In this document: positions 1-64,000 of the stretch, piece by piece
Position numbering within the stretch: position 1 is the stretch's first letter
Layout: every line of letters starts with the position of its first letter
From: Candidatus Binatia bacterium
GTDB lineage: Bacteria; Desulfobacterota; Binatia; HRBIN30; BPIQ01
Assembly (NCBI GenBank): GCA_026004195.1
Contig: BPIQ01000002.1
Coordinates: 310,001-374,000, forward strand
DNA length: 64,000 nucleotides
Direction: 5' to 3'
Notes under the pieces: model-generated
Database searches by the model: none
What the model was told of the DNA's origin: nothing
Seen by the model: only the letters and a program-made list of their open reading frames with translations
Position numbers and translations under genes: made by a program

Positions 1-414
1 CTTGTTTTCCGCCACCGTGAACTGATTGACCGCGAGCCAGTCGTCGTTCTCGGGATCCTCGAAGTCGATCGCCCGCACCTGCGCGCCCGCGATGGAGCCA
101 TCTGCCCGGCGGTACTCGACGGTGACGCCTTCGACCAGCATGCGGTGGAAGGCCCGGTTGCGGTGGACCACGTCGGCGCCTTCCGGGCGGGTGAGCCGGC
201 GGAAGGCTTCGTCGAGCGCCTCCTGCGGCAGCTCCGGATTGAGGCGCGCCAGGGCGTCGCGAAGGCGGCCCCCCAGCACCACCTGGCCGTAGTCCGACCT
301 TTCCGGCTGCGCCCCGTCGGGGGCGATGTCCGGCCCATGCTCGAAAGCCCAGCCCAGACCCTGCAGCCAGTCGAGGGCCGCGTCCTCGACGACGGATTCG
401 CTCAAACGCCTCAT
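1..414 (-). CDS. hsdR: Type I restriction enzyme R subunit, N-terminal part (runs off left edge)
   Basis: This is the first 138 codons of an HsdR-like restriction subunit; the rest lies outside the window. HsdR supplies the DNA translocase and nuclease of type I restriction-modification. The visible part matches the HSDR_N region: a start like [18 protein letters not shown], then [20 protein letters not shown], then [13 protein letters not shown] and [12 protein letters not shown]. The catalytic PD-ExK and helicase motifs would come later and cannot be judged. The ATG overlaps the stop of the preceding short frame by 4 bases, which suggests translational coupling. It is the only hsdR copy here that could still be complete. 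Confidence 0.8.
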
Positions 415-545
415 GCCTTCATCCAGTGCTGGGCTGGCCTCGGAAGAAACTCTTCCACCGGCATACCGTCCCCGCCAACGTACCCGATGCTCTCGAGCCA
501 GGTGAGTGCAGCCTCTTCGGCGAAGGATTCGGTGAACGGGGTCAT
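411..545 (-). pseudogene. Short hsdR 5'-end remnant (44 codons)
   Basis: The frame starts with [19 protein letters not shown], a typical HsdR amino terminus, but loses resemblance after about 22 residues and stops at codon 45. It overlaps the ATPase gene upstream and the next hsdR start downstream by 4 bases each (ATGA junctions). It therefore looks like the leftover beginning of a second hsdR, kept as a coupling leader between the DUF4143 ATPase and the hsdR at the window edge. It is unlikely to have a function of its own, although translation is plausible. Confidence 0.55.
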
Positions 546-1789
546 GGCGCCTCCGACAAGGCGCGAATCGGCACGGCGAACATTTCTTGTCCGAAGCGCA
601 TGCTCATCGTCCCGTCGTAGAGCACCACGCCGCCGGCGAAGCGCCGGCCGGCGGCATTCTTGAGTTTGCCCAGGCCGCGGAAGTCGGCGGCCGTCACTGT
701 CGCCCCGGCTTTCACTTCGATCCCGGCGACCGCGCGGGTACCGCGCTCGACGACGATGTCCACCTCGTAGCCGTCGCGATCGCGAAAGTGGTAGAAGGCA
801 TGCGGTTCATCGTGCCAGCTCGCCTGCCGCCTGAGTTCCTGGAACACGAACGTCTCGAGCAGTTGCCCCAGCAGGGCGCGGTCCTCACCGAGCGCCTTGG
901 TGTCGGCGCCGAGCAACGCGCACGCAAGCCCGGTGTCGCCGAGATGCAGCTTCGGCGTCTTGACGAGCCGGCTCAGGCGGTTGGCGTGCCAGGGCGGCAA
1001 TTCCTCCAGCAGGAAAATGCGCACGAGCAGCGTCAAATAGTCCCGGATGGTCGGCCGGCTGAGCTGAAACGGGGCCGCCAGCTCCGAGACATTGAGCAGG
1101 CGCGCGGTCTGCGCCGCGGCCGCCGCCAGCAGGCGGGGCACCGCATCGAGCGAGGCGATGCGGGCGAGTTCGCGCACGTCGCGCTGGACGATGGTTTCGA
1201 GGTATCCCTCGTACCAGCGCGCCCGCCTCCGCCCTGGCGGAAGCCTGAGCGCCGCGGGATAGCCACCGGCTGCGATGCGCTCGTGCAGCACTGGCCCGAG
1301 ACGTTCGAACCGGCGCATCTTGAAACCTTCCCCGAAGAGCCGGTCCAGGAATGCCGGCCGCGTCCCGGCCAGCTCGCACTGCGCCAGTGGATGGAGGCGC
1401 ACGACGGCCATGCGGCCGGCGAGCGAGTCGCTCAACTTGGGCAGCAGAAGGACGTTCGTCGATCCGGTCAGCATGAACCGTCCGGGGCGCCGGTCGCGGT
1501 CGATCGCCGCCTTGAGCGTCGCGAACAAGTGCGGGACGTGCTGCACCTCGTCCAGAATCGCGCGCGGCGGCAGGTCGGCCACGAAGCCGATCGGGTCCGC
1601 CGTGGCGACGCTCTTGACCGCCTCGTCGTCGAAGCTGAAATAGGCGTATCCGGCGCGAGCCCCGACCCGCTGCGCCAGCGTCGTCTTGCCGCTCTGGCGC
1701 GGGCCGTGGATCAGCACCGCCGGGAAATCGTCGAGCGCCTCGGTCAGCCGATCGGCGGCAAAGCGCGGATAGAAGCCGGTTGCTGCCAT
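542..1789 (-). CDS. AAA+ ATPase with C-terminal DUF4143 domain
   Basis: The 415-residue protein has a Walker A motif GPRQSGKTT near residues 30-38 and a Walker B-like AILDEVQH near 98-105. The C-terminal DUF4143 domain contains EVDIVVE and GIEVKAG, a pattern like a PD-(D/E)xK nuclease fold. These ATPases are common, poorly understood accessory genes, often scattered by transfer; the substrate is unknown. The gene sits between a truncated hsdR (2252) and further hsdR starts (545, 414), so it appears to have entered the hsdR region. Its start codon lies inside the last of three regularly spaced direct repeats (1789-1843). Length is normal for the family and no damage is visible. Confidence 0.85.
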
Positions 1790-1843
1790 CGGCTGATGGT
1801 AATCTTTGGCTTCGGCTAATTACAAGGTTATGGGTCGGCTGAT
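1789..1843 (-). promoter_or_regulatory. Three 9-bp direct repeats with 23-bp period upstream of the DUF4143 gene
   Basis: On the plus strand TCGGCTGAT occurs at 1789-1797, TCGGCTAAT at 1812-1820 and TCGGCTGAT at 1835-1843. The spacing is exactly 23 bp in both cases, about two helical turns, so a bound protein would meet all three on one DNA face. The first copy overlaps the ATPase start codon. The arrangement suggests an operator or cooperative binding array controlling the ATPase gene; the binding protein is unknown. Confidence 0.55.
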
Positions 1844-1943
1844 TGAAACCTTTGTCGCGTGCCGATGGAAAGGATCTGCGGGGGCGACGCCCCGGTGCCA
1901 GGCTGATTTGCCACATCGGGGCGGGCTGCAATGGTTCCATCAA

Positions 1944-2252
1944 AGATCGGTACTCGACCGTCACGCGATCCACAAGCATGCGGTGAAAGGTGAGGTTGCG
2001 GGCCTCGAGCGTCGGCCCCTCCGGACGGTTGACCTTGCGCAAGGCGTCCTGGAGCGCCTCCGGCGGGAGATGAGGATTGAGCCGCGCCAGGGGGTCCCGG
2101 AGGCGCTGCTGCAGGACAATCTCGCCGTAGTCGGCGCGTTCGGCCAAGCGCTCGCCCCGGGCTATCTCAGCGCCGTGCCTGATCTGCCAGCCAAGGGCCT
2201 CAAGCAAAGCGAGGGAGGCGGATTCTACGGCGGATTCGGTGAAGGCAATCAT
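1944..2252 (-). pseudogene. hsdR: Truncated hsdR N-terminus interrupted before the DUF4143 gene
   Basis: The ATG at 2252 overlaps the DUF3644-like gene stop by 4 bases, the coupling expected in a hsdS-DUF3644-hsdR operon. About 103 codons read as HsdR (FTESAVESASLALLEALGW, then RADYGEIVLQQRLRDPLARL, then HRMLVDRVTVEYR). After that the frame turns into unrelated sequence leading into the repeats and the ATPase gene. All nuclease and helicase domains are missing, so this copy is dead. It differs clearly from the hsdR at the left edge, so the two are paralogues and not a recent duplicate. Confidence 0.75.
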
Positions 2253-3318
2253 GGCGCCTCCTTGGCCTTCACGCTGCGCTTACGCCAGATCTCGTCGATG
2301 CTCTCCCTTTTCAGAGCCTCCTCAATGGCGTCAATCGCCTTCGGCGAGTATCTCTTGAACGTGGCCTTGCCGATTCGAATCTCCTTGTAGCAATCGGTCC
2401 TTTGTCGCAGGCCGAGGTAGTCCACGACCGCCACTACCTTCGGCATCGTCAGGCCGACCTTTTCGGCTAACTGTTTCGCGCCAAGGCTGTAAAAATCCAG
2501 CTCATTGACTCGCCTCACAGCCACGACTGAAGCACCGGGTGTCCCCTCGGGAACCAGCTGGATCGGAATGCCTTCCCTCTTCGACAGCCGGAGCGAGAGG
2601 CTCGGTCCGGTGCCATCTGCCACTATTTCGACAGCCGCCGCACCTGGAAAGATGTCCTGCCACGCTCTACCACCCAACAGCTCCCTGCCTACCCGCCGTA
2701 GATCCGCGTCGCTCGGCTGCCCCTTCTCGCCCCGGATCGTGGTATCCAGGATCGCTAGCGGACGAAGGCGGGCCAGCGCTTCAAGCCTCCTTCGCCGGCC
2801 TGGCTTTAAGAGCTTTTTGATTTCGCCGACCTCGGACTCAAACAGCGTTGCAAGGTCCGTCGGCGGCGAGCTCGAGACGGGGAGCACGCGGGTCGGGAGG
2901 CGGGTGGCAAGCTCCTCGTCGAAGACGCTCTTCAACAGATCCCGGAACAGCGTCACGCCCGATTGGACGTGCACGTAGAGCTGGCATTCGGAGATGTCGA
3001 GCAAGTGGTGCTGCGCCCCGTCCCGTAACCCGTTGATTGTCTGCAGCACGAGCGCCTGTTCCTCGCTCAGGTACCTGATCGTCCCGTCACTCAACGAGCG
3101 CCGCACGCAGGCGTCGAAGCCGATCGTCTGCTTGGCGCGCTTCTCGCGGATGCGACCCCCGCGATGCAGGATGGCGGCCTTCATCAGCATCTCGAAGCCA
3201 TGGTCGAGCATGATCAGCGTGCTGCTGATGCGCCCCCGGTCGTGAGGTCGGTTGAAGAGCTCGATGGCCAACACGAGCGAGTCGCAAGCTTTGTTTAGCA
3301 AGAGCTTGGCCTCGCGCT

Positions 3319-3322
<4 letters not shown>
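2249..3322 (-). CDS. DUF3644-like protein in a restriction-modification operon
   Basis: This 357-residue protein begins with a helical segment (SLVLAIELFNRP, then FEMLMKAAILHRGGRI) resembling DUF3644, a family often seen beside restriction-modification genes; the match is from memory of the pattern. A later segment around residues 255-310 (VRRVNELDFYSLGAKQLAEKVGL) looks like a winged-helix or HTH region, with a charged C-terminus. It has 4-base overlaps with hsdS upstream (3319-3322) and the truncated hsdR downstream (2249-2252), so it is an operon member. The role is unknown; restriction control or abortive defence are possibilities only. Confidence 0.6.
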
Positions 3323-4630
<1,308 letters not shown>

Positions 4631-4641
<11 letters not shown>

Positions 4642-4726
4642 ACCCGAGCCCCTTCAGGTCGGCCTCAATCGCGGCACCCAGCTTCCCGGCTTTCGCCAGC
4701 CGCTCGCGCGACGCGCGCCGCTTCAT
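4631..4726 (-). pseudogene. HsdM C-terminal tail, copy 3, leading into hsdS
   Basis: A 31-codon frame ends in LGAAIEADLKGLGYDG, matching the HsdM end [14 protein letters not shown]. Its tyrosine codon (GGG TAT GAC) contains the ATG of hsdS in the +1 frame. It starts with a 4-base overlap with the upstream Fic-like frame. It is best read as the relic 3' end of an hsdM that once stood directly before hsdS, now cut off from the intact hsdM by 2 kb of inserted genes. Confidence 0.6.
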
Positions 4727-5085
4727 GCCCGTTCCTCCTCCGGTTCCTCGAACACGCGCAGGTAGGGGTCGAAGCGGAAGCGGCGGTTGCGGGCGTAGCC
4801 GGTGATCTCGCCCAGCACGCCCACCTCCACGAGGCGGTTGACCAGGTTGTTGGCGCCCGCAGGGGTGACGTCGAGCCACTCTCGCACGGTGGCGACGGTC
4901 ACGATGGGGTGATCGAAGAGCTTCTCCAGGATGCGATGGCCGTTGGCGGCGGCGCGGCCCAGACGCTCGGTGATGCGGTCGCGGTACTCCCCGCGCATGC
5001 GCAGGATGGCCGCCGCGGTCTGCGCCGCTTGGGCTGCGACCTCGGCCACGCCGCGCAGGAAGAAGCCAAGCCAGCCTTTCCAGTT
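4723..5085 (-). pseudogene. C-terminal fragment of a Fic-family protein
   Basis: About 120 codons ([17 protein letters not shown] onward) match the C-terminal helical and winged-helix part of Fic proteins, including [12 protein letters not shown], the HTH-like [21 protein letters not shown] and [14 protein letters not shown]. The Fic catalytic motif HxFx(D/N)GN is absent because the N-terminal two thirds are missing. It reads in one open frame with an hsdR fragment upstream (frame 4723-5337). A short stretch at the join ([10 protein letters not shown] in another frame, near 5100) also resembles the HsdR C-terminal region. This is rearrangement debris and not a likely functional gene. Confidence 0.65.
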
Positions 5086-5148
5086 GCCCGGTCGCGCACG
5101 GCCTGAAGGACACGGTTCTTGCCGTCCTCCTGGCCAGAAGACTCGTGG

Positions 5149-5437
5149 CGCTGTGATTGGCAGTTCGTTGAACGCGAAGAGAGTCGGAAGCTCCGCTTTG
5201 TAGCTCTGGAGCTGCCGAAAAGCCGTCGAGACAGTGGCCTCTTCGTCGGCCGGGTTCTTGAGCTCGACGATGGCCAGGGGCAGGCCGTTGACGAACAGCA
5301 CCACGTCTGGCCGCCGCGTGTGCTGATTCTCGGTCACGGTAAATTGATTGACCGCCAGCCAGTCGTTGCCATCGGGATCATCGAAGTCAACGATGCGTGC
5401 TTGCGTCGCGGCGGGGGTTCCAGTCGGGTTGGCCTCC
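5149..5437 (-). pseudogene. hsdR: Internal hsdR fragment
   Basis: The segment encodes the middle of the HSDR_N domain: [20 protein letters not shown], then [20 protein letters not shown], then [23 protein letters not shown] belongs to the HsdR PD-ExK nuclease core. It has no HsdR start codon and stops resembling HsdR where the Fic fragment begins. It would follow almost directly after the truncated hsdR at 1944-2252, yet it lies upstream of it in the operon. The two may be separated parts of one gene or parts of different copies. Confidence 0.7.
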
Positions 5438-5458
5438 TACGGGGGGGCAACCCCGTAG
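5437..5458. repeat. Perfect 8-bp inverted repeat at the edge of the hsdR fragment
   Basis: CTACGGGG and CCCCGTAG pair perfectly around a 6-base loop (GGGCAA). The hairpin marks the boundary between the DUF2283 gene and the hsdR fragment, and its TAG closes the hsdR reading frame. It has no following T-run, so an intrinsic terminator is unlikely. A recombination scar or the end of a small mobile element is possible. Confidence 0.5.
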
Positions 5459-5475
5459 TCTTGCGGAGATGCCGC

Positions 5476-5697
5476 CTATTTGGGAGGGGCCGCGGGACCG
5501 ACGCCCTCGAGCACGATCTGGCGGAGCGTCTCCGCCTCCCCGAACCGTTTGAGCGCATCGAGAATCTCGATGCCGGCGAGTCGGCCCTGGGCATCGTAAT
5601 CAGCGGCGATGCCTTCGGCCAGATGCTTCGTGGTGACGGAAGTCTCGCGAAAAATGATGCTCAGGGCGTCGACCTCGGGATCGTAGGCGATCTTCAC
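5476..5697 (-). CDS. DUF2283 protein, probable antitoxin partner
   Basis: The 73-residue protein (from a GTG start) shows the DUF2283 pattern: YDPEVDALSIIF, then AEGIAADYDAQGRLAGIEIL. DUF2283 genes commonly follow DUF4258 genes, and the pair is thought to act as a toxin-antitoxin or regulatory module. Here it lies 23 bp after the DUF4258 gene. A longer upstream frame exists but overlaps the DUF4258 gene and is implausible. The protein has a C-terminal extension of about 25 residues beyond the core domain. Confidence 0.75.
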   Translation of the reverse strand: MKIAYDPEVDALSIIFRETSVTTKHLAEGIAADYDAQGRLAGIEILDALKRFGEAETLRQIVLEGVGPAAPPK

Positions 5698-5720
5698 GGT
5701 GGCCTCCTCTCTCGAGTACT

Positions 5721-5975
5721 TCAGAAATAGTACGTGTACACCGTCACTACCACAACCTCGTTCGGTTCCTCGACAAAAATGGGCCGCACGCGCTTGGTGG
5801 AGTACACAACCCCGTTCCAGACCTGACCGAACGCGTAATCTTTGTGGCATTCGAGACGCCCAAGCTCGGCAGGCCTCCACTGGGCCGTCCGAATTGCTTC
5901 CTCCACCTCTTCAACGCTGAACCCCCGCCTATCGAGGTAACGCAGCGCATGGCCAGACAACCTTATCGGTTTCAC
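5721..5975 (-). CDS. DUF4258 protein, probable toxin partner
   Basis: The 84-residue protein matches DUF4258: an N-terminal SGHALRYLDRRGFSVEEVEEA, then conserved KDYAFGQVWNGVVYSTKRVRPIF split by polar positions, and a C-terminal VVVVTVYTYYF strand. DUF4258 is a small RelE-like fold seen in putative toxins. It starts at GTG in a GTGA overlap with the degraded nucleotidyltransferase frame upstream and is followed by DUF2283. Intact length suggests this pair is the one undamaged toxin-antitoxin-like module inside the hsdM-hsdS interval. Target and activity are unknown. Confidence 0.72.
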   Translation of the reverse strand: MKPIRLSGHALRYLDRRGFSVEEVEEAIRTAQWRPAELGRLECHKDYAFGQVWNGVVYSTKRVRPIFVEEPNEVVVVTVYTYYF

Positions 5976-6235
5976 TTACCGCTCCACAAGTTTGCCTCTT
6001 CGGCGATCTCGCTACCCAGGTGCTGTTCGATCCCTCCACCGCGTCGCGGGTTCCAGCTCCGAGATCGCCCTGGGGGACGCTCGTTGCGAGGCGGCGTGCC
6101 CGTCGCGAAGTGGTCGATGTCGCTGCGGTCGTCGGCCCCTCCCCACGCACGAAAACCAAAGACCCGGACGTTGCGCGCGCCGCACGTCGCCGCGATGCGC
6201 ACGATCCGCTCGCGGAGCGCTCCGTGAATCGCCAT
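5972..6235 (-). pseudogene. Degraded MNT-type nucleotidyltransferase
   Basis: The first 40 codons (ATG at 6235) read like a small nucleotidyltransferase of MNT/HEPN modules: LRERIVRIAATCGARNVRVF, then GADDRSDIDHF, where DID corresponds to the catalytic aspartates. The usual GSRARGE becomes GFRAWGG, so the active-site serine is lost. After DID the frame no longer follows the family until GIEQHLGSEIAEEANLW near the end, which suggests two compensating frameshifts. The ATG lies inside HsdM-tail copy 2. The gene is probably inactive. Confidence 0.5.
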
Positions 6236-6239
6236 AGCC

Positions 6240-6323
6240 GAGCTCCTCGAGGTTCTTGGCAATGGCGGCATCGAGCCGTGCGGCCTCGGCCGGCTTCTCG
6301 CGCAACGCGGCGGTGTTCATCAT
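6240..6323 (-). pseudogene. HsdM C-terminal tail, copy 2
   Basis: The frame from ATG 6323 reads [20 protein letters not shown] then LGYG, almost the same as the last residues of the intact HsdM ([20 protein letters not shown]). The DNA is also clearly similar. The codons GGC TAT GGC contain the ATG of the nucleotidyltransferase remnant in the +1 frame. It has no stop at the expected place and runs on over the next gene. It is a duplicated hsdM 3' end, 9 bp after the YgiT-type gene. Confidence 0.65.
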
Positions 6324-6332
6324 GCCGAGTCC

Positions 6333-6557
6333 TCAGGCCGCGTAGCGCAGGATTTCCACCTCCGCATGGCGTCTGGCCGCCTCCTCGGCCTGCGCATAGA
6401 GCTTCCGCCCGACCGCCTCGTCGAGGTAGTACTCGCCGCAGTTCTGGCACACTTCTGCCGGTGTGCCTTTCACGAGGACGGTCGTCTCGCCGCGGTGCAA
6501 CGTGGCCGTCACCGTTCCGGGGCGTGTCTCCCCATTCTTGCAGATCGCGCACTTCAT
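6333..6557 (-). CDS. YgiT-type zinc-finger (MqsA-like) antitoxin domain protein
   Basis: The 74-residue protein has two CxxC pairs, CAIC at residues 3-6 and CQNC at 37-40, spaced as in YgiT/MqsA N-terminal zinc-binding domains. GTPAEVCQNCGEYYLDE is the family hallmark. It lacks the HTH domain of full MqsA and so belongs to the short class usually paired with a DUF4258 toxin. A strong AGGAGG site precedes the ATG and overlaps the stop region of the upstream DUF4258 gene. Its partner toxin is frameshifted, so it may be an orphan antitoxin. Confidence 0.8.
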   Translation of the reverse strand: MKCAICKNGETRPGTVTATLHRGETTVLVKGTPAEVCQNCGEYYLDEAVGRKLYAQAEEAARRHAEVEILRYAA

Positions 6558-6559
6558 GT

Positions 6560-6819
6560 TCACCTCCTGGTTCTGAAATCGTCGCTCCAAAGCTTCGGAT
6601 CCGGTGTATACACCGTCACCACGAAGCATATTCGGTTCTCGGGGTCTTGTGCCACAACCACATGAAGGGGGTTTCCTCGCTCGAACCCCAGGATCAAGAC
6701 GCTGGTCGTCCGGATAGGACGCGATCACCTCGCCTTCTTGGATGATCCGAAGCACGGTATCCGGATGGACCGCGCGCTCAAAGAGGCGTTCGAAGGCGTG
6801 GCGTGTGAACCGAACGGCG

Positions 6820-6830
<11 letters not shown>
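6560..6830 (-). pseudogene. Frameshifted DUF4258 toxin gene
   Basis: The ATG (in HsdM-tail copy 1) begins FTRHAFERLFERAVHPDTVL and EVIASYPDDQ in one frame. The remainder, VLILGFERGNPLHVVVAQDP then ENRICFVVTVYTPDPKLW, continues in another frame starting about 6712. Together they give a complete DUF4258 protein ending at a TGA (6562-6560) that abuts the YgiT ribosome-binding site. The break lies between PDDQ and VLILGF. It could be inactivation of the toxin, programmed frameshifting or a sequencing error. Confidence 0.7.
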
Positions 6831-8385
<1,555 letters not shown>

Positions 8386-8464
8386 GGGTCACTCTCTCGC
8401 GGGGCAGTTTACTTTTCGTATCGGCCTTTTCCAGCATCGGTCGAAGGAGACGCTCGATCTTCGC

Positions 8465-8563
8465 TCACTTGCGTGCCACCAGCTCCTCCGCAGTCAGTCC
8501 GATGTCCCGTGCGATCTTCCGAAGCAGCGTAGGTGAAATGATGACACCTCGGCCATCCGACAT
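8465..8563 (-). CDS. Small possible protein upstream of hsdM
   Basis: A 32-codon frame from ATG 8563 encodes a polar, helix-prone peptide (VIISPTLLRKIARDIGLTAE). It lies between hsdM and the divergent AbrB/Doc pair, in the same direction as hsdM. It resembles the end of a small DNA-binding or antitoxin-like protein, but the length is too short to assign. It may instead be a chance frame in the hsdM leader. Confidence 0.25.
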   Translation of the reverse strand: MSDGRGVIISPTLLRKIARDIGLTAEELVARK

Positions 8564-8608
8564 CGGAAAGGCTCGGCGGCGGAGCGGCTTGACCTCGCGC
8601 AGCCCTCA

Positions 8609-8624
8609 TATAACTCTTGTTATA
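8609..8624. promoter_or_regulatory. Palindrome in the AbrB/Doc promoter region
   Basis: TATAAC and GTTATA form a perfect inverted repeat around TCTT, 23 bp before the AbrB ATG. The A/T-rich half-site could serve as a -10 element, with TTGACC at 8589-8594 as a candidate -35 (spacing is short, 14 bp). AbrB/MazE-type antitoxins usually repress their own operon at such palindromes, so this is the likely operator. Confidence 0.5.
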
Positions 8625-8647
8625 ACGTCGCGCTCGAAGGAGGTGCC

Positions 8648-8872
8648 ATGAAGCTCAAAGTGACGACGGTGGGCAATTCGGCGGGCATCATTCTTCCGAG
8701 GGAGCTGATGGCGCGTCTGCGCGTGGAAAAAGGCGACGTTCTCTACGCCCTCGAACTCCCGGACGGAATCAAGCTCACGCCCTTCGATCCTGCGCTCGCC
8801 GAGCAGATGGAGACTGCGGAGAGGGTCATGCGCAAGCGTCGCGCCCTCCTGAAAAAGCTTGCGCAGAGCTGA
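8648..8872 (+). CDS. AbrB/MazE-family antitoxin
   Basis: The 74-residue protein has the swapped-hairpin AbrB fold signature: VTTVGNSAGIILPRELMARL, then KGDVLYALELPDGIKLTPF. A charged C-terminal tail (about 50-74) would bind and neutralise the toxin. An AAGGAGG site precedes the ATG. The Doc toxin gene begins 2 bp after its stop, so the two are one operon. In the classic system Doc is paired with Phd; pairing with an AbrB/MazE-type antitoxin is also common. It probably autoregulates through the palindrome at 8609-8624. Confidence 0.85.
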   Translation: MKLKVTTVGNSAGIILPRELMARLRVEKGDVLYALELPDGIKLTPFDPALAEQMETAERVMRKRRALLKKLAQS

Positions 8873-8874
8873 GC

Positions 8875-9351
8875 GTGATCGTCTGGCTGGAGAAGAGCCT
8901 CGTGCTCGCCATACATGCTCGACAGCTCGCCGAGCACGGAGGCAGAGCCGGCGTGCGGGACGAGGCACTGCTCGAGTCCGCGCTTGCCCGCCCTCGACAC
9001 CGCCACGCTCGGGGCGAGCCCGCGCCCGATGTCGCGGATCTTGCGGCAAGTCTCGCCTACGCTCTGGCACAGAATCATCCCTTCGTAGACGGAAACAAGC
9101 GCACGGCCGCCGTCGCGTGCGAAACGTTTCTCGAGCTCAACGGTGTCACGCTCGACGCGAGCGATGCCGAGCTCTTCCCTCTCTATGTCGCCTTGGCCGA
9201 AGGGAAGCTCGCGGAGAAAGACTTTGCTGCCTGGCTACGCAGGCGCCTCCGTCCGGCACCGCAGGGCGAAGTCCACGAACCGCCCGCACGGTACCGAGGT
9301 AGGCAAGCGGCCACCCAGACGCGTCGCGTTCCACGGCGGCGGGCAGGCTGA
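8875..9351 (+). CDS. doc: Doc-family (death-on-curing) toxin
   Basis: Doc toxins are small Fic-fold kinases that phosphorylate EF-Tu and arrest translation. The GTG-started protein contains the motif HPFVDGNKRTA (about 64-74), matching HxFx(D/N)GNKR, and the preceding helix RDEALLESALARPRH typical of Doc. The family normally ends near residue 125-130 (KDFAAWLRRR). Here about 30 basic, low-complexity residues follow, running into the first palindromic repeats. The true stop may therefore have been lost and replaced by downstream sequence. The catalytic motif is intact. Confidence 0.85.
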   Translation: MIVWLEKSLVLAIHARQLAEHGGRAGVRDEALLESALARPRHRHARGEPAPDVADLAASLAYALAQNHPFVDGNKRTAAVACETFLELNGVTLDASDAELFPLYVALAEGKLAEKDFAAWLRRRLRPAPQGEVHEPPARYRGRQAATQTRRVPRRRAG

Positions 9352-9400
9352 GTCCGTGCTCTGGAACGATCCGGAACACACCTTCCCGTCCCCGCCCCCC

Positions 9401-9790
9401 CCGGACGCGACGGAGCGCGTCCCTCCGGGTGGCCGCGTTCGCAATCGGCACGAACCGCCACTACGCATGCGATGGCCGCGTTCACCCGGCGCCCCCGGCG
9501 GACGCGACGGAGCGCGTCCCGCCGCGGGTCCGTGTTCGTGGATGCGCGTGAACGTCGACCCTCGGATGCAACCGGAGGGACCCGCTCTGTCGGGTCCGTG
9601 TTTCGGCACATCCCGCCGACCGTGATTCACGGCACGCGACATTCCCCCGCCCCCGGACGCGACGGAGCGCGTCCCTCCGGAGTCCGACGTTCGCGCGTCG
9701 CACGCAAACGGCGGGCCATCGCTCTGAACGCAGACCGCGGAGGCGTTTGCGATCGAACCCCGGCGGGCGCGACGGAGGGCGCCCCTACCG
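9401..9790. repeat. Cluster of five palindromic (REP-like) elements in a gene-free stretch
   Basis: No gene is supported between 9352 and 9784. The stretch holds five copies of one hairpin at 9401-9427, 9496-9524, 9572-9600 (inverted), 9651-9679 and 9761-9790. Each has two 6-7 bp G/C arms around a loop ACGGAG or ACAGAG, usually followed by CCTCCG. Arms differ between copies but stay complementary (GGACGCG/CGCGTCC; GGACCCG/CGGGTCC; GGGCGC/GCGCCC). The spacers contain CGTTCG and CGAACG-type words. Other copies occur at 25253, 48698 and 58961 onward. Confidence 0.8.
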
Positions 9791-10210
9791 CGGGAGCGGC
9801 GGCAGGTCGCCGGCGTGCTCCTCCCAGTTCTCGCCGTCGAAAAAGCGCACGCTCGTAATCCGGAAGGTTCCGGGATCGAGGCAGCGGACATTGACGCTCA
9901 CGCCGTCGGGATGGGAGCGAGGGATGTAGAAGGACTTCACGCCGCAAACGCGGCAGAAAAGATGGCGCGCCACGCCGGTGTGGAAGGTGTACGTGGAAAG
10001 CTCCGACTCTCCCTGGAGGAGAAAGAAGCGAGAACGCGGCACGATCCAGTGAAGGTAAGCGAGCCGGCGGCACATCGAGCAGTTGCACTCCAGGACCTCG
10101 ATCTCCTCGGGCCCAAGGACCTCGAACCGAACGCGCCCGCAGTGGCATCCGCCGCGGTGTCGCCGGAGATTCGAGCGCTCCTTCGGCTTCCACGGCGGGC
10201 CCTCCTTCAG
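9785..10210 (-). CDS. GFA/CENP-V family zinc protein
   Basis: The frame contains GGCHCGRVRFEV, ECNCSMCRRLAYLHWIVP, FHTGVARHLFCRVCGVKSFY and HPDGVSVNVRCLD, the full Zn-cysteine pattern of the GFA (glutathione-dependent formaldehyde-activating enzyme-like) family. Enzymatic function in this family is mostly unproven. No ATG, GTG or TTG exists in frame before the first zinc motif. The best start is CTG at 10210, which overlaps the cupin stop as CTGA. A start at the internal ATG (10075) would delete the first cysteines. The 3' end touches the last palindromic repeat. Confidence 0.75.
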   Translation of the reverse strand: MKEGPPWKPKERSNLRRHRGGCHCGRVRFEVLGPEEIEVLECNCSMCRRLAYLHWIVPRSRFFLLQGESELSTYTFHTGVARHLFCRVCGVKSFYIPRSHPDGVSVNVRCLDPGTFRITSVRFFDGENWEEHAGDLPPLPR

Positions 10211-10485
10211 CGGGCGGACGTCCTGTAGCCGTAGAGCCAGCGGTTTCTCGTCTTACCCACGTTGACGACGGTGTGCGACGTTCCGGCGGGAATCAGGACC
10301 TCCTCGCCCACGCGGGGTCGAAAAACCCGGCCACCCATCCGGATCTCGATCTCGCCCTCGACGAGCATGACGAGCTCGTCGGTGTCGTGGACGAAGTCGG
10401 CCCAGACCTGTCCCGGCGGGTCCGTCCACACGCCGAAGCTGAAGCCCCTCTCTCGCCAGCTCCTCCGGACGCTCTCCTCGTCCAT
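10207..10485 (-). CDS. Small single-domain cupin protein
   Basis: This 92-residue protein is a minimal cupin_2 barrel: GEIEIRMGGRVFRPRVGEEV followed by LIPAGTSHTVVNVGKTRNRW. The usual first metal motif HxHxxxE is replaced by DFVHDTDELVMLVEGE, with a single histidine, so metal binding may be altered. The second motif PAGTSH is kept. It precedes the GFA-type gene with a 4-base overlap, which suggests joint expression. The substrate cannot be predicted. Confidence 0.75.
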   Translation of the reverse strand: MDEESVRRSWRERGFSFGVWTDPPGQVWADFVHDTDELVMLVEGEIEIRMGGRVFRPRVGEEVLIPAGTSHTVVNVGKTRNRWLYGYRTSAR

Positions 10486-10560
10486 CGTGCATTTCTCCGC
10501 CCGTTGTGTTCTCTATAGCGCAACTTCGGGGTTCGATCACCGGAGAGGGGGGAAGACGTC

Positions 10561-11967
10561 ATGCGCGAACTCTTGCGAAGGCCCGTCGTCGAGGTCGCCC
10601 GCCGGATCGCGGAGAAGGAAATCTCGCCCGTGGAGCTCATGCAGGCGACGCTCGCGAGAATCGAGGAAGCCAATCCGAAGCTCAACGCGTTCGTGGCCCT
10701 TCGAGAGCCGGAGGCCCTTCTCGCCGAGGCCAGGGAAAGCGAAGCTCGCGTGCTCCGCGGGGAGGCGGGGCCGCTCGAAGGAATCCCCGTCGGAGTGAAA
10801 GACCTCGAAGACGTGGCGGGGATGGTCACGAGCTACGGTTCCCTCGTTTTCCGCGACAACGTGGCCCGGAGGGACTCGATCCAGGTCGAGCGACTCCGGG
10901 CGGCCGGTGCGATCGTCGTCGGGAAGACGAACACGCCGGAGTTCGGGTACACGGCCATCACGAAAAACCTGCTCTTCGGCGCCACGCGCAACCCGTGGAA
11001 TCTCGAGCGAAGCCCGGGAGGGTCGAGCGGCGGCTCGGCGGCCGCCATCGCGGGAGGGCTCGTCTCTCTCGTGACGGGCGGCGACGGCGGCGGGTCGATT
11101 CGCATCCCGGCGTCCTTCACGGGCTCTTTCGGCCTCAAGCCGAGCTACAACCGAATCCCCCACGGTCCCATGCCGCTGTGGGTCATGGGCGACACGGCCG
11201 TCTACGGCCCCATCACGCGAACCGTCGAGGATGCGGCACTTCACCTGGACGTGACCTGCGGCCCTCACCCCCTCGACCCGAACTCGCTCCCCCACCCCGG
11301 CTTCTCGTACCGGGCCGTCCTTCCCCACCTGCCTCCGAAACTCCGGATCGCGTTTTCTCCCGACCTGGGCTACGCCGTCGTCCAGACGGACGTCCTCGAC
11401 TGCGTGCGGCGTGCCGTGTCCGTCTTCGAAGAACTGGGGCACCGGGTCGAGGAAATCCAGGGCGGGCCACCGGAGAGTGGCTACGACTGGGGCATCGTGA
11501 ACGCGTTCGAGCTCCTGGGAGAGCTCCGGCCCAAGATCGCCGAGCGCCGCGAGGAGTTCGGGCGCGCCTTTCTGCGCGGCGTGCTCATGGGGGAGCAGAT
11601 GACGCCCGAGATCTGGACGGCCGCGCGCGAGAGGCGCGCCGCCGTCGGGCGCTGGTGTGCGGAGGTTTTCGAGCGCTTCGACCTTCTGCTCACGCCCACC
11701 GTTCCCTTCGACCCGCCGCCCGCCAAGGGTCCGCTTCCCGAAGAAGTGGAAGGACGCCGGCTACCGATCTCGAACGTCGGGTCCTTCACGATTCCCTTCA
11801 ATCTCTCCTGGCACCCGGCAGCCACCGTCCGCGCCGGCTTTTCCCGTGCGGGACTCCCCGTGGGGCTCCAGATCGTGGCGCCACGGCACCGCGACGATCT
11901 CGCGCTGCAGGCGGCGTACGCCTTCGAGAGAGCGCGCCCCTGGTCCGAGGAGTGGCCGGAGGTCTAG
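10561..11967 (+). CDS. Amidase signature family enzyme
   Basis: The 468-residue protein belongs to the amidase signature family (hydrolysis of carboxamides; GatA-like fold). The catalytic Lys is K80 (GIPVGVKD), the glycine/serine-rich [12 protein letters not shown] lies at about 151-162, and the nucleophile region [12 protein letters not shown] at about 173-184 places Ser179. It resembles stand-alone amidases and not GatA: there is no gatB or gatC nearby. A GGAGAGGGGGG-like site precedes the ATG. It converges with cobA/hemD, and its 3' end is part of a degenerate 107-bp tandem duplication. The substrate is unknown. Confidence 0.88.
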
Positions 11968-12158
11968 AACAGGACTCGCACCGAAAAACACTCACAAGCC
12001 CCCTCGTCGCGCGAGCTTCTCGATGGCAGGCGCGAACGCGTGCATCGTGCTCCGAGGAGTGGCCCTAGGTCGGGAGTTGCATCCCCACCGAAAAGCGCTC
12101 AGATGCCGCCGCGCCGGGCGAGTTCCTCGATGGCGCGCACGAACGCGGGAATCGTGTA
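11945..12158. repeat. Degenerate 107-bp tandem duplication at the amidase/hemD junction
   Basis: CCGAGGAGTGGCC at 11945 recurs at 12052. The following words also recur with changes in the same order: CACCGAAAA, GCGCGAGCTTCTCGATGG versus GGGCGAGTTCCTCGATGG, GCGCGAACGCG, and ATCGTG. The unit joins the last codons of the amidase to the last codons of hemD (antisense). The ancestral amidase/hemD junction was duplicated once and has since diverged. The upstream copy is non-coding for HemD. Confidence 0.6.
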
Positions 12159-13619
12159 GGTCTCGGGCTGCACGTCGACGCGGAGGCCCGACTCGCGGGC
12201 CGTCTCGGCGGTGACGGGACCCAGGCAAGCGACGCGACATGTTCGAACCTCCTCGAGAAATCCCTCCTCACGGGCGAGCGAAAGGAAATTCCGTACGGTG
12301 CTCGAGCTCGTGAACGTGAGGAGCGGCGGCTCCCCCGCCGCGAGAAGACGCCGCAAAGGCTCGAGGTCCACGCGCGGCCGCACCACGCGGTAGGCCGGAA
12401 CCTCGTGCACCCGCGCACCACGGCCTTCGAGCTCGCGCGGCAGAAAGGGTCGCGCCCCCACGGCACGCGGGAGGAGGATGCGCATTCCCTCGACGCGCCC
12501 GAGAGCTTCGGCCAGCGCCTCGGCGCGGAACTCGCCGGGGACGACGTCGACGCGGAGGTGCTTTCTTTCGAGAGCGCGCGCCGTCTCCGAGCCGATGGCC
12601 GCAAGCCGCAAGGGTCCGAGCTCGCGAATGTCGCGCCCGAGCGCATCGAGCCGCTCGAAGAAAAAGCGGACGCCGTTGGCGCTGGTGAAAACGAGGAGGT
12701 CGAATTCCCGGATTCCCCGGATCGCCGCATCGAGCGGCCCGAAGGACTCGGGCGGGAGAATCTCGATGGCCGGAAGATAGAGCACTTCCGCGCCGAGCTC
12801 TTCGAGGGGCTCGCCGAGCTCACCCGCTTGCTCGCGGGCGCGCGTGACGACGATCCGGCGGCCGAAAAGAGGCTTCTGCTCGAACCAGGCGAGCTTCTCT
12901 CGCAGGCGGACCACGTTCCCCACGACGGCGAGTGCCGGTGGCTGGATGCGGGCCGCCTCCGCTTTCTCCGCGATGTCGGAGACGGTGCCCACGATCGTCG
13001 TCTGGGCGGCCCGGGATCCCCACCGCACGAGCGCCACGGCCGTCCCGGGGTCGAGCCCCGCGGCGAGAAGCCGTTCCATGTTCCGCCGGAGCTGCCGCGT
13101 CGTCATGAAGAGGACGAGGGTGCCGACCGAGCGGGCCAGGTGCTCCCACGGCACGGCGGGCTCGGCTTTGTCCGGGTATTCGTAGCCAGCAAGAAACGCG
13201 ACACTCGAGGAGTGATCGCGGTGCGTGAGGGGAATGCCCGCGTAAGCCGGGACGGCCACGCCCGCCGTGACTCCCGGCACGACCTCGAACGGGATGCCGT
13301 GGCGCCCGAGCTCCTCGGCCTCCTCGCCGCCCCGGCCGAAGATGAAGGGGTCCCCGCCCTTGAGGCGGACGACGGTCTTGCCTGCCTTCGCGCGCTCGAC
13401 CAGCAGAGTGTGGATGTCCTCCTGCTGCCACTTCGGTCCCCCGCCGTGCTTCCCGACGCAGACGAGCTCGGCACCGGGCGGCGCGAAGCGGAGAAGAGAG
13501 GGGTCCGCGAGATAGTCGTAGACCACGACGTCCGCTTTCTCGAGGCAGCGCCGGCCCCGCAGCGTGAGAAGCCCCGGGTCACCGGGGCCGGCACCGACCA
13601 GGTAAACCTTACCCGTCAC
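12099..13619 (-). CDS. cobA-hemD: Uroporphyrinogen-III C-methyltransferase / uroporphyrinogen-III synthase fusion
   Basis: This bifunctional protein cyclises hydroxymethylbilane to uroporphyrinogen III (HemD) and methylates it twice with SAM to precorrin-2 (CobA), the branch to sirohaem and cobalamin. CobA occupies about 1-245 (LVGAGPGDPGLLTLRG; VRLKGGDPFIFGRGGEE), and HemD about 255-506 (RIVVTRAREQAGEL; LLVFTSANGVRFFFERL; TFTSSSTVRNF). The GTG start at 13619 has GGAGG six bases upstream and overlaps the end of the hemC frame. The fusion and its place after hemC are typical of deltaproteobacteria and clostridia. It is complete at 506 residues. Confidence 0.93.
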   Translation of the reverse strand: MTGKVYLVGAGPGDPGLLTLRGRRCLEKADVVVYDYLADPSLLRFAPPGAELVCVGKHGGGPKWQQEDIHTLLVERAKAGKTVVRLKGGDPFIFGRGGEEAEELGRHGIPFEVVPGVTAGVAVPAYAGIPLTHRDHSSSVAFLAGYEYPDKAEPAVPWEHLARSVGTLVLFMTTRQLRRNMERLLAAGLDPGTAVALVRWGSRAAQTTIVGTVSDIAEKAEAARIQPPALAVVGNVVRLREKLAWFEQKPLFGRRIVVTRAREQAGELGEPLEELGAEVLYLPAIEILPPESFGPLDAAIRGIREFDLLVFTSANGVRFFFERLDALGRDIRELGPLRLAAIGSETARALERKHLRVDVVPGEFRAEALAEALGRVEGMRILLPRAVGARPFLPRELEGRGARVHEVPAYRVVRPRVDLEPLRRLLAAGEPPLLTFTSSSTVRNFLSLAREEGFLEEVRTCRVACLGPVTAETARESGLRVDVQPETYTIPAFVRAIEELARRGGI

Positions 13620-14800
13620 GATTCCTCCGCCCTCCTGCGATCGCCTCCCCAGCCTGTCGGCTTCGCCTCGCCGATCCCTTGATTCTCCGCGACTGCCTCC
13701 TTCGGCCTCCGACGCTCCCTTCCCCGTGCTCCGATTCTCTCGCGGCCTTCGATCTCTCCCTCGTCTCCGATCGTTTCTTTCCTTCTTGCCTCCTGGCCTC
13801 CGTTCTCTCCGTTTCCTGCGCCGTGTTCCTGGCCTCCGTATCCTCGCCGTCCTCCTCTTCTTCCGTCTCCCCCGGTCTCTCGATCTCGTCGAGGATTTCG
13901 CGTCCGCCGGCGTGGAGCAACCGCTCGGCGAGAGCCTCTCCGAGGGCACGCGCGTCCCGGAGATGCCCGCGGTTCTCGCCCCGCACCACCCGCGCGCCGT
14001 CCAGGCTCGCAATGAGCGCCCGGAGCACCAGATCCTCTCCTTCCACCTCCGCGTAAGCGGCGATCGGTGTCCTGCAACTCCCCCCGGCCGTCGCAAGAAA
14101 AGCGCGCTCCGCTTCCACGGCAGCCCGGCTCTCGGGGCGGTCGAGGCAGCGGGCGAACTCGGCGGATCCGTCGCGCCGGCCCTCGACGGCAAGCGCACCC
14201 TGACCCGGCGCCGGGACGAACACCCGAGGGTCGAGCGGAACGGCACGGGCCCGGAGAGCGAGCCGGCGGAGTCCCGCCGCCGCGAGCACCAGGGCCTCGA
14301 GCTGCCTCGCCCGGAGCTTTCCGAGCCGCGTCTCCACGTTTCCCCGCACGGGCACCATGTGGAGGTCGTACCGTTCGGCCCACAGCAGCGACATCCGCCG
14401 CAGGCTCGACGTCCCGACACGCGCCCCTTCCGGCAGCTCTCGGAGCGCGAACCCCTCGCGCGTCACGAGCACGTCCCTCGGGTCTTCGCGCTCGGGGACC
14501 GCCACGACCTCGAGACCCTCCGGCAACTCGACGGGCAGGTCCTTCATCGAGTGGACGGCGAGGTCGACGGCGCCGGCGAGAAGGGCTTCTTCGATTTCCT
14601 TGACGAAGAGTCCCTTTCCCGCCCACTGCGTGAGCGAGCGACCTGTCGAGAAAGCGGTCTCCCGAAGTCCGCACGATCTCGAGCTCGAAGCGCACGTCCG
14701 GAAACGCCGCCGCGAGCCTCTCCCGCACCCAGTTCGCCTGCGCCCGCGCGAGCCGGCTTCCGCGCGTCCCGATGCGTACGACTCTCGGCGGCGAGGGCAC
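13609..14800 (-). CDS. hemC: Hydroxymethylbilane synthase (frameshift near the N-terminus; unusual charged C-terminal tail)
   Basis: HemC polymerises four porphobilinogens. The N-terminus (GTG 14800) reads VRIGTRGSRLARAQANWVRE to GDRFLDR. SLTQWAGKGLFVKEIEEALL continues in another frame, so a frameshift lies at 14632-14641, where GAGC is repeated in tandem. The rest is normal: HSMKDLP, RVGTSSLRR, VRGNVETRLGKL and GGSCRTPIAAY (cofactor Cys). After about residue 310 comes an 85-residue tail of Glu, Arg, Lys and Gly that overlaps the cobA start. The frameshift may be a sequence error because the gene is essential. The start lies 2 bp after hemA. Confidence 0.85.
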
Positions 14801-14802
14801 GT

Positions 14803-16137
14803 TCAATCGCCCTTGCGCCCGGAAATCCGGCGGAGACGAGGAGCCGGCCGGATCTCTTCCTCGCCCTCGTCGTCGAGCCGGAAAAGGTCGCGAGCGGCGG
14901 CGATGTAGTACTTCTCGGTCCGGTCGTCGGCGGGCTCTTTGAGCTTCGAGAGCGGCCCGTGGAGGATTTTCTTCACGATGGCCGACGTCATGGCGTCGAG
15001 GGCCTGCTTTTCCTTCTCGCCGAGCGGCCCGAGGGAAGCGAGCGTCCTCGCGAGCTCCTCCTGCCGGATGCGCTCGCACCGCTCGCGGAGCGCCACGATG
15101 GTCGGCACGGCCTCGAGCGACTCGAGCCAGCGCTCGAAGCTCTCGACCTCGCGGGTGACGAGCTCCTCGGCCTTGGCACTCTCGCGGAGCCGCTCTTCAC
15201 GGTTCACCTCGACGACACCCTCGAGGTCGTCGATGTCGTAGAGGTAGACGTTTTCGATCTCGTTGATCCGCGGGTCGAAATTCCGCGGCACGCCGAGGTC
15301 GATGAGAAACATCGGAGCCCGCTGCCGCTGCCGCATGGCTTCCTGCACGAGCGGGCGCGTGAGCACGAACTCCTGGCTCCCGGTCGACCCGAGGACCACG
15401 TCCGCCATGTGGAGGTAGCGCGGGAAGTGCTCGAACGGCACCGGAGTTCCGCCGAACTCGCGGGCGAGTGCCACGGCGCGGTCGAAGGTACGGTTGGTGA
15501 CGATGAGCTCGCCGATCCCCTGGCCGAGAAGGTGACGCGCGGCGAGCTCGCTCATCCGGCCCGCGCCGATCAGCATGACGCACTTGTTCTCGAGGCGGTC
15601 GAAGATCTTGCGGGCGAGCTCGACGGCTGCCGAGCTCACCGACACCGCCCGGCTTCCGATCCCCGTCTCGGCCCGCACGCGCTTGGCGACCGAAAAGGCC
15701 TTGTGGAAGCAGCGGTGGAGCACCGTTCCGGTCGCCCCGGCGGCGGAGGCACGCGTGTAGGACTCCTTCACCTGGCCGAGGATCTGCGGCTCCCCGACGA
15801 CCATGGAGTCGAGGCTTGCGGCCACGCGGAAGAGATGCCGGACGGCTTCCGCGTCCCGGTACGCATAGAGGGCGCTCTCGAAATCCGTCCTGCCCGTCCG
15901 GTCACGCGAACGGAGGAACGTCCGGATCGAGTCGAGGGCGAGCTCCGGGTTCCGCGTGCCGCAGACCACTTCGACGCGGTTACAGGTCGAGAGCACGACC
16001 GCCTCGTCGACGCCGGGAAGCGCAAGGAGCTCCCGGTAGGCCTCCTCGGATTCCTCGGTGGGGACGGCCAGGGCTTCGCGCACCTCGACCGGCGCGGTGT
16101 GGTGGCTCAGCCCGACGAGCAGGATCCGTGTCTTCAT
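14803..16137 (-). CDS. hemA: Glutamyl-tRNA reductase
   Basis: The enzyme reduces Glu-tRNA(Glu) to glutamate-1-semialdehyde, the first committed step of C5-type haem synthesis. The 444-residue protein has the catalytic Cys52 in STCNRVEV, the conserved EPQILGQVKESY, the NADPH-binding LIGAGRMSELAARHL (about 185-199) and a C-terminal dimerisation domain with LHGPLSKLKEP. The C-terminus carries an extra acidic/basic segment (DDEGEEEIRPAPRLRR). ATG 16137 overlaps the ccsA stop (ATGA). The preceding open frame is only a read-through in ccsA. Confidence 0.96.
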   Translation of the reverse strand: MKTRILLVGLSHHTAPVEVREALAVPTEESEEAYRELLALPGVDEAVVLSTCNRVEVVCGTRNPELALDSIRTFLRSRDRTGRTDFESALYAYRDAEAVRHLFRVAASLDSMVVGEPQILGQVKESYTRASAAGATGTVLHRCFHKAFSVAKRVRAETGIGSRAVSVSSAAVELARKIFDRLENKCVMLIGAGRMSELAARHLLGQGIGELIVTNRTFDRAVALAREFGGTPVPFEHFPRYLHMADVVLGSTGSQEFVLTRPLVQEAMRQRQRAPMFLIDLGVPRNFDPRINEIENVYLYDIDDLEGVVEVNREERLRESAKAEELVTREVESFERWLESLEAVPTIVALRERCERIRQEELARTLASLGPLGEKEKQALDAMTSAIVKKILHGPLSKLKEPADDRTEKYYIAAARDLFRLDDEGEEEIRPAPRLRRISGRKGD

Positions 16138-16955
16138 GAGCCGAAGCGGCCTCCGTGGCGTCCGGGAAAAACGAGGTTCATGCCGAAAAACGAGACCACG
16201 AGCACGGCGAAACCCACGATCGTGAGCGTGGCGGCCCTCCTGCCCCGCCACCCCGCACTCCGCATCTGGAGGAGAACGGCGTAAAGGAGCCAGGTCACCG
16301 CCGACCAGACCTCGACCGGCTCCCACGACCAGAAAGCCCCCCAGGCCGTCTTCGCGAGAACGGCCCCGGTCACGATCGCCAGCGTGAAAAGCGCGAAACC
16401 CCAGGTCACGAAGCGGTGGTTCAACTCGTCGAGGCGCTCGAGGGACGGCAGGCGGCGGAAAAGGCCGCTGCGTCGTTTGGCCTTGAGCTGGTTTTCCTGG
16501 AGCAGGTAGGCGAGGCTCAGGCAAAAGGCGACACCCAGGATCGCGTAGCCCAGGAACGCCGGCGCGATGTGCACCGGGAGCCAGGCGTTCTTGAGCGACT
16601 CCGGAAGCTCCTCGACGCCCGAGTAGAAGACGTACGAAGAAAACGTGAAGAGAAAGGCGAGCGGCGCGACGAAGGCCCCGAGAACCCCGAGGCCGCTCCG
16701 CCGCTCGAGAAGGAGCTGGGCGCCCACGACGAGCCAGCCGACGAGCGAGAGCCCCTCGTGGAAGCTCGTGACGGGGAGATAACCGGCTTCGAAGGCCCGT
16801 ACGAGAAGGGCGAGCGTGTGGACCGTGAAGCCCGAGGCCAGAAGAAAGCTCCCGCCCCGGTGGAGCCGATCGGAGGAAAAGAGCAGGTGGACGACGAACC
16901 CGCCCGTGGCGAGAAAGTAGAGCGTGGCGGCGACGACGAGAAAGGAAAGGTCCAT
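16134..16955 (-). CDS. ccsA: CcsA/HemX-type cytochrome c assembly membrane protein
   Basis: The 273-residue protein has about eight membrane segments and the tryptophan-rich WGAFWSWEPVEVWSAVTW loop (about 209-226) of haem-handling CcsA/CcmC/HemX proteins. It also has conserved histidines in FHEGLSLVGW, PVHIAPAFLGY and LNHRFVTWGF. It sits directly before hemA, the position of hemX or ccsA in many genomes. The role may be haem delivery for cytochrome c maturation or HemX-like control of HemA. The sequence cannot separate these. No ccsB/resB is nearby. Confidence 0.85.
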   Translation of the reverse strand: MDLSFLVVAATLYFLATGGFVVHLLFSSDRLHRGGSFLLASGFTVHTLALLVRAFEAGYLPVTSFHEGLSLVGWLVVGAQLLLERRSGLGVLGAFVAPLAFLFTFSSYVFYSGVEELPESLKNAWLPVHIAPAFLGYAILGVAFCLSLAYLLQENQLKAKRRSGLFRRLPSLERLDELNHRFVTWGFALFTLAIVTGAVLAKTAWGAFWSWEPVEVWSAVTWLLYAVLLQMRSAGWRGRRAATLTIVGFAVLVVSFFGMNLVFPGRHGGRFGS

Positions 16956-16964
16956 GCGCGTCCC

Positions 16965-17603
16965 CTACGGAACGGGTGCCGCGCCCGCCCGACGAAGCTC
17001 TTCTTCGACACGCTGCCTGTCGCCCGCGCGCAGCGCCTCGAGGAGGGGGCCTTCCAGGAGCCGTTCGAGTGTCTCCTTCCGCCGGGCAGCATCGAGCCCC
17101 GACTCTCGCAATCTCGCCCGGATCTCGCCGAGAAGCCGGAGCAGCGCCGCGTACTCGGGCCCGAATTCCCGCTCCCAACGCTCGCGGATCTTGCGGGCCA
17201 GGAGCGGGCTCTTCCCGCCCGTGGAAGCGGCGAGAAGCAAGTCCCCTCTTCGAAGAATCGCAGGCGAGGAGAAGCTACCGAACTCGGGCCGGTCGAAAAC
17301 GTTGAGGAAAACCCGCCGCTCCGACGCTTCCCGCGCAATTTCGGGCAAAAGCTCCTCCGGAGCTTCCGTCACGTAGGCGAGCCACGCGCCGTCGAGGTCT
17401 TCGGGCCGGAATTCACGCGGGACGTGCCGCACCTCGCCCCGCGACGCACGCTCGGCAAGCTCCGGGCACAGGGCCGGTGCCACGACCGTGACCCTGGCCC
17501 CCGCTTCGAGGAGCGCCGCGACCCGGCGGGCCGCCTCGGGACCGCCGCCCGCGACCACGCAAGCGCGGTCCGTCAAGTCCAGAACGATCGCGTGCCCTGC
17601 CAT
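16965..17603 (-). CDS. Precorrin-2 dehydrogenase / sirohydrochlorin ferrochelatase (CysG N-terminal type)
   Basis: The 212-residue protein corresponds to the NAD-binding and dimerisation domains of CysG (Met8p-like), which oxidise precorrin-2 to sirohydrochlorin and insert iron. It has the Rossmann motif CVVAGGGPEAARRVAALLEA (about 15-34), NVFDRPEFGSFSSPAILRRG and the conserved STGGKSPLLARKIRE. It complements the CobA domain in cobA/hemD, so the pair gives a complete sirohaem branch. It lies 9 bp before ccsA. The C-terminus (about 175-212) is longer than the minimal domain. Confidence 0.88.
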   Translation of the reverse strand: MAGHAIVLDLTDRACVVAGGGPEAARRVAALLEAGARVTVVAPALCPELAERASRGEVRHVPREFRPEDLDGAWLAYVTEAPEELLPEIAREASERRVFLNVFDRPEFGSFSSPAILRRGDLLLAASTGGKSPLLARKIRERWEREFGPEYAALLRLLGEIRARLRESGLDAARRKETLERLLEGPLLEALRAGDRQRVEEELRRAGAAPVP

Positions 17604-17639
17604 GCTCGACCTTCCCTAGCATAGCGCGGCGCCCGGCCT

Positions 17640-18128
17640 TCACAACTCCGCGCCTTTTCGGGCCCTCTCGTACGCCTCGCGAACCTCGGGCGGCGCCTGG
17701 ACGAGCTCGATCAGCACGCCTTCGCCGCCGATCGGAGCCTCGTCGCTTCCCTTCGGGTGGATGAAACAGACGTCGTGACCCGCGGCGCCTTTGCGAATCC
17801 CGCCCGGCGCGAAGCGCACCCCCTGCTGCGTAAGCCACTCGACGGCCGCGCGGAGGTCGTCCACCCAGAGGCCGATGTGGTTGAGCGGCGGTTCGTGCAC
17901 TCTGGGCTTTCGGGCGGGGTCGACGGGTTCCATGAGGTCGACCTCCACCCGGAAGGGCCCCTCGCCGAGCACGGCAATGTCCTCGTCGACGTTCTCGCTC
18001 TCGCTCCGGAAGTGCCCTTCGATCCGCAGCCCGAGAACGTCGACCCAGAGCCGCCGGAGTGCGTCCTTTTTCGGTGCGCCCACGGCGATTTGCTGCACGC
18101 CGAGAATGCGGAACGGTCTCTCTCTCAC
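17640..18128 (-). CDS. VOC/glyoxalase-family protein (methylmalonyl-CoA epimerase-like)
   Basis: The protein has a two-module VOC fold: module 1 begins [20 protein letters not shown] then VLGLRIEG, and module 2 begins [20 protein letters not shown] and ends [16 protein letters not shown]. The [17 protein letters not shown] and LIELV elements resemble methylmalonyl-CoA epimerases, but metal ligands are not fully conserved. GTG 18128 has GGAGGAGG upstream and is preferred over GTG 18149, which only gives an overlap with the aminotransferase stop. The substrate is unknown. Confidence 0.75.
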
Positions 18129-18145
18129 GTTCGCCTCCTCCGAGT

Positions 18146-19339
18146 TCACGAAAGTCGCCCGAGGGCCCGGGCCATGGCGTCCGTCCCCCGCGCGAGGTTC
18201 TCCCGCGACGTCGCGTAGGAAATCCGGATGTGCGTCGGGTACCCGAAGTCCGTGCCACCGACGACGGCCACGCCGGCCTCTTCGAGGAGATAGAGCGCGA
18301 GGTCCTCCCCGCTCCGGATCTCGCCGCCTTTCCAGCGGCGACCCATGTAAGCCGAGCAGTCGGGAAAGACGTAAAAGGCCCCGCCTGGCTTCGGGCAGCG
18401 GATCCCGGGAATGCTACGGAGCCGCTCCACGATGAAGTCCCGCCGCCGGGCGAACTCCGCCATCATCTTCCCGACGCAGTCCTGAGGTCCCGAGAGCGCT
18501 TCGGCGGCTGCGGCCTGCGCCACGGCGCTCGGGTTCGACGTCATCTGCCCCTGGAGTTTGCTCATCGCCGCCAGGAGCTCTCGCGGCCCCGCGCTGTATC
18601 CCACGCGCCAGCCCGTCATGGCGTAGGTCTTCGAGACCGAGTTCACGACGAGCGTCCTTTCCCTGAGCTCGGGAGCGATCCGCAGGAGGTGGGGAGGCCG
18701 CTCGCCGTCGTAGACCATCATCTCGTACACGTCGTCCGAGACGAGAAAAAGCTCGCTTTCGACGAGGACCCGAGCGATGGCGGCAAGCTCCTCCTCGGAG
18801 TAGGTCACGCCGGCCGGGTTGCTCGGGCTGTTCCAGACGAGCGCGCGCGTTCCGGGGCCGATGGCCTCGCGCAGCGCCTCCGCCGAAAGCTTGAACCCTT
18901 CTTCCACGCGCGTGGGAAGAATCCGTGCCCGAGCGCCCGCGAGGGCGAGCATGTCCGGATAGCTCACCCAGTACGGCGCCGGCAGCAGAACCTCGTCCCC
19001 GTCCTCGAAAAGCGCCTGGAAGGCCACGTAGAGGGCGTGTTTTCCCCCGCAGTGCGCCATGACTTCCGAGGGGGCGTACTCGAGTCCGTTGTCGCGCCGG
19101 AGTTTCGTGACGATGGCTTCCTTGAGCTCGCGGGTGCCGCCGACGGGCGTGTATTTCGTCGCGCCCGCCTCGAGTGCCCGCCACGCCGCCCGCTTGATGT
19201 GCTCGGGCGTGTCGAAATCGGGCTCGCCCGCGCCGAAGTCCACGACCTCCACGCCGCGGGCGCGCAGCTCCGCGGCCTTTTCCGTCACGGCCATCGTGGC
19301 CGAAGGTTTCACGCGCCGGACACGCTCGCTGAGTTTCAT
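18146..19339 (-). CDS. Class I pyridoxal-phosphate aminotransferase (aspartate aminotransferase family)
   Basis: This 397-residue fold-type I aminotransferase has [13 protein letters not shown] near the start, the substrate-loop [16 protein letters not shown], the PLP-contact [16 protein letters not shown], the PLP lysine K237 in [16 protein letters not shown], and the carboxylate-binding arginine in HIRISYA. It matches the AspC/Ib subgroup that makes aspartate or related amino acids; the exact substrate is not fixed. ATG 19339 ([18 protein letters not shown]) is preferred over a TTG 33 bases upstream because the family begins here. Confidence 0.88.
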
Positions 19340-19526
19340 CGTGCTGGTTCGGCGAGTTTCATCGCGAGACAAAAGGAGAAAGAAAAACGCCTTTACCGAA
19401 GCTCACCGGTCTACCCGAGCCCACCGGTTCGCGAAGAAATCCCCGATCGGAGGAGTTTCTCACGTAAAAACGCGACACGAGATCGACGCCGCGGCTCACA
19501 CCGCCAGGATGTTCTCGGCCTCGCGC

Positions 19527-20027
19527 TCACGGCCGCCGGCCGAATTTTTCGAGCAGGCGGCGGTGGACCCCCTCGGGGACGAGGCCGCGAATGTCACCGC
19601 CGAGGCTCGCGACCTCGCGCACCAGGCGCGAGCTCGTGTAGAAGTGCGCCTCTCCGGTCGCGAGAAAGAAGGTTTCGATGTGCGGCTTCAGGTGCCGGTT
19701 CATCATCGCCATCTGGAACTCGTATTCGAAGTCCGAGACGGCACGGAGCCCGCGGACGATGGCACGCGCCTGCACGCGCTCGCAGTAATCGACGAGGAGT
19801 CCGTCGAACCGGTCGACCAGGACGCGGTCCCCCAGGTCGCGCACCGCATCGCGGATCATCTCCACCCGCTCTTCGGGCGTGAAGAGCGCCGACTCCTTGT
19901 TCGGGTTGTAGGCGACGGCGACGATCACGCGGTCGAAGGCGCAAAGCGCGCGGCGGACGATGTCGAGATGCCCGTTCGTGAAGGGGTCGAACGACCCCGC
20001 GTAGACGGCGGTGTGGGGAGCGGTCAC
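19527..20027 (-). CDS. coaD: Phosphopantetheine adenylyltransferase
   Basis: CoaD transfers AMP from ATP to 4'-phosphopantetheine in coenzyme A synthesis. The 166-residue protein has the nucleotidyltransferase signature GSFDPFTNGHLDIVRRA (11-27), VAYNPNKESALFTPEER, RGLRAVSDFEYEFQMAMMN and the YTSSRLVREVASLGGD loop. The GTG start at 20027 lies one base after the rsmD stop, with GAAGG upstream. A longer upstream frame only repeats the rsmD end. rsmD-coaD is a common bacterial operon. Confidence 0.94.
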   Translation of the reverse strand: MTAPHTAVYAGSFDPFTNGHLDIVRRALCAFDRVIVAVAYNPNKESALFTPEERVEMIRDAVRDLGDRVLVDRFDGLLVDYCERVQARAIVRGLRAVSDFEYEFQMAMMNRHLKPHIETFFLATGEAHFYTSSRLVREVASLGGDIRGLVPEGVHRRLLEKFGRRP

Positions 20028-20028
20028 G

Positions 20029-20613
20029 CTACGAACCTTCGCTTTTTTCGTCCGGGAGCGCGTATACCGAGACGGCTCTTGTTCCATAGCGGCGTTCTCG
20101 GGTCAAACGAAGCTCCCCGTAACGGTCCTCCACGGGCTCGCGCGTCGTTCGGTGGACGGCCACCCAACCTCCGGGGCGCAGGAGACCCAGGCGGTCGAGA
20201 GCCCGGAGCGTCGGGCCCAGGAAACCCCGCTCGTAGGGAGGGTCGACGAAGACGCCGTCGAACTTCTCTCCCTGTGACGCCAGTCGGCGGAGAGCCGCCT
20301 CGACCGGCGCCTGCAGAACGCGCGCACGGTCGGCGAAACCGCAGCGGACAAGGTTCTCGCGCAACGTGCGCACGGCCACGGGGCTCTTCTCGACGAAGAC
20401 GACGAAGCCCGCGCCGCGGCTCAACGCCTCGATGCCGAGGCTTCCGGAGCCCGCGAAGAGGTCGAGGAGCCGCGCGTCCCCCAGGTCGAACCGGCTTCCG
20501 AGGATGTCGAAAAGAGCGCCCCGAAGCCGGCTCTCGGTGGGCCGGATGGCAAGGCCGCGGCCGACCCTGAGCGGCCGCCCCTTCGCCGTCCCCCCTAGAA
20601 CGCGCGTTGCCAC
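20029..20613 (-). CDS. rsmD: 16S rRNA (guanine966-N2)-methyltransferase
   Basis: RsmD methylates G966 of 16S rRNA. The 194-residue protein begins VATRVLGGTAKGRPLRV, has the conserved RPTESRLRGALFDIL, the SAM motif LLDLFAGSGSLGIEALSRG (49-67) and the catalytic DPPY (124-127). GTG 20613 is chosen because GGAGG lies just upstream and the family starts here. The open frame extending to 20877 is non-homologous. It precedes coaD by one base. Confidence 0.93.
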   Translation of the reverse strand: MATRVLGGTAKGRPLRVGRGLAIRPTESRLRGALFDILGSRFDLGDARLLDLFAGSGSLGIEALSRGAGFVVFVEKSPVAVRTLRENLVRCGFADRARVLQAPVEAALRRLASQGEKFDGVFVDPPYERGFLGPTLRALDRLGLLRPGGWVAVHRTTREPVEDRYGELRLTRERRYGTRAVSVYALPDEKSEGS

Positions 20614-20770
20614 CTGGCCTCCCCTCGCGCCTCTTGATGCAACGGAGCCTCCGTGCCTAGAAAGCCGTGCGCCCTCTTCCGCGCGCGTTCGAGCATGTGA
20701 CTTCTCCCGAGCCGAGACCGCACCGGCGCTCGACGGAGCCCCTGGCGGACGGAACTCGGCGGACCGAAAA

Positions 20771-21703
20771 ATGAAGAGTAGAGGACATCCTCGCCGAGCG
20801 AAAGCGGACACCGTGGTTACCTCCCGCTCGCGGGCCGAGATACGCTTTCCGGACCTGAGCGAGCGACGCGCGCTCAAGCTCGCTGCCGTAATGAACTACA
20901 CGGCGCTCACGCACTTCCGCGCGTGGCACCGTCGGATGGGCGCTCCGGACCTCTGGCCGCACGGAATCCTGACGCCACTGGTCTACGTCGAGCTCGAAAC
21001 CACCGACCTGCCCGTCGACTTCCGCGACCCCGTCCAGGTTCGCGGCAGGACGTATCTCGCGCGGGCGACGGACGATGCGGGAGAGACGACCCACATCCTC
21101 AGGTTCGGCGAGCACGAGATTTTCGCGGGGGCCGCTCTCGGAACCGCCGGATCGAAGCGGCGGGCGGGAGAAGAGGCCGGGCCGCGGCAAACGGGAGAAA
21201 GCCGCATTGCCGGGGCGAAGCTTCTCAACGTGTTCACGCGCTCGGACCCCGACCCCCGTCGCCGGAAGGTCTTGCGGCTCCCTCCCGAACTCGGCTGGGG
21301 AGAGGTTCCCTCCCGGATCCTCCCGTTTCCCCGACTCGAAGAGCATCTCCCCCCGGGGCCACCCGCAGCGACCGATGCCGCACGTGGGTACTGGCACTAC
21401 GGGCAGACCGACCCGAACGGGCACGTGACGGCAACCGAGTACTTGCGCCTCATGGAAAGCTTCGCCTACGAGCTTCTCGGGGAGCGCGGGTACGACCCGA
21501 GGCGGTGGTACGCCCGGCGCGCGCGCTGCTTTTTCCGCAAGCCCTGCTTCCGCGGCGAGTCGTACCGGAGAAGCGGCTGGTTCTTCGACGGGCCCGAGCC
21601 GAAGGTCGTGGGCGTCTTCTCGAAGGGCGAGGACCCGGGCACGAAACCCGCCGTGCTCGTCGAGATCGTTTTTGCGCGGCACGACGAGGCCCGTCCCTCG
21701 TGA
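20771..21703 (+). CDS. Probable hotdog-fold acyl thioesterase-like protein
   Basis: The protein has two regions that look like hotdog domains. The first (from LPVDFRDPVQVRGRTYLAR) and the second (YWHYGQTDPNGHVTATEYLR) resemble acyl-ACP or acyl-CoA thioesterases, in which HxDxNxHV-like motifs are catalytic. Here the motif is YGQTDPNGHV. The start is uncertain: ATG 20771 or GTG 20813 are both possible and neither has a strong ribosome site. It is divergent from rsmD and followed 10 bp later by the secreted-protein gene. Substrate and pathway are unknown. Confidence 0.55.
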   Translation: MKSRGHPRRAKADTVVTSRSRAEIRFPDLSERRALKLAAVMNYTALTHFRAWHRRMGAPDLWPHGILTPLVYVELETTDLPVDFRDPVQVRGRTYLARATDDAGETTHILRFGEHEIFAGAALGTAGSKRRAGEEAGPRQTGESRIAGAKLLNVFTRSDPDPRRRKVLRLPPELGWGEVPSRILPFPRLEEHLPPGPPAATDAARGYWHYGQTDPNGHVTATEYLRLMESFAYELLGERGYDPRRWYARRARCFFRKPCFRGESYRRSGWFFDGPEPKVVGVFSKGEDPGTKPAVLVEIVFARHDEARPS

Positions 21704-21713
21704 GGAAGCTCGC

Positions 21714-22250
21714 ATGAAAAAGCTCGGGCTTGCCCTTGCACTGCCGGTCTTCCCGGTGCTCGCCGCCTTCGTACCGCTCGCTTTCGCCCGCTCGGCACCG
21801 GTAAGCGCCACGGCCTCCGAGAACCCCCGGGCCGTCGAGATCCTCTCGCAGCGCGGTTACTGGACCGGCCTTCGCGGTCCCGACTTTCTCCGGGATGCGG
21901 AGGAAGGAACCTACTTCGTCGTGAGCGGCCGGCTCGAGAACCGGAGCGGACGGGCTCTTCTGGCCGTCAAGCTCGCCTACGAGCTTCTCGACGCCGAAGG
22001 CCACGTCGTCGCCTCCGAGTTCGGCTACAACCGGCGCGCCGAAGCTCTGCGGGAACCCGACTACGAGGCGGGCCGCCTCTCACTCGAAAGCCTCGGCGTC
22101 GAACCCCTCGGCTCGGGGGAAAGCGACGACTTCCGCATGCTCTTCCTCCGCGGCGACGTGCCGAGGTTCGAATCCTGGCGGGTGCGCGTCCTCGAGGTGC
22201 TGCCGGCGGGCGAGGTACTACCCACAGGCGAGAAAACCCGAAAGTACTGA
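21714..22250 (+). CDS. Secreted protein with FxLYD-like domain
   Basis: The 178-residue protein starts with a signal peptide (KKLGLALALPVFPVLAAFVP, cleavage near AFA-RS). The mature part resembles FxLYD or similar beta-sandwich domains that describe additive extracellular proteins: TYFVVSGRLENRSGRALLAV then KLAYELLDAEGHVVASEFGY. The last residues repeat LPAGEVLPTGE. No enzyme motif is seen. The last 192 bp are duplicated at 23549-23740. It probably converged directly with the methyltransferase gene before the insert arrived. Confidence 0.6.
   Translation: MKKLGLALALPVFPVLAAFVPLAFARSAPVSATASENPRAVEILSQRGYWTGLRGPDFLRDAEEGTYFVVSGRLENRSGRALLAVKLAYELLDAEGHVVASEFGYNRRAEALREPDYEAGRLSLESLGVEPLGSGESDDFRMLFLRGDVPRFESWRVRVLEVLPAGEVLPTGEKTRKY
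22059..22250. repeat. 192-bp direct repeat, copy 1
   Basis: This is the 3' end of the secreted-protein gene. It recurs at 23549-23740, exactly 1490 bp away, with the same length. Only five mismatches were counted, all in the last 45 bp. The two copies bracket a 1298-bp segment with the DUF433/DUF5615 pair. Confidence 0.9.
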
Positions 22251-22469
22251 GTCTCGTCAGCGGGTGCCACGTTCTGGCTCCCGCCCGTGTGCGCCCCATG
22301 CCTTGGCGATCAGCGGCCGGGCCGGAGGCCGCTCCGCTGCATCCGCTTCTTGGGCCGCCGCCCACTCGTAGAGAAACTCCGGGCCGAGTCCGCCCTGCGC
22401 GGCCGACGCACCGTGCCGGGTTCGACGGTGCAACGCAGCGGCTTTCGCTCGCCGCGCCGGATCCGCTTT

Positions 22470-22844
22470 TCAAGGAGCGTCCTTTTGCGATCTCGCCGCT
22501 CGCTGCCGGATGCGCACGGCTGCTGGAGTAATGACCGTGAAAGCCCCCTCCATCTCCTCACCGTGCGCGGCCAAGGCGGATGCCACGATTTCCGCTTTGC
22601 GCAAGGGAGAGATACCGGCAAGCCGAACGAGAACGACCCCCTTTCTCAGCCGGTCCTGACGGAACACAAGCTCGCCAAAGTCCTTGTCCGCCGTGAGCAA
22701 TATGGCTCCTTTCTGATTCGCCAAATCCACGACGACGTTGTCGGAAACCCCTGGCTCCATTTCGGCAACGTACCACACCTCGTGGCTTTGCCGCAGTCGT
22801 TCCACGATCGGGCCATCCACACCCTCGTCGGCCAAAATCTTCAC
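22470..22844 (-). CDS. DUF5615 PIN-like toxin candidate
   Basis: The 124-residue protein matches the DUF5615 PIN-like family: MKILADEGVDGPIVERLRQ, then VWYVAEMEPGVSDNVVVDLA, and GAILLTADKDFGELVF. The conserved aspartates (D6 in the first motif and TADKDFG) fit a PIN-type metal site. DUF5615 genes regularly follow DUF433 genes as presumed toxin and antitoxin. The start overlaps the DUF433 stop by 4 bases. Typical family length is about 115; the C-terminus here has a few extra basic residues. Confidence 0.8.
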   Translation of the reverse strand: MKILADEGVDGPIVERLRQSHEVWYVAEMEPGVSDNVVVDLANQKGAILLTADKDFGELVFRQDRLRKGVVLVRLAGISPLRKAEIVASALAAHGEEMEGAFTVITPAAVRIRQRAARSQKDAP

Positions 22845-23080
22845 GTCGGCGTCTCGATCGGGTACACGACATCGGCCCGCAAGACCTCGGCCGCAAAAGC
22901 GAATGCCGCTTGAATTGCCTCCCGTGTCAGCCGGGGATGGGCTTCGAGCAGCTCGTCGATGGTCTCACCGGCGGCAAGCTTCTCCAGAATGGATTCCACC
23001 GTGATCCGGGTTCCGGCGATCACCGGTTTCCCCAGCATGACGGAAGGATCCGAGACGATCCATTCTCTCCACGTTTTCAT
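22841..23080 (-). CDS. DUF433 antitoxin candidate
   Basis: The 79-residue protein has the DUF433 pattern: IVSDPSVMLGKPVIAGTRIT, then VESILEKLAAGETIDELLEA and HPRLTREAIQAAFAFAAEVL. DUF433 is a winged or tri-helical domain believed to act as the antitoxin and DNA-binding partner of DUF5615 or VapC-like toxins. It begins the two-gene unit, lies inside the segment bracketed by the 192-bp repeats, and runs opposite to the secreted-protein gene. Confidence 0.82.
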   Translation of the reverse strand: MKTWREWIVSDPSVMLGKPVIAGTRITVESILEKLAAGETIDELLEAHPRLTREAIQAAFAFAAEVLRADVVYPIETPT

Positions 23081-23548
23081 CGCTCGACTCCTCGTTCGTC
23101 GGGAAGGTGACCGGCCAGCTCTTGATTATCTCGTGCCTCGACAACCATGTCGGCGCCTGATTGTTCCCCGATAACAGCGTCGCCACCGTTTTCAAGAACT
23201 GCCCGTTCGGCTGACGCCCCACCGAATCGTCTCCACTTTACGCTTCCCGCTCCACTCTCTCCAGCGCCGCGACCTCCGAGCCTCCTCCCGCATCCGTCCC
23301 ACTACGAGCACCGGCATCTTTCCCACGGCCCGCTCCAACCCACGGCAAAATCCGTTTCGTCAAGGCAAGCACGCGTCAGGGCGTCTCCGAACGATCCCGT
23401 CCTTGCTACTGGTGGAGCTCTCGACCGGTCGCTTCCACCGTGTGGCAAATCTGCCTGGAGTCGAATCGCCGAGGTGCCGCTCGAGTAACCGGCTCACATG
23501 CCGGGTGGAATGCGGCGCCAGGAACCTCTGCGGCCGCCCGCGAACCGC
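23081..23548. other. Gene-free segment upstream of DUF433
   Basis: No frame in this 468-bp stretch resembles a known protein and no repeat or terminator was seen. It must contain the promoter of the DUF433/DUF5615 pair, although no clear -35/-10 was found. Base composition is lower in GC than the flanking genes, consistent with imported DNA. It ends at the second 192-bp repeat. Confidence 0.4.
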
Positions 23549-23740
23549 GACTACGAGGCGGGCCGCCTCTCACTCGAAAGCCTCGGCGTCGAACCCCTCG
23601 GCTCGGGGGAAAGCGACGACTTCCGCATGCTCTTCCTCCGCGGCGACGTGCCGAGGTTCGAATCCTGGCGGGTGCGCGTCCTCGAGGTGCTGCCTGCGGG
23701 CGAGGTGCTACCCGCGGGCGAGAAAACCAGAAAGTACTGA
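23549..23740. repeat. 192-bp direct repeat, copy 2, at the methyltransferase 3' end
   Basis: This is a second copy of the secreted-protein 3' end, here joined to the methyltransferase gene. On the minus strand its start gives QYFLVF, exactly the expected methyltransferase C-terminus. Copy 1 gives QYFRVF. The two genes therefore probably overlapped tail to tail in the ancestor, and this copy preserves that junction. A short variant of the sequence just before copy 1 (CTCTGCGG, GAACC) also precedes it. Confidence 0.85.
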
Positions 23741-24387
23741 TACGGCAGGAAGTCGAACTCCCGCTCGAGCCGGAACCCGGCCTCGGTCACCTCGCGCAGC
23801 ACGGTCTTGCGCGCCACTTTGTGTTCGGGCGAGGGCCCCACGGGGAGAGGCCGCTTGAAGTAGTCGATGACGACGAGACGCCCTCCCGGAGCGAGAGCAC
23901 GGGCGAGCTTGCGGAGGTATCGCGGCCGGTCGTCGAAGTGGTGGTAGGTGTTGACGACCAGGACCACGGCGAAGCGACCTTCGGGGAGAAACGGGTCGTC
24001 GCGAGCGGCGAGGACGGGCACGACGTTGCGGATTTGCTCGTTTCGGAGGTGCTCGATGAGCCGGTCGAGCTGCCTCGGTTCGATGTCGACGGCAAAGACG
24101 AGGCCACGGGGCACGGCACGGGCGAGCCGGCGCGTGAAATAACCCGGACCGCAACCCACGTCCGCCACCCAGTCGTCCTCCTCGAGGCCGAGAGCCCGCA
24201 CGACCTCGTCCGGCTTCTGGTACTCGTCCCTCTTCGGGTCCTCGAGGCGGCGGATGTAGGCGTCGAGGTCCTCTGGCCCGTGGGGGTCCCTGGGCCTCTC
24301 GGCGCCGAGGAGGACCAGGCACAGCAGCAGGAGAAGGCGAAGCCGGAGCGAACCTCGGGCCGGTAGTCGAACGCCAAAGAAGCGCAC
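23551..24387 (-). CDS. SAM-dependent methyltransferase with N-terminal signal sequence
   Basis: The protein has a class I methyltransferase core: VADVGCGPGYFTRRLARAVP (SAM site), VFAVDIEPRQL, VLAARDDPFLPEGRFAVVLV and LVVNTYHHFDDRPRYLRKL, then ALAPGGRLVVIDYF. It begins, if GTG 24387 is the start, with a hydrophobic LRLRLLLLLCLVLLGA signal or lipoprotein-like segment, so it may be exported, as related annotated methyltransferases appear to be. The family ends near FLPYQYFLVF; the further residues are antisense of the repeated segment. The substrate is unknown. Confidence 0.7.
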   Translation of the reverse strand: MRFFGVRLPARGSLRLRLLLLLCLVLLGAERPRDPHGPEDLDAYIRRLEDPKRDEYQKPDEVVRALGLEEDDWVADVGCGPGYFTRRLARAVPRGLVFAVDIEPRQLDRLIEHLRNEQIRNVVPVLAARDDPFLPEGRFAVVLVVNTYHHFDDRPRYLRKLARALAPGGRLVVIDYFKRPLPVGPSPEHKVARKTVLREVTEAGFRLEREFDFLPYQYFLVFSPAGSTSPAGSTSRTRTRQDSNLGTSPRRKSMRKSSLSPEPRGSTPRLSSERRPAS

Positions 24388-24565
24388 AGAGTGTTTCTGC
24401 TGCTTGCGGCTCTCCGGTGCAAGTCCGCGGTTCCACCGGAGCGCGCGGCCCGCGACGCGCTCCACCGACGGGGCCCCGGCCATTTATCTTCGCAGGAGGT
24501 ACGAGCGAAAATCTTGCTTTGTTCGGCCCGGTCGTCGAACGTGTGAGCAGAGGAGGAACGGAACC

Positions 24566-25153
24566 GTGCGTCTCTGGCTTATCGACGGTAGCTATCTCTA
24601 CACTGCCCAACGGTCGATCGACGACCGATACCAGTTCGACTACCTGAAGCTTCGCCGCAAACTCGAAGAAACGGGCACCATCTGGCGTGCCTACTACCTG
24701 AACGCAGCCCGAAACCCGTCGGCCACCTCGCAAGACCCCTTCCACACCTGGCTTCGGTCGGCGCCGCCACGCGGTCCTCAGATCATCACGAAAATCTATC
24801 CCCTACGACCGCTTCGAGCCGACCGCGCCTACTGCGAGCAGTGCCAGGCACAAGTAAGTGTCGCGTGTCCCAATTCACCCGATCACAGCCTGGGAAACGA
24901 AGAGCAAAAAGGCGTCGACGTCGGGATTGCCACGCTCGCACTCGTCCATCGCGACCGGTACGAGACGCTGCTGCTGTCCTCCGGCGACGCCGATCTCGTC
25001 GACGCGATCGAGTTCCTCTCGGAAGTGGGGAAACGAATCGAACTGGCCGTCTTCCACGAGGGCGTCTCCACCGAGCTCCAGGCCAGGGCGGACCGGGTGC
25101 ACTGGATCGACGACTTCGCCGACGAAGTCCGGCGAGACGACATGCGGAGATAG
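24566..25153 (+). CDS. NYN (PIN-like) domain protein
   Basis: The 195-residue protein carries a NYN/LabA-like domain: RLWLIDGSYLYTAQRSI (first acidic site), KGVDVGIATLALVHRDRYET and LLLSSGDADLVDAIEFLSEV (second site), then a C-terminal WIDDFADEV. Such proteins are RNA-processing nuclease candidates. Between them a CEQC and C-rich CPNSPDH element may bind zinc. GTG 24566 follows an AGAGGAGG site. It stands alone between the methyltransferase and a palindrome cluster. Confidence 0.75.
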   Translation: MRLWLIDGSYLYTAQRSIDDRYQFDYLKLRRKLEETGTIWRAYYLNAARNPSATSQDPFHTWLRSAPPRGPQIITKIYPLRPLRADRAYCEQCQAQVSVACPNSPDHSLGNEEQKGVDVGIATLALVHRDRYETLLLSSGDADLVDAIEFLSEVGKRIELAVFHEGVSTELQARADRVHWIDDFADEVRRDDMRR

Positions 25154-25252
25154 TCCGCACCGGTACAGCGAGCTTCGCCCCGCGCGAAACACCTCGCGGA
25201 AGGGCGGGCGGTAGAACTTCTCCCGTGCCGCGGGCGAATAGCGGCGCCACGT

Positions 25253-25361
25253 CGGAGGGACCCGCTCCGTCGGGTCCGCGTTCGTTCCTGGCACCGGACC
25301 CGATCGAACATGTGACGGCCAAGCCTCCCTCCCCCGGACGCGACCGAACGCGTCCCGCCGG
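25253..25361. repeat. Two palindromic (REP-like) elements between the NYN gene and hemQ
   Basis: The copy at 25253-25280 is inverted and has arms GGACCCG/CGGGTCC with loop ACGGAG. The copy at 25331-25361 is direct, with arms GGACGCG/CGCGTCC and a variant loop ACCGAA. Between them lie CGTTCG and CGAACA words like those in the 9401-9790 cluster. No coding sequence was found from 25154 to 25375. Confidence 0.75.
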
Positions 25362-25375
25362 ATCGGGCGTCCCAC

Positions 25376-26206
25376 CTAGAGCCGCAGCACCGACGCGAGG
25401 TCGTCGGGGCCGAACCGGAGGCCGACGTAGAAAGGACCGAACTCGGCGTAGACCGCGCTCGCGGGGTCGAACCGCATCTCGTAGACGACGTCGCGCACGC
25501 TCGCGAGGTCGCGGGCGAAGAGCGTGACGCCCCACTCCCAGTCGTCGAGCCCCGTGGCGCTCGTGATGAGCTGGGTCACGCGGTGCGCGAAACGCCGTCC
25601 GGTCTCGCCGTGGCCCGCCATGAGCCTTTTCCGCTCGCCGAAGGGTAGCGTGTACCAGTTGCGGCCGTCCGTCCGAGCTTTCCGCATCGGGTAGAAACAC
25701 AGCACCGTGAAGTCCCGCGGCAGTCGCGGGTGGACGCGCGCGTCGACGTACGCTTCCATGCGCTCGCGGAACTTCGCCACAGCCGCGGCGAATTCGGGGC
25801 TCGCAGGGTCCATTCCCTTCTCGTCCACGAGCTCCCGCGCGTAGTCCCCGGGTGTGGTCACGTACTCGGTCGCCTCGGAAATCGAGAGAAACGAGTAGAC
25901 CGGGACGAGACAGCGCCCGAACGTCGTGGCGGCGATCTCCTGCGAGAGAGCCTGGATCCTTCTCGCCTCGGGATGGACCGCCATGAAGCCCAGGTCCGCC
26001 TTCCCCACGACGGCGTTGGGGACGAGCTGCAAGCCCTCCTCGCCTGCACGGGACCGCATCCAGCCGGCGAACTCCTCGAGCGCCGCGGTCCTTCCGTTCG
26101 CGCCGAGACCCTCCCAGCGCCAGCGATCGATCCTGTAGTAGAGGTGAAGAACGGGCCAGCCCGTCCGGGTTTCCTTTGCTTCCACGGTGGCATCTACGTA
26201 GCGCAA
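25376..26206 (-). CDS. hemQ: Coproheme decarboxylase-type chlorite dismutase family protein
   Basis: HemQ decarboxylates coproheme to haem b in the coproporphyrin branch. The protein shows the family signatures PVYSFLSISEATEYVTTPGD, TVLCFYPMRKARTDGRNWYT, LPFGERKRLMAGHGETGRRF and TGLDDWEWGVTLFARD, and ends YAEFGPFYVGLRFG. These, and the absence of a distal arginine-type chlorite dismutase context, favour HemQ. The start is uncertain: TTG 26206 or GTG 26185. No hemH or hemY is in the window. It complements the tetrapyrrole block at 12-17 kb. Confidence 0.85.
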   Translation of the reverse strand: MRYVDATVEAKETRTGWPVLHLYYRIDRWRWEGLGANGRTAALEEFAGWMRSRAGEEGLQLVPNAVVGKADLGFMAVHPEARRIQALSQEIAATTFGRCLVPVYSFLSISEATEYVTTPGDYARELVDEKGMDPASPEFAAAVAKFRERMEAYVDARVHPRLPRDFTVLCFYPMRKARTDGRNWYTLPFGERKRLMAGHGETGRRFAHRVTQLITSATGLDDWEWGVTLFARDLASVRDVVYEMRFDPASAVYAEFGPFYVGLRFGPDDLASVLRL

Positions 26207-26287
26207 CGGGGACTTCCGAACAACTTCCGGAGCCGGGCGACATCAGGGATCGCGTGTGGTATGGCTCCCGGGCGAAAGGAGCGGGAG

Positions 26288-27232
26288 ATGCTGAAAAAAG
26301 CGCTGCTCGTCCTGGTCGTCGCGATCCTGGCCGTCGCCGGATGGGCCTGGTGGCGCGCCGGACACGTGGAACTCGAGAAAGTGCGGGACCACGTTTACAT
26401 GGTTCGCGGAATCGGCGGGAACGTCGCCATCCTCGATACGCCGCAGGGCTTCGTCGTGGTCGACACGATGACGTTCGTGCGGCAGGGACGAGCGATCCGG
26501 AAAAAGCTCCGGGAGATCGCCGACCGCCCGGTCGTGGCGATCCTGAACACCCACTACCACCTCGACCACACCCACGGGAACCCCGCCTTCGTGCCCGGGA
26601 CGAAGGTCGTCTCGACGAAGCGCACCCTCGAACATCTCCGGACGCTCGACGCCGACTACTGGGCCGAGCCACCGGCCAGCGAGCTGCTGCCGAACGACAC
26701 GTTCGAGACCGTCCACGTTCTCCAGCTCGGCGGAAAAACCGTTCGCTCCGCCCACCTGGGGCGCGGGCACACGGACGGCGACCTCGTGGCCCTCTTCGTC
26801 GAGGACCGCGTGCTCGTCGCGGGCGACCTTTTCTTCCACGGCCACTACCCGAACATCGACCTCGAGGCCGGAGGGTCCGTCCGCGAGTGGGTCGCGACGC
26901 TCGACCGGGTGCTCGAGCTCGACTTCGACGCCGTCATTCCCGGGCACGGCCCTCCCTCGGATCGGGAGGGACTCCGCCGCTTCCAGGAATTCTTGCGAAG
27001 CCTCTGGACGCAAACGGAGGAAGTGGTGCGCGGGGGCGGGACGCTCGAGGACGCGATCGCGAAGGTGGACCTAGAGCGCTTCGGTCTCAGGCCCCTCTGG
27101 TTCGCCCCCTACCTCAACCGGAAGTTCGTCATCCGGAGGGCCTTCGAAGAGGCTTCGTCGCAGCCACAGGAAAAACTCGCGGTTCCCCCTGGGGCCGCGG
27201 AGCGGAGACTCGAAGGAGCCGAGCACCCGTAA
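26288..27232 (+). CDS. Metallo-beta-lactamase fold hydrolase with N-terminal membrane anchor
   Basis: The 314-residue protein starts with one hydrophobic segment (ALLVLVVAILAVAGWAWW) and continues with an MBL fold: THYHLDHTHGN (metal motif), HLGRGHTDGD, VAGDLFFHGHYPN and VIPGHGPPSD. The motif is HxHxDH-like, with Y between the histidines. It resembles hydrolases of the quinoprotein-associated or SoxH-like type. AGGAGCGGGAG precedes the ATG. Its last 162 bp overlap the tlyA gene on the other strand. The substrate is unknown. Confidence 0.8.
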   Translation: MLKKALLVLVVAILAVAGWAWWRAGHVELEKVRDHVYMVRGIGGNVAILDTPQGFVVVDTMTFVRQGRAIRKKLREIADRPVVAILNTHYHLDHTHGNPAFVPGTKVVSTKRTLEHLRTLDADYWAEPPASELLPNDTFETVHVLQLGGKTVRSAHLGRGHTDGDLVALFVEDRVLVAGDLFFHGHYPNIDLEAGGSVREWVATLDRVLELDFDAVIPGHGPPSDREGLRRFQEFLRSLWTQTEEVVRGGGTLEDAIAKVDLERFGLRPLWFAPYLNRKFVIRRAFEEASSQPQEKLAVPPGAAERRLEGAEHP

Positions 27233-27886
27233 GCCCGAGTCGCGCGCGAACTCGGCGACCCCTTCGACCGCGCGCCGGATTTTCTCCTCGTCTCGTACCA
27301 CCCCTCCTTTGCCGACCTCTCCTTTGCCGACCTCGAACTGGGGCTTCACCAGAGCCAGGATTTCCGCGCCGGGCCGCAAAAGACCCGCCACGACGGGCAG
27401 GACGAGCCGGAGCGAGATGAAAGACACGTCGATCGCGGCGAGGTCGGGAGCGAAAGGCAGGTCCTCGGGACGCAGGTGCCTCGCGTTCTTGCGCTCGAAG
27501 AGAACGACGCGCGGGTCCTGTCGAAGCTTCCAGGCGAACTGGCCGTAGCCCACGTCCACGGCCACGACCCGCGCCGCCCCGCGCCGGAGAAGGCAGTCCG
27601 TGAAGCCCCCGGTCGAGGCTCCGACGTCGAGGCAAGACCGTCCTTCCACCCCGATCCCCCAGTGGTCGAGCGCGGCGGCGAGCTTCTCCCCGCCGCGGCT
27701 CACGTAAGGCGAGGGCTCTTCCGCCTCGAGCGGAGCGTCGGAGGGGACGAGCGTGCCGGGCTTGTCGACGACCCGCCCCGCCACACGCACCCGGCCCGCC
27801 CGCACGAGCCTCTGCGCCCGCTCCCGGTTCGGGGCGAGGCCGCGGAGAACGAGGAGGCGGTCGAGTCGTTCTTTCGGGGCGCCCAC
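27071..27886 (-). CDS. tlyA: TlyA-type rRNA 2'-O-methyltransferase / hemolysin A family
   Basis: TlyA proteins combine an S4 RNA-binding domain (about 1-60: RLDRLLVLRGLAPNRERAQR, VRAGRVRVAGRVVDKPG) with an FtsJ-type methyltransferase (CLDVGASTGGFTDCLLRRGA, VDVGYGQFAWKLRQDPRV, IDVSFISLRLVLP, LVKPQFE). It probably methylates ribosomal RNA. The usual end is near NREFFLWL; the last 27 residues are antisense to the MBL gene. The GTG start is 22 bp after ispA. In many deltaproteobacteria dxs lies between ispA and tlyA; it is absent here. Confidence 0.9.
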   Translation of the reverse strand: MGAPKERLDRLLVLRGLAPNRERAQRLVRAGRVRVAGRVVDKPGTLVPSDAPLEAEEPSPYVSRGGEKLAAALDHWGIGVEGRSCLDVGASTGGFTDCLLRRGAARVVAVDVGYGQFAWKLRQDPRVVLFERKNARHLRPEDLPFAPDLAAIDVSFISLRLVLPVVAGLLRPGAEILALVKPQFEVGKGEVGKGGVVRDEEKIRRAVEGVAEFARDSGLRVLGSFESPLRGPRGNREFFLWLRRSLFEGPPDDELPVEVGGEPEGPETEAL

Positions 27887-27908
27887 CGGCGAAAACTTCT
27901 CCCGAGCT

Positions 27909-28808
27909 CAGCGGGAAAACTCGATACGCCCGATCACCTGCCGGGCGATGGCCCGCAGAGGTTCCGCCCGCCCTCCCGAGACGCACGAGGGCGCGGAGCG
28001 CCTGGTCGCGAAGCTCGAGGGCACGGTCCCGCGCGCCCGCGACACCGAGAAGGGCCGCGTACGTGGCCTTGCGCCTTCTCTGGTCTCCGCCCTGCCGCTT
28101 GCCCGTAAGCTCGGGCTTTCCCACGGCGTCGAGGACGTCGTCCGCCACCTGGAACGCGAGCCCGAACGCTTCCGCGAACCGTTCGAGGGCCCGCCGCTCG
28201 GAAGCCCTGGCCCCTCCGAGCATCGCCCCCACCCGCACGGCCGCGCGGATCAGGGCGCCGGTCTTCCGGACGTGGATCATCTCCACGGTCGGAAGGTCCA
28301 CTTCTTTTCTTTCCGCCTCGAGATCGGCGACCTGTCCGCCGACCATGCCGTGCATGCCGGCCGCTTCCGCGATCGTGTGCGCGGCTTCCAGGGCCCGCCG
28401 GAGCCCCGCCTCCCGGACGGTCTCCGGGTCGGTCATGAGGCGGAAAGCCTCGGTGAGGAGCGCATCCCCCACGAGGATGGCAATGCCCTCGCCGAACTCG
28501 ACGTGAACCGTAGGCTTGCCGCGCCGCAAGGCGTCGTCGTCCATGGCGGGCAGGTCGTCGTGGACGAGAGCGTAGGTGTGGATCATCTCGACGGCGCAGG
28601 CAAAGGGCAGAGCCACCTCGGCACGCCCGCCCACGCATTCGGTGGCCGCGAGAAGAAGGAGTGGCCGCACCCTCTTTCCCCCTCCGAGAAGCGCGTACCG
28701 AACCGCACGGTAGAGGGTCTCGGGCTGGTGTCGGCCCGGGGGGAAACACTGCTCGAGGGCGGATTCGACGAGCTCCCGCCGACTCCGGAGGTACTCCTCC
28801 ACGTTCAC
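27909..28808 (-). CDS. ispA: Polyprenyl synthetase (farnesyl diphosphate synthase type; frameshift near C-terminus)
   Basis: IspA condenses isopentenyl and dimethylallyl diphosphates to farnesyl diphosphate. Motifs are complete: GGGKRVRPLLLLAA, the first Asp-rich HDDLPAMDDDALRRGKPTVH, KTGALIRAAVRVGAML and the second Asp-rich FQVADDVLD. Near the end, ALRALVRLG continues as GRAEPLRAIARQVIGRIEFS in another frame, with one extra base in a G/C-rich run (27965-27978). Without the shift the frame would run on through tlyA. All catalytic parts precede the shift, so a sequence error or a tolerated mutation are both possible. Confidence 0.88.
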
Positions 28809-29032
28809 CGTTCGTCCTCGGGATCCGGAAAGGGTTCGAGCCGGACCTTCCCCTTGGTGTCGGTCGCGAGCACCTCGACGCGCTGCCGCGCTTCGGCCAG
28901 AAGACCGTGGAGCTCCCGGACGAGAGCCACGCCCTGTTCGAAGGCCGCAAGGGCCTCCTCGAGCGGGAGGTCTCCCGACTCGAGCTTGCGCACGATTCCT
29001 TCCAGCTCCGCGAGCCTCTCTTCGAACTTCAC
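28805..29032 (-). CDS. xseB: Exodeoxyribonuclease VII small subunit
   Basis: XseB pairs with XseA to form the single-strand exonuclease VII. The 75-residue protein has the family pattern KFEERLAELEGIVRKLESGD, LPLEEALAAFEQGVALVREL and LAEARQRVEVL. GTG 29032 overlaps the stop of the upstream LytM gene (GTGA). Its stop overlaps the ispA start. xseA and xseB are normally adjacent; a LytM-type gene stands between them here. Confidence 0.92.
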   Translation of the reverse strand: MKFEERLAELEGIVRKLESGDLPLEEALAAFEQGVALVRELHGLLAEARQRVEVLATDTKGKVRLEPFPDPEDER

Positions 29033-29814
29033 CGGAACCGCCCCCCTTTCAAGGAGCCCAGCGCATAGAGCTGCGCCGGGTCCACCCGGGCACGGAGAAC
29101 CCGCGCTTCCCAGTAGAGTGTCTCGCCCGAAAGCTCTCCGAGCACCTCGCCCCGTCTCACGCGACGGCCTCCTTCGACCCGAAGCTCGGACAGCGGTGCG
29201 TAAACCGTACAGACCGAACCTCCGTGGTCGAGGACGACACCGACCACTCCCCTCCCGAGCTCGCCCGCGAACACGACCCGCCCGTCGTTGGCCGCGCGGA
29301 CGGGAATGTCCGGGACACCGGCGAGAAAGCCGAGAGCACCCCAGCGTTTGCCGTCCGAAATCGGAGCCGCGAAGGGCAACGAGACTTCGGCTTCGACGGG
29401 AGGCACGAAGTTCTCCCGCCAGAGAGGATTCGACGGTCTCCCCCGACACCAGAGGTCGGAGTCGATCTGCGGGAGATCCCGGAACGTCGTTCGGGGAACC
29501 GCTCCGACGGCCGGGCGCGGACGGAGGGCGAGCGTACGCCTCAGGGGGGGCGCGAACGTCCACCGCACGTCCAGAAACGGCGGATGCGAAAAGTCCGCCT
29601 CGAGATCCACCCCCGCGAGCGCCCGGCCCCGGCCGTCGGGAAGCTTGACGAACCGCAGGAGCTGAAGGTCGAGAGTTCCGCGCTTGGGGTAGTGGCTCGC
29701 TTCGATCACCAGGATGTCGCCGGGCCTCGCCGGCTCGGGGTGGACGTTCACGGTCGTCCCGAGAGCCAAGGCCGAGGACGCGAGCAAAAAAGCGAAAAGG
29801 GCCCGAAACGTCAC
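29029..29814 (-). CDS. Secreted LytM/M23-family protein, catalytically degenerate
   Basis: The 261-residue protein has a signal peptide (FRALFAFLLASSALALG) and a C-terminal LytM/M23-like barrel (IPVRAANDGRVVFAGELGRG, VLDHGGSVCTVYAPLSELRV, GGRRVRRGEVLGELSG). The final zinc motif HxH is replaced by LYWEAR, and the first GxDF/H ligands are absent, so it cannot be an active endopeptidase. Such degenerate LytM proteins, like EnvC and NlpD, activate cell-wall amidases. It is translationally linked with xseA (GTGA at 29811-29814) and xseB. A role in cell separation is inferred. Confidence 0.7.
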   Translation of the reverse strand: MTFRALFAFLLASSALALGTTVNVHPEPARPGDILVIEASHYPKRGTLDLQLLRFVKLPDGRGRALAGVDLEADFSHPPFLDVRWTFAPPLRRTLALRPRPAVGAVPRTTFRDLPQIDSDLWCRGRPSNPLWRENFVPPVEAEVSLPFAAPISDGKRWGALGFLAGVPDIPVRAANDGRVVFAGELGRGVVGVVLDHGGSVCTVYAPLSELRVEGGRRVRRGEVLGELSGETLYWEARVLRARVDPAQLYALGSLKGGRFR

Positions 29815-31034
29815 GTTTCCTTCTCCGGCGTCTCCCTTTCCTCGACCCGCACCCGGATCCGTCCCTCGGCGAGCGTGACGGAAAGCTCCTCGCCGAGCTC
29901 GGCATCCGCCGCCCGCCGCAACACGTGGCCGTCCGGGCGCCGAACGAGAGCGTAACCCCGCTCGAGGACGGCGAGCGGACTCAGGGCACGGAGGCGATTT
30001 TCGTACGCGCTCACCCGCTCCTGCAAAAGCGAGAGCCTTTGCCGGATCGCTCTCGTGGCGCGTTCGGAAAGCTCCCGCAGCCGCGCGTCGTTCCGGTCGA
30101 GCGCCTCGCGGGGGTGCCGAAGCCGCGCCTCCAACGCGCGGACGACACCCGAGGCGGCCTCGAGCCTCCGGAGCACCGCGCCCAGGAGCCGCTCCCGCCC
30201 GTCGTCGAGATCCTGGAGAAGCTCGCGGACCTCCGGTGTCGCGGCGGCGGCGGCCGCGGTCGGTGTCGCGGCCCTTTCGTCCGCCGCGAGATCGGCAAGC
30301 GTCGTGTCGATTTCGTGCCCGACGGCCGAGACGACGGGAATCGGGCATCCCGCGACAGCGCGGGCCACGGCTTCCTCGTTGAAGGCCCAGAGGTCCTCGA
30401 CGGACCCTCCCCCTCGGCCGAGAAGGACGACGTCGATCCAGGGGACACGAGCGATCCTGCGGAGCGCCTCGACGATCTCGCCGGCCGCGAGCTTTCCCTG
30501 GACCCGGACCGGATGGACGACGACCCGAGCGAGCGGCCAGCGTTTCCGCAGGGTCACGAGCATGTCGTGGAGCGCGGCTCCGTGGATCGTCGTGACGATG
30601 CCGATCGCCGCCGGAAAGCGCGGCAGGGGACGCTTGCGAGCGGGATCGAAAAGACCCTCGGCCGCGAGCTTCCGCTTGAGTTCCTCGAGCGCAAGGAGCT
30701 GGGCGCCGAGCCCCCGGGGCTCCATCCACTCGACGTAGAGCTGGAGCGCTCCCCTCGCCTCGTAAAGACCCACGCGCCCCCGAACGATCACCTCCATGCC
30801 GTCGCGAGGGCGGAAGGGAAGCGCCTGGTTCGAATAGCGGAACATCACGGCCGCGAGCTGGCTCCGGTCGTCCTTCAGGATGAAGTAGAAATGCCCGTTC
30901 GCGGAAGCCCGGAAGTTCGAGATCTCGCCGACGACCCAGAGCTCGGAGAGGCCCGAATCGAGGGCCCCCTGGATTCGCCGCGCCGCTTCCGTGACGCTGA
31001 GAAGCCGCGCAGCGGGAACGGCAAGAGGGCCCAT
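29811..31034 (-). CDS. xseA: Exodeoxyribonuclease VII large subunit
   Basis: XseA is the catalytic subunit of exonuclease VII. The 407-residue protein has the OB-fold domain (SELWVVGEISNFRASANGHF, YFILKDDRSQLAAVMFR) at about 28-110, the catalytic region FPAAIGIVTTIHGAALHDML, VVVHPVRVQGKLAAGEI, VVLLGRGGGSVEDLWAFNEE and PVVSAVGHEIDTTLADLAAD, and a long coiled-coil C-terminus. IVTTIHGAAL differs a little from the common IVTSPTGAAI. The gene starts a run that includes LytM, xseB, ispA and tlyA with overlapping ends. Confidence 0.95.
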   Translation of the reverse strand: MGPLAVPAARLLSVTEAARRIQGALDSGLSELWVVGEISNFRASANGHFYFILKDDRSQLAAVMFRYSNQALPFRPRDGMEVIVRGRVGLYEARGALQLYVEWMEPRGLGAQLLALEELKRKLAAEGLFDPARKRPLPRFPAAIGIVTTIHGAALHDMLVTLRKRWPLARVVVHPVRVQGKLAAGEIVEALRRIARVPWIDVVLLGRGGGSVEDLWAFNEEAVARAVAGCPIPVVSAVGHEIDTTLADLAADERAATPTAAAAAATPEVRELLQDLDDGRERLLGAVLRRLEAASGVVRALEARLRHPREALDRNDARLRELSERATRAIRQRLSLLQERVSAYENRLRALSPLAVLERGYALVRRPDGHVLRRAADAELGEELSVTLAEGRIRVRVEERETPEKET

Positions 31035-31072
31035 CGGGCCGAGACTCTAACAAACCACGAACCCGGGAGCCA

Positions 31073-32197
31073 CTACCGCGCGGAGTGCTGCCAGGCTTCG
31101 GGACGGACGAGAAAACTCGAAAGGGGGACGATCTCCACCCCCTCCTGTCTCGCCCAGCGGCCGAAGCGGCGGAGCGCGTCCACCGTCACCCGGTAGGGTC
31201 GCCCGAGGGCCAGAGCCGTCCCCCGCCGCTCGGCCAGGCGAAGCAGCTCGGAAAGATTTTCCTGGACGACGCTCGCCCGCGGCGGACGGTCGAGGACCAG
31301 GTCGACCGAAAGCAAACTCACTCCGGCCGCCCGGAGCCTTTCCCGGACGTCCTCGGGCAGCGTGCGGTCGACGACGAAGAGCCTGTTGCGAACGAGCTCC
31401 TCGGCGAGAAGAGCCACCTCCTGCGACCCCGGGGTTCGTTCCGACTCCCCGTGATTCACGCCGACGAGGTTCGGCACGGATTCGAGACCTCGGCGCAAAG
31501 CCGCGGAAAAGACCGCGGCTTCGGAGCCTTCCGGGGACGCGGAATCGCCCGCAAGGTGCAAAAGCACCTCGCGCCGGTAGTGTCGCGCGAGCAGCGCCAC
31601 CTCCCGGGCGAAGGGTAGCGAAGGGTCGACGGCGACGGCGACCGGGAAGTCGAAACGCAGGACCTCGCGCGCCGAAAGAAGGTTGTCGCCGAGCCCCTCG
31701 AGCACGATGGCGACGCGCGGGGGGCCCTCGCTCGCGGGCCTCTTCCAGTGAACGGAAAGGCTGTGCGTCTCGAGCCCTTCGAGACCGAAGCGGGCCTCGA
31801 GACCCGACTCCGTCCTCTCGACGTCCACTTCGACACCGGGCTCCTCGGCGGCCATCCGGAGCGCCTGGACGACCTTTCCCTCCTCTTCTTGTGGTAACGA
31901 AAGCTCGTAGTGACGCCGCTCGAACTGGAGGCCGCCGATCTCCTGCCGTTCGAGGGTCGGCTCGGAAAGCTTCCAGGGAAGCTCTTCGAGCCTGCGCGTG
32001 AGCGCGTCGGCCCGGGAGGGGAAGGTCTCTTTCCAGTCCGGGGAGAAGCGGGCGCCGGTGTCGGGAAGAGGCTTGACCGACGTCTGCCGCTGGACCTCGA
32101 GGCCCAGGAGAAACACGACGAGACCCAGGACTCCCACGGCCGTCGTCATGACGACGGCCGAGAGGGGCCGGACCGCCGAAGAACCTTCTCGAGCCAT
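31073..32197 (-). CDS. Divergent polysaccharide deacetylase family (YibQ/DUF610) protein
   Basis: The 374-residue protein has an N-terminal membrane anchor (VVMTTAVGVLGLVVFLLGLE) and a periplasmic YibQ-type deacetylase-like domain from about 160: RVAIVLEGLGDNLLSAREVL, FPVAVAVDPSLPFAREVALL, EVLLHLAG, VGVNHGESERTPGSQEVALL and GRPYRVTVDALRRFGRWARQ. The GLG, HL, NH and GR elements replace the NodB metal motif of true deacetylases. An internal region (about 60-150) is family-specific. It follows ctpA in the same direction, the usual ctpA-yibQ neighbourhood. Function is not known. Confidence 0.85.
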   Translation of the reverse strand: MAREGSSAVRPLSAVVMTTAVGVLGLVVFLLGLEVQRQTSVKPLPDTGARFSPDWKETFPSRADALTRRLEELPWKLSEPTLERQEIGGLQFERRHYELSLPQEEEGKVVQALRMAAEEPGVEVDVERTESGLEARFGLEGLETHSLSVHWKRPASEGPPRVAIVLEGLGDNLLSAREVLRFDFPVAVAVDPSLPFAREVALLARHYRREVLLHLAGDSASPEGSEAAVFSAALRRGLESVPNLVGVNHGESERTPGSQEVALLAEELVRNRLFVVDRTLPEDVRERLRAAGVSLLSVDLVLDRPPRASVVQENLSELLRLAERRGTALALGRPYRVTVDALRRFGRWARQEGVEIVPLSSFLVRPEAWQHSAR

Positions 32198-32264
32198 GCT
32201 TCCGGCCTCGCCTCCTCGCCCCGCGCCCTCGCCCTAGTAGCCCTCGCGGGGCCCGGCGAGCGAC

Positions 32265-33548
32265 TCAGCTCGCAGCCACGCTCTTGAAGACGTTCCAGCT
32301 CTTGAGGAGCTCGAGAGCACGCTGCAACTGCGCGTCGTTTTTCTCTCCCTCCTCCGGAGAGAAAGCTTCCTCCCCTTCCTCCTGCTCGAAATGACCCGGC
32401 AGGTTCTCTTCCCGGACCATGGGGGACTCGGGCCGCCCCTGCGCGGTCACGACGACGTTCTCCATGTAGATGTCCGGCGTGATCCCGGTGGCCTGGATGG
32501 ACCGCCCGTTGGGGGTATAGTAGCGCGCCGTGGTGAGGCGGATCGCCGACTGGTCGTCGAGCGGCAGGATCGTCTGGACGGAGCCTTTCCCGAACGTCGG
32601 GGTGCCGAGAACGAGCGCTCGCTTGTGGTCCTGGAGCGCCCCGGCGACGATTTCCGAAGCGCTCGCGCTGCCACCGTTCACGAGCACGACCATCGGCGTG
32701 TCCACGTAGCTCTCCGCCTTGTGGGCGAAGTACTTGTTCTTCTGGTTTTCGTGCCGGCCTTCGGTGTAGACGATGAGCCCCGTGTCGAGAAACACGTCGG
32801 CCACCTGCACGGCTTGCGAGAGAAGACCGCCCGGGTTGTTGCGCAGGTCGAGGACGAGACCGTCGAGCGGCCCCCCGTTCTCCTTCTCGAGCTTTTCGAG
32901 CGCCTTCCGCAAGTCGTCCGCCGTCCGTTCCTGGAACTGCACGACCCGGAGGTAGCCGTAGCCCTTCTCGAGGAGCCGGGACTTCACGCTCCGGATCTTG
33001 ATGATCTCGCGGACGAGGGTCACGTCGAAGAGCTCCGGAACCCCTTCGCGCCGGATCGTGATCGTGATCTTCGTGCCCTTCGGCCCCCGCATCCGGCGCA
33101 CCGCCTCGATCAGCGTCATGTCTTTCGTGAAGTCGTCCTCGATCTTGATGATCTGGTCGCCGGCCTGGAGTCCCGCGCGATAAGCCGGCGTGTCCTCGAT
33201 CGGCGCCACGATCGTGAGGACTCCGTTGCGGATGGTGATTTCGATGCCGAGCCCCCCGAACTGGCCACGGGTGTCGACCTGGAGCTCCCTGTAGAAGTCG
33301 GGCGTGAGATAGGCGCTGTGGGGATCGAGAGAGGAAAGCATGCCGTTGATCGCGCCTTCGATCAGGTCGTGCGTGGAGACTTCGTCGACGTAGTTCTGGC
33401 GCACGATCGTGAGGACGTTCGCGAAAAGCTCGACGTTGTCGTACGTCTCGCGCGTGATGGCCGAGACCGTCTCGGCCGTGCGGCCGCCGAGGAGGTAGCC
33501 GACGAGAAGCGAGAGAAAAACGACGGGGAGTACGCTTTTCCGACTCAT
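32265..33548 (-). CDS. ctpA: C-terminal processing peptidase, family S41
   Basis: This periplasmic serine protease is 427 residues long, with a signal anchor (SVLPVVFLSLLVGYLLGG), a PDZ domain at about 85-165 (GGLGIEITIRNGVLTIVAPI, GLQAGDQIIKIED) and the S41 core: DLRNNPGGLLSQAVQVADVF, VVLVNGGSASASEIVAGALQ (catalytic Ser) and GTPTFGKGSVQTI (catalytic Lys). The C-terminus has an acidic insertion (EEGEEAFSPEEGEKND). ATG 33548 is preferred over frames further upstream that read through the next gene. A candidate promoter lies 20 bp upstream. Confidence 0.95.
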   Translation of the reverse strand: MSRKSVLPVVFLSLLVGYLLGGRTAETVSAITRETYDNVELFANVLTIVRQNYVDEVSTHDLIEGAINGMLSSLDPHSAYLTPDFYRELQVDTRGQFGGLGIEITIRNGVLTIVAPIEDTPAYRAGLQAGDQIIKIEDDFTKDMTLIEAVRRMRGPKGTKITITIRREGVPELFDVTLVREIIKIRSVKSRLLEKGYGYLRVVQFQERTADDLRKALEKLEKENGGPLDGLVLDLRNNPGGLLSQAVQVADVFLDTGLIVYTEGRHENQKNKYFAHKAESYVDTPMVVLVNGGSASASEIVAGALQDHKRALVLGTPTFGKGSVQTILPLDDQSAIRLTTARYYTPNGRSIQATGITPDIYMENVVVTAQGRPESPMVREENLPGHFEQEEGEEAFSPEEGEKNDAQLQRALELLKSWNVFKSVAAS

Positions 33549-33567
33549 CGCAACGGACTGTTCCGGA

Positions 33568-33595
33568 GTATAACGCACTGCCCGGCCGGCCACAA
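33568..33595 (-). promoter_or_regulatory. Candidate housekeeping promoter for ctpA
   Basis: On the minus strand TTGTGG (33595-33590) and TTATAC (33573-33568) are separated by 16 bp, about 20 bp before the ctpA ATG. The match to the sigma-70 consensus is moderate. The plus-strand gene at 33663 would need its own promoter in the remaining 95 bp. Confidence 0.35.
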
Positions 33596-33662
33596 CGCGG
33601 GAGCACGGGCGTGGAAGCGGGGCTTGCCTTCGGGCTCGCGGCTCCGGACAATAAACTCGGTC

Positions 33663-34220
33663 ATGCCAGCGCTCGTACGTTCGAACCTGAAGGAACTCTT
33701 CCGGGAACTCGTCCAGAAGGCCATGGAGGCCCAGGACGTCCGCTCCACGGAAGACTCCGAGTACTACCTCGTCACGCTGCTCGAGCGGTTCGCCCGTCCG
33801 CGGCAGGACTGGTTCGACAAGCCCCTGGCCCTCGAATACCTGGAATCGTTCCACACCGGGAGGGCCGACCGTTACCAGAAGCTCAAGAAGGTGGCCGACA
33901 CTTCCCTCTTCGTCTCGGGCATCTTCCTCGAGACGGTGGAGCGAACTCTCGTGGGCACCGAGTACTACATCCGGCTCGGCAGAACGGCTTACGGGCACCT
34001 GGCCCTGGAGTCGGCACGTCCCTTCGGCGAGCTTTCGGAGAAATTCCGGGAGTTCGTCCGCGTGCTGAGCGAGATCAGCTTCAGCGAGCTTTTCCGGAGC
34101 GAGCACCAGGTCGTCCGGCTCTACACTCGCTGGCTTCGCACCGGCAGCCGCCGGGACTACGAGTGGCTCATGCGACGGGGGCTGGTGCCGGTTCTCGCCC
34201 CCGAGGGGACGCGCCACTGA
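33663..34220 (+). CDS. Conserved-looking helical protein of unknown function
   Basis: The 185-residue protein is largely alpha-helical and soluble (LFRELVQKAMEAQDV, TEDSEYYLVTLLERF, SLFVSGIFLETVERTLVG, LSEKFREFVRVLSEISF, LYTRWLRTGSRRDYEWLMRR). It has no signal peptide, transmembrane segment or catalytic motif that I recognise. It is divergent from ctpA and its 3' end overlaps pmtA on the other strand by 53 bp. Codon use fits the neighbours, so it is probably a native gene. Confidence 0.65.
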   Translation: MPALVRSNLKELFRELVQKAMEAQDVRSTEDSEYYLVTLLERFARPRQDWFDKPLALEYLESFHTGRADRYQKLKKVADTSLFVSGIFLETVERTLVGTEYYIRLGRTAYGHLALESARPFGELSEKFREFVRVLSEISFSELFRSEHQVVRLYTRWLRTGSRRDYEWLMRRGLVPVLAPEGTRH

Positions 34221-34851
34221 GAGGCGCCGTCTTCTCGTTCCGTGCGATCACGATCGTGAAAAGCGACCGCCCGGGCTTGCGGTAGGTCCGCTTGGGCCGC
34301 ACGGGACTCCCGGCGAACACCTCGTCGAGGTCGAGGGCACGCCAACCGAGCCTGCGCGTCACCGGCTCGATCCAGCGGTCCAGACGGGCGAGGACGGGGT
34401 TGCGGCTCCGGAAGTGGTTGATGACCACGAGCGTTCCGCCGGGTTTGAGAACTCGTGCCATCTCGGCCACGGCCCGCCGGGGGTCCGGTACCACGCTGAC
34501 CACGTGGAAGGCCGTCACGTAGTCGAAGGAATCGTCCGGAAACGAAAGCTTCTGGGCGTCCATTTCCATGAGCGTCACGTGCCGCCACCCGTGGCGGTTC
34601 ACTTTCTCCTGGGCGATCTGGAGCATGTCCGGCGCGAGATCGATCCCGACCACGTGGCAATGCCGCGGATAGGCCTCGAGGGAAAGCCCGGTCCCGACGC
34701 CTACCTCGAGAACCTTCGCGCCCGGCGGGATGCAAAGGGATTCGACGACCCCACGGATACGGCGCCCGAAGACGCGCCCGAAAACGTGGTCGTAAACGTG
34801 GGAGAACTCGTAGTAGAGCTTACTCTCGTGCGGAACCGGCTCGGCTCGCAT
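34168..34851 (-). CDS. pmtA: Phospholipid N-methyltransferase-like SAM methyltransferase (PmtA type)
   Basis: The 227-residue protein resembles PmtA/UbiE-like methyltransferases: SKLYYEFSHVYDHVFGRVFG at the N-terminus, VLEVGVGTGLSLEAYPRHCH (SAM motif I), GIDLAPDMLQIAQEKV, FDYVTAFHVVSVVPDPRRAV and VLKPGGTLVVINHFRS. The YYEFSHVYDHVFG start and the NHFRS segment match bacterial phosphatidylethanolamine N-methyltransferases, which make phosphatidylcholine. The C-terminal 18 residues lie in the antisense overlap. The exact substrate is inferred. Confidence 0.75.
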   Translation of the reverse strand: MRAEPVPHESKLYYEFSHVYDHVFGRVFGRRIRGVVESLCIPPGAKVLEVGVGTGLSLEAYPRHCHVVGIDLAPDMLQIAQEKVNRHGWRHVTLMEMDAQKLSFPDDSFDYVTAFHVVSVVPDPRRAVAEMARVLKPGGTLVVINHFRSRNPVLARLDRWIEPVTRRLGWRALDLDEVFAGSPVRPKRTYRKPGRSLFTIVIARNEKTAPLSGASPRGREPAPAPVA

Positions 34852-34891
34852 GGCCCCCCGACCCTCTTGCCCCCCGGTGCGAAATGCCGAC

Positions 34892-35086
34892 TCAGGCAGC
34901 GGATGCCTGCTGTTCGATTTGCTCCTTGAAGAGCGCGATATCGCGCTTGCGGAACCTCCACTGGCGGCCCTTCTTGAAGGCGGGCAGGATGCTCTTGCGG
35001 GCGAACTCGTTGACCGTGTCCGGGCTCAGGTCGAGGATCATTGCGGCTTCGCGGCTCGTGAGGATCGTGTCGTCTTTTTCCGCCAT
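34892..35086 (-). CDS. Small helix-turn-helix (excisionase/AlpA-like) DNA-binding protein
   Basis: The 64-residue protein is a MerR-like winged HTH of the excisionase family: LTSREAAMILDLSPDTVNEF, ARKSILPAFKKGRQWRFRKR and DIALFKEQIE. Such proteins are regulators or excisionases of mobile elements, but many stand alone as chromosomal regulators. No integrase or phage gene is near. A 15-bp palindrome lies 70 bp upstream and is a possible target or autoregulatory site. It lies downstream of recJ. Confidence 0.8.
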   Translation of the reverse strand: MAEKDDTILTSREAAMILDLSPDTVNEFARKSILPAFKKGRQWRFRKRDIALFKEQIEQQASAA

Positions 35087-35155
35087 GGTGGTGCCGTCCC
35101 CCTGCGCCCCGTCGGGGTAACAGCACTCCCCCCCCGAGTCAAGATTCGGCCCCCC

Positions 35156-35170
35156 GGCACGGCCCGTGCC
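35156..35170. promoter_or_regulatory. 15-bp palindrome between recJ and the HTH gene
   Basis: GGCACGG, one central C, and CCGTGCC form a perfect dyad 30 bp after the recJ stop and about 70 bp before the HTH gene start. No T-run follows on either strand, so a terminator is unlikely. An operator for the HTH protein is the simplest reading, but the link is inferred from position only. Confidence 0.4.
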
Positions 35171-35200
35171 AGCCTAAGTAGCGAATTTAACGAGACTTTT

Positions 35201-36907
35201 TTAGCCCGCAACCGGCCGGACCGCCTTGAGGCGAAACCGGACCCCTCCGCTCCAGTCGTCCCTCTCGGGAACCCCGAGAACGTCGACCGTCGAGCCCGAT
35301 TCCAGCTCCCCGAGCTCGGCCATCCCGAAACCGATGGCCGAAAGCGCGTGCTCGCCTTGCCGGAGAAAGAGGCGGAGATGGTTGGAGCCCACCACCCGCC
35401 GCGACACGACTTCCGCCCCGCGCAGGAGAAAGACCGGCTCGGGGTTGCCCGGGCCGAAGGGCTCGAGCTGTTCGAGGTCTTCGACGAGAGCCGACGCTAC
35501 CTCCTCGGCTCGAAGCTCGTCGTCGACGAGCGTTCGCGGAACGAAGTCCTCGGGGCTCGTCGCCTCGCGGACGGCTTTCTCGAACCTCTCGCCGAACTCC
35601 TCGAGCTTCTCCGGGCGGATCGAAAGTCCTGCCGCCATCTTGTGACCGCCGAATCCTTCGAGGAGGGAAGCGCACTTGCGCAGCGCTGCGTAGACGTCGA
35701 CGGCCGGGATGCTGCGACAGGAACCGCGGCCGAGCCCCCTCGCCGCGTCGATGCCTACGAGCACCGTGGGCCGGTAGAAGCGATCGACGAGCCTCGAAGC
35801 CACGATACCGACGACACCCGGGTGCCAGTCAGGAGAGCCGAGAACGATCGTCCGTCTCTCCCTCGGGTCCCGCGCCTCGAGCATGGCGAGCGCTTCCGTC
35901 AAGATCTCGTCCTCGATGCGTTGTCTCGCTCGGTTTTCCTCGTCGAGAGCCCGGGCGAGTTCCCGCGCCCTCTCGGCGTCGGGGGTCACGAGAAGCTCGA
36001 CGCCTCTCGTCGCGTCGGCAAGCCTTCCCCCTGCGTTCAGACGAGGCGCGAGCCGGAAACCGACGACGCCCGTGTTCACGGAAGAAACGCCGCTCACGTC
36101 CTTCAGCGCCGCAAGGCCGGGGCGGAGGCTTTTCTCGATCTCCCGGAGCCCGTAGCGCACGAGCACACGGTTCTCCTCGACCATCGGCACGATGTCCGCC
36201 ACCGTTCCGAGCGTCACGAGGTCCAGGAACCGGCGGAGGTCGGGGAGGGGACTCCACCCGAGCTCGCGGAGCCGCATCCGAACGCCCAGGGCGAGGTAGA
36301 ACGCGACGCCGGCTCCGCAAAGCCCGGAGAACGGAAACCCGGCGTCGGGCTCCACGGGGTTGAGGACGGCCAGCGCCGGAAGCCGCGTCTCGGAAACCTG
36401 GTGGTGGTCGCAAACGATGACGTCCATGCCTGCCTCCGCGGCGAAGGCGATTTCCCGGTGGGAAGCCCCCCCGCAGTCGACCGTGACGACGAGGCGCACG
36501 CCCTCCGCGGCCAGCGCGCGGAGGCCGCGTTCGCTGAGGCCGTAGCCTTCGCGGAGCCTGTGGGGAATGTAGAGCGCGGGGTCGTGGCCGAGAGCTCGGA
36601 GGAATCCCACGAGAATGGCACTCCCCGCGATCCCGTCGACGTCGTAGTCGCCGAACACCCCGATCCTCTCGCCCGACGTGAGCGCGCGTACGACGCGATC
36701 GGCGGCGCGCTCCATGTCCCGGAAGAGCATGGGAGAACGAAGCTGGGTAGAAAGCTTGGCTTCGAGGAAGGCGGAGGCCTTCTCGGGGGTGTCGTGACCG
36801 CGGCCGACCAGAAGCCTCGCGAGTTTCGGCCGCACACCCAGCTCGCGGCAGAGGACCTCTTCTTTCGTCGGATTCCCCCTCCGCACCACCCAACGCGCCG
36901 CCCTCAT
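35201..36907 (-). CDS. recJ: Single-stranded-DNA-specific exonuclease
   Basis: RecJ is a 5'-3' single-strand exonuclease in recombination repair. The 568-residue protein has the DHH-family motifs GVFGDYDVDGIAGSAILVGF (II), VTVDCG and SHREIAFAAEAGMDVIVCDHH (III), VLNPVEPDAGFPFSGLCGAG (IV), the DHHA1 motif GGHKMAAGLSIR and the C-terminal OB-fold. Everything expected is present. It is the last gene of the queA-tgt-yajC-secD-secF-recJ run, 13 bp after secF. Confidence 0.95.
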   Translation of the reverse strand: MRAARWVVRRGNPTKEEVLCRELGVRPKLARLLVGRGHDTPEKASAFLEAKLSTQLRSPMLFRDMERAADRVVRALTSGERIGVFGDYDVDGIAGSAILVGFLRALGHDPALYIPHRLREGYGLSERGLRALAAEGVRLVVTVDCGGASHREIAFAAEAGMDVIVCDHHQVSETRLPALAVLNPVEPDAGFPFSGLCGAGVAFYLALGVRMRLRELGWSPLPDLRRFLDLVTLGTVADIVPMVEENRVLVRYGLREIEKSLRPGLAALKDVSGVSSVNTGVVGFRLAPRLNAGGRLADATRGVELLVTPDAERARELARALDEENRARQRIEDEILTEALAMLEARDPRERRTIVLGSPDWHPGVVGIVASRLVDRFYRPTVLVGIDAARGLGRGSCRSIPAVDVYAALRKCASLLEGFGGHKMAAGLSIRPEKLEEFGERFEKAVREATSPEDFVPRTLVDDELRAEEVASALVEDLEQLEPFGPGNPEPVFLLRGAEVVSRRVVGSNHLRLFLRQGEHALSAIGFGMAELGELESGSTVDVLGVPERDDWSGGVRFRLKAVRPVAG

Positions 36908-36920
36908 GGAACCCTTCTCT

Positions 36921-37823
36921 CTATCTCCGTCCGCGAACCGTGCGCTCCAAAGCTAGCACGACAGGGCTCGCCACGTAAACCGAGGAGTACGTGCCGACGA
37001 TCACGCCGACGAGAAGCGTGAACGCGAACGGGTGAATCACGTTACCCCCCAGGAGGAAGAGCGCGAGCACGACGAAGAGCGTCGTCCCGCTCGTGAGCAC
37101 CGTGCGGCTCAGCGTCTCGTTGACGCTCCGGTTGATCAGGTCCCGCAGGGGCTCGCGCCGGCTCTTGCGCCGGTTCTCCCGGATGCGGTCGGAAACCACG
37201 ACGGTGTCGTTGACGGAATAACCCACGACGGTGAGCAGCGCCGCCACGACCGGAAGGTCGAGCTCGTACCGGAAAAGGGAAAGCGCTCCGAGCGTGATGA
37301 CGACGTCGTGAACGAGGGCGGCGGCGGCGCCGAGGCCGAAGCGGGGCTCGAAGCGCGCCGCGATGTAGCCTCCCATGAGAAGGGTCGCGAAAGCGACGAG
37401 CAGGACCGCCCGGCGCCGCAACTCGGCACCCACCCGCGGCCCCACGATTTCGGTCCGAAGAATCTCGAACGAACCCTCCCCGAAGTGCTCCTCGAGAGCT
37501 TTTCGCACCTCGGCGCTCGCTTCGATCGTCTGCTCGGCTTCGAGCGGCATGCGTACGAGGAACTCCCGCTTCTCGCCCCCGAAGTCCTGGATGGAGGCTC
37601 CCGCTCTTTCGATCTTGGCGAGGGCGGAGCGTACCTCGGCCACTTCCCTGGGCTCGGAGAACCTCAGGTGCAGGAGAAGCCCTCCGGCGAAGTCGATGCC
37701 GTAGTTCGGCCCGCGCACCACGAGCGAGCCGATCCCGAGCGCGGCCACGACGATCGAAAGCACCATGGCCCAGCGCGACCATCGCAGAAAATCGATGTTC
37801 AGGTTCGGGGGGACGAGTTCCAT
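36921..37823 (-). CDS. secF: Protein translocase subunit SecF
   Basis: SecF with SecD assists Sec-dependent secretion using the proton-motive force. The 300-residue protein has six membrane segments, the N-terminal GPNYGIDFAGGLLLHLRFSE, a periplasmic domain (about 60-125), RVGAELRRRAVLLVAFATLL and the conserved VVGYSVNDTVVVSDRIRENR then NRSVNETLSRTVLTSGTTLF. ATG 37823 follows secD by 4 bp. It is complete. Confidence 0.96.
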   Translation of the reverse strand: MELVPPNLNIDFLRWSRWAMVLSIVVAALGIGSLVVRGPNYGIDFAGGLLLHLRFSEPREVAEVRSALAKIERAGASIQDFGGEKREFLVRMPLEAEQTIEASAEVRKALEEHFGEGSFEILRTEIVGPRVGAELRRRAVLLVAFATLLMGGYIAARFEPRFGLGAAAALVHDVVITLGALSLFRYELDLPVVAALLTVVGYSVNDTVVVSDRIRENRRKSRREPLRDLINRSVNETLSRTVLTSGTTLFVVLALFLLGGNVIHPFAFTLLVGVIVGTYSSVYVASPVVLALERTVRGRR

Positions 37824-37827
37824 CGTC

Positions 37828-39441
37828 TCAAATGCTCACGGTCTGGAGCCGGCGGTAGGCCAGCAGGTAGTCGTAGACGGTCCGGGTGCCGACCACGGCG
37901 GTGAAAACCGAGCTCACGATGCCGATGCAAAGCGTGACCGCGAAGCCCCGGATCGGCCCCGAGCCGAACTGGAAGAGGATGAGGCCCGAAAGGAACGTCG
38001 TGATGTTGCTGTCGAGGATGGCCGGGAGCGCTCGCTCGTAGCCCGCATCGAGGGCGGCCCGGGCGGTCTTTCCGAGGCGGATCTCTTCGCGGATTCGCTC
38101 GTTGATGAGCACGTTGGCATCCACGGCCATCCCGAGCGTCAGCACGATGCCCGCGATGCCGGGCAGGGTCAGAGTCGAGCCGAGCGCCGACATGGCCGCC
38201 AGGAGGAAAAAGACGTTCAGGACGAGCGCCATGTCCGCGAGAAACCCGGCGAAACGGTAGTAGACGATCATGAACGCCATCACCAAGAGGCCGCCTACGA
38301 GAAACGACCGGAAGCCACGCCGGATGGAGTCGCGCCCAAGCGTGGGCCCCACCGTTCGCTCCTCCGCGATGTAGACCGGGGCGGGCAGCGCACCGGCCCG
38401 CAGCACGATGGCGAGGTCCCGGGCTTCCTTGATGTCGAAGGCTCCGCTGATGTTGGCACGGCCTCCGCTGATCCGCTCCTTGATCACGGGTGCCGAGTAC
38501 ACCGTGCCGTCGAGGACGATCGCGAGCCGCCGCCCCACGTTCGCGGCCGTGATCTCGTCGAAAATCCGCGCTCCTCTCCCGTCGAGCTCGAGGTCGACCG
38601 ACGGCCCCTCGAGCTGGCTCCGGGGCCGTACTCGGGCGTCGGTCACGACGTCGCCGGTCATGAGCGTTTTTTTCTCGAGGAGGTACGGGATGCGGTCGAT
38701 CGTACCGGTGATCTCGTTCCGGACGGGGCCGTAGAGGATTTCCCGGTCGGGCGGCAGGGGCTTTTTCCCCTCGATGTACTCCCTGCCTGCCGGCGTGTCG
38801 TACTCCGGAGCCACGAGCTTGAACTCGAGGACGGCCGTCCTTCCGATGAGCGCCTTGGCCCGCTCCGGGTCCTGGATACCCGGGAGCTGGATCAAAATGT
38901 CCTGGTCTCCCTGCCTCTGGATGATGGGCTCGGTCACCCCGAACTGGTCCACGCGGTTTCGGATCGTCTCGAGCGACTGCTCGACGGCGAACTCCCGGAG
39001 CCGCCGTTCCTCCCCTTCGAGAAGGGCCAGGTGGTAGACGGGGCGGCCGTCGCGCGCACTCGAGTCCTGCACCCGAAGAGACGGAAAGCGCTCCCGGAGG
39101 AGCTGCTCGAACGAGGTGCGCTTCTCGGCTGTGGCGAGCGTGACCGAAATCCGCTCGTCCGTGCGCCCGACGTCGAGATACCCGATGCCGGCGTCGTCGA
39201 GTTCTTTTTTCACTTCTTCCGCCGTGCGATCGAGCGAAAGCTCGATGGCCTTGTCCACGTCGACGGAGAGCACGAGGTGCGTCCCGCCCTGGAGGTCGAG
39301 ACCCAAACGGAGCTGACGTGACGGAAGGAAAGCCGCCCACCACTCCGGGACGCCGCCGAAGAGCGTCGGCACCAGGAAGAAAAATCCGAGGACGACGAGA
39401 CCCAGGATCAAGAGCGCGCGGTAGCGGACACTTGCTTTCAC
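37828..39441 (-). CDS. secD: Protein translocase subunit SecD
   Basis: SecD acts with SecF and YajC. The 537-residue protein has a first membrane helix, RLGLDLQGGTHLVLSVDVDK, the large periplasmic P1 domain, AVEQSLETIRNRVDQFGVTE, GRRLAIVLDGTVYSAPVIKE and the C-terminal six-helix domain with GMAVDANVLINERIREEIRL and DSNITTFLSGLILFQFGSG. GTG 39441 overlaps the yajC stop (GTGA) and replaces longer upstream frames, which are only yajC shadows. It is complete. Confidence 0.96.
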   Translation of the reverse strand: MKASVRYRALLILGLVVLGFFFLVPTLFGGVPEWWAAFLPSRQLRLGLDLQGGTHLVLSVDVDKAIELSLDRTAEEVKKELDDAGIGYLDVGRTDERISVTLATAEKRTSFEQLLRERFPSLRVQDSSARDGRPVYHLALLEGEERRLREFAVEQSLETIRNRVDQFGVTEPIIQRQGDQDILIQLPGIQDPERAKALIGRTAVLEFKLVAPEYDTPAGREYIEGKKPLPPDREILYGPVRNEITGTIDRIPYLLEKKTLMTGDVVTDARVRPRSQLEGPSVDLELDGRGARIFDEITAANVGRRLAIVLDGTVYSAPVIKERISGGRANISGAFDIKEARDLAIVLRAGALPAPVYIAEERTVGPTLGRDSIRRGFRSFLVGGLLVMAFMIVYYRFAGFLADMALVLNVFFLLAAMSALGSTLTLPGIAGIVLTLGMAVDANVLINERIREEIRLGKTARAALDAGYERALPAILDSNITTFLSGLILFQFGSGPIRGFAVTLCIGIVSSVFTAVVGTRTVYDYLLAYRRLQTVSI

Positions 39442-39770
39442 TTGGCCTTTTCCTTTTTCCCGTTCTCTTTTTTCGCGAGCGAGGCGATCTGGTCTCTCTG
39501 GACTCGCACGTGGACCTTCGGGGCGACTTCCAGGGTGACGACCCGGTCGTCGAGGGCCACGATCGTGCCGTAGAGCCCGCCTGCCGTCACGACCTCGTCG
39601 TTTTTCTTGAGATTCTGGATCATCCGGCGGTGCTCGCGCTGCTTTTGCTGCTGGGGACGGATCAAAAGAAAGTAGAAGACGACGAAAACGAGGAGGAGCG
39701 GAAAGATCTGGACGAGAAACGAAGGGGCCGGCCCGCGCTCCGCGGCCTGGGCCCACGCCTCCGCGATCAT
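39438..39770 (-). CDS. yajC: Preprotein translocase subunit YajC
   Basis: YajC is a single-pass membrane protein bound to SecDF. The 110-residue protein has FPLLLVFVVFYFLLIRPQQQ (the membrane helix and RPQQ box), KNDEVVTAGGLYGTIVALDD and VQRDQIASL. The tail is very lysine-rich (KKENGKKEKAK). The ATG at 39770 overlaps the tgt stop (ATGA), so the four genes tgt-yajC-secD-secF are tightly coupled. Confidence 0.94.
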   Translation of the reverse strand: MIAEAWAQAAERGPAPSFLVQIFPLLLVFVVFYFLLIRPQQQKQREHRRMIQNLKKNDEVVTAGGLYGTIVALDDRVVTLEVAPKVHVRVQRDQIASLAKKENGKKEKAK

Positions 39771-40876
39771 TCCGAACCTCCCACCCCGAGCTTCGCGAGG
39801 CGATCCGAAGCCCAGCCCGAAAACCGGTCGTCCAGCAGGGCCTCGCGCATCTCGCGCACGAGACGGAAGTAGAAACTCAGGTTGTGGTAGGTCGTGAGTT
39901 GCGCTCCGAGCATCTCGCCGCTCGCGGCCAGGTGGCGGAGGTAGCCCAGGGTGAAATTCGTGCACACGTAGCAGGTGCACGCGGGGTCGAGCGGCCCCGG
40001 GTCGCGAGCGTACCGGGCGAGCCGCAGGTTTTTCCGGCCCTCGGACGTGAACGCCATCCCGTTGCGCGCGTTGCGCGTGGGCAGGACACAGTCGAAAAGG
40101 TCGTAGCCCATTCCCACGAAACGAATCAGGTCTTCCGGAAACCCTACCCCCATCAAGTAACGCGGACACTCGGCCGGCAGGAGTTCGGCCGTAGCGTCCG
40201 CCACCTCCCGCGTGACCGAGCCTTCCTCGCCGACGCTGAGTCCGCCCACCGCATACCCCGGAACCCCGTATCGGACAAGAGCCTCGACCGCCTCCCGCCT
40301 GAGGTCCGGGAAAAGTCCCCCCTGCACGATCCCGAAAAGAGCCTGCCCCGGACGAAGCTCCACCTCGAGGGAGCGGCGAAGCCAGTCGAGCGTACGTCGG
40401 AGCGCGGCCCGAGCTTCCCCCCTCGTCGCTCCGGCACCGAGACATTCGTCGAGAGGCATCAGGATGTCCACGCCGAGGCGTACCTGGATCCGGACCACGT
40501 CCTCGGGGCGGAGAAAGAGGCGGCTGCCGTCGAGGTGCGAGCGGAATTCCACGCCCTCGTCCGTCACCCGCCGCAGCGTCTCGAGGCTCAGGATCTGGTA
40601 GCCGCCGCTGTCCGCGAGAATCGGGCCCTCCCAGCCCATGAAGCGATGGACGCCTCCGAGCTCCTCGACGACGTCGACACCCGGACGGAGAAAGAGATGG
40701 TAGGCGTTGACCAGGAGGATCTCCGCTCCCATCTCCCGGAGATCCCGCGGCGTCACACCCTTCACCGTTCCCTGTGTCGCCACGGGCATGAAGGCCGGTG
40801 TGGCGACCGTGCCGTGAGGAGTCTCGAGGAGCCCTGCCCGCGCACGACCCGAGGTTCGCAGGACGCGGAAATCCAT
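39767..40876 (-). CDS. tgt: tRNA-guanine transglycosylase
   Basis: Tgt exchanges guanine 34 for preQ1 in queuosine tRNAs. The 369-residue protein has TPAFMPVATQGTVKGVTP, NAYHLFLRPG, ADSGGYQILSL (base-binding Asp), FGIVQGG, GGLSVGE, YLMGVGFPEDL and the catalytic FDCVLPTRNARNGMAF. The zinc site is CTCYVCTNFTLGYLRHL. SHLDGSRLFLRPEDVVRIQ is the typical insert. ATG 40876 is the family start; a longer frame upstream lacks similarity. QueA, normally adjacent, is now separated by hicAB. Confidence 0.95.
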   Translation of the reverse strand: MDFRVLRTSGRARAGLLETPHGTVATPAFMPVATQGTVKGVTPRDLREMGAEILLVNAYHLFLRPGVDVVEELGGVHRFMGWEGPILADSGGYQILSLETLRRVTDEGVEFRSHLDGSRLFLRPEDVVRIQVRLGVDILMPLDECLGAGATRGEARAALRRTLDWLRRSLEVELRPGQALFGIVQGGLFPDLRREAVEALVRYGVPGYAVGGLSVGEEGSVTREVADATAELLPAECPRYLMGVGFPEDLIRFVGMGYDLFDCVLPTRNARNGMAFTSEGRKNLRLARYARDPGPLDPACTCYVCTNFTLGYLRHLAASGEMLGAQLTTYHNLSFYFRLVREMREALLDDRFSGWASDRLAKLGVGGSE

Positions 40877-41094
40877 TGCCGGGGAAGAGAAAAGGAGGCG
40901 CTCGGGGATGTCAACCGAGAGGGATCTGGACCGGCGGCGTCCACGTGGAAGTCTCCCGGCAGCGGGGCCCCGGCCGACCACCGCCCACGGACCCGGGGAG
41001 CCGTGCAGAAAAAGCATCGTGGACTCGTCCGAGATGGAGAACCCTGGACCGGGGGATAAGATTCGCTAAAAGCGCGGCGTCAGGGAGGGATTCG

Positions 41095-41286
41095 GTGAAA
41101 GTCAGGGACTTGATCAGGCTCCTCGAGGACGACGGGTGGTATCTCGTCCGCACGAGAGGAAGCCACCGGCAGTACAAGCACCCGACAAAAAAGGGCATTG
41201 TGACCGGACCGGGCAAACTCGGGGATGACCTGGCAACCGGAACCTTGACCAGCGTTCTGAAACAGGCTCAGCTGAAAACGAGGTAG
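41095..41286 (+). CDS. hicA: HicA toxin (mRNA interferase)
   Basis: HicA toxins cleave mRNA and tmRNA. The 63-residue protein has the dsRBD-like pattern KVRDLIRLLEDDGWYLVRTR, the catalytic histidine H24 in GSHRQYKHP and GDDLATGTLTSVLKQAQL. GTG 41095 follows a GGGAGGG site. HicB starts 3 bp after its stop. The pair faces opposite to queA and tgt, so it was inserted between two genes usually in one operon. Confidence 0.9.
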   Translation: MKVRDLIRLLEDDGWYLVRTRGSHRQYKHPTKKGIVTGPGKLGDDLATGTLTSVLKQAQLKTR

Positions 41287-41289
41287 ACG

Positions 41290-41508
41290 ATGCGATACCT
41301 GATCGTCGTCGAAAAGACGGAAACGGGGTATTCGGCCTACTCTCCCGACCTTCCGGGCTGCGTCAGTACCGGGGCGACCCGCGAGGAAGTCGAGAAAAAC
41401 ATGGGCGAGGCTATCGAGTTTCACCTCGAAGGCCTCAAACAGGAGGGGTACGAAATTCCCGCTCCCAGGAGCTATTCGACGTACGTCGACGTCGCCGCTC
41501 CGCGATAG
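41290..41508 (+). CDS. hicB: HicB-family antitoxin
   Basis: The 72-residue protein has the partial RNase H-like HicB fold: YLIVVEKTETGYSAYSPDLP, GCVSTGATREEVEKNMGEAI and EFHLEGLKQEGYEIPAPR. It lacks a C-terminal DNA-binding domain, so the short form must regulate, if at all, through a dimer or through HicA. It binds and masks HicA. It is followed by about 90 bp and then the 180-bp tandem repeats. Confidence 0.9.
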   Translation: MRYLIVVEKTETGYSAYSPDLPGCVSTGATREEVEKNMGEAIEFHLEGLKQEGYEIPAPRSYSTYVDVAAPR

Positions 41509-41601
41509 AGGCCGGACGAGAGATCAGGCCGCGGCTTCCCCCGGGCCGACCGGGCCCGGCACTCGCGATGACCCGACCAGAACCAGCGTAGCTTCACCGG
41601 T

Positions 41602-41961
41602 TCCGGGTCGAGGTTTTCCACGACCTTCCCAGGCCGCTCCCCCACCTGCGCACCCCGGGCCTGTCCTACAAAACGAGCATCGCGTCCCCGTAGCTGTAGA
41701 ACCGGTACCCCCGCGCGAGTGCTTCCCGGTAGGCCGCAAGCACCCGCTCGCGCCCGGCAAAGGCGCAGACGAGCGCGAGCATCCGGGTCGAGGTTTTCCA
41801 CGACCTTCCCAGGCCGCTCCCCCACCTGCGCACCCCGGGCCTGTCCTACAAAACGAGCATCGCGTCCCCGTAGCTGTAGAACCGGTACCCCCGCGCGAGT
41901 GCTTCCCGGTAGGCCGCAAGCACCCGCTCGCGCCCGGCAAAGGCGCAGACGAGCGCGAGCA
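41602..41961. repeat. Perfect 180-bp tandem duplication of the queA 3' end
   Basis: 41602-41781 and 41782-41961 are identical by direct comparison. The period of 180 bp equals 60 codons. The second copy contains the real queA stop and about the last 38 codons of queA; the first repeats them downstream as non-coding DNA, with the surrounding intergenic sequence. Complete identity means a recent event or an assembly artefact. Confidence 0.95.
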
Positions 41962-42898
41962 GAGAGGAGCGCGGGAGGTGGAAGTTGGTGAAAAGCGCGT
42001 CGACGACGAAAAAGCGCTCGCCCGGGACGAGATAGCGCTCGGCCCAGCCTTCGCCTGCAACCACCGTCCCGTCGGGCTTCGCCCGCGACTCCAGGGCGCG
42101 ACAGGTCGTCGTACCCACGGCCACGACCCTCCTCCCTCGCCGCTTCGCTTCGTCGACGGCTCGAGCCACCTCTTCGGGGACGGAAACCCACTCGGGCTCG
42201 AGCCTGTGCCGCCGGATGTCGCGCTCGCGGATGGGAAGAAACGTACCGGGGCCCACGTGGAGAGTGAGAAAAGCCGTCCGGACGCCCGCCAGGGCGAGCT
42301 TCCGGAAAAGCTCTTCCGTGAAATGCAGTCCCGCCGTCGGAGCCGCCACGGAGCCGGGCGCCCGGGCGAAGACCGTCTGGTACCGCTCTCGGTCGTCGGG
42401 TTCGGCCGACCGCCGGATGTACGGGGGAAGCGGCACCTCGCCGTACCGCTCGAGCACGTCGCGTACGTCGAGCTCGCACCGCAAGAACACCCGCCCGCCC
42501 TCGACGCGTTCGACGCGAAGTCGGTCTTTTCCACCGAGGAGGAGCTCCTCTCCGACCCGGGCCCTCCGCAGGGGACGGGCGAGACACTCCCAGGTGCCGT
42601 CGCCCGCCGTGCGGACGAAAAGAAGCTCGACCCTAGCGCCACGCACGTTCCGGGCTCGGAGCCGCGCCGGAAGGACTCGCGTGTCGTTCAGGACGAGAAG
42701 GTCTCCGGGGCGGAGAAGGCGGGGAAGGTCCCTGACCCGAAAATGCCCGGGGGCGCCGGTACGCCCGAGGACGAGAAGCCGCGCGTGGTCCCGCCGAAAA
42801 AGGGGCCTCTGAGCGATGGAGCTCGCGGGAAGCTCGTAGTCGTAGGCCTCGAGGTCGAAAAGGTCCACCTCGTCGGCGGTACGCCGGGAACATGGCAT
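41846..42898 (-). CDS. queA: S-adenosylmethionine:tRNA ribosyltransferase-isomerase
   Basis: QueA transfers and isomerises the ribosyl group of SAM to make epoxyqueuosine in tRNA. The protein has YDYELPASSIAQRPLFRRDH, DLPRLLRPGDLLVLNDTRVL, RYGEVPLPPYIRR, YQTVFARAPGSVAAPTAGLH, FLTLHVGPGTFLPI and [20 protein letters not shown]. The start is uncertain: ATG 42898 or GTG 42865. The C-terminus [13 protein letters not shown] is normal and intact despite the tandem duplication beginning in it. Confidence 0.94.
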   Translation of the reverse strand: MPCSRRTADEVDLFDLEAYDYELPASSIAQRPLFRRDHARLLVLGRTGAPGHFRVRDLPRLLRPGDLLVLNDTRVLPARLRARNVRGARVELLFVRTAGDGTWECLARPLRRARVGEELLLGGKDRLRVERVEGGRVFLRCELDVRDVLERYGEVPLPPYIRRSAEPDDRERYQTVFARAPGSVAAPTAGLHFTEELFRKLALAGVRTAFLTLHVGPGTFLPIRERDIRRHRLEPEWVSVPEEVARAVDEAKRRGRRVVAVGTTTCRALESRAKPDGTVVAGEGWAERYLVPGERFFVVDALFTNFHLPRSSLLALVCAFAGRERVLAAYREALARGYRFYSYGDAMLVL

Positions 42899-42995
42899 GG
42901 GACACTACCCCTGTCCGAATGTTCCGGGAGGGTACCCGCGAGTCAAAGAGCGCTTCCGCTGGCGAGAAAGCCCCCGTTGGGGCAAAAGAAAGCCC

Positions 42996-44273
42996 ATGCC
43001 CGTCCGCTGGTTCGAGACGCTCGACCTCGAAGGAATCGCGGCCAAGGTCGGGACGCCTTTTTTCCTCTACCACGCCGAGACCTTGCGCGAGCGCGCCCGG
43101 CGCATCCGAAACATCGCCCCGGAACCCGGAGTCCGGGCACGCTACGCGATGAAGGCCTGCTCGCTCCACGTCGTGCTCCGGGCGCTGCGGGAGGCGGACC
43201 TCTGGATCGACGCCGTGTCCGGGAACGAGGTTCTTCGCGCCAAGGCGGCTGGCTTCCCCGCGGGCGCCGAGCCCCCCGTGATCCTCCTCACGTCGGATGT
43301 CTTCCGGGACAACTCCCTCGACGTCGTCCTTCGCGAGCGCATCCTTCCGAACGTGGGGTCGCCCGGGATGCTTTCCGAGCTCGCTCGCTCGGGTTACCGG
43401 GGTCCCGTGGGGTTCCGGGTCAACCCCGGCTTCGGACACGGGCACGTGGAGGCCTGCGACACGGGCGGGCCCAGCTCGAAGCACGGCATCTGGTACGAGG
43501 ACGCCCCACGCTGGCGACACGAAGCCGAACGGCTCGGGCTCCGGGTCACGCTGCTCCACGCCCACGTCGGCACAGGCCCCGAATTCGAGGAGTTCTACCG
43601 CAACATGCACCGGCTCGCCGACCTCTTCGAGTCGATGCTCGACGAGTTTCCCGACGTCGAAGCCGTCAACTTCGGCGGGGGCATCCCCTACCCCTACCGG
43701 CCGGGCGTGCCCGAGTTCGACCTCGCACCGTTCGGAGAGCTTCTGGCCCGGGCTCGGGCGCGCTGCAGCGAGCGGACAAAGAGAGACATTCGCGTCGAAA
43801 TCGAGCCCGGTCGTTACCTGGTCGCACCGGCCGCCGTGCTCGTCGCGCGCGTGAGGGACGTCAAAGAAACGCGCGAGAACGAAAAAGGACCCGGGCACCT
43901 CTTCACGATGGTGGACGCGGGCTTCTGCGACCTGGTCCGCCCGGCCATGTACGGGTCCTACCACCACATGACGATCCCGGGGAATCCGAATCCGCCCGAG
44001 CGGACCGCCGTGGCGGGACCGCTTTGCGAGTCGGGAGACGTCTTCACCCGCGACCTCCACGAGCTTCTCGAACCCCGGGAACTTCCGCGCCCGCGACCGG
44101 GCGACCTGCTCGTGCTCCACGACGCCGGAGCCTACGGCGAAGCCATGAGCTCGAACTACAACTCGATCGGGCGCGCGGCCCGCGTCTGGGTCGAGAACGG
44201 AGCGTCCTACCTCGCCGGGCGGCGGGAGAGCTTCGAAGACCTCGTCCGCACCGAGTGCTTCGAGCGACTCTAG
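42996..44273 (+). CDS. lysA: Diaminopimelate decarboxylase
   Basis: LysA makes lysine from meso-diaminopimelate. The 425-residue PLP barrel enzyme has the PLP lysine K53 in ARYAMKACSLHVVLRAL, GFRVNPGFGHGHVEACDTGG, LLHAHVGTGPEFEEFY, AVNFGGGIPYPY, RVEIEPGRYLVAPAAVLVAR, the CESGD motif and YGEAMSSNYNSIGRAA. The substrate could be a related amino acid, since the fold is shared with carboxynorspermidine and ornithine decarboxylases, but CESGD and the FGGGI region favour LysA. It is divergent from queA with 97 bp between them. Confidence 0.85.
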   Translation: MPVRWFETLDLEGIAAKVGTPFFLYHAETLRERARRIRNIAPEPGVRARYAMKACSLHVVLRALREADLWIDAVSGNEVLRAKAAGFPAGAEPPVILLTSDVFRDNSLDVVLRERILPNVGSPGMLSELARSGYRGPVGFRVNPGFGHGHVEACDTGGPSSKHGIWYEDAPRWRHEAERLGLRVTLLHAHVGTGPEFEEFYRNMHRLADLFESMLDEFPDVEAVNFGGGIPYPYRPGVPEFDLAPFGELLARARARCSERTKRDIRVEIEPGRYLVAPAAVLVARVRDVKETRENEKGPGHLFTMVDAGFCDLVRPAMYGSYHHMTIPGNPNPPERTAVAGPLCESGDVFTRDLHELLEPRELPRPRPGDLLVLHDAGAYGEAMSSNYNSIGRAARVWVENGASYLAGRRESFEDLVRTECFERL

Positions 44274-44840
44274 TCAGGGTTCGTCCCCGTGCACGAGCCG
44301 GCCGAGTTCCCGACGCAGCTCGGGAACACCTTCGCCGGTCCGAGCCGAAGTCGGGAAAACGCCGAGCGTCCCCGGGAGGGCGCGGCAGAGGGCACTCCTT
44401 TCGGCCCGCCGAAGCTTGTCGACCTTCGTGTAGACGAGGACGACCGGAAGCTCGTGCGCGGCGAAGAAGTCGAGCAGCATGCGCTCGTCCTCGCCCACCC
44501 CGCGCCGGGGGTCCACGAGCAGAAGAGCGGCACGCAGTTGCGGGCGGTTCCGGAAGTAGGCCTCGACGAGATCTTTCCAACCGCGCCGCACCGACTCCGG
44601 CACCTTCGCGAAGCCGTACCCGGGAAGATCGGCGAGCACCCATCGTTCGTCGACCACGAAAAAGTGGATCGCCTGCGTTCGGCCGGGGGTCTTGCTCACG
44701 CGTGCGATTTTCGCGCCGGCGAGGCGGTTCAGCAGCGCGGACTTTCCCACGTTGGAGCGGCCGGCGAACGCGAACTCGGGCCAGCGGTGCGACGGGAAGG
44801 CTTCGGGGAGGGGGGCGGAGGCCAGGAGGCGAACCGCCAT
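44274..44840 (-). CDS. engB: Ribosome biogenesis GTPase YihA/EngB
   Basis: EngB is a small GTPase for 50S assembly. The 188-residue protein has G1 GRSNVGKS (27-34), a threonine G2 region (KTPGRTQAIHFF), G3 DLPGYG, G4 TKVDKL and the C-terminal SARTGEGVPEL. The family-typical WxxDLVEAYFRNR is present. It is convergent with lysA (no gap) and followed upstream by the CinA-type gene. Confidence 0.95.
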   Translation of the reverse strand: MAVRLLASAPLPEAFPSHRWPEFAFAGRSNVGKSALLNRLAGAKIARVSKTPGRTQAIHFFVVDERWVLADLPGYGFAKVPESVRRGWKDLVEAYFRNRPQLRAALLLVDPRRGVGEDERMLLDFFAAHELPVVLVYTKVDKLRRAERSALCRALPGTLGVFPTSARTGEGVPELRRELGRLVHGDEP

Positions 44841-44849
44841 GCCGCCCGC

Positions 44850-45578
44850 TCACTCGGTCCGGAGCACGGAACCGGGTGGCAACGTCTCGAGCAGGTGCCG
44901 GAAAGCCCGCTCCAGGTATTCGGGATCCTTGGACTCGAGCGTGATGCGCACGCGGTAGTCGGCGTCGAGCTTCGGGTAGGAACCGAGGAGAAGTTCGGGA
45001 AAGGCCGCCTGCGTGGCGTTGAGCGCCTCGGCGATCGAGCTCTCGGGCTCGCCGGTGTAGACGACCCGCATGTAGTACGGGTCCACGGCGAAGCGGTCCT
45101 TGATGGCCAGGAACTTGGCCCGGAAAAGCTCGGGGATGCCGGGCAGGATGTAGATGTTCTCGACCACGAGCGTCGGGAAGTTCATCCCGCCGTCGAAAAG
45201 GAGCTCGGCCCCTTCGGGAATCTCCGCCATCTTGAGCCGCGCGTCGTTCACCTTCTCGCCGAAGAACTCCCGCAGCATGCGCTCCATCTCGGGATGCCGC
45301 ACGACCTTCCGGCCGAGCCCCCGGGCGATGCCCTCGATCGTGACGTCGTCGTGCGTGGGCCCCACCCCTCCCGAGGTGAACACCACGTCGTGCGTCCTGT
45401 AGACGGCGCGAATCGCCTCGGCGATCTCCTCGGGCTCGTCCGGCACCACCGTGATCCGCCGGAGCGCCACGCCGAGCTTCCGCAGCTCCTGCGCGAGAAA
45501 CGAAGAATTCGTGTCGACGACCTTCCCCGAGAGGATCTCGTTTCCGATGACGACCAGCGCCGCGGTCTTCTCGCGCAC
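44850..45578 (-). CDS. CinA-like MoCF/molybdopterin-binding domain protein
   Basis: The 242-residue protein is the MoCF domain of CinA: TAALVVIGNEILSGKVVDTN at the N-terminus, FTSGGVGPTHDDVTIEGIAR and LPGIPELFRAKF, followed by a KOW-like small domain (about 170-240). The CinA C-terminal nicotinamide deamidase domain is absent. Stand-alone versions are common; the role (nucleotide pyrophosphatase or cofactor repair) is not settled. It begins 13 bp after the ThDP enzyme stop. Confidence 0.85.
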   Translation of the reverse strand: MREKTAALVVIGNEILSGKVVDTNSSFLAQELRKLGVALRRITVVPDEPEEIAEAIRAVYRTHDVVFTSGGVGPTHDDVTIEGIARGLGRKVVRHPEMERMLREFFGEKVNDARLKMAEIPEGAELLFDGGMNFPTLVVENIYILPGIPELFRAKFLAIKDRFAVDPYYMRVVYTGEPESSIAEALNATQAAFPELLLGSYPKLDADYRVRITLESKDPEYLERAFRHLLETLPPGSVLRTE

Positions 45579-45591
45579 GGCCCCTCTTCCC

Positions 45592-47241
45592 TCAGATGGA
45601 AATCGCGTCCTTCCGGAAGTCGCTCCGGCCGATCTTCACGTTCACGAGCGCCGGCTTCCCGGCCGAGAACGCACGTTCGAGCGCGGGGCGAATTTCGTCG
45701 GGCCTCTCGACGTACTCCCCGTGCCCGCCGAGGGCTTCCACGACCCTGTCGTACCGCGTGTAGTCGAGTCGCGTGGCCACGGCCCGCTCCTCGCCGTAGA
45801 GCTGCACCTGCCCCCGCAGGATCTGCATCCAGGCGGCGTCGTTCCCGACGATGCCGACGACGGGAATCTTCTGCCGCACCATGGCTTCGAACTCGAGCCC
45901 GTGGAGACCGAAGGATCCGTCTCCGTAGACGATCACGACCGTGCTCTCGGGCTTGGCGAGCTTGGCCGCCATGGCGTAGCCGGGACCGACTCCGAGCGTG
46001 CCGAGCGGTCCCGGGTCGAGCCAGTGCCCCTGCTGGTAGATACGGAGCACGGAAGCCGCCGTCGCGACGAAATCCCCGCCGTCGCCCACGACGATCGAGT
46101 TCCGGTCGAGCATCCGGTCGATCTCGTGACAGAGTCGGAGCGGGTTGATGGGCACGGCGTCCGACTCGAGCTCGGGCCTCATGCGTTCGCGCTTCTCGTT
46201 TTCTTTCTCTCGCAGCTCCGAGAGCCAGGGTCTCACGAGTTCTTTCGAAAAACCGTTCGCCCGCGCGCATTCCGTGAGCTGCTCCATGACGAGGCCCGTG
46301 TCGCCCACGATTCCCACCTCCACGGCCCGGTTCCGTCCGATTTCGGCCCCGTCGAGATCGACCTGGACGAGCTTCGCCCGGGGGTTGATGTGCGTCTCGC
46401 GCCCGTAGCCCAGACGGAAGTCGAGCGGCGTCCCGAAGATCAGGACGACGTCGGCCTGGCGAAGGGCGTCCTTTCGGGTGAGGGAAAAGAAGTAGGGGCT
46501 GTCCGGCGGCAGCGATCCGCGCCCGAGACCGTTCACGTACACGGGCATCCCGAACGTCTCGACGAACTCGGGGTACGCTTCCCTCCGGCGCGACCAGCGG
46601 AGCTGGGTTCCCACGAGCACCACGGGCTTCTGCGCCCGCCGGAGGAGTTCGAACGCCCGCTCGACGTAACGCGGATCGCCGGCGATGCCGGCCTCGGTCC
46701 GGTACTGCTTCGGGAACACGACGTCCGCCTCGTCGTACTGTGCGAAAAGCTGGTCGATCGGCATCTCGAGAAACACGGGGCCCGGGAGCCCCGTCGTGGC
46801 CTTCCGGAAGGCCATGGCCACGTACTCGGCGAGCCGGCGCCCCTCGGGTACGGAAGTCGCCCACTTGGTGATGGGCCGCATGAGCTCGACGTGGTTCATG
46901 TCCTGGAGCGAGCCCATGTCGGCGAAGGGCCGCGGCCCCTGGCCGCCGATCACGATCATGGGAACGTTCGCCCGGTGCGCGTTCGCGACGCCGGTCACGG
47001 CGTCGGTGAGCCCGGGACCCGCCGTCACCACCGCCACGCCCGGCGACCCCGTCACCTTGGCCCAGCCGTCGGCCGCGTGCGCCGCCGTTTGCTCGTGGCG
47101 GACGTCGATCACGCGGATCCCCTCGTCGAGGCACCCGTCGTAGATGGGCATCACGTGACCGCCGCAGAGAGTGAACACGAAGGGGACGTTCTCCGCTGCG
47201 AGCGCTTTCGCGACGACGCGGCCGCCGTGCATGTTCGCCAT
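45592..47241 (-). CDS. Thiamine diphosphate-dependent enzyme, acetolactate synthase-like family
   Basis: The 549-residue protein has the three domains of ThDP decarboxylases/carboligases: Pyr domain (PFVFTLCGGHVMPIYDGCLD; VRHEQTAAHAADGWAKVTG, with the catalytic Glu), central domain (VVLVGTQLRWSRRREAYPEF) and the PP domain with VIVYGDGSFGLHGLEFEAMV then VGIVGNDAAW (the GDG-N motif). Acetolactate synthase, oxalyl-CoA decarboxylase or hydroxyacyl-CoA lyase activity cannot be told apart from sequence alone. ATG 47241 follows a GGAGGAAC site. No ilvN, frc or ilvC is adjacent. Confidence 0.82.
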   Translation of the reverse strand: MANMHGGRVVAKALAAENVPFVFTLCGGHVMPIYDGCLDEGIRVIDVRHEQTAAHAADGWAKVTGSPGVAVVTAGPGLTDAVTGVANAHRANVPMIVIGGQGPRPFADMGSLQDMNHVELMRPITKWATSVPEGRRLAEYVAMAFRKATTGLPGPVFLEMPIDQLFAQYDEADVVFPKQYRTEAGIAGDPRYVERAFELLRRAQKPVVLVGTQLRWSRRREAYPEFVETFGMPVYVNGLGRGSLPPDSPYFFSLTRKDALRQADVVLIFGTPLDFRLGYGRETHINPRAKLVQVDLDGAEIGRNRAVEVGIVGDTGLVMEQLTECARANGFSKELVRPWLSELREKENEKRERMRPELESDAVPINPLRLCHEIDRMLDRNSIVVGDGGDFVATAASVLRIYQQGHWLDPGPLGTLGVGPGYAMAAKLAKPESTVVIVYGDGSFGLHGLEFEAMVRQKIPVVGIVGNDAAWMQILRGQVQLYGEERAVATRLDYTRYDRVVEALGGHGEYVERPDEIRPALERAFSAGKPALVNVKIGRSDFRKDAISI

Positions 47242-47319
47242 CGTTGTTCCTCCTGTTCCCGGAGCCGAACGTGCACTATAGCCGCGCGCCCGAACCGCTG
47301 GCAAGGTAACGGAGCAGCC

Positions 47320-48378
47320 TCACACGATGTCCACGACGTGCTCCGGGAGATCCTCGAAGTGCCGGAGCAGGTACTCGCGCAGCCGCTTTTTCACGCGGCT
47401 TTCGATCTGGCGGACGCGTTCGCGGCTGATGCCGTACCGGTCGCCGATCTCCTGGAGCGTGAGCGGGTTTTCCGCGAGAAGCCGCGATTCGAAGATCACC
47501 TGGTCCTTTCCCTTGAGCGTTTTCCCGAACTCCAGGATCTTCTCGTGGACCTTGGCCCGGAACTCGGCGTCCGCGATCTGCTTTTCGGCCGTCGCGGTCT
47601 TGCTCGGCAAGAGGTCCAGCAGGCTCGTCGCCTCCCCGTCCTCGAGCGGCGCGTCCACGGAGAGGTCGCGCGCGGAGAGCCTCTGATCCATCTCGACGAC
47701 TTCGGATTCCTTCACGTCGAGCCGCTGGGCGAGAAGCTTGGGCTCGGGACGGAAGCCCTGCGCCTCGAGCCGCTCCTTCTCTTTGTGCAGGTTGAAGAAG
47801 AGCTTCCTCTGGGCTTGCGTGGTTCCGACCTTCACCATCCGCCAGTTGTTCATGATGTAGCGGATGATGTACGCCCGAATCCACCAGACGGCGTAGGAAG
47901 GGAAGCGAACTCCGCGGTACGGGTCGAAGTTCTTGACGGCCTCCATGAGGCCCACGTTCCCCTCCTGGATGAGGTCCATCAGGTTCCGGCAAGCGCGCTC
48001 GTACTCGCGGGCGATGAGCACGACGAGCCTCAGGTTGCTCGTCACGAGCCGGTACGCCGCGTCGAGGTCCCCGTGCTCCTTGTAGCGGATCGCGAGCTCT
48101 TTTTCCTCTTCGCGGCTCAGGACCGGATACTTGCGGATTTCCGCGAGGTAGCGCCGAACGGTGTCGTACGGGACGAGCGCCTTCTCGTCTTCCTCCGCTC
48201 CGGCCTCCTCTTCCTCCTCCACCTCCGCTTGCGACTCCGGCAGGAGGTTTTCGAACTCGACCACCTCGACGTCGGGCGCCTCGGCAAACTCCGGGTCTTC
48301 GAACCCGACGCGGTTCTCTCCGGTTTCGGGCAGGGAACTCCCGAGCGACGCGGTTTTCGTCTGCCGTTCTTCGTCCAC
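47320..48378 (-). CDS. rpoH: RNA polymerase sigma factor RpoH type (heat-shock sigma-32)
   Basis: The protein has region 2 (AYRLVTSNLRLVVLIAREYE, NLMDLIQEGNVGLMEAVKNF, RFPSYAVWWIRAYIIRYIMN), the RpoH box AQRKLFFNLHKEKERL, region 3 and region 4.2 (LTLQEIGDRYGISRERVRQI). The RpoH box separates it from RpoD. Ahead of region 1.2 is a strongly acidic stretch (EVEEEEEAGAEEDEK). GTG 48378 is the likely start; the frame is open further upstream but overlaps rpoZ. It follows rpoZ, probably in one transcript. Confidence 0.85.
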   Translation of the reverse strand: MDEERQTKTASLGSSLPETGENRVGFEDPEFAEAPDVEVVEFENLLPESQAEVEEEEEAGAEEDEKALVPYDTVRRYLAEIRKYPVLSREEEKELAIRYKEHGDLDAAYRLVTSNLRLVVLIAREYERACRNLMDLIQEGNVGLMEAVKNFDPYRGVRFPSYAVWWIRAYIIRYIMNNWRMVKVGTTQAQRKLFFNLHKEKERLEAQGFRPEPKLLAQRLDVKESEVVEMDQRLSARDLSVDAPLEDGEATSLLDLLPSKTATAEKQIADAEFRAKVHEKILEFGKTLKGKDQVIFESRLLAENPLTLQEIGDRYGISRERVRQIESRVKKRLREYLLRHFEDLPEHVVDIV

Positions 48379-48442
48379 GCCTGTCCGTCCCGGGCTCGGC
48401 CCTTCGACACCCGAGCCGCCCGCCGCGGGCGGGCCGGCCGGC

Positions 48443-48646
48443 TCAGGTCCCGTCTTTTTCGGGATAGTGAAGCTCGACCTTCCCGGCCGCGATTTCCCTG
48501 AGGGCCGCCACGATCTCCTTGTTGTCGGTCTCGACCAGAGGGCGCGCGCCCTTGAGAAGCTGTTTGGCACGCTTGGCGGCCAGAAGCGCGAGCTCGAACC
48601 GGTTCGGAACTCGCTCGAGACAGTCTTCGACGGTGATCCTGGCCAT
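48443..48646 (-). CDS. rpoZ: DNA-directed RNA polymerase omega subunit
   Basis: Omega assists RNA polymerase assembly and the stringent response. The 67-residue protein has [52 protein letters not shown] and KVELHYPE. It starts at ATG 48646; a longer upstream frame adds no similarity. It lies downstream of a palindromic repeat. rpoZ next to a sigma-factor gene is unusual; the more common neighbours are gmk and spoT, not visible here. Confidence 0.92.
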
Positions 48647-48697
48647 AACTCGGAAACCTATATGACCCAAAATCCCGGACGAGGCAAACCCCGCCCC

Positions 48698-48726
48698 CCC
48701 CGGACGCGACGGAGCGCGTCCCTCCG
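48698..48726. repeat. Single palindromic (REP-like) element
   Basis: One copy, with arms GGACGCG/CGCGTCC, loop ACGGAG and following CCTCCG. It separates rpoZ (minus) from the next plus-strand gene, so it sits in a divergent promoter region, not at gene ends. Confidence 0.75.
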
Positions 48727-48762
48727 TTGACTGGAGCCCGAGCGGCGTCTAGCTTCGCGGCG

Positions 48763-49242
48763 ATGTCGCTCTGGAGCCGACTCGGCCGCATTCTGGTGGG
48801 CGGGGAAGAACCCGAGCCCGAGGAAATCCTCCCCCGCCTCCGTCGCCTCTATGCGGCCACGGTGGAGCGCCAGCGCTCCATGCTCCGGCACGCGGAGCTC
48901 GCCCCCAACGAAGCGTCGAGGGAGGGGCTCACCAAGCTCGCCGAGGAGGAAAAAGAGCTCGCCGAGCGGCTCAGGGAGCTCGTGGCCCGGCACGGGGGCT
49001 TCGCGGGGGACGTTCCCGCGGGAGAACCCCCACCCCCCGGCCTGAACCACTGGAGTCGGCTCGTTCAGGACCTCGAAGCGCACCGCTCGGCCGTCAAGGA
49101 GCTCCTCGACCACGCGGCCGATCTCACGGACGACGAGCCCGAGCTGGCCGAAGCGCTCCGGGAGCTCGCCCGGCGGGAAGAAATCCACGTGTTTCTCCTC
49201 CGCCGGCTCGTGGCCCGCGCCGACCCGCAGGCGATCGACTAG
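48763..49242 (+). CDS. Helical protein, possibly ferritin-like
   Basis: The 159-residue protein is a bundle of polar helices (ILPRLRRLYAATVERQRSML, EGLTKLAEEEKELAERLREL, LVQDLEAHRSAVKELLDHAA, EALRELARREEIHVFLLRRL). Glu and His are placed as EExxxH-like pairs, reminiscent of rubrerythrin or ferritin-like four-helix bundles, but the metal motif is not secure. A short gap to the tkt 3' end shows convergence (4-bp overlap). ATG 48763 is favoured over 48727. Confidence 0.5.
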   Translation: MSLWSRLGRILVGGEEPEPEEILPRLRRLYAATVERQRSMLRHAELAPNEASREGLTKLAEEEKELAERLRELVARHGGFAGDVPAGEPPPPGLNHWSRLVQDLEAHRSAVKELLDHAADLTDDEPELAEALRELARREEIHVFLLRRLVARADPQAID

Positions 49243-51092
49243 GACTCTCGGGCGAGGCGTTCTGCCGCGGCGACGATGGCCTGGTGGTCGATCCCGTAAG
49301 CGTGCAGAAGCTCGGCGGGCTTTCCGGACCGCGGAATTTCTCGCACCGCCAGTTTGTGCACCCGGATCCCCTCGCGACCCACGGCTTCGAGCACCGCCTC
49401 TCCGAGCCCCCCTTCCGGGTAGTGGTCCTCGACGGTCAGGATCTTGCCCCCGCACTCCTTGCCCGACCGGACCAGCGTGGCCGCGTCGATCGGTTTGACG
49501 GAGTACGCGTCGATCACGCGAACGGAAAGACCGCGGTCGCGCAGGATCTCGAACGCTCTGAGCGCCTCGAACACCGTGATCCCGGCCGTCACGACGGCCA
49601 GCGAATCCCGCCCGTCACCGGACCGCAGGACCTTCGAGCCGCCCGCGGAGAACTCCTCGGAGGCGGAGTACAGGATAGGCGTCTTGGGCCTCGTGAGCCG
49701 GAGGTAGGAGATTCCGGGCAGGCTCGCGGCGAGCACGACGAGCTTTTCCGTGGAAACGGCGTCGCACGGATAGAAGACCGTGGAGCCGGGGAGAGCACGC
49801 ATCATGGCGAGGTCCTCGAGCCCCATTTGCGACGGACCGTCCTCTCCGATGGAGACCCCGCAGTGGGAACCGGCGCACTTGAGGTTCGCCCGCGAAATGG
49901 CCGCCATGCGCAGGTGGTCGAAAGCGCGGGTGAGAAAGCAGGCGAAGGTGGAGAGAAACGGGACCTTCCCGCAAGCCGCGAGACCGACGGCCGTGCCGAC
50001 CATGTTCTGCTCGGCGATGAATTCCTCGAAAAAGCGGTCGGGGTAGGCGGCGAGGAAGCGCTCCGAAAACGTCGAGTTCTTCGTGTCGGCGTCCAGAACG
50101 ACGATCTCGGGGCGAACGGCCCCGAGCTTGACCAGCGCCGAGCCGTACGCTTCCCGCGTGGCGACCGAGTCGTCCGTGCGGTACTCGGGGGGCGGAATCG
50201 GACGGTCACCGCTCGGCGGAGGCGGGCTCCAGGGCTCGGGGCGCCGAGGCGAGACGGGTGGGACTTCCCGGCGCGCCTCGGGTTCGAGTTCCCGCAGTGC
50301 CCGCTCGAGCTCTTCCCCCTTCTTGAGAGCCTTCCCGTGCCAGCCCTCTTTGTCTTCGAGGAACGAGACTCCTTTTCCCTTGCGGGTTTCCGCCACGATG
50401 GCAAAAGGGCGGTCGGCGCGTCTCGCAAGATCGAACGCCCCGAGGATCTGTGCCGGGTCGTGACCGTCGATGCCCACGGCCTCCCAACCGAAGCTCCGGA
50501 GCCGGGCGCAGTAGGAGTCCACGTCGAATCCGTACATCGTTCGCTGGCTTTGCCCGAAGCCGTTCACGTCCACGATGGCCACGAGGTTGTCGAGACCGTA
50601 GTAGGCCCCGAGAGCCACGGCTTCCCACACGCTTCCCTCCGCCGTCTCGCCGTCCCCCAGGAGGACGTAGACGCGGAACGGCCGGCCGTCCCGCTTCGCG
50701 GCGAGAGCGAGCCCCACACCGATCGAGAGGCCCTGCCCGAGGGACCCCGTAGCGGCGATGGCGCCCGGAAAGCGGGGAGTCGGATGCCCCTCGAGCTCGC
50801 TGTCGAACCGGCGGAGCGTGAGCAATTTTTCCGGGTCGAAAGCCCCTGCCTCGGCCCAGGCCGCGTAGAGCAGCGGGGCCGCGTGCCCCTTGGAGAGGAC
50901 GAACCGGTCGTTGTCGGGATGGCCCGGGGACTCGGGGTGGTAGCGCATGACGTGGAAGAAAAGCGCGGCGACGAGGTCCGCCGCGGAAAGGCAGCTCGTC
51001 GGGTGGCCGGAACCGGCCTCGGACGTGGACCGGAGGCAGTGGACGCGCAGCCGAGCTGCACGGACGCGGATTTGGTCTTCTGCCGAATTCAT
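49239..51092 (-). CDS. tkt: Transketolase
   Basis: Transketolase moves two-carbon units in the pentose phosphate and Calvin-type pathways. The 617-residue protein is close in size to the shorter eukaryote-like form. It has the ThDP site GDGETAEGSVWEAVALGAYY then DNLVAIVDVNGFGQSQR, the RFVLSKGHAAPLLYAAWAEA segment, the catalytic Glu in FEEFIAEQNMVGTAVGLAA and SHCGVSIGEDGPSQMGLEDL. DXS was considered because dxs is missing from the ispA region, but the E-N-M motif and overall layout fit transketolase. It follows the MoaD-like gene by 37 bp. Confidence 0.92.
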   Translation of the reverse strand: MNSAEDQIRVRAARLRVHCLRSTSEAGSGHPTSCLSAADLVAALFFHVMRYHPESPGHPDNDRFVLSKGHAAPLLYAAWAEAGAFDPEKLLTLRRFDSELEGHPTPRFPGAIAATGSLGQGLSIGVGLALAAKRDGRPFRVYVLLGDGETAEGSVWEAVALGAYYGLDNLVAIVDVNGFGQSQRTMYGFDVDSYCARLRSFGWEAVGIDGHDPAQILGAFDLARRADRPFAIVAETRKGKGVSFLEDKEGWHGKALKKGEELERALRELEPEARREVPPVSPRRPEPWSPPPPSGDRPIPPPEYRTDDSVATREAYGSALVKLGAVRPEIVVLDADTKNSTFSERFLAAYPDRFFEEFIAEQNMVGTAVGLAACGKVPFLSTFACFLTRAFDHLRMAAISRANLKCAGSHCGVSIGEDGPSQMGLEDLAMMRALPGSTVFYPCDAVSTEKLVVLAASLPGISYLRLTRPKTPILYSASEEFSAGGSKVLRSGDGRDSLAVVTAGITVFEALRAFEILRDRGLSVRVIDAYSVKPIDAATLVRSGKECGGKILTVEDHYPEGGLGEAVLEAVGREGIRVHKLAVREIPRSGKPAELLHAYGIDHQAIVAAAERLARES

Positions 51093-51129
51093 CGCACGCT
51101 CGCTCCCCCTCCCCTCCTCGCCCTTCCGC

Positions 51130-51426
51130 TCACGACCCCGCCGATTCTACCGCGAAATCCTCTCGCGGAGCCACCGCGAATTGCGCCGGGAGACCGCCCG
51201 CGAGCGGCGGGAAGACGTCGAGGTGGGCTCCGTCGGCGAGAACCGCGTCGGGCTCCAGCGACCGGTCGCCCGAAACGGTCATGCCCGCGTGCTTCGGCGG
51301 GATCCCGAGCCGTTCGATCACCTGCGCCACCGTGGCCCCGTCGGGCACTTCGACCTCCGTCCTGCCCCCCGTCTCGGGCGGAAGGAACTTTTTCAACTGC
51401 GCATGGAGTTGGACGGTGACTTTCAC
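51130..51426 (-). CDS. MoaD/ThiS-family sulfur-carrier protein with C-terminal extension
   Basis: The 98-residue protein has the beta-grasp fold: VTVQLHAQLKKFLPP, GRTEVEVPDGATVAQVIERL, MTVSGDRSLEPDAVLADGAH and LDVFPPLAGG. In MoaD and ThiS the last two residues are GG, which is adenylated or thiocarboxylated. Here GG is followed by another 20 residues. The GTG start (51426) overlaps the FAD enzyme stop (GTGA) and has GGAGG upstream. It probably serves a tungsten or molybdenum pterin or a sulfur relay, with the MoeB-rhodanese gene 2 kb upstream. Confidence 0.8.
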   Translation of the reverse strand: MKVTVQLHAQLKKFLPPETGGRTEVEVPDGATVAQVIERLGIPPKHAGMTVSGDRSLEPDAVLADGAHLDVFPPLAGGLPAQFAVAPREDFAVESAGS

Positions 51427-52688
51427 GTGCGAACCTCCGGCACGTCCCGGACGGTGAGGGCGTACGTGAAGCGTGGCTGGTGGTGTCGCTCGAAGTCTTT
51501 CCAGCGGGCACGCCGGCGAATCCAGGAGTGCACCACACCCATTTCGGCGACGCCGTGGGCATCCCCCAGGTACATGGCGCCGACGACGACCCCGTCCCGG
51601 TCCACGACGATCTTCCGGTAGGCGTCGCCGCGGCCGCCTCCGAGGAGCTTCACGTCGTCGCCCGGGCCTTCGCGGAAGCGCCCGATCTGTGCCAGGGTCA
51701 CGTGGAAAAGCTCCACGACGTTCATGCCGAGAGAGCCGTCGTACGCGATCTGGCGTCCCGTCATGTTGGCTCCGGCGATCCGTCCCTGCTCGACCGCCGA
51801 GGGCCAGATCGCGTGGAGCACACGCTGGCCGCCCCCGAGAAAATCGACGACTTCGGCCACGTCGCCGGCCGCGAAAATCCCGGGTCGGGAAGTCCGGAGA
51901 AATTCGTCGACGAGAATGCCGCGCCCGATCTCGCAGACCTCCGGTGTCACGCACGAGAGGTTCGGCCTCACGCCCGCGGCGACGACGACCAGATCGACGA
52001 CGACCTTCCTTCCGTTACCGAGCTCCGCTTCGATTTCCCCGGAGGGCTTTCGGGCGAGGGTCCGCACCGTCGTGCCGAGCTCCAGCGTGACGCCTTCGTC
52101 CCGGACCGCCTCGCCGAATCGCTTTCCACCCTCTTCGTCGAGGAGCTGCGGCAGGAGTTGCGGGGCCATCTCGACGATCGTGAGCCGAATCCTGAGCTTG
52201 CGGAGCGCCTCGGCTGCGAGCATGCCGATGAAGCCGCCGCCGATGACGAGCCCCGTCCTCGCCTTTTCGGCCGCCGCTTTGAGGCCCCGGGCGTCCTCGA
52301 GCGTCCAGAGGTAGTGGACCGGCACCTCGGAGAGACCCGAGACGGGTGGCGCCACGCACTCCGAGCCGGTGGCCAGGAGAAGCTTCTCGTAACCCACGCT
52401 CCTCCCGTCGGCGAGGGAGATCTTCCTGGCCTCGGGATCCACCGCCACCACGGGCGCCGCGTCGAGAAGCTCGACGCCCTTTTCTTCGTAGTCGCGAGGC
52501 GTGCGGATCCACAGATCCTCGAGCGTCATTTCCCCCGCGACGTAATAGGGCAGCGCGACCCGGGAGTACGCGGGGCCCGGCTCGCGGTTCACGAGCAGGA
52601 TGCGTCCCTCGCGGTCGTACTTCCGGATCCAATCGACGGCGGCCAGCGAAGCCGCGCTGTTGCCGACCAGGACGTAGCGAGCGTCCAT
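51423..52688 (-). CDS. FAD/NAD(P)H-dependent oxidoreductase (AorC/nitrite-reductase-like)
   Basis: The 421-residue protein has the FAD motif YVLVGNSAASLAAVDWIRKY at the N-terminus, SRVALPYYVAGEMTLEDLWI, LLLATGSECVAPPV, the NAD motif LVIGGGFIGMLAAEALRKL (about 145-163), and VVAAGVRPNLS then GIFAAGDVAEVVDF. It resembles the FAD subunit next to tungsten aldehyde oxidoreductases (AorC) and NirB-like reductases. It probably shuttles electrons between NAD(P)H and the four-cluster ferredoxin encoded just upstream (10 bp away). Confidence 0.85.
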   Translation of the reverse strand: MDARYVLVGNSAASLAAVDWIRKYDREGRILLVNREPGPAYSRVALPYYVAGEMTLEDLWIRTPRDYEEKGVELLDAAPVVAVDPEARKISLADGRSVGYEKLLLATGSECVAPPVSGLSEVPVHYLWTLEDARGLKAAAEKARTGLVIGGGFIGMLAAEALRKLRIRLTIVEMAPQLLPQLLDEEGGKRFGEAVRDEGVTLELGTTVRTLARKPSGEIEAELGNGRKVVVDLVVVAAGVRPNLSCVTPEVCEIGRGILVDEFLRTSRPGIFAAGDVAEVVDFLGGGQRVLHAIWPSAVEQGRIAGANMTGRQIAYDGSLGMNVVELFHVTLAQIGRFREGPGDDVKLLGGGRGDAYRKIVVDRDGVVVGAMYLGDAHGVAEMGVVHSWIRRRARWKDFERHHQPRFTYALTVRDVPEVRT

Positions 52689-52698
52689 CGGATGCGCG

Positions 52699-53169
52699 TC
52701 AGGTTCCAGCCAGGGCGCGGTGCACGACCGAAGCGAAGAACTTCTGCTTGGCTTTCGCGTCGGTCTCGACCTCGGCGAATTCCAGCGCGCCCGGGACGCA
52801 GAACTTCACGCACTCGGGGTCGCCACCGCAGAGGTCGCAGTTCTGGGCGACTCCCCGTTCGGGGGCGAAGCCCATCACCCCGAAAGGACAGGCGAGCAGG
52901 CACATCTTGCACCCGATGCACCGCTCTTCGAGAACTCGAACGGTTCCGTCCGGGTCCCTCCGGATGGCCACCGTGGGGCAGACCGTGCCGCAGGGCATGT
53001 CGGCACAGTGCACGCAGGTGAGCGGCAGGTAGAACTGTTCTTCGTAGAAGTCGTTCACCCGAATCCGGGAGAGCGCCGGGTTGAAGACGCCCTCGTGGGA
53101 GAACGAGCACGCGAGCTCGCACTCCCGGCACGCCGTGCATTTCTCCTGGTGGACGACGATTTGCTTCAT
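52699..53169 (-). CDS. Four-cluster [4Fe-4S] ferredoxin (HycB/AorA type)
   Basis: The 156-residue protein has cysteine sets CTACRECELAC, CVHCADMPCGTVCP, CIGCKMCLLACPFG and CDLCGGDPECVKFCVPGA, enough for four [4Fe-4S] clusters, as in HycB-like electron-transfer subunits and AorA. It would carry electrons between a catalytic oxidoreductase and the FAD protein. It lies between the MoeB-rhodanese and FAD genes. No catalytic tungsten or molybdenum subunit is adjacent. Confidence 0.9.
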   Translation of the reverse strand: MKQIVVHQEKCTACRECELACSFSHEGVFNPALSRIRVNDFYEEQFYLPLTCVHCADMPCGTVCPTVAIRRDPDGTVRVLEERCIGCKMCLLACPFGVMGFAPERGVAQNCDLCGGDPECVKFCVPGALEFAEVETDAKAKQKFFASVVHRALAGT

Positions 53170-53190
53170 GCCCCCTCCCGCCTTGCGTGC

Positions 53191-54384
53191 TCAGGGACGA
53201 GCGGGCTGCGCCCCGCCGGAAGCCCGAAGCCCGCAGAACTCCTCGTAGTCGACGAGCTCCCGCACCGTGGGCTCGTCGCCGCACACGGGGCATTTCGGGT
53301 CCCTGCGCATTTTGTGGATTCGGAGCTCCATGCCGAGCGTGTCGAAGTACACCATACGCCCGATCAGCGGCCTGCCGATTCCGAGGATGAGCTTGATCGT
53401 CTCGAGCGCCTGAACGCAGCCCACGAGGCCGGGCAGGACTCCCAGCACGCCCGCCTCCTGGCAGCTCGGCGCCGCACCCGGAGGCGGAGGCTCGGGAAAG
53501 AGGCAGCGGTAGCAGGGCCCCTTGCCCGGGTAGAAGACCGTCGCCTGCCCCTCGAACTGGAAGATGCTCCCGTGGACGTTGGGCTTGCCCGTCATCACGC
53601 AGGCGTCGTTCACGAGATAACGGGTGGGGAAGTTGTCGCAACCGTCGACGACGATGTCGTAGTCGGCGAGGATCGAGAGGATGTTCTGCGAGGTGAGCCG
53701 CTCCCTGTAGGGGACGACCCGCACGTCGGGGTTCAGCGCTTCGAGGGTACGCTTGGCCGACTCGACTTTCGGCATGCCGATCCGGTCCTCGGAGTGGAGG
53801 ATCTGCCTCTGGAGGTTACTCCGGTCCACGAGGTCGTGGTCGACGATGCCGAGCGTGCCCACACCCGCCGCGGCCAGGTAGTAGGCGGCGGGCGAACCGA
53901 GGCCACCGGCCCCGACGAGGAGCACCTTGGCGTCGAGAAGCTTCGCTTGCCCGCGCTCGCCCACCTCCGGAAGGATGAAGTGGCGGCTGTAGCGCTCGAC
54001 CTGCTCCGGCGTGAACTTCCTTTCCTGCTCCCAGGGATAACCGGCGTTCTTCCAGGCGTTGTAGCCCCCCGCCATCGAGACGACGTTCTCGTAGCCCATT
54101 TCTTTGAGGATTTTCGCCGCGAGGAGCGACCGCGTCCCACCGGCGCAGTAGGCCACGATGGGCGTCGACTTGTCGGGGACCACCTCCTCGACCCGCATTT
54201 CGAGAAAGCCCCGGGGCAGGGAAACGGCTCCGGGCAGGTGGCCTTCTCGGTACTCTTCTTTTTCCCGCACGTCGAGGAGGAGAAAGCCCTTTCCGTTGGA
54301 GAGCCTCTGCCGGACTTCGTCGACACTCCACTCCGGAACGGTTTTCTTGGCTTCCTCGAGAATTTCCCGGAACGTCTTGGCCAT
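53191..54384 (-). CDS. moeB: Rhodanese-ThiF/MoeB fusion (sulfur-carrier activating enzyme)
   Basis: The 397-residue protein has an N-terminal rhodanese (about 18-115: LLLDVREKEEYREGHLPGAV, active Cys80 in AYCAGGTRS) and a C-terminal E1-like domain (about 125-397: YSRHFILPEVGERGQAKLLD, ATP site GAGGLGSPAAYYL at 158-170, DHDLVDRSNLQRQILHSEDR, GCDNFPTRYLVND; zinc cysteines CYRC and CPVC). It should adenylate the MoaD-like protein and supply sulfur. The usual MoeBR order is E1 first, rhodanese last; here it is reversed. It starts at ATG 54384. Confidence 0.9.
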   Translation of the reverse strand: MAKTFREILEEAKKTVPEWSVDEVRQRLSNGKGFLLLDVREKEEYREGHLPGAVSLPRGFLEMRVEEVVPDKSTPIVAYCAGGTRSLLAAKILKEMGYENVVSMAGGYNAWKNAGYPWEQERKFTPEQVERYSRHFILPEVGERGQAKLLDAKVLLVGAGGLGSPAAYYLAAAGVGTLGIVDHDLVDRSNLQRQILHSEDRIGMPKVESAKRTLEALNPDVRVVPYRERLTSQNILSILADYDIVVDGCDNFPTRYLVNDACVMTGKPNVHGSIFQFEGQATVFYPGKGPCYRCLFPEPPPPGAAPSCQEAGVLGVLPGLVGCVQALETIKLILGIGRPLIGRMVYFDTLGMELRIHKMRRDPKCPVCGDEPTVRELVDYEEFCGLRASGGAQPARP

Positions 54385-54413
54385 GGCAAAACTCCTTCGC
54401 TCGCAGTTCTCCT

Positions 54414-54668
54414 TTATAGTCCCTGCCCTTCCGAGGGTCCACCGGCGCCTTCGAGGGCCCGTCGAAGCTCCCGGATCCGCCGGTCGCTGGCGAGCGCGTG
54501 AACGATGGCGAGCAGATTCGCCCCCAGGCACGTGAACAGCGCGGCCACGCCCCACGTGAAGTGGGATTCGACGTCCGCGGACCCGTGGAGGAGGCCGACG
54601 CCGCGGAAAAACGCGACGAAAAGAACGGTCGTGGAAACCAGCAGCAGTGCCGCAGTGACCTTCGCCAT
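54414..54668 (-). CDS. Small two-helix membrane protein
   Basis: The 84-residue protein has two membrane segments (VTAALLLVSTTVLFVAFFRG and GVAALFTCLGANLLAIVHAL) and a charged cytoplasmic tail (DRRIRELRRALEGAG). No domain is recognised. It lies between the NuoI-like gene (12 bp) and moeB (29 bp) in the same direction, so it is probably part of this unit. A partner or anchor for the ferredoxin proteins is possible but unproven. Confidence 0.6.
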   Translation of the reverse strand: MAKVTAALLLVSTTVLFVAFFRGVGLLHGSADVESHFTWGVAALFTCLGANLLAIVHALASDRRIRELRRALEGAGGPSEGQGL

Positions 54669-54680
54669 CGCCCTCGGGGC

Positions 54681-55286
54681 TCAAGAAGCCGCGCGCCCGA
54701 TGCTCGCCGGCTCGAACCTCCCCTCCCGGACGTCGCGCACGAGGTCCTCGAGCAGTGCATTCCTGCCCCGCTCGGCGAGAATCCGGGACCTCTCCATCAG
54801 GATTTCTTTCGTCTCGATGAAATCTTCCCGCCGGTAACCCCAGATCCTCGGGTGCACGTAGGTATCCATGCGGATGGCGTCGCACGGGCACGCCTCGACG
54901 CAGAGCCCGCAGTAGATACAGCGCAACGTGTCGATCTCGTACCGAACCGGATACTTCTCCACGTGAGGGTCCGGATGCTCGCCGGCCTCGATGTAGATGC
55001 AGTGTGCAGGACAGGCCGTGGCGCAGAGAAAGCAAGCCGTGCAGCGGACCGAGCCGTCTTCTTTGAGCGTGAGCCGGTGGGCACCGCGGAAGTTGTCGGG
55101 GTAGTGTTTGACTTCGTCGGGGTACTGCACCGTCACGGCAGCGCGGACCTGCCGCGCGAGACCGAGCGCATGGAGGACGTGCAGGAAAAGATTGCGCCAG
55201 AAGCGGTACACGACCACGAAGAGGCCCCGCAGGACCTCCGGCAGGTAGAGCTTCTCCCAGAAACCGAGTTCGCGACGGCGCTGCAT
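54681..55286 (-). CDS. NuoI-like two-cluster [4Fe-4S] protein
   Basis: The 201-residue protein resembles the complex I subunit NuoI: FRGAHRLTLKEDGSVRCTAC, the cluster sets CTACFLCATACP and CIYCGLCVEACPCDAIRMDT, and the C-terminal helix RAILAERG-like region. It begins with MQRRRELGFWEKLYLPEVLR. No other nuo gene is in the window, so it may be an orphan complex I subunit or the electron acceptor of the neighbouring module. ATG 55286 is preferred over upstream starts in the DUF255 gene. Confidence 0.8.
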   Translation of the reverse strand: MQRRRELGFWEKLYLPEVLRGLFVVVYRFWRNLFLHVLHALGLARQVRAAVTVQYPDEVKHYPDNFRGAHRLTLKEDGSVRCTACFLCATACPAHCIYIEAGEHPDPHVEKYPVRYEIDTLRCIYCGLCVEACPCDAIRMDTYVHPRIWGYRREDFIETKEILMERSRILAERGRNALLEDLVRDVREGRFEPASIGRAAS

Positions 55287-55320
55287 GGAAAGTCGACCTT
55301 GGAGGTCCACTATGGGAAGC

Positions 55321-57690
55321 CTACCCCTTCGTGTCAAGCAAGGCCGGCGCCGCCCGGCTTCTCGCGCGCTTGTCTCTCCCCGCGAGCTGCGCCTCGAACA
55401 CCTCGGGATCCGTCGTGGGTAGCTCGCACACGCCCTCCTCGCAGACGTAAGCCGTCGTGCGACCCCGGCGCGCGGGTTTACCCGCCACCCACGGGATCGC
55501 CTCGGCGATGCGATCCTCGTCTTTCCCCTCGACGACCGACGCCAGCACCCGGTTCGGGAAAAAGGTCCGCCGCAGGACCGAAAGAAAAGGTTCGAGAGAA
55601 GTCTTCTCGTCGGGGCGGACGAGCACGATCTCTTTCGGGCGCTCGAGAAGAAAATCGATGCCGGAGAGGAATTTCGGCGAGTCGGCAGGAGCACGCTCGA
55701 GGTGGCGCGAAAACGCAGCGAGAAGCTCCTCGGCCCGCGAGCGGAAGCGGGCCTTCGTCGTGAACTCCGAAAGGCGCAAGAGATTCGAGAAAGCCACGGA
55801 ATTCCCCGAAGGCTCGGCGCCGTCGTAGACGGGTTTTTCCCTCACGGGGAGCTTCTCGCCGTCGTGGGGCGTGAAAAAGTAGCCCCCGTGCCCGGCGTCC
55901 CAGAACTTCTCGTCCTGCAGCTTCTGCAGCTCCAGCGCCTCTTCCAGCCAGCCGACGTCGAAGGTGGCCTCGTAGAGATCGAGCCATGCCTGCACGAGGA
56001 AGGCGTAGTCGTCGAGAAAGCCCCGGCCTTCGGCGTGTCCCTCGAAATACACCCTCCGAAGACCGTCCGCCCCTCGCAGCCCGACTCGCAGGAACTCGGC
56101 CGCGCGCGCCGCGCGCCTCGCCCACTCGGGCTCCCCCAGGACGAGCGCGGCCCGGGCGAACGCCGAGACGGCCAGTGCGTTCCAGGACAGGACGACCTTG
56201 CGATCCGTGAGCGGGGGCGTTCTCGCCTTCCTCTTCTCGTAGAGTAGGGCCCGCGCGCGGTCGAGCTCGCGACGGAGCTCCCCCGGCGAAACGCCCCGCT
56301 CGCGCGCGAACTGCTCGAGCGGTCGGGTCTCGTAGAGCACGTTTTTTCCCCCGAGCTCCCCCGCTGCATCGATCCCGTAGAACTCCACGAACCAGCCGGC
56401 CGTCTTCGGCCCGAGCGCGGCCAGGACCTCGTCCCGGCTCCAGAGATAGAACTTCCCCTCCTCTCCCTCGCTGTCCGCGTCCGTGGCGGAATAGAAACCT
56501 CCCTCGGGGTGGGACATCTCGCGGTCGAGGTAGCGGAGCGTGTCCCTCGCGACCCGCGCGAACTCCTCGCGTCCCGTGGCCTGGTACGCCTCGAGGTAGG
56601 CGACGACGAGCTGGGCGTTGTCGTAGAGCATCTTTTCGAAGTGCGGGATCCGCCAGCGCGAGTCGGTGGAATACCGGTGGAACCCGCCGCCGATCGCGTC
56701 TCGAATGCCTCCGGCCGCCATTTTCTCGAGCGTTCGCGTCGCCAGGCGCAAAACCGCGGGATCGCCGGTTCGGCGCCCCATCCGCAAGAGAAACTCGAGG
56801 GCTGCCGGACGGGGGAACTTGGGTGCGGTACCGAAGCCCCCGTTTTCCGCGTCGAAACGGCGCCGGTACCACTCGAGTGCTTTTTCCAGCACCCCTTCCA
56901 CGTCGGTCGTCGCGAGCACGGACTCTTGCCGGACGCGCTGCTCGAGGTGTCGCACGAGGTCCGAGGCCGCCCGGCGCACGTCCTCGGGTCGCGTCCGGTA
57001 GACTTCGTGGAGGCGCCGGAGCAAAGTGAGAAAGCCGGGCCGGCGACCGCGCGCCCCGTCCCTCGGCGGAAAGTACGTTCCGCCGTAGAACGGCTCGCCG
57101 GAGGGCGTGAGCCACACCGTCATGGGCCAGCCGCCTCCACCGGAAAGTGCTTGCACGGCCGCCATGTAGGCGGCGTCGACGTCCGGCCGACGTTCACGGT
57201 CGACCTTGATCGCCACGTAGTGGCGGTTCAGGAACTCCGCGATTTCCTCGTCTTCGAACGACTCCTCTTCCATGACGTGGCACCAGTGGCAGGTGGAGTA
57301 ACCGACGCTGAGAAGAACGGGGCGGTTCTCCCTCCGGGCCACTTCGAAGGCTTCGGGCCCCCACGGGTACCAGTTCACGGGGTTGTGGGCGTGCTGGAGA
57401 AGATAGGGGCTTTTCTCGAGGAGAAGCCGGTTCGTGTACCTGGGGGAACCGTCCGGGTTTCGGTGTCGGGTGCGGGGCACGTAGTTCGGGCCCTTCGAAC
57501 GAAGCTCGGCGAGAAGCCTGGCCTCGAGCTCGGGCGGGAACGGCTCGGCTCCGGGTAGGGGCCGCAGCCCTGCTCCGGTTTCGGCAAAAACCGTGCTGGC
57601 GAGGGACGAGAGAAAAAACAGCCAGGCGAAAGAAAGCGTCGCGAAACGAACCGGCCTGCGGCCCGCGACAACGCTACGGAACGACACCAC
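55321..57690 (-). CDS. Secreted DUF255/YyaL-type thioredoxin-fold protein
   Basis: The 789-residue protein has a signal peptide ([20 protein letters not shown]), an N-terminal thioredoxin-like DUF255 domain (about 90-250) with [20 protein letters not shown], the CxxC motif [20 protein letters not shown], and [20 protein letters not shown] then GTYFPP. The C-terminal part (about 280-760) is the (alpha/alpha)6 barrel seen in YyaL and SPATA20 ([39 protein letters not shown]). The function is unknown, possibly redox or glycan related. It is complete. Confidence 0.88.
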
Positions 57691-57769
57691 GGGTTCACCT
57701 TGCCGCCCGGCGAGTCCGGGGGCAAGCCGAGCGAAACCGTTCCGCCCGGTGTATTCTCGGGGCCCGGGT

Positions 57770-58912
57770 ATGGAGCTCGAAATCGTTCCTTCGATCGCGC
57801 GCGTCCGACGGGAGGAGTGGAACGCGCTCGTCGGCGAGGCGTCGCCCTTTCTCGAATGGGAGTGGCTCTCGTCTCTGGAGGAAACCGGCTCGGCCGTGCC
57901 GAGCGAAGGCTGGCAGGCCGCGCATCTTCTCGCCCGGCGCGGGGGCCGCCTCGTCGCGGCCTGCCCGGTCTACCTCAAGGCCCACAGCGAAGGAGAATTC
58001 GTCTTCGACTACGCCTTTGCCGAAGCCGCCGAGCGAGCGGGACTCCGCTACTACCCCAAGCTCCTCGTCGGCGTGCCTTTCACTCCCGTCTCGGGGCCGC
58101 GCTTTCTCGTGGCACCGGAGGAGGACAGAGAGGAGGCCGTCCGTGCCCTCGCCGCCGGGCTCCTCGCCTTGTGCCGGGAGCACGGCCTCTCGTCCGTCCA
58201 CGTGAACTTCTGCCTGGCCGAAGAAGCGCGCGTCCTTTCCGGGCTCGGTTTCCATCTCCGGGTCGGTCGGCAGTTCCACTGGTGGAACCGCGGCTGGTCG
58301 AACTTCGAGGACTACTTGGCATCTCTGCGGAGCAAAAGAAGGATCCAGATCCGGCGGGAACGCCGGGAACTCGAGCGACAGCGGGTCCGTATCGAGGTCG
58401 TCGCCGGGAAGGGTATCCCGGACGGGCTTTTCGGTCCGATGTACGACCTCTACGCTTCCACCACCGACAAGTATGTGTGGGGGCGGCGTTATCTCCGGCG
58501 GGAGCTTTTCTTCCGGGTCCGCGACCTCTGGCGGGAGCGACTCTGTTTCGTGCTCGCGTGGCGGGAAGGAGAGCTTCTGGCCGGCACCTTCAACGTGCGC
58601 AAAGGCGACGTGCTCTACGGCCGCTACTGGGGCACGTTCGAGGAGTTACCCTTTCTCCACTTCAACGTCTGCTACTACGCGAGTCTCGAGTACTGCCTCG
58701 CGCAAGGGCTCCGCCGTTTCGAGCCGGGAGCGGGAGGAACGTTCAAGCTGTTGCGTGGCTTCGAACCGGTGCCCACCCACAGCGCCCACTTTTTCCTGCA
58801 TCCCGGCCTCCATCGTGCGGTGGGCGAATACCTGGTAAGAGAGCGGGCGCAGGAGGAGCGGGAAATCCGCTTCCTGCGCCAGCACCTGCCGTACCGAAAA
58901 CACGAAACGTGA
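57770..58912 (+). CDS. GNAT/FemAB-type DUF482 acyltransferase family protein
   Basis: The 380-residue protein matches the DUF482 (peptidogalycan biosynthesis) family: [115 protein letters not shown] and [17 protein letters not shown]. The fold is related to FemAB/GNAT enzymes that add amino acids or acyl groups. The target is not known. It is divergent from the DUF255 gene with about 80 bp between. Confidence 0.85.
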
Positions 58913-58960
58913 CGTCGCCGCGTCGGGACCCCGAAGGGGTGTTCCCGTCCGCCAGCCCGC

Positions 58961-59234
58961 CCCCCGGACGCGACGGAGCGCGTCCCTCCGACGGATGCGC
59001 GGGGTGTGCCGGACCCCGCCCGGCCTTGCAAACGCGACCGCCGCGTTCATACCGCCCCGCCTCCCGCCGAACGCGACGCGAACGAGACGGACACGTTCGT
59101 ATTCCCCCCGGGACGCGATCGGAGGGCCACGCTCTGTCGTGGCCGTGACCGTCGATGGTACGAACCGCCATCGCGCGCGCGAACGGCCACGCCGATCCCC
59201 GCCCCGCCGGGACGCGACGGAGCGCGTCCCTCCG
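58961..59234. repeat. Three palindromic (REP-like) elements in the gap before clpA
   Basis: The gap 58913-59245 has no gene. Copies lie at 58961-58990 (direct, arms GGACGCG/CGCGTCC), 59121-59147 (inverted, arms GGCCACG/CGTGGCC, loop ACAGAG) and 59208-59234 (direct, GGACGCG/CGCGTCC). The middle copy has two arm positions changed on both sides so that pairing is kept. Between copies are CGTTCG words and short inverted CGAACG words, as in the 9401-9790 cluster. Confidence 0.8.
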
Positions 59235-59245
59235 AATCGAACGCC

Positions 59246-61552
59246 TCAGGAAGTCGCTTCTTGCCGGTCGGCCCGCGACGGCTCTTCGCGGGCATCGAGG
59301 GGCGCGTACTGGAAGACGAGCTTTCCGTCCCGCGCGTCGATCTCGACGCGACCTCCGGACTGCAAGCGCCCGAAAAGGATCTCGTCGGCGAGCACCCGTT
59401 TCACTTCGGTCTGGATGAGGCGCGCCATGGGCCTCGCGCCGAACGTAGGGTCGTAACCCTTCTCCGCAAGGTACCGCCGGGCCGCAGGGGTGATCTGCAG
59501 GAAGACCTTCCGTTCGTTGAGTTGCGTGTCGAGCTCCATGATGAACTTGTCGACGACCCGCTCGATGACTTCCATGGAAAGCGGCGAGAAATGGATGATG
59601 GCGTCGAGCCGGTTGCGGAACTCGGGACTGAAGAGCCGCTCGATGGCCTTGCCGGCCCGGTCGGCGGTGGACCGCTCGCCGAAGCCGATCGCGTGCGACG
59701 CCATTTCCTGGGCCCCGGCGTTCGTCGTCATGATGAGAATCACGTTCCGGAAATCCGCCTTCCGCCCGTTGTTGTCGGTGAGCGTGGCGTGGTCCATCAC
59801 CTGGAGGAGGATGTTGAACAGGTTCGGGTGCGCCTTCTCGATCTCGTCGAGCAGCAGCACGGCGTGCGGGGACTTCCGGATCGCGTCCGTCAGGAGCCCC
59901 CCCTGGTCGAAGCCGACGTAACCCGGCGGCGCACCGATGAGCCGGGAGACCGTGTGTGCCTCCATGTACTCGCTCATGTCGAAGCGGAGGAACTCGATCC
60001 CGAGAGCCGAAGCGAGCTGCTTGGCCAGTTCCGTCTTCCCGACCCCCGTGGGGCCCGCGAAGAGAAAACACCCGACCGGTTTCGTGGGCTGGCCGAGTCC
60101 CGCGCGGGCGAGCTTGATCGCCGAGGCGAGGGTCTCGATCGCCGGGTCCTGGCCGAACACGGTGAGCTTGAGGTCGCGCTCGAGCGTCTGGAGCCGCTCC
60201 CGGTCGCTCACCGAGACGCTCCGCGGTGGGATGCGGGCCATCGCGGCCACGACGTGCTCGATGTCCCGGACGCGGACGGTTTTCCGCTTCTGCGCTCCCG
60301 TCTGCATCTGCGCGATGGCTCCCGCCTCGTCGAGGACGTCGATGGCCTTGTCCGGCAGGAAGCGGTCGTTCACGTAACGCGCGGCGAGCTCCGCGGCGGC
60401 CCGCACCGCCTCGCGGGAGTACGTCACGCCGTGGTGCTGCTCGTACCGCGACTTGAGACCCTTCAGGATTTCCACCGTGTCCTCGACGCTCGGTTCGAGG
60501 ACCTCGATCTTCTGGAACCGCCGCGCGAGCGCCCGGTCTCTCTCGAAGTAGCTCTTGTAGTCGTTGTACGTGGTGGCCCCGATGCAGCGGATCTCGCCGG
60601 AAGCGAGCGCGGGCTTGAGGATGTTCGAAGCGTCGAGAGAGCCGCCGCTCGTCGCCCCGGCGCCGACGACGGTGTGGATTTCGTCGATGAAGAGAATCGA
60701 CCCCGGCTTGTTCCGGAGCGCCGCGATCACGCCCTTGAGCCGCTCCTCGAAATCGCCCCGGAAGCGGGTCCCGGCGAGGAGCGCTCCCATGTCGAGGGCG
60801 TAGATCCGCGCGTCCTTGAGCTTCTCGGGCACCTCCCCGCGCACGATCCGGAGGGCGAGCCCTTCTGCGAGGGCCGTTTTCCCCACCCCCGGCTCGCCCA
60901 CGAACACGGGATTGTTTTTCTGCCGCCGGCAGAGAACCCGGATCGTCCTCTCGAGCTCGGCCTCCCGTCCGATCAGCGGATCGAGCTTTCCTTCCGCGGC
61001 GCGCGCCGTAAGGTCCGTCGTGAAGACCGCGAGCGGGTCGCGCAGCCGCGCTCGCCGCTCGCCACTCTCGACTTCCTCGTCCTCCTCGACGCCGCCCGTG
61101 GCCGGTTCTTCCGTCGGGATCTTCGAGATGCCGTGGGAAATGTAGGAAATCACGTCGAGCCGCGTGATCCCCTGTTCCTCGAGGAAGTAGGCCGCGTGGC
61201 AGTCCGGCTCCCGGAAGATCGCGACGAGCACGTTCCTGCCCAGGATTTCCTCCTTGCCGGAGGACTGCACCTGGACCGCAGCACGCTGGATGACGCGCTG
61301 GAACCCGATCGTCTGCTTGGGTGGAGCCTGCACCCCTTCGGGCAGTTTCTCGACCTTCTCGTCGAGGAACTTCTCGAGCCGTCGCCGGAGCGCGTCCACG
61401 TCGCCCCCGCAGTGCCGGATGATGTCGGCGACGTCCGCATCGTCGAGGAGCGCCCAGAGGAGATGCTCGACGCAGAGAAACTCGTGCCGCCGCCTCTGCG
61501 CTTCGGTGACGGCCCGGGTGAGGCTGATTTCGAGCTCGCGGCTGATCCTCAT
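59246..61552 (-). CDS. clpA: ATP-dependent Clp protease ATP-binding subunit ClpA
   Basis: ClpA unfolds substrates for ClpP. The 768-residue protein has the Clp N-domain (about 1-145), AAA1 with GEPGVGKTALAEGLALRIV, SILFIDEIHTVVGAGATSGG and the arginine-finger region, and AAA2 with FAGPTGVGKTELAKQLA, VLLLDEIEKAHPNLFNILLQ and GFGERS (ClpP-loop-like IGF). It lacks the ClpB middle domain, and with ClpS upstream it is ClpA. It starts 5 bp after clpS. The basic/acidic C-terminal tail is ordinary. Confidence 0.95.
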   Translation of the reverse strand: MRISRELEISLTRAVTEAQRRRHEFLCVEHLLWALLDDADVADIIRHCGGDVDALRRRLEKFLDEKVEKLPEGVQAPPKQTIGFQRVIQRAAVQVQSSGKEEILGRNVLVAIFREPDCHAAYFLEEQGITRLDVISYISHGISKIPTEEPATGGVEEDEEVESGERRARLRDPLAVFTTDLTARAAEGKLDPLIGREAELERTIRVLCRRQKNNPVFVGEPGVGKTALAEGLALRIVRGEVPEKLKDARIYALDMGALLAGTRFRGDFEERLKGVIAALRNKPGSILFIDEIHTVVGAGATSGGSLDASNILKPALASGEIRCIGATTYNDYKSYFERDRALARRFQKIEVLEPSVEDTVEILKGLKSRYEQHHGVTYSREAVRAAAELAARYVNDRFLPDKAIDVLDEAGAIAQMQTGAQKRKTVRVRDIEHVVAAMARIPPRSVSVSDRERLQTLERDLKLTVFGQDPAIETLASAIKLARAGLGQPTKPVGCFLFAGPTGVGKTELAKQLASALGIEFLRFDMSEYMEAHTVSRLIGAPPGYVGFDQGGLLTDAIRKSPHAVLLLDEIEKAHPNLFNILLQVMDHATLTDNNGRKADFRNVILIMTTNAGAQEMASHAIGFGERSTADRAGKAIERLFSPEFRNRLDAIIHFSPLSMEVIERVVDKFIMELDTQLNERKVFLQITPAARRYLAEKGYDPTFGARPMARLIQTEVKRVLADEILFGRLQSGGRVEIDARDGKLVFQYAPLDAREEPSRADRQEATS

Positions 61553-61557
61553 AAGCT

Positions 61558-61887
61558 TCAGGCTTCTTCCATGCTGCACCGCAACGGGAACTCGTGCTGC
61601 CGCGCGAGAGCGTGCACCTGCGCCACGCGCGTTTCGGCGATCTCGTACGTGTAGGTGCCCGCGACGCCGACCCCGTGGTGGTGGACGTGCAGCATGATCC
61701 GGACGGCGTCTTCCTCGCGGTGGTGGAAGACGGTTTTCAGGATCCACACGACGAATTCCATCGTCGTGTAATCGTCGTTGTGGAGAAGGACCTTGTACAT
61801 CCGAGGCCGCTTGAGACGGCGCTCGGTCGCCGTCTTTCTCTCGGTCACGACGGCGTCGGACGTGTCGTGAACCCTCCGCTCGCCCAT
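61558..61887 (-). CDS. clpS: ATP-dependent Clp protease adaptor ClpS
   Basis: ClpS brings N-degron proteins to ClpAP. The 109-residue protein has RMYKVLLHNDDYTTMEFVVW (N-end pocket), ILKTVFHHREEDAVRIMLHV and HHHGVGVAGTYTYEIAETRV, all typical. The N-terminal 30 residues form the flexible extension. clpS-clpA is a common pair. Its upstream promoter must lie between 61888 and 61931 or inside the preceding gene. Confidence 0.95.
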   Translation of the reverse strand: MGERRVHDTSDAVVTERKTATERRLKRPRMYKVLLHNDDYTTMEFVVWILKTVFHHREEDAVRIMLHVHHHGVGVAGTYTYEIAETRVAQVHALARQHEFPLRCSMEEA

Positions 61888-61931
61888 GCCTACGTATATA
61901 GCACCGGACGACGCGGCGAAAAACGTACCCC

Positions 61932-63561
61932 TCAGTGCCGGAGCACCTGCCCCGCCCGGGCTCCGGGGTCGTAGCGGCCCTCGAACAGCACGGGCTTTCC
62001 GTTCACGAAGACGTACTCGATCCCTTCGGGCGGTTCCGCCGGGTTTTCGAACGTCGCCCGGTCCCGCAGCTTCTCCCGGTCCACGACGACCAGGTCGGCG
62101 GCGCAGCCGGGCCTGACCCAACCGCGGTCTTTCCAGCCGAGCCGCTCGGCGGCACCGCCGGTGCTTTTCCGGACGGCCTCCTCGAACGAGAAAAGGCCCT
62201 CGGCCACGTAACGGCCGAGAACCCGAGGAAACGTCCCGTAACTCGCCGGGTTCTGGTGGCCGCTGCGCGTCACGAAGGTGTCGGTCTCCACGAGGCAGAG
62301 GGGATGCGAGAGGACGGCTCTCAGAGCCGTCTCGTCCCGCTCGTCGCCGCTGTAGGTGTGGATGAGCACCCGCGCCATCCGGCGGCTCTCGACCACGAGG
62401 CGGGCGTAGAACTCGAAGGGGTCCATTCCCTCGCGCTCGGCCGCTTCGGTGACCCGCAGGCCGTTGTACTTCTCGAAACGAGGGGCGTTGCTTTTCATGA
62501 TCTGGATGTCCCCGAGATCGAGGCCGAGTTCCGAGAAGACCGCCCGAGCCAGTTCGCCGAGCGCCTTTCGCTCCGAAGGGCTTTCCAGAACCTCTTCGAG
62601 CCGCGGGAGGATGTTCGGCGGGAAGAGCACGCTCGCCGTGGTGTTCCCTGCGGTGTACGGGAAGGCGTCGAAGGCGACGTCGAGCCCGCGGCTCCGGTAC
62701 TCCTCGATCCGCTGGAGCGTCGTCCGGTAGTAGGGCCAGGTCCGCCGGCCCACGAAAATGAGATGGCTCACCTGGACCCGCGCTCCGGCGCGGTCCGAAG
62801 CGGAAAGCACCTCTTCGAGCGCGGCCAGGTTGTGAGGGAGTTCGTGGGGATCGGCATCGTAGACCCCGCTGATCCAGCTGTAGGCTTTCAAGTGCGAGGT
62901 GAAAAGCTTGCCCGACTGCGCTGCCCAGCGTGCGCACTCGACGAGTTCGTCCGCTCCCGCGAAGATCCCCGGCGGGTAGCCGAGTCCGGTGCTCACCCCC
63001 ACGCACCCGGCGTCCAGGCTTTCGCGGACGAGGCTTTCCATCTCGCGCAGCTCCTCCCGGCCCGGCACCCGGGGATCGAGCGGTCCCGTGACCGCCGCCC
63101 GCACCGTCCCGTGGCCGACCAGTTCGGCCACGTTGAGAGCCACGCCCTGCCTCGAGAGAAGTTCGAGGAACTCCTGCATCGTCTGCCAGCGGAGCTCGAT
63201 TTCCTCGTCCCGGATGAGCCGGCTCGCGTCCTGGGCGGCCGCCCGGTTGCGCTCGGTCAGCGGGGCCGGGCTGAAACCGCAGTTGCCGCCGACGATCGTC
63301 GTGATGCCCTGACGGACGAAGGGCTCGAGGAGCTCGCCGTGATCTTCGCTGACCAGAAGCCAGTCGGCGTGGGAGTGGATGTCGATGAAACCGGGCACGA
63401 ACCGTCTTTCCGCGAACGTCGAGAGTCCGTTCGGCCTCGATCTCCCCGAGCTCTCCCACGGCGACGATCTTGCCCCGGCTCAGGGCGACGTCGGCCCGGC
63501 GGGCCGCAGCCCCGCTCCCGTCGACCACCTGCCCCCCGACCAGTTTCCACTCGCACTGCAT
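61932..63561 (-). CDS. N-acyl-D-amino-acid deacylase family amidohydrolase (frameshift near the N-terminus)
   Basis: Members hydrolyse N-acyl-D-amino acids. The N-terminal strand region (KLVGGQVVDGSGAAARRADV, GEIEAERTLDVRGKTV) is in one frame. The main part, PGFIDIHSHADWLLVSEDHG, GNCGFSPAPL, DAGCVGVSTGLGYPPG, TSHLKAYSWISGVYDADPHE, MKSNAPRFEKYNGLRV and CLVETDTFVT, is in another. One extra base near 63401 separates them; without it the two parts would join as GKTVVPGFIDIHSHAD. All metal residues (HSHAD and others) are in the second part. It may be a sequence error or a recent mutation. Confidence 0.85.
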
Positions 63562-63607
63562 CGTTCGCTCCCGAAACTAGCAGGCTGCCTTCCCGGGAAA
63601 AGCCACC

Positions 63608-64000
63608 TCAGTCGAACGATCCGTGACGACCCGACCCGCCGGCGAATCGAGCCGCCCCGGCGGCCGTTTCCCCGGACCGAACGACCTCGAGCCCGAGCTC
63701 CGTTTCCTTCGCAAGAGCGCGATCGAGCGGGAGATCCCACTGCAGGTACGCGGAAAGCCGGTCGCTCCGAAGGCAGCGCTGAGGGAAGCGCGCGAGGCGG
63801 AACGCGAGTTCTTTCGCCGCGGCGAGCGCGCTACCGGGCTCGACCAGCCGGTTCACGAGTCCCATCCGCAACGCTTCCTCGCCGCTCACGCCCCTTCCCG
63901 TGAGGATGAGGTCCATCGCGTGGCTGTGGCCGACGAGGCGGGGGAGGCGGACGGTTCCCCCGTCGACGAGCGGCACCCCCCAGCGTCGGCAGTACACGCC
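63608..64000 (-). CDS. Enoyl-CoA hydratase/isomerase family protein (partial, continues past the right edge)
   Basis: The C-terminal half of a crotonase-fold protein. The visible part is YCRRWGVPLVDGGTVRLPRL, VGHSHAMDLILTGRGVSGEE, ALRMGLVNRLVEPGSALAAA and the C-terminal helices. In this family the oxyanion hole and first catalytic Glu lie further upstream, outside the window; the second catalytic acid region VPLVDGGT is present, with D where many enzymes have G or E. Because the N-terminus is missing, the substrate cannot be told. Confidence 0.8.
   Translation of the reverse strand, partial: GVYCRRWGVPLVDGGTVRLPRLVGHSHAMDLILTGRGVSGEEALRMGLVNRLVEPGSALAAAKELAFRLARFPQRCLRSDRLSAYLQWDLPLDRALAKETELGLEVVRSGETAAGAARFAGGSGRHGSFD

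Follow-up and report, generated by a model that had tools for sequence, protein, structure and literature searches.

A tail behind the Gly-Gly of a MoaD/ThiS-type sulfur carrier in Binatia: a probable precursor for trimming by a JAMM peptidase

The gene of a MoaD/ThiS sulfur carrier is assumed to end at its Gly-Gly (GG). In the window analysed here, a 64,000-nucleotide stretch of a Candidatus Binatia bacterium genome (contig BPIQ01000002.1), the reading frame at 51130-51426 on the minus strand runs on past that point: it translates into 98 amino acids with the C-terminal end FPPLAGGLPAQFAVAPREDFAVESAGS, followed by TGA, which raises the question of whether such a protein could still act as a carrier, and how. 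The gene divides into two parts:

51193..51426, minus strand: MoaD/ThiS-type sulfur-carrier core, 78 codons, GTG through PPLAGG (PF02597 4.6e-07, PF14451 4.5e-08, beta-grasp model, Foldseek)
51130..51192, minus strand: tail behind the Gly-Gly, 20 codons plus the TGA stop (translation, frames, composition, low pLDDT)

An earlier note, made from the letters of this DNA, had claimed that PPLAGG is not C-terminal in this protein, and both translation and profile alignment bear this out: Pfam ThiS PF02597 matches residues 16-78 with 30.7 bits (cut-off 22.5), its last profile position falls on the second G of PPLAGG, and 20 residues lie beyond. The encoded C-terminus is not Gly-Gly, and a Gly-Gly end would appear only upon processing. 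An AlphaFold2 model (alignment A3, 23 rows) has a beta-grasp core with a pLDDT of about 83-93 for residues 1-70 and a tail below 50, and its top Foldseek matches are the sulfurtransferase chain 5ztb, P. furiosus MoaD, mycobacterial MPT synthase, SAMP1 and TtuB; MoaD and SAMP chains were also retrieved by a profile search.

The tail does not trace to a simple reading-frame accident. As the note had stated, no frameshift yields a terminal GG: both alternative frames 3' of the carrier GG were read and neither ends in one, which rules out a frameshift-lost stop that hides such an end. Overlap with the downstream gene is ruled out for the window as well, the transketolase ATG lying 37 nt past the carrier stop. 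Third-position GC is 0.70 in the tail (20 codons) versus 0.86 in the core (78 codons), a difference in keeping with a young extension, with 20 codons being a small sample. At its other end, the carrier's GTG start shares bases with the stop codon of the FAD oxidoreductase gene upstream, an arrangement of the kind expected for translational coupling within an operon. The neighbouring genes, whose Aor names we assigned by analogy with those described in PMC6365974, are as follows:

54681..55286, minus strand: NuoI-like 4Fe-4S protein (Fer4_7 2e-09; NuoI-type NCBIfam matches below cut-off), a kept neighbour in relatives; the start position is our choice
54414..54668, minus strand: 84-aa protein, no family matched (Pfam, NCBIfam)
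53191..54384, minus strand: rhodanese-MoeB/ThiF E1-type activating enzyme (ThiF 4.7e-87, Rhodanese 2.2e-23; NCBIfam MoeB PRK08762 582.6 bits, cut-off 449)
52699..53169, minus strand: multi-cluster 4Fe-4S ferredoxin subunit, AorA-like (Fer4_11 4.6e-14)
51423..52688, minus strand: FAD/NAD(P)H oxidoreductase, AorC/PadH-like, overlapping the carrier start (Pyr_redox_2 2.8e-51; NCBIfam PadH 3.6e-88, below cut-off)
49239..51092, minus strand: transketolase, the next gene downstream of the carrier (PRK05899.2-5, 890 bits, cut-off 488), a kept neighbour in class relatives

By analogy with described gene sets, the carrier gene is placed in a tungsten-cofactor/AOR-type operon. A tungsten cofactor operon set listed by Iyer et al. 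(PMC1779556 Table 1) groups AOR with MoaD, MoeB, ferredoxin and a pyridine nucleotide-disulphide oxidoreductase, and the Aromatoleum genes described in PMC6365974 comprise aorABC plus the MoaD-like aorD/aorE. The ferredoxin, FAD oxidoreductase, MoaD and MoeB set is complete in the window operon, where the rhodanese-MoeB, above the NCBIfam MoeB cut-off, provides a cognate-type E1 (adenylating/sulfurating) gene. The window carrier thereby resembles the AorD-type MoaD of AOR/tungsten-cofactor operons in the gene set that surrounds it (PMC1779556, PMC6365974); it differs from it in that its GG is not terminal as encoded and in that no AOR catalytic gene adjoins the window operon genes. Two AFOR_N genes lie elsewhere in the genome (C1:1191757 and C4:60613), one of which (AFOR_N + AFOR_C) is 67% identical to the AOR of the relative G016. 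Because that homologue stands directly before the ferredoxin, FAD and carrier genes in G016 (locus L131), the window genes plausibly serve the AFOR_N/AFOR_C-type AOR encoded elsewhere in their own genome.

How the tail fares among relatives is the first comparison that bears on its meaning. Carrier matches occur in 34 of the 148 genomes of the class. The class carriers amount to 48 unique loci: 32 with 1-41 residues past the GG, 14 that end at GG, and two that end in PPLAG. One genome, G098, was read twice (L032, L126) and counted once, so that 15 GG-ended rows represent 14 loci; left out of the counts were a carrier cut by a contig end (L047), matches with E above 1e-8, and eight segments stopping at model position 74 (of the FPPELAFN type or similar, with no GG end). 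The loci fall into two groups, one of the window type (NuoI, MoeB-rhodanese, often ferredoxin and FAD genes, carrier, transketolase) and one of paralogs in FeS-AOR-FAD-carrier operons, and tailed members are present in both. Outside the class, 109 phylum loci were read, from the best 91 of 190 genomes with a match, by score; 104 of these carriers end at GG and five have tails (2, 8, 20, 7 and 14 residues).

The earlier note had suggested aligning relatives for conservation of the tail, and none emerged: the tails neither align nor keep their length, which rules out a conserved functional tail peptide. Judging by these alignments, the carrier core, GG included, is conserved while the tail is not. 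Close class pairs illustrate how the 3' end changes. The carriers of G009 and G008 differ in 2 of 78 core residues and, by a 7-nt indel just past the GG, have tails of 8 versus 14 residues; in the AOR-operon paralogs of the same two genomes, TAA versus GAA gives a GGSG end (tail SG) versus a 30-residue tail; and the carriers of G006 and G003 have TGA in the former versus TGC in the latter. It is directly visible in these pairs that stop-codon changes leave the core undamaged and that stop losses are tolerated.

Such comparisons weigh on two other explanations of the tail. The note had offered, besides proteolytic trimming, that the carrier role might be lost. The protein would then be a structural or regulatory beta-grasp protein whose C-terminus is irrelevant; the tolerance of any tail length among relatives would suit this, as would the two class members that end with one glycine. 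We nevertheless consider it very unlikely, given that FPPLAGG is among the most conserved carrier segments in a strongly conserved core, that GG is present in 46 of the 48 unique class carriers, and that the rhodanese-MoeB neighbour is kept in most window-type loci. The note had also held that relatives ending in GG would point to a lost stop codon here. Most of the distant relatives do end exactly at GG, and this, together with the lower third-position GC of the tail, is what a sequencing error that removed the stop in this assembly, from a gene whose true protein ends near GG, could claim in its favour; yet no frame change gives a terminal GG, and, with most class relatives tailed as well, a tail is what one would expect here, such that an error has the slimmest of chances. 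Trimming is not overturned by the GG-ended distant relatives either, because most class relatives are tailed and stop losses are directly seen to be tolerated there.

If the tail is to be removed, a peptidase is needed, and the search for one that the note had recommended turned up a candidate outside the carrier operon. The genome of the window encodes a single Prok-JAB (JAMM) gene above the family cut-off (PF14464, 67 bits), with the intact motif HSHPDHDAYFSAED; it is unlinked to the carrier, lying on contig C1 with the carrier on C2, and no protease gene was found among the operon genes scanned (Pfam, NCBIfam). Five ThiS-family matches above cut-off occur in the genome: a MoaD-MoaE fusion with an internal VSGG-APSS, a CysO-like carrier that ends in AIAGGV directly before a CysM-like gene, the window carrier, and two GG-ended proteins. 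With the GG non-terminal in the first three, three of the five would need a cut.

Across genomes, carrier tails appear to track the JAMM peptidase, being found almost only in JAMM genomes. A genome was scored as having JAMM if its Prok-JAB match reached 40 bits; most matches below this fall in frames of ~225-260 aa, which we take to be RadC. JAMM is present in 134 of the 148 class genomes, too nearly all of them for the class to put the link to the test. Among the phylum carriers sampled outside the class, all five tailed ones, which represent five families, come from JAMM genomes, versus 26 of the 104 GG-ended carriers (78 from genomes without). Counted by genome, with kinship not modelled, tails occur in 5 of 23 JAMM genomes versus 0 of 68 without (p = 7.2e-4), and counted by family in 5 of 11 versus 0 of 29 (p = 7.0e-4); the p value of the phylum test rises to 0.0043 if weak matches are counted as JAMM. 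Families f24 and f88 contain both states: their JAMM-less genomes (4 and 1, respectively) are all GG-ended, and in either family the genome with a tailed carrier possesses JAMM. Replication came from 28 further named genomes (46 loci minus 18 from genomes already counted, with no core counted before), in which JAMM accompanies 11 of 12 tailed versus 3 of 16 GG-ended carriers (p = 3.4e-4 with kinship not modelled, or 0.006 once weak JAMM matches are included); seven of these 12 tails belong to one Latescibacterota-like cluster and are not independent, so the effective number is smaller. Carriers may also end at GG despite JAMM, as do 14 unique class carriers and the 26 of the phylum sample.

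One genome additionally joins the tailed carrier to JAMM physically. In G359 (L282 4494-7043), carrier, JAMM (motif HSHPEGPAWPSSVD) and ThiF-rhodanese genes stand in a row on the same strand, the carrier has a 14-residue tail, and its stop overlaps the JAMM start as ATGA; an AOR gene of the same orientation lies ~4.4 kb upstream, separated from the row by reading frames on the opposite strand. In the thiamine and MoCo/WCo operon types as listed by Iyer et al., no JAB gene appears (PMC1779556).

It is possible in principle that general cellular peptidases trim a disordered tail back to the folded core, with JAMM unneeded and its co-occurrence due to lineage or lifestyle. The predicted disorder of the tail agrees with this, as does the one-residue tail (R) of a Rokubacteria CSP1-6 carrier (L252), in whose genome no JAMM was detected even at E 10, beyond a 20-bit partial match. 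General peptidases would, however, allow tails everywhere, and none was seen in the sampled JAMM-less phylum genomes, those of f24 and f88 included; the linkage in G359 argues against them too, and we regard this explanation as unlikely. Between the two readings of the earlier note, trimming is the one with comparative support, from the near-restriction of tails to JAMM genomes, the retained GG and the G359 linkage, and the evidence speaks against a lost carrier role.

The window carrier is thus probably a precursor that is trimmed after its GG by JAMM and then loaded by the rhodanese-MoeB, with a drifting tail. The gene would encode a MoaD-type sulfur carrier in capped precursor form, for a tungsten/molybdenum-pterin (AOR-type) system; the single JAMM/MPN+ metallopeptidase of the genome, encoded elsewhere, would cut behind the second glycine and expose the Gly-Gly carboxylate, which the neighbouring rhodanese-MoeB would then adenylate and thiocarboxylate. 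Because the peptidase would remove whatever comes after the GG, the stop codon would be under little selection, and the length and sequence of the tail could drift neutrally.

QbsE, a sulfur carrier of this kind, carries its own cap. Capped sulfur carriers of thiocarboxylic-acid natural products typically require a protease such as QbsD, as described in PMC6006322, and the QbsE/QbsD system and PtmS2/PtmS3 with PtmS1 share with the window a MoaD/ThiS-type carrier with residues past the GG and a genome with JAMM and a MoeB/MoeZ-type E1. Their caps are of one or two residues, they belong to natural-product systems, and PtmS1 is clustered with PtmS2 (PMC6006322), whereas the window carrier has 20 residues, an AOR-type operon, an unlinked JAMM and a tail that is not conserved among relatives. 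Internal GG motifs are likewise freed by JAMM in fusions, of which the window's genome has one of its own: HvJAMM1 cuts SAMP1-MoaE exactly after the GG, with no cut detected upon deletion of the GG (PMC4443979), and DRJAMM cuts MoaD-MoaE after the GG (PMC8832034). In those fusions a folded functional enzyme comes after the GG, in contrast to the predicted disordered, dispensable tail of the window carrier. A short peptide past the GG is also removed from the Caldiarchaeum precursors, CsJAMM cutting CsSAMP precursors and the JAMM-type CsRpn11 taking 9 residues off CsUb (PMC6043591), although this is an archaeal protein-modifier system with no cofactor operon. For the loading step, mycobacterial MoeZR, which acts on MoaD and CysO (PMC3227635), offers a precedent. 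Capped carriers with JAMM partners are thus already known, and long drifting caps in an AOR-type carrier family are a variant; in the open-licence literature, with most subscription papers outside its scope, we found no paper that describes such caps for AOR-type carriers or correlates them with JAMM.

We would give even chances to a broader proposal, namely that JAMM frees the stop codon of cofactor-pathway carriers from selection, that the 3' end drifts neutrally in JAMM lineages, and that tungsten/molybdenum-pterin synthesis then depends on one promiscuous JAMM serving the AOR-type MoaD, MoaD-MoaE and the CysO-like protein. If true, the rule that the gene ends at GG would fail for sulfur carriers in JAMM lineages, and annotation should not class tailed carriers as defective; in Binatia, Latescibacterota-like and Rokubacteria lineages, JAMM would become a predicted factor in the maturation of pterin-cofactor enzymes, and a clear evolutionary case would be at hand of a peptidase that relaxes selection on a stop codon.

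Several further observations were made along the way. The two PPLAG ends belong to carriers that adjoin rhodanese-MoeB (L118 in G072 and L130 in G071), where a stop replaces the second glycine; a third member of the genus ends in PPLAGGC. A second MoaD-like protein without any GG, its domain ending in FPPE plus a stretch such as LAFN, was met in L074 (G160), L171 (G197), L199, L187, L181, L186 and L160; in G160 and G197 its gene comes directly after a GG-ended carrier gene, and it is possibly an AorE-type partner. Throughout the class, transketolase recurs beside window-type carriers (the window, L114, L115, L116, L119-L124, L127-L129). In G078, an amidophosphoribosyltransferase-like gene (L114 3741-5162), presumably PurF-like, lies between the rhodanese-MoeB and ferredoxin genes. 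Lastly, L236 (CAMBFS010000031.1) is titled Klebsiella pneumoniae and has a Binatia-type locus with a carrier core identical to that of the class genome G011; the title looks wrong.
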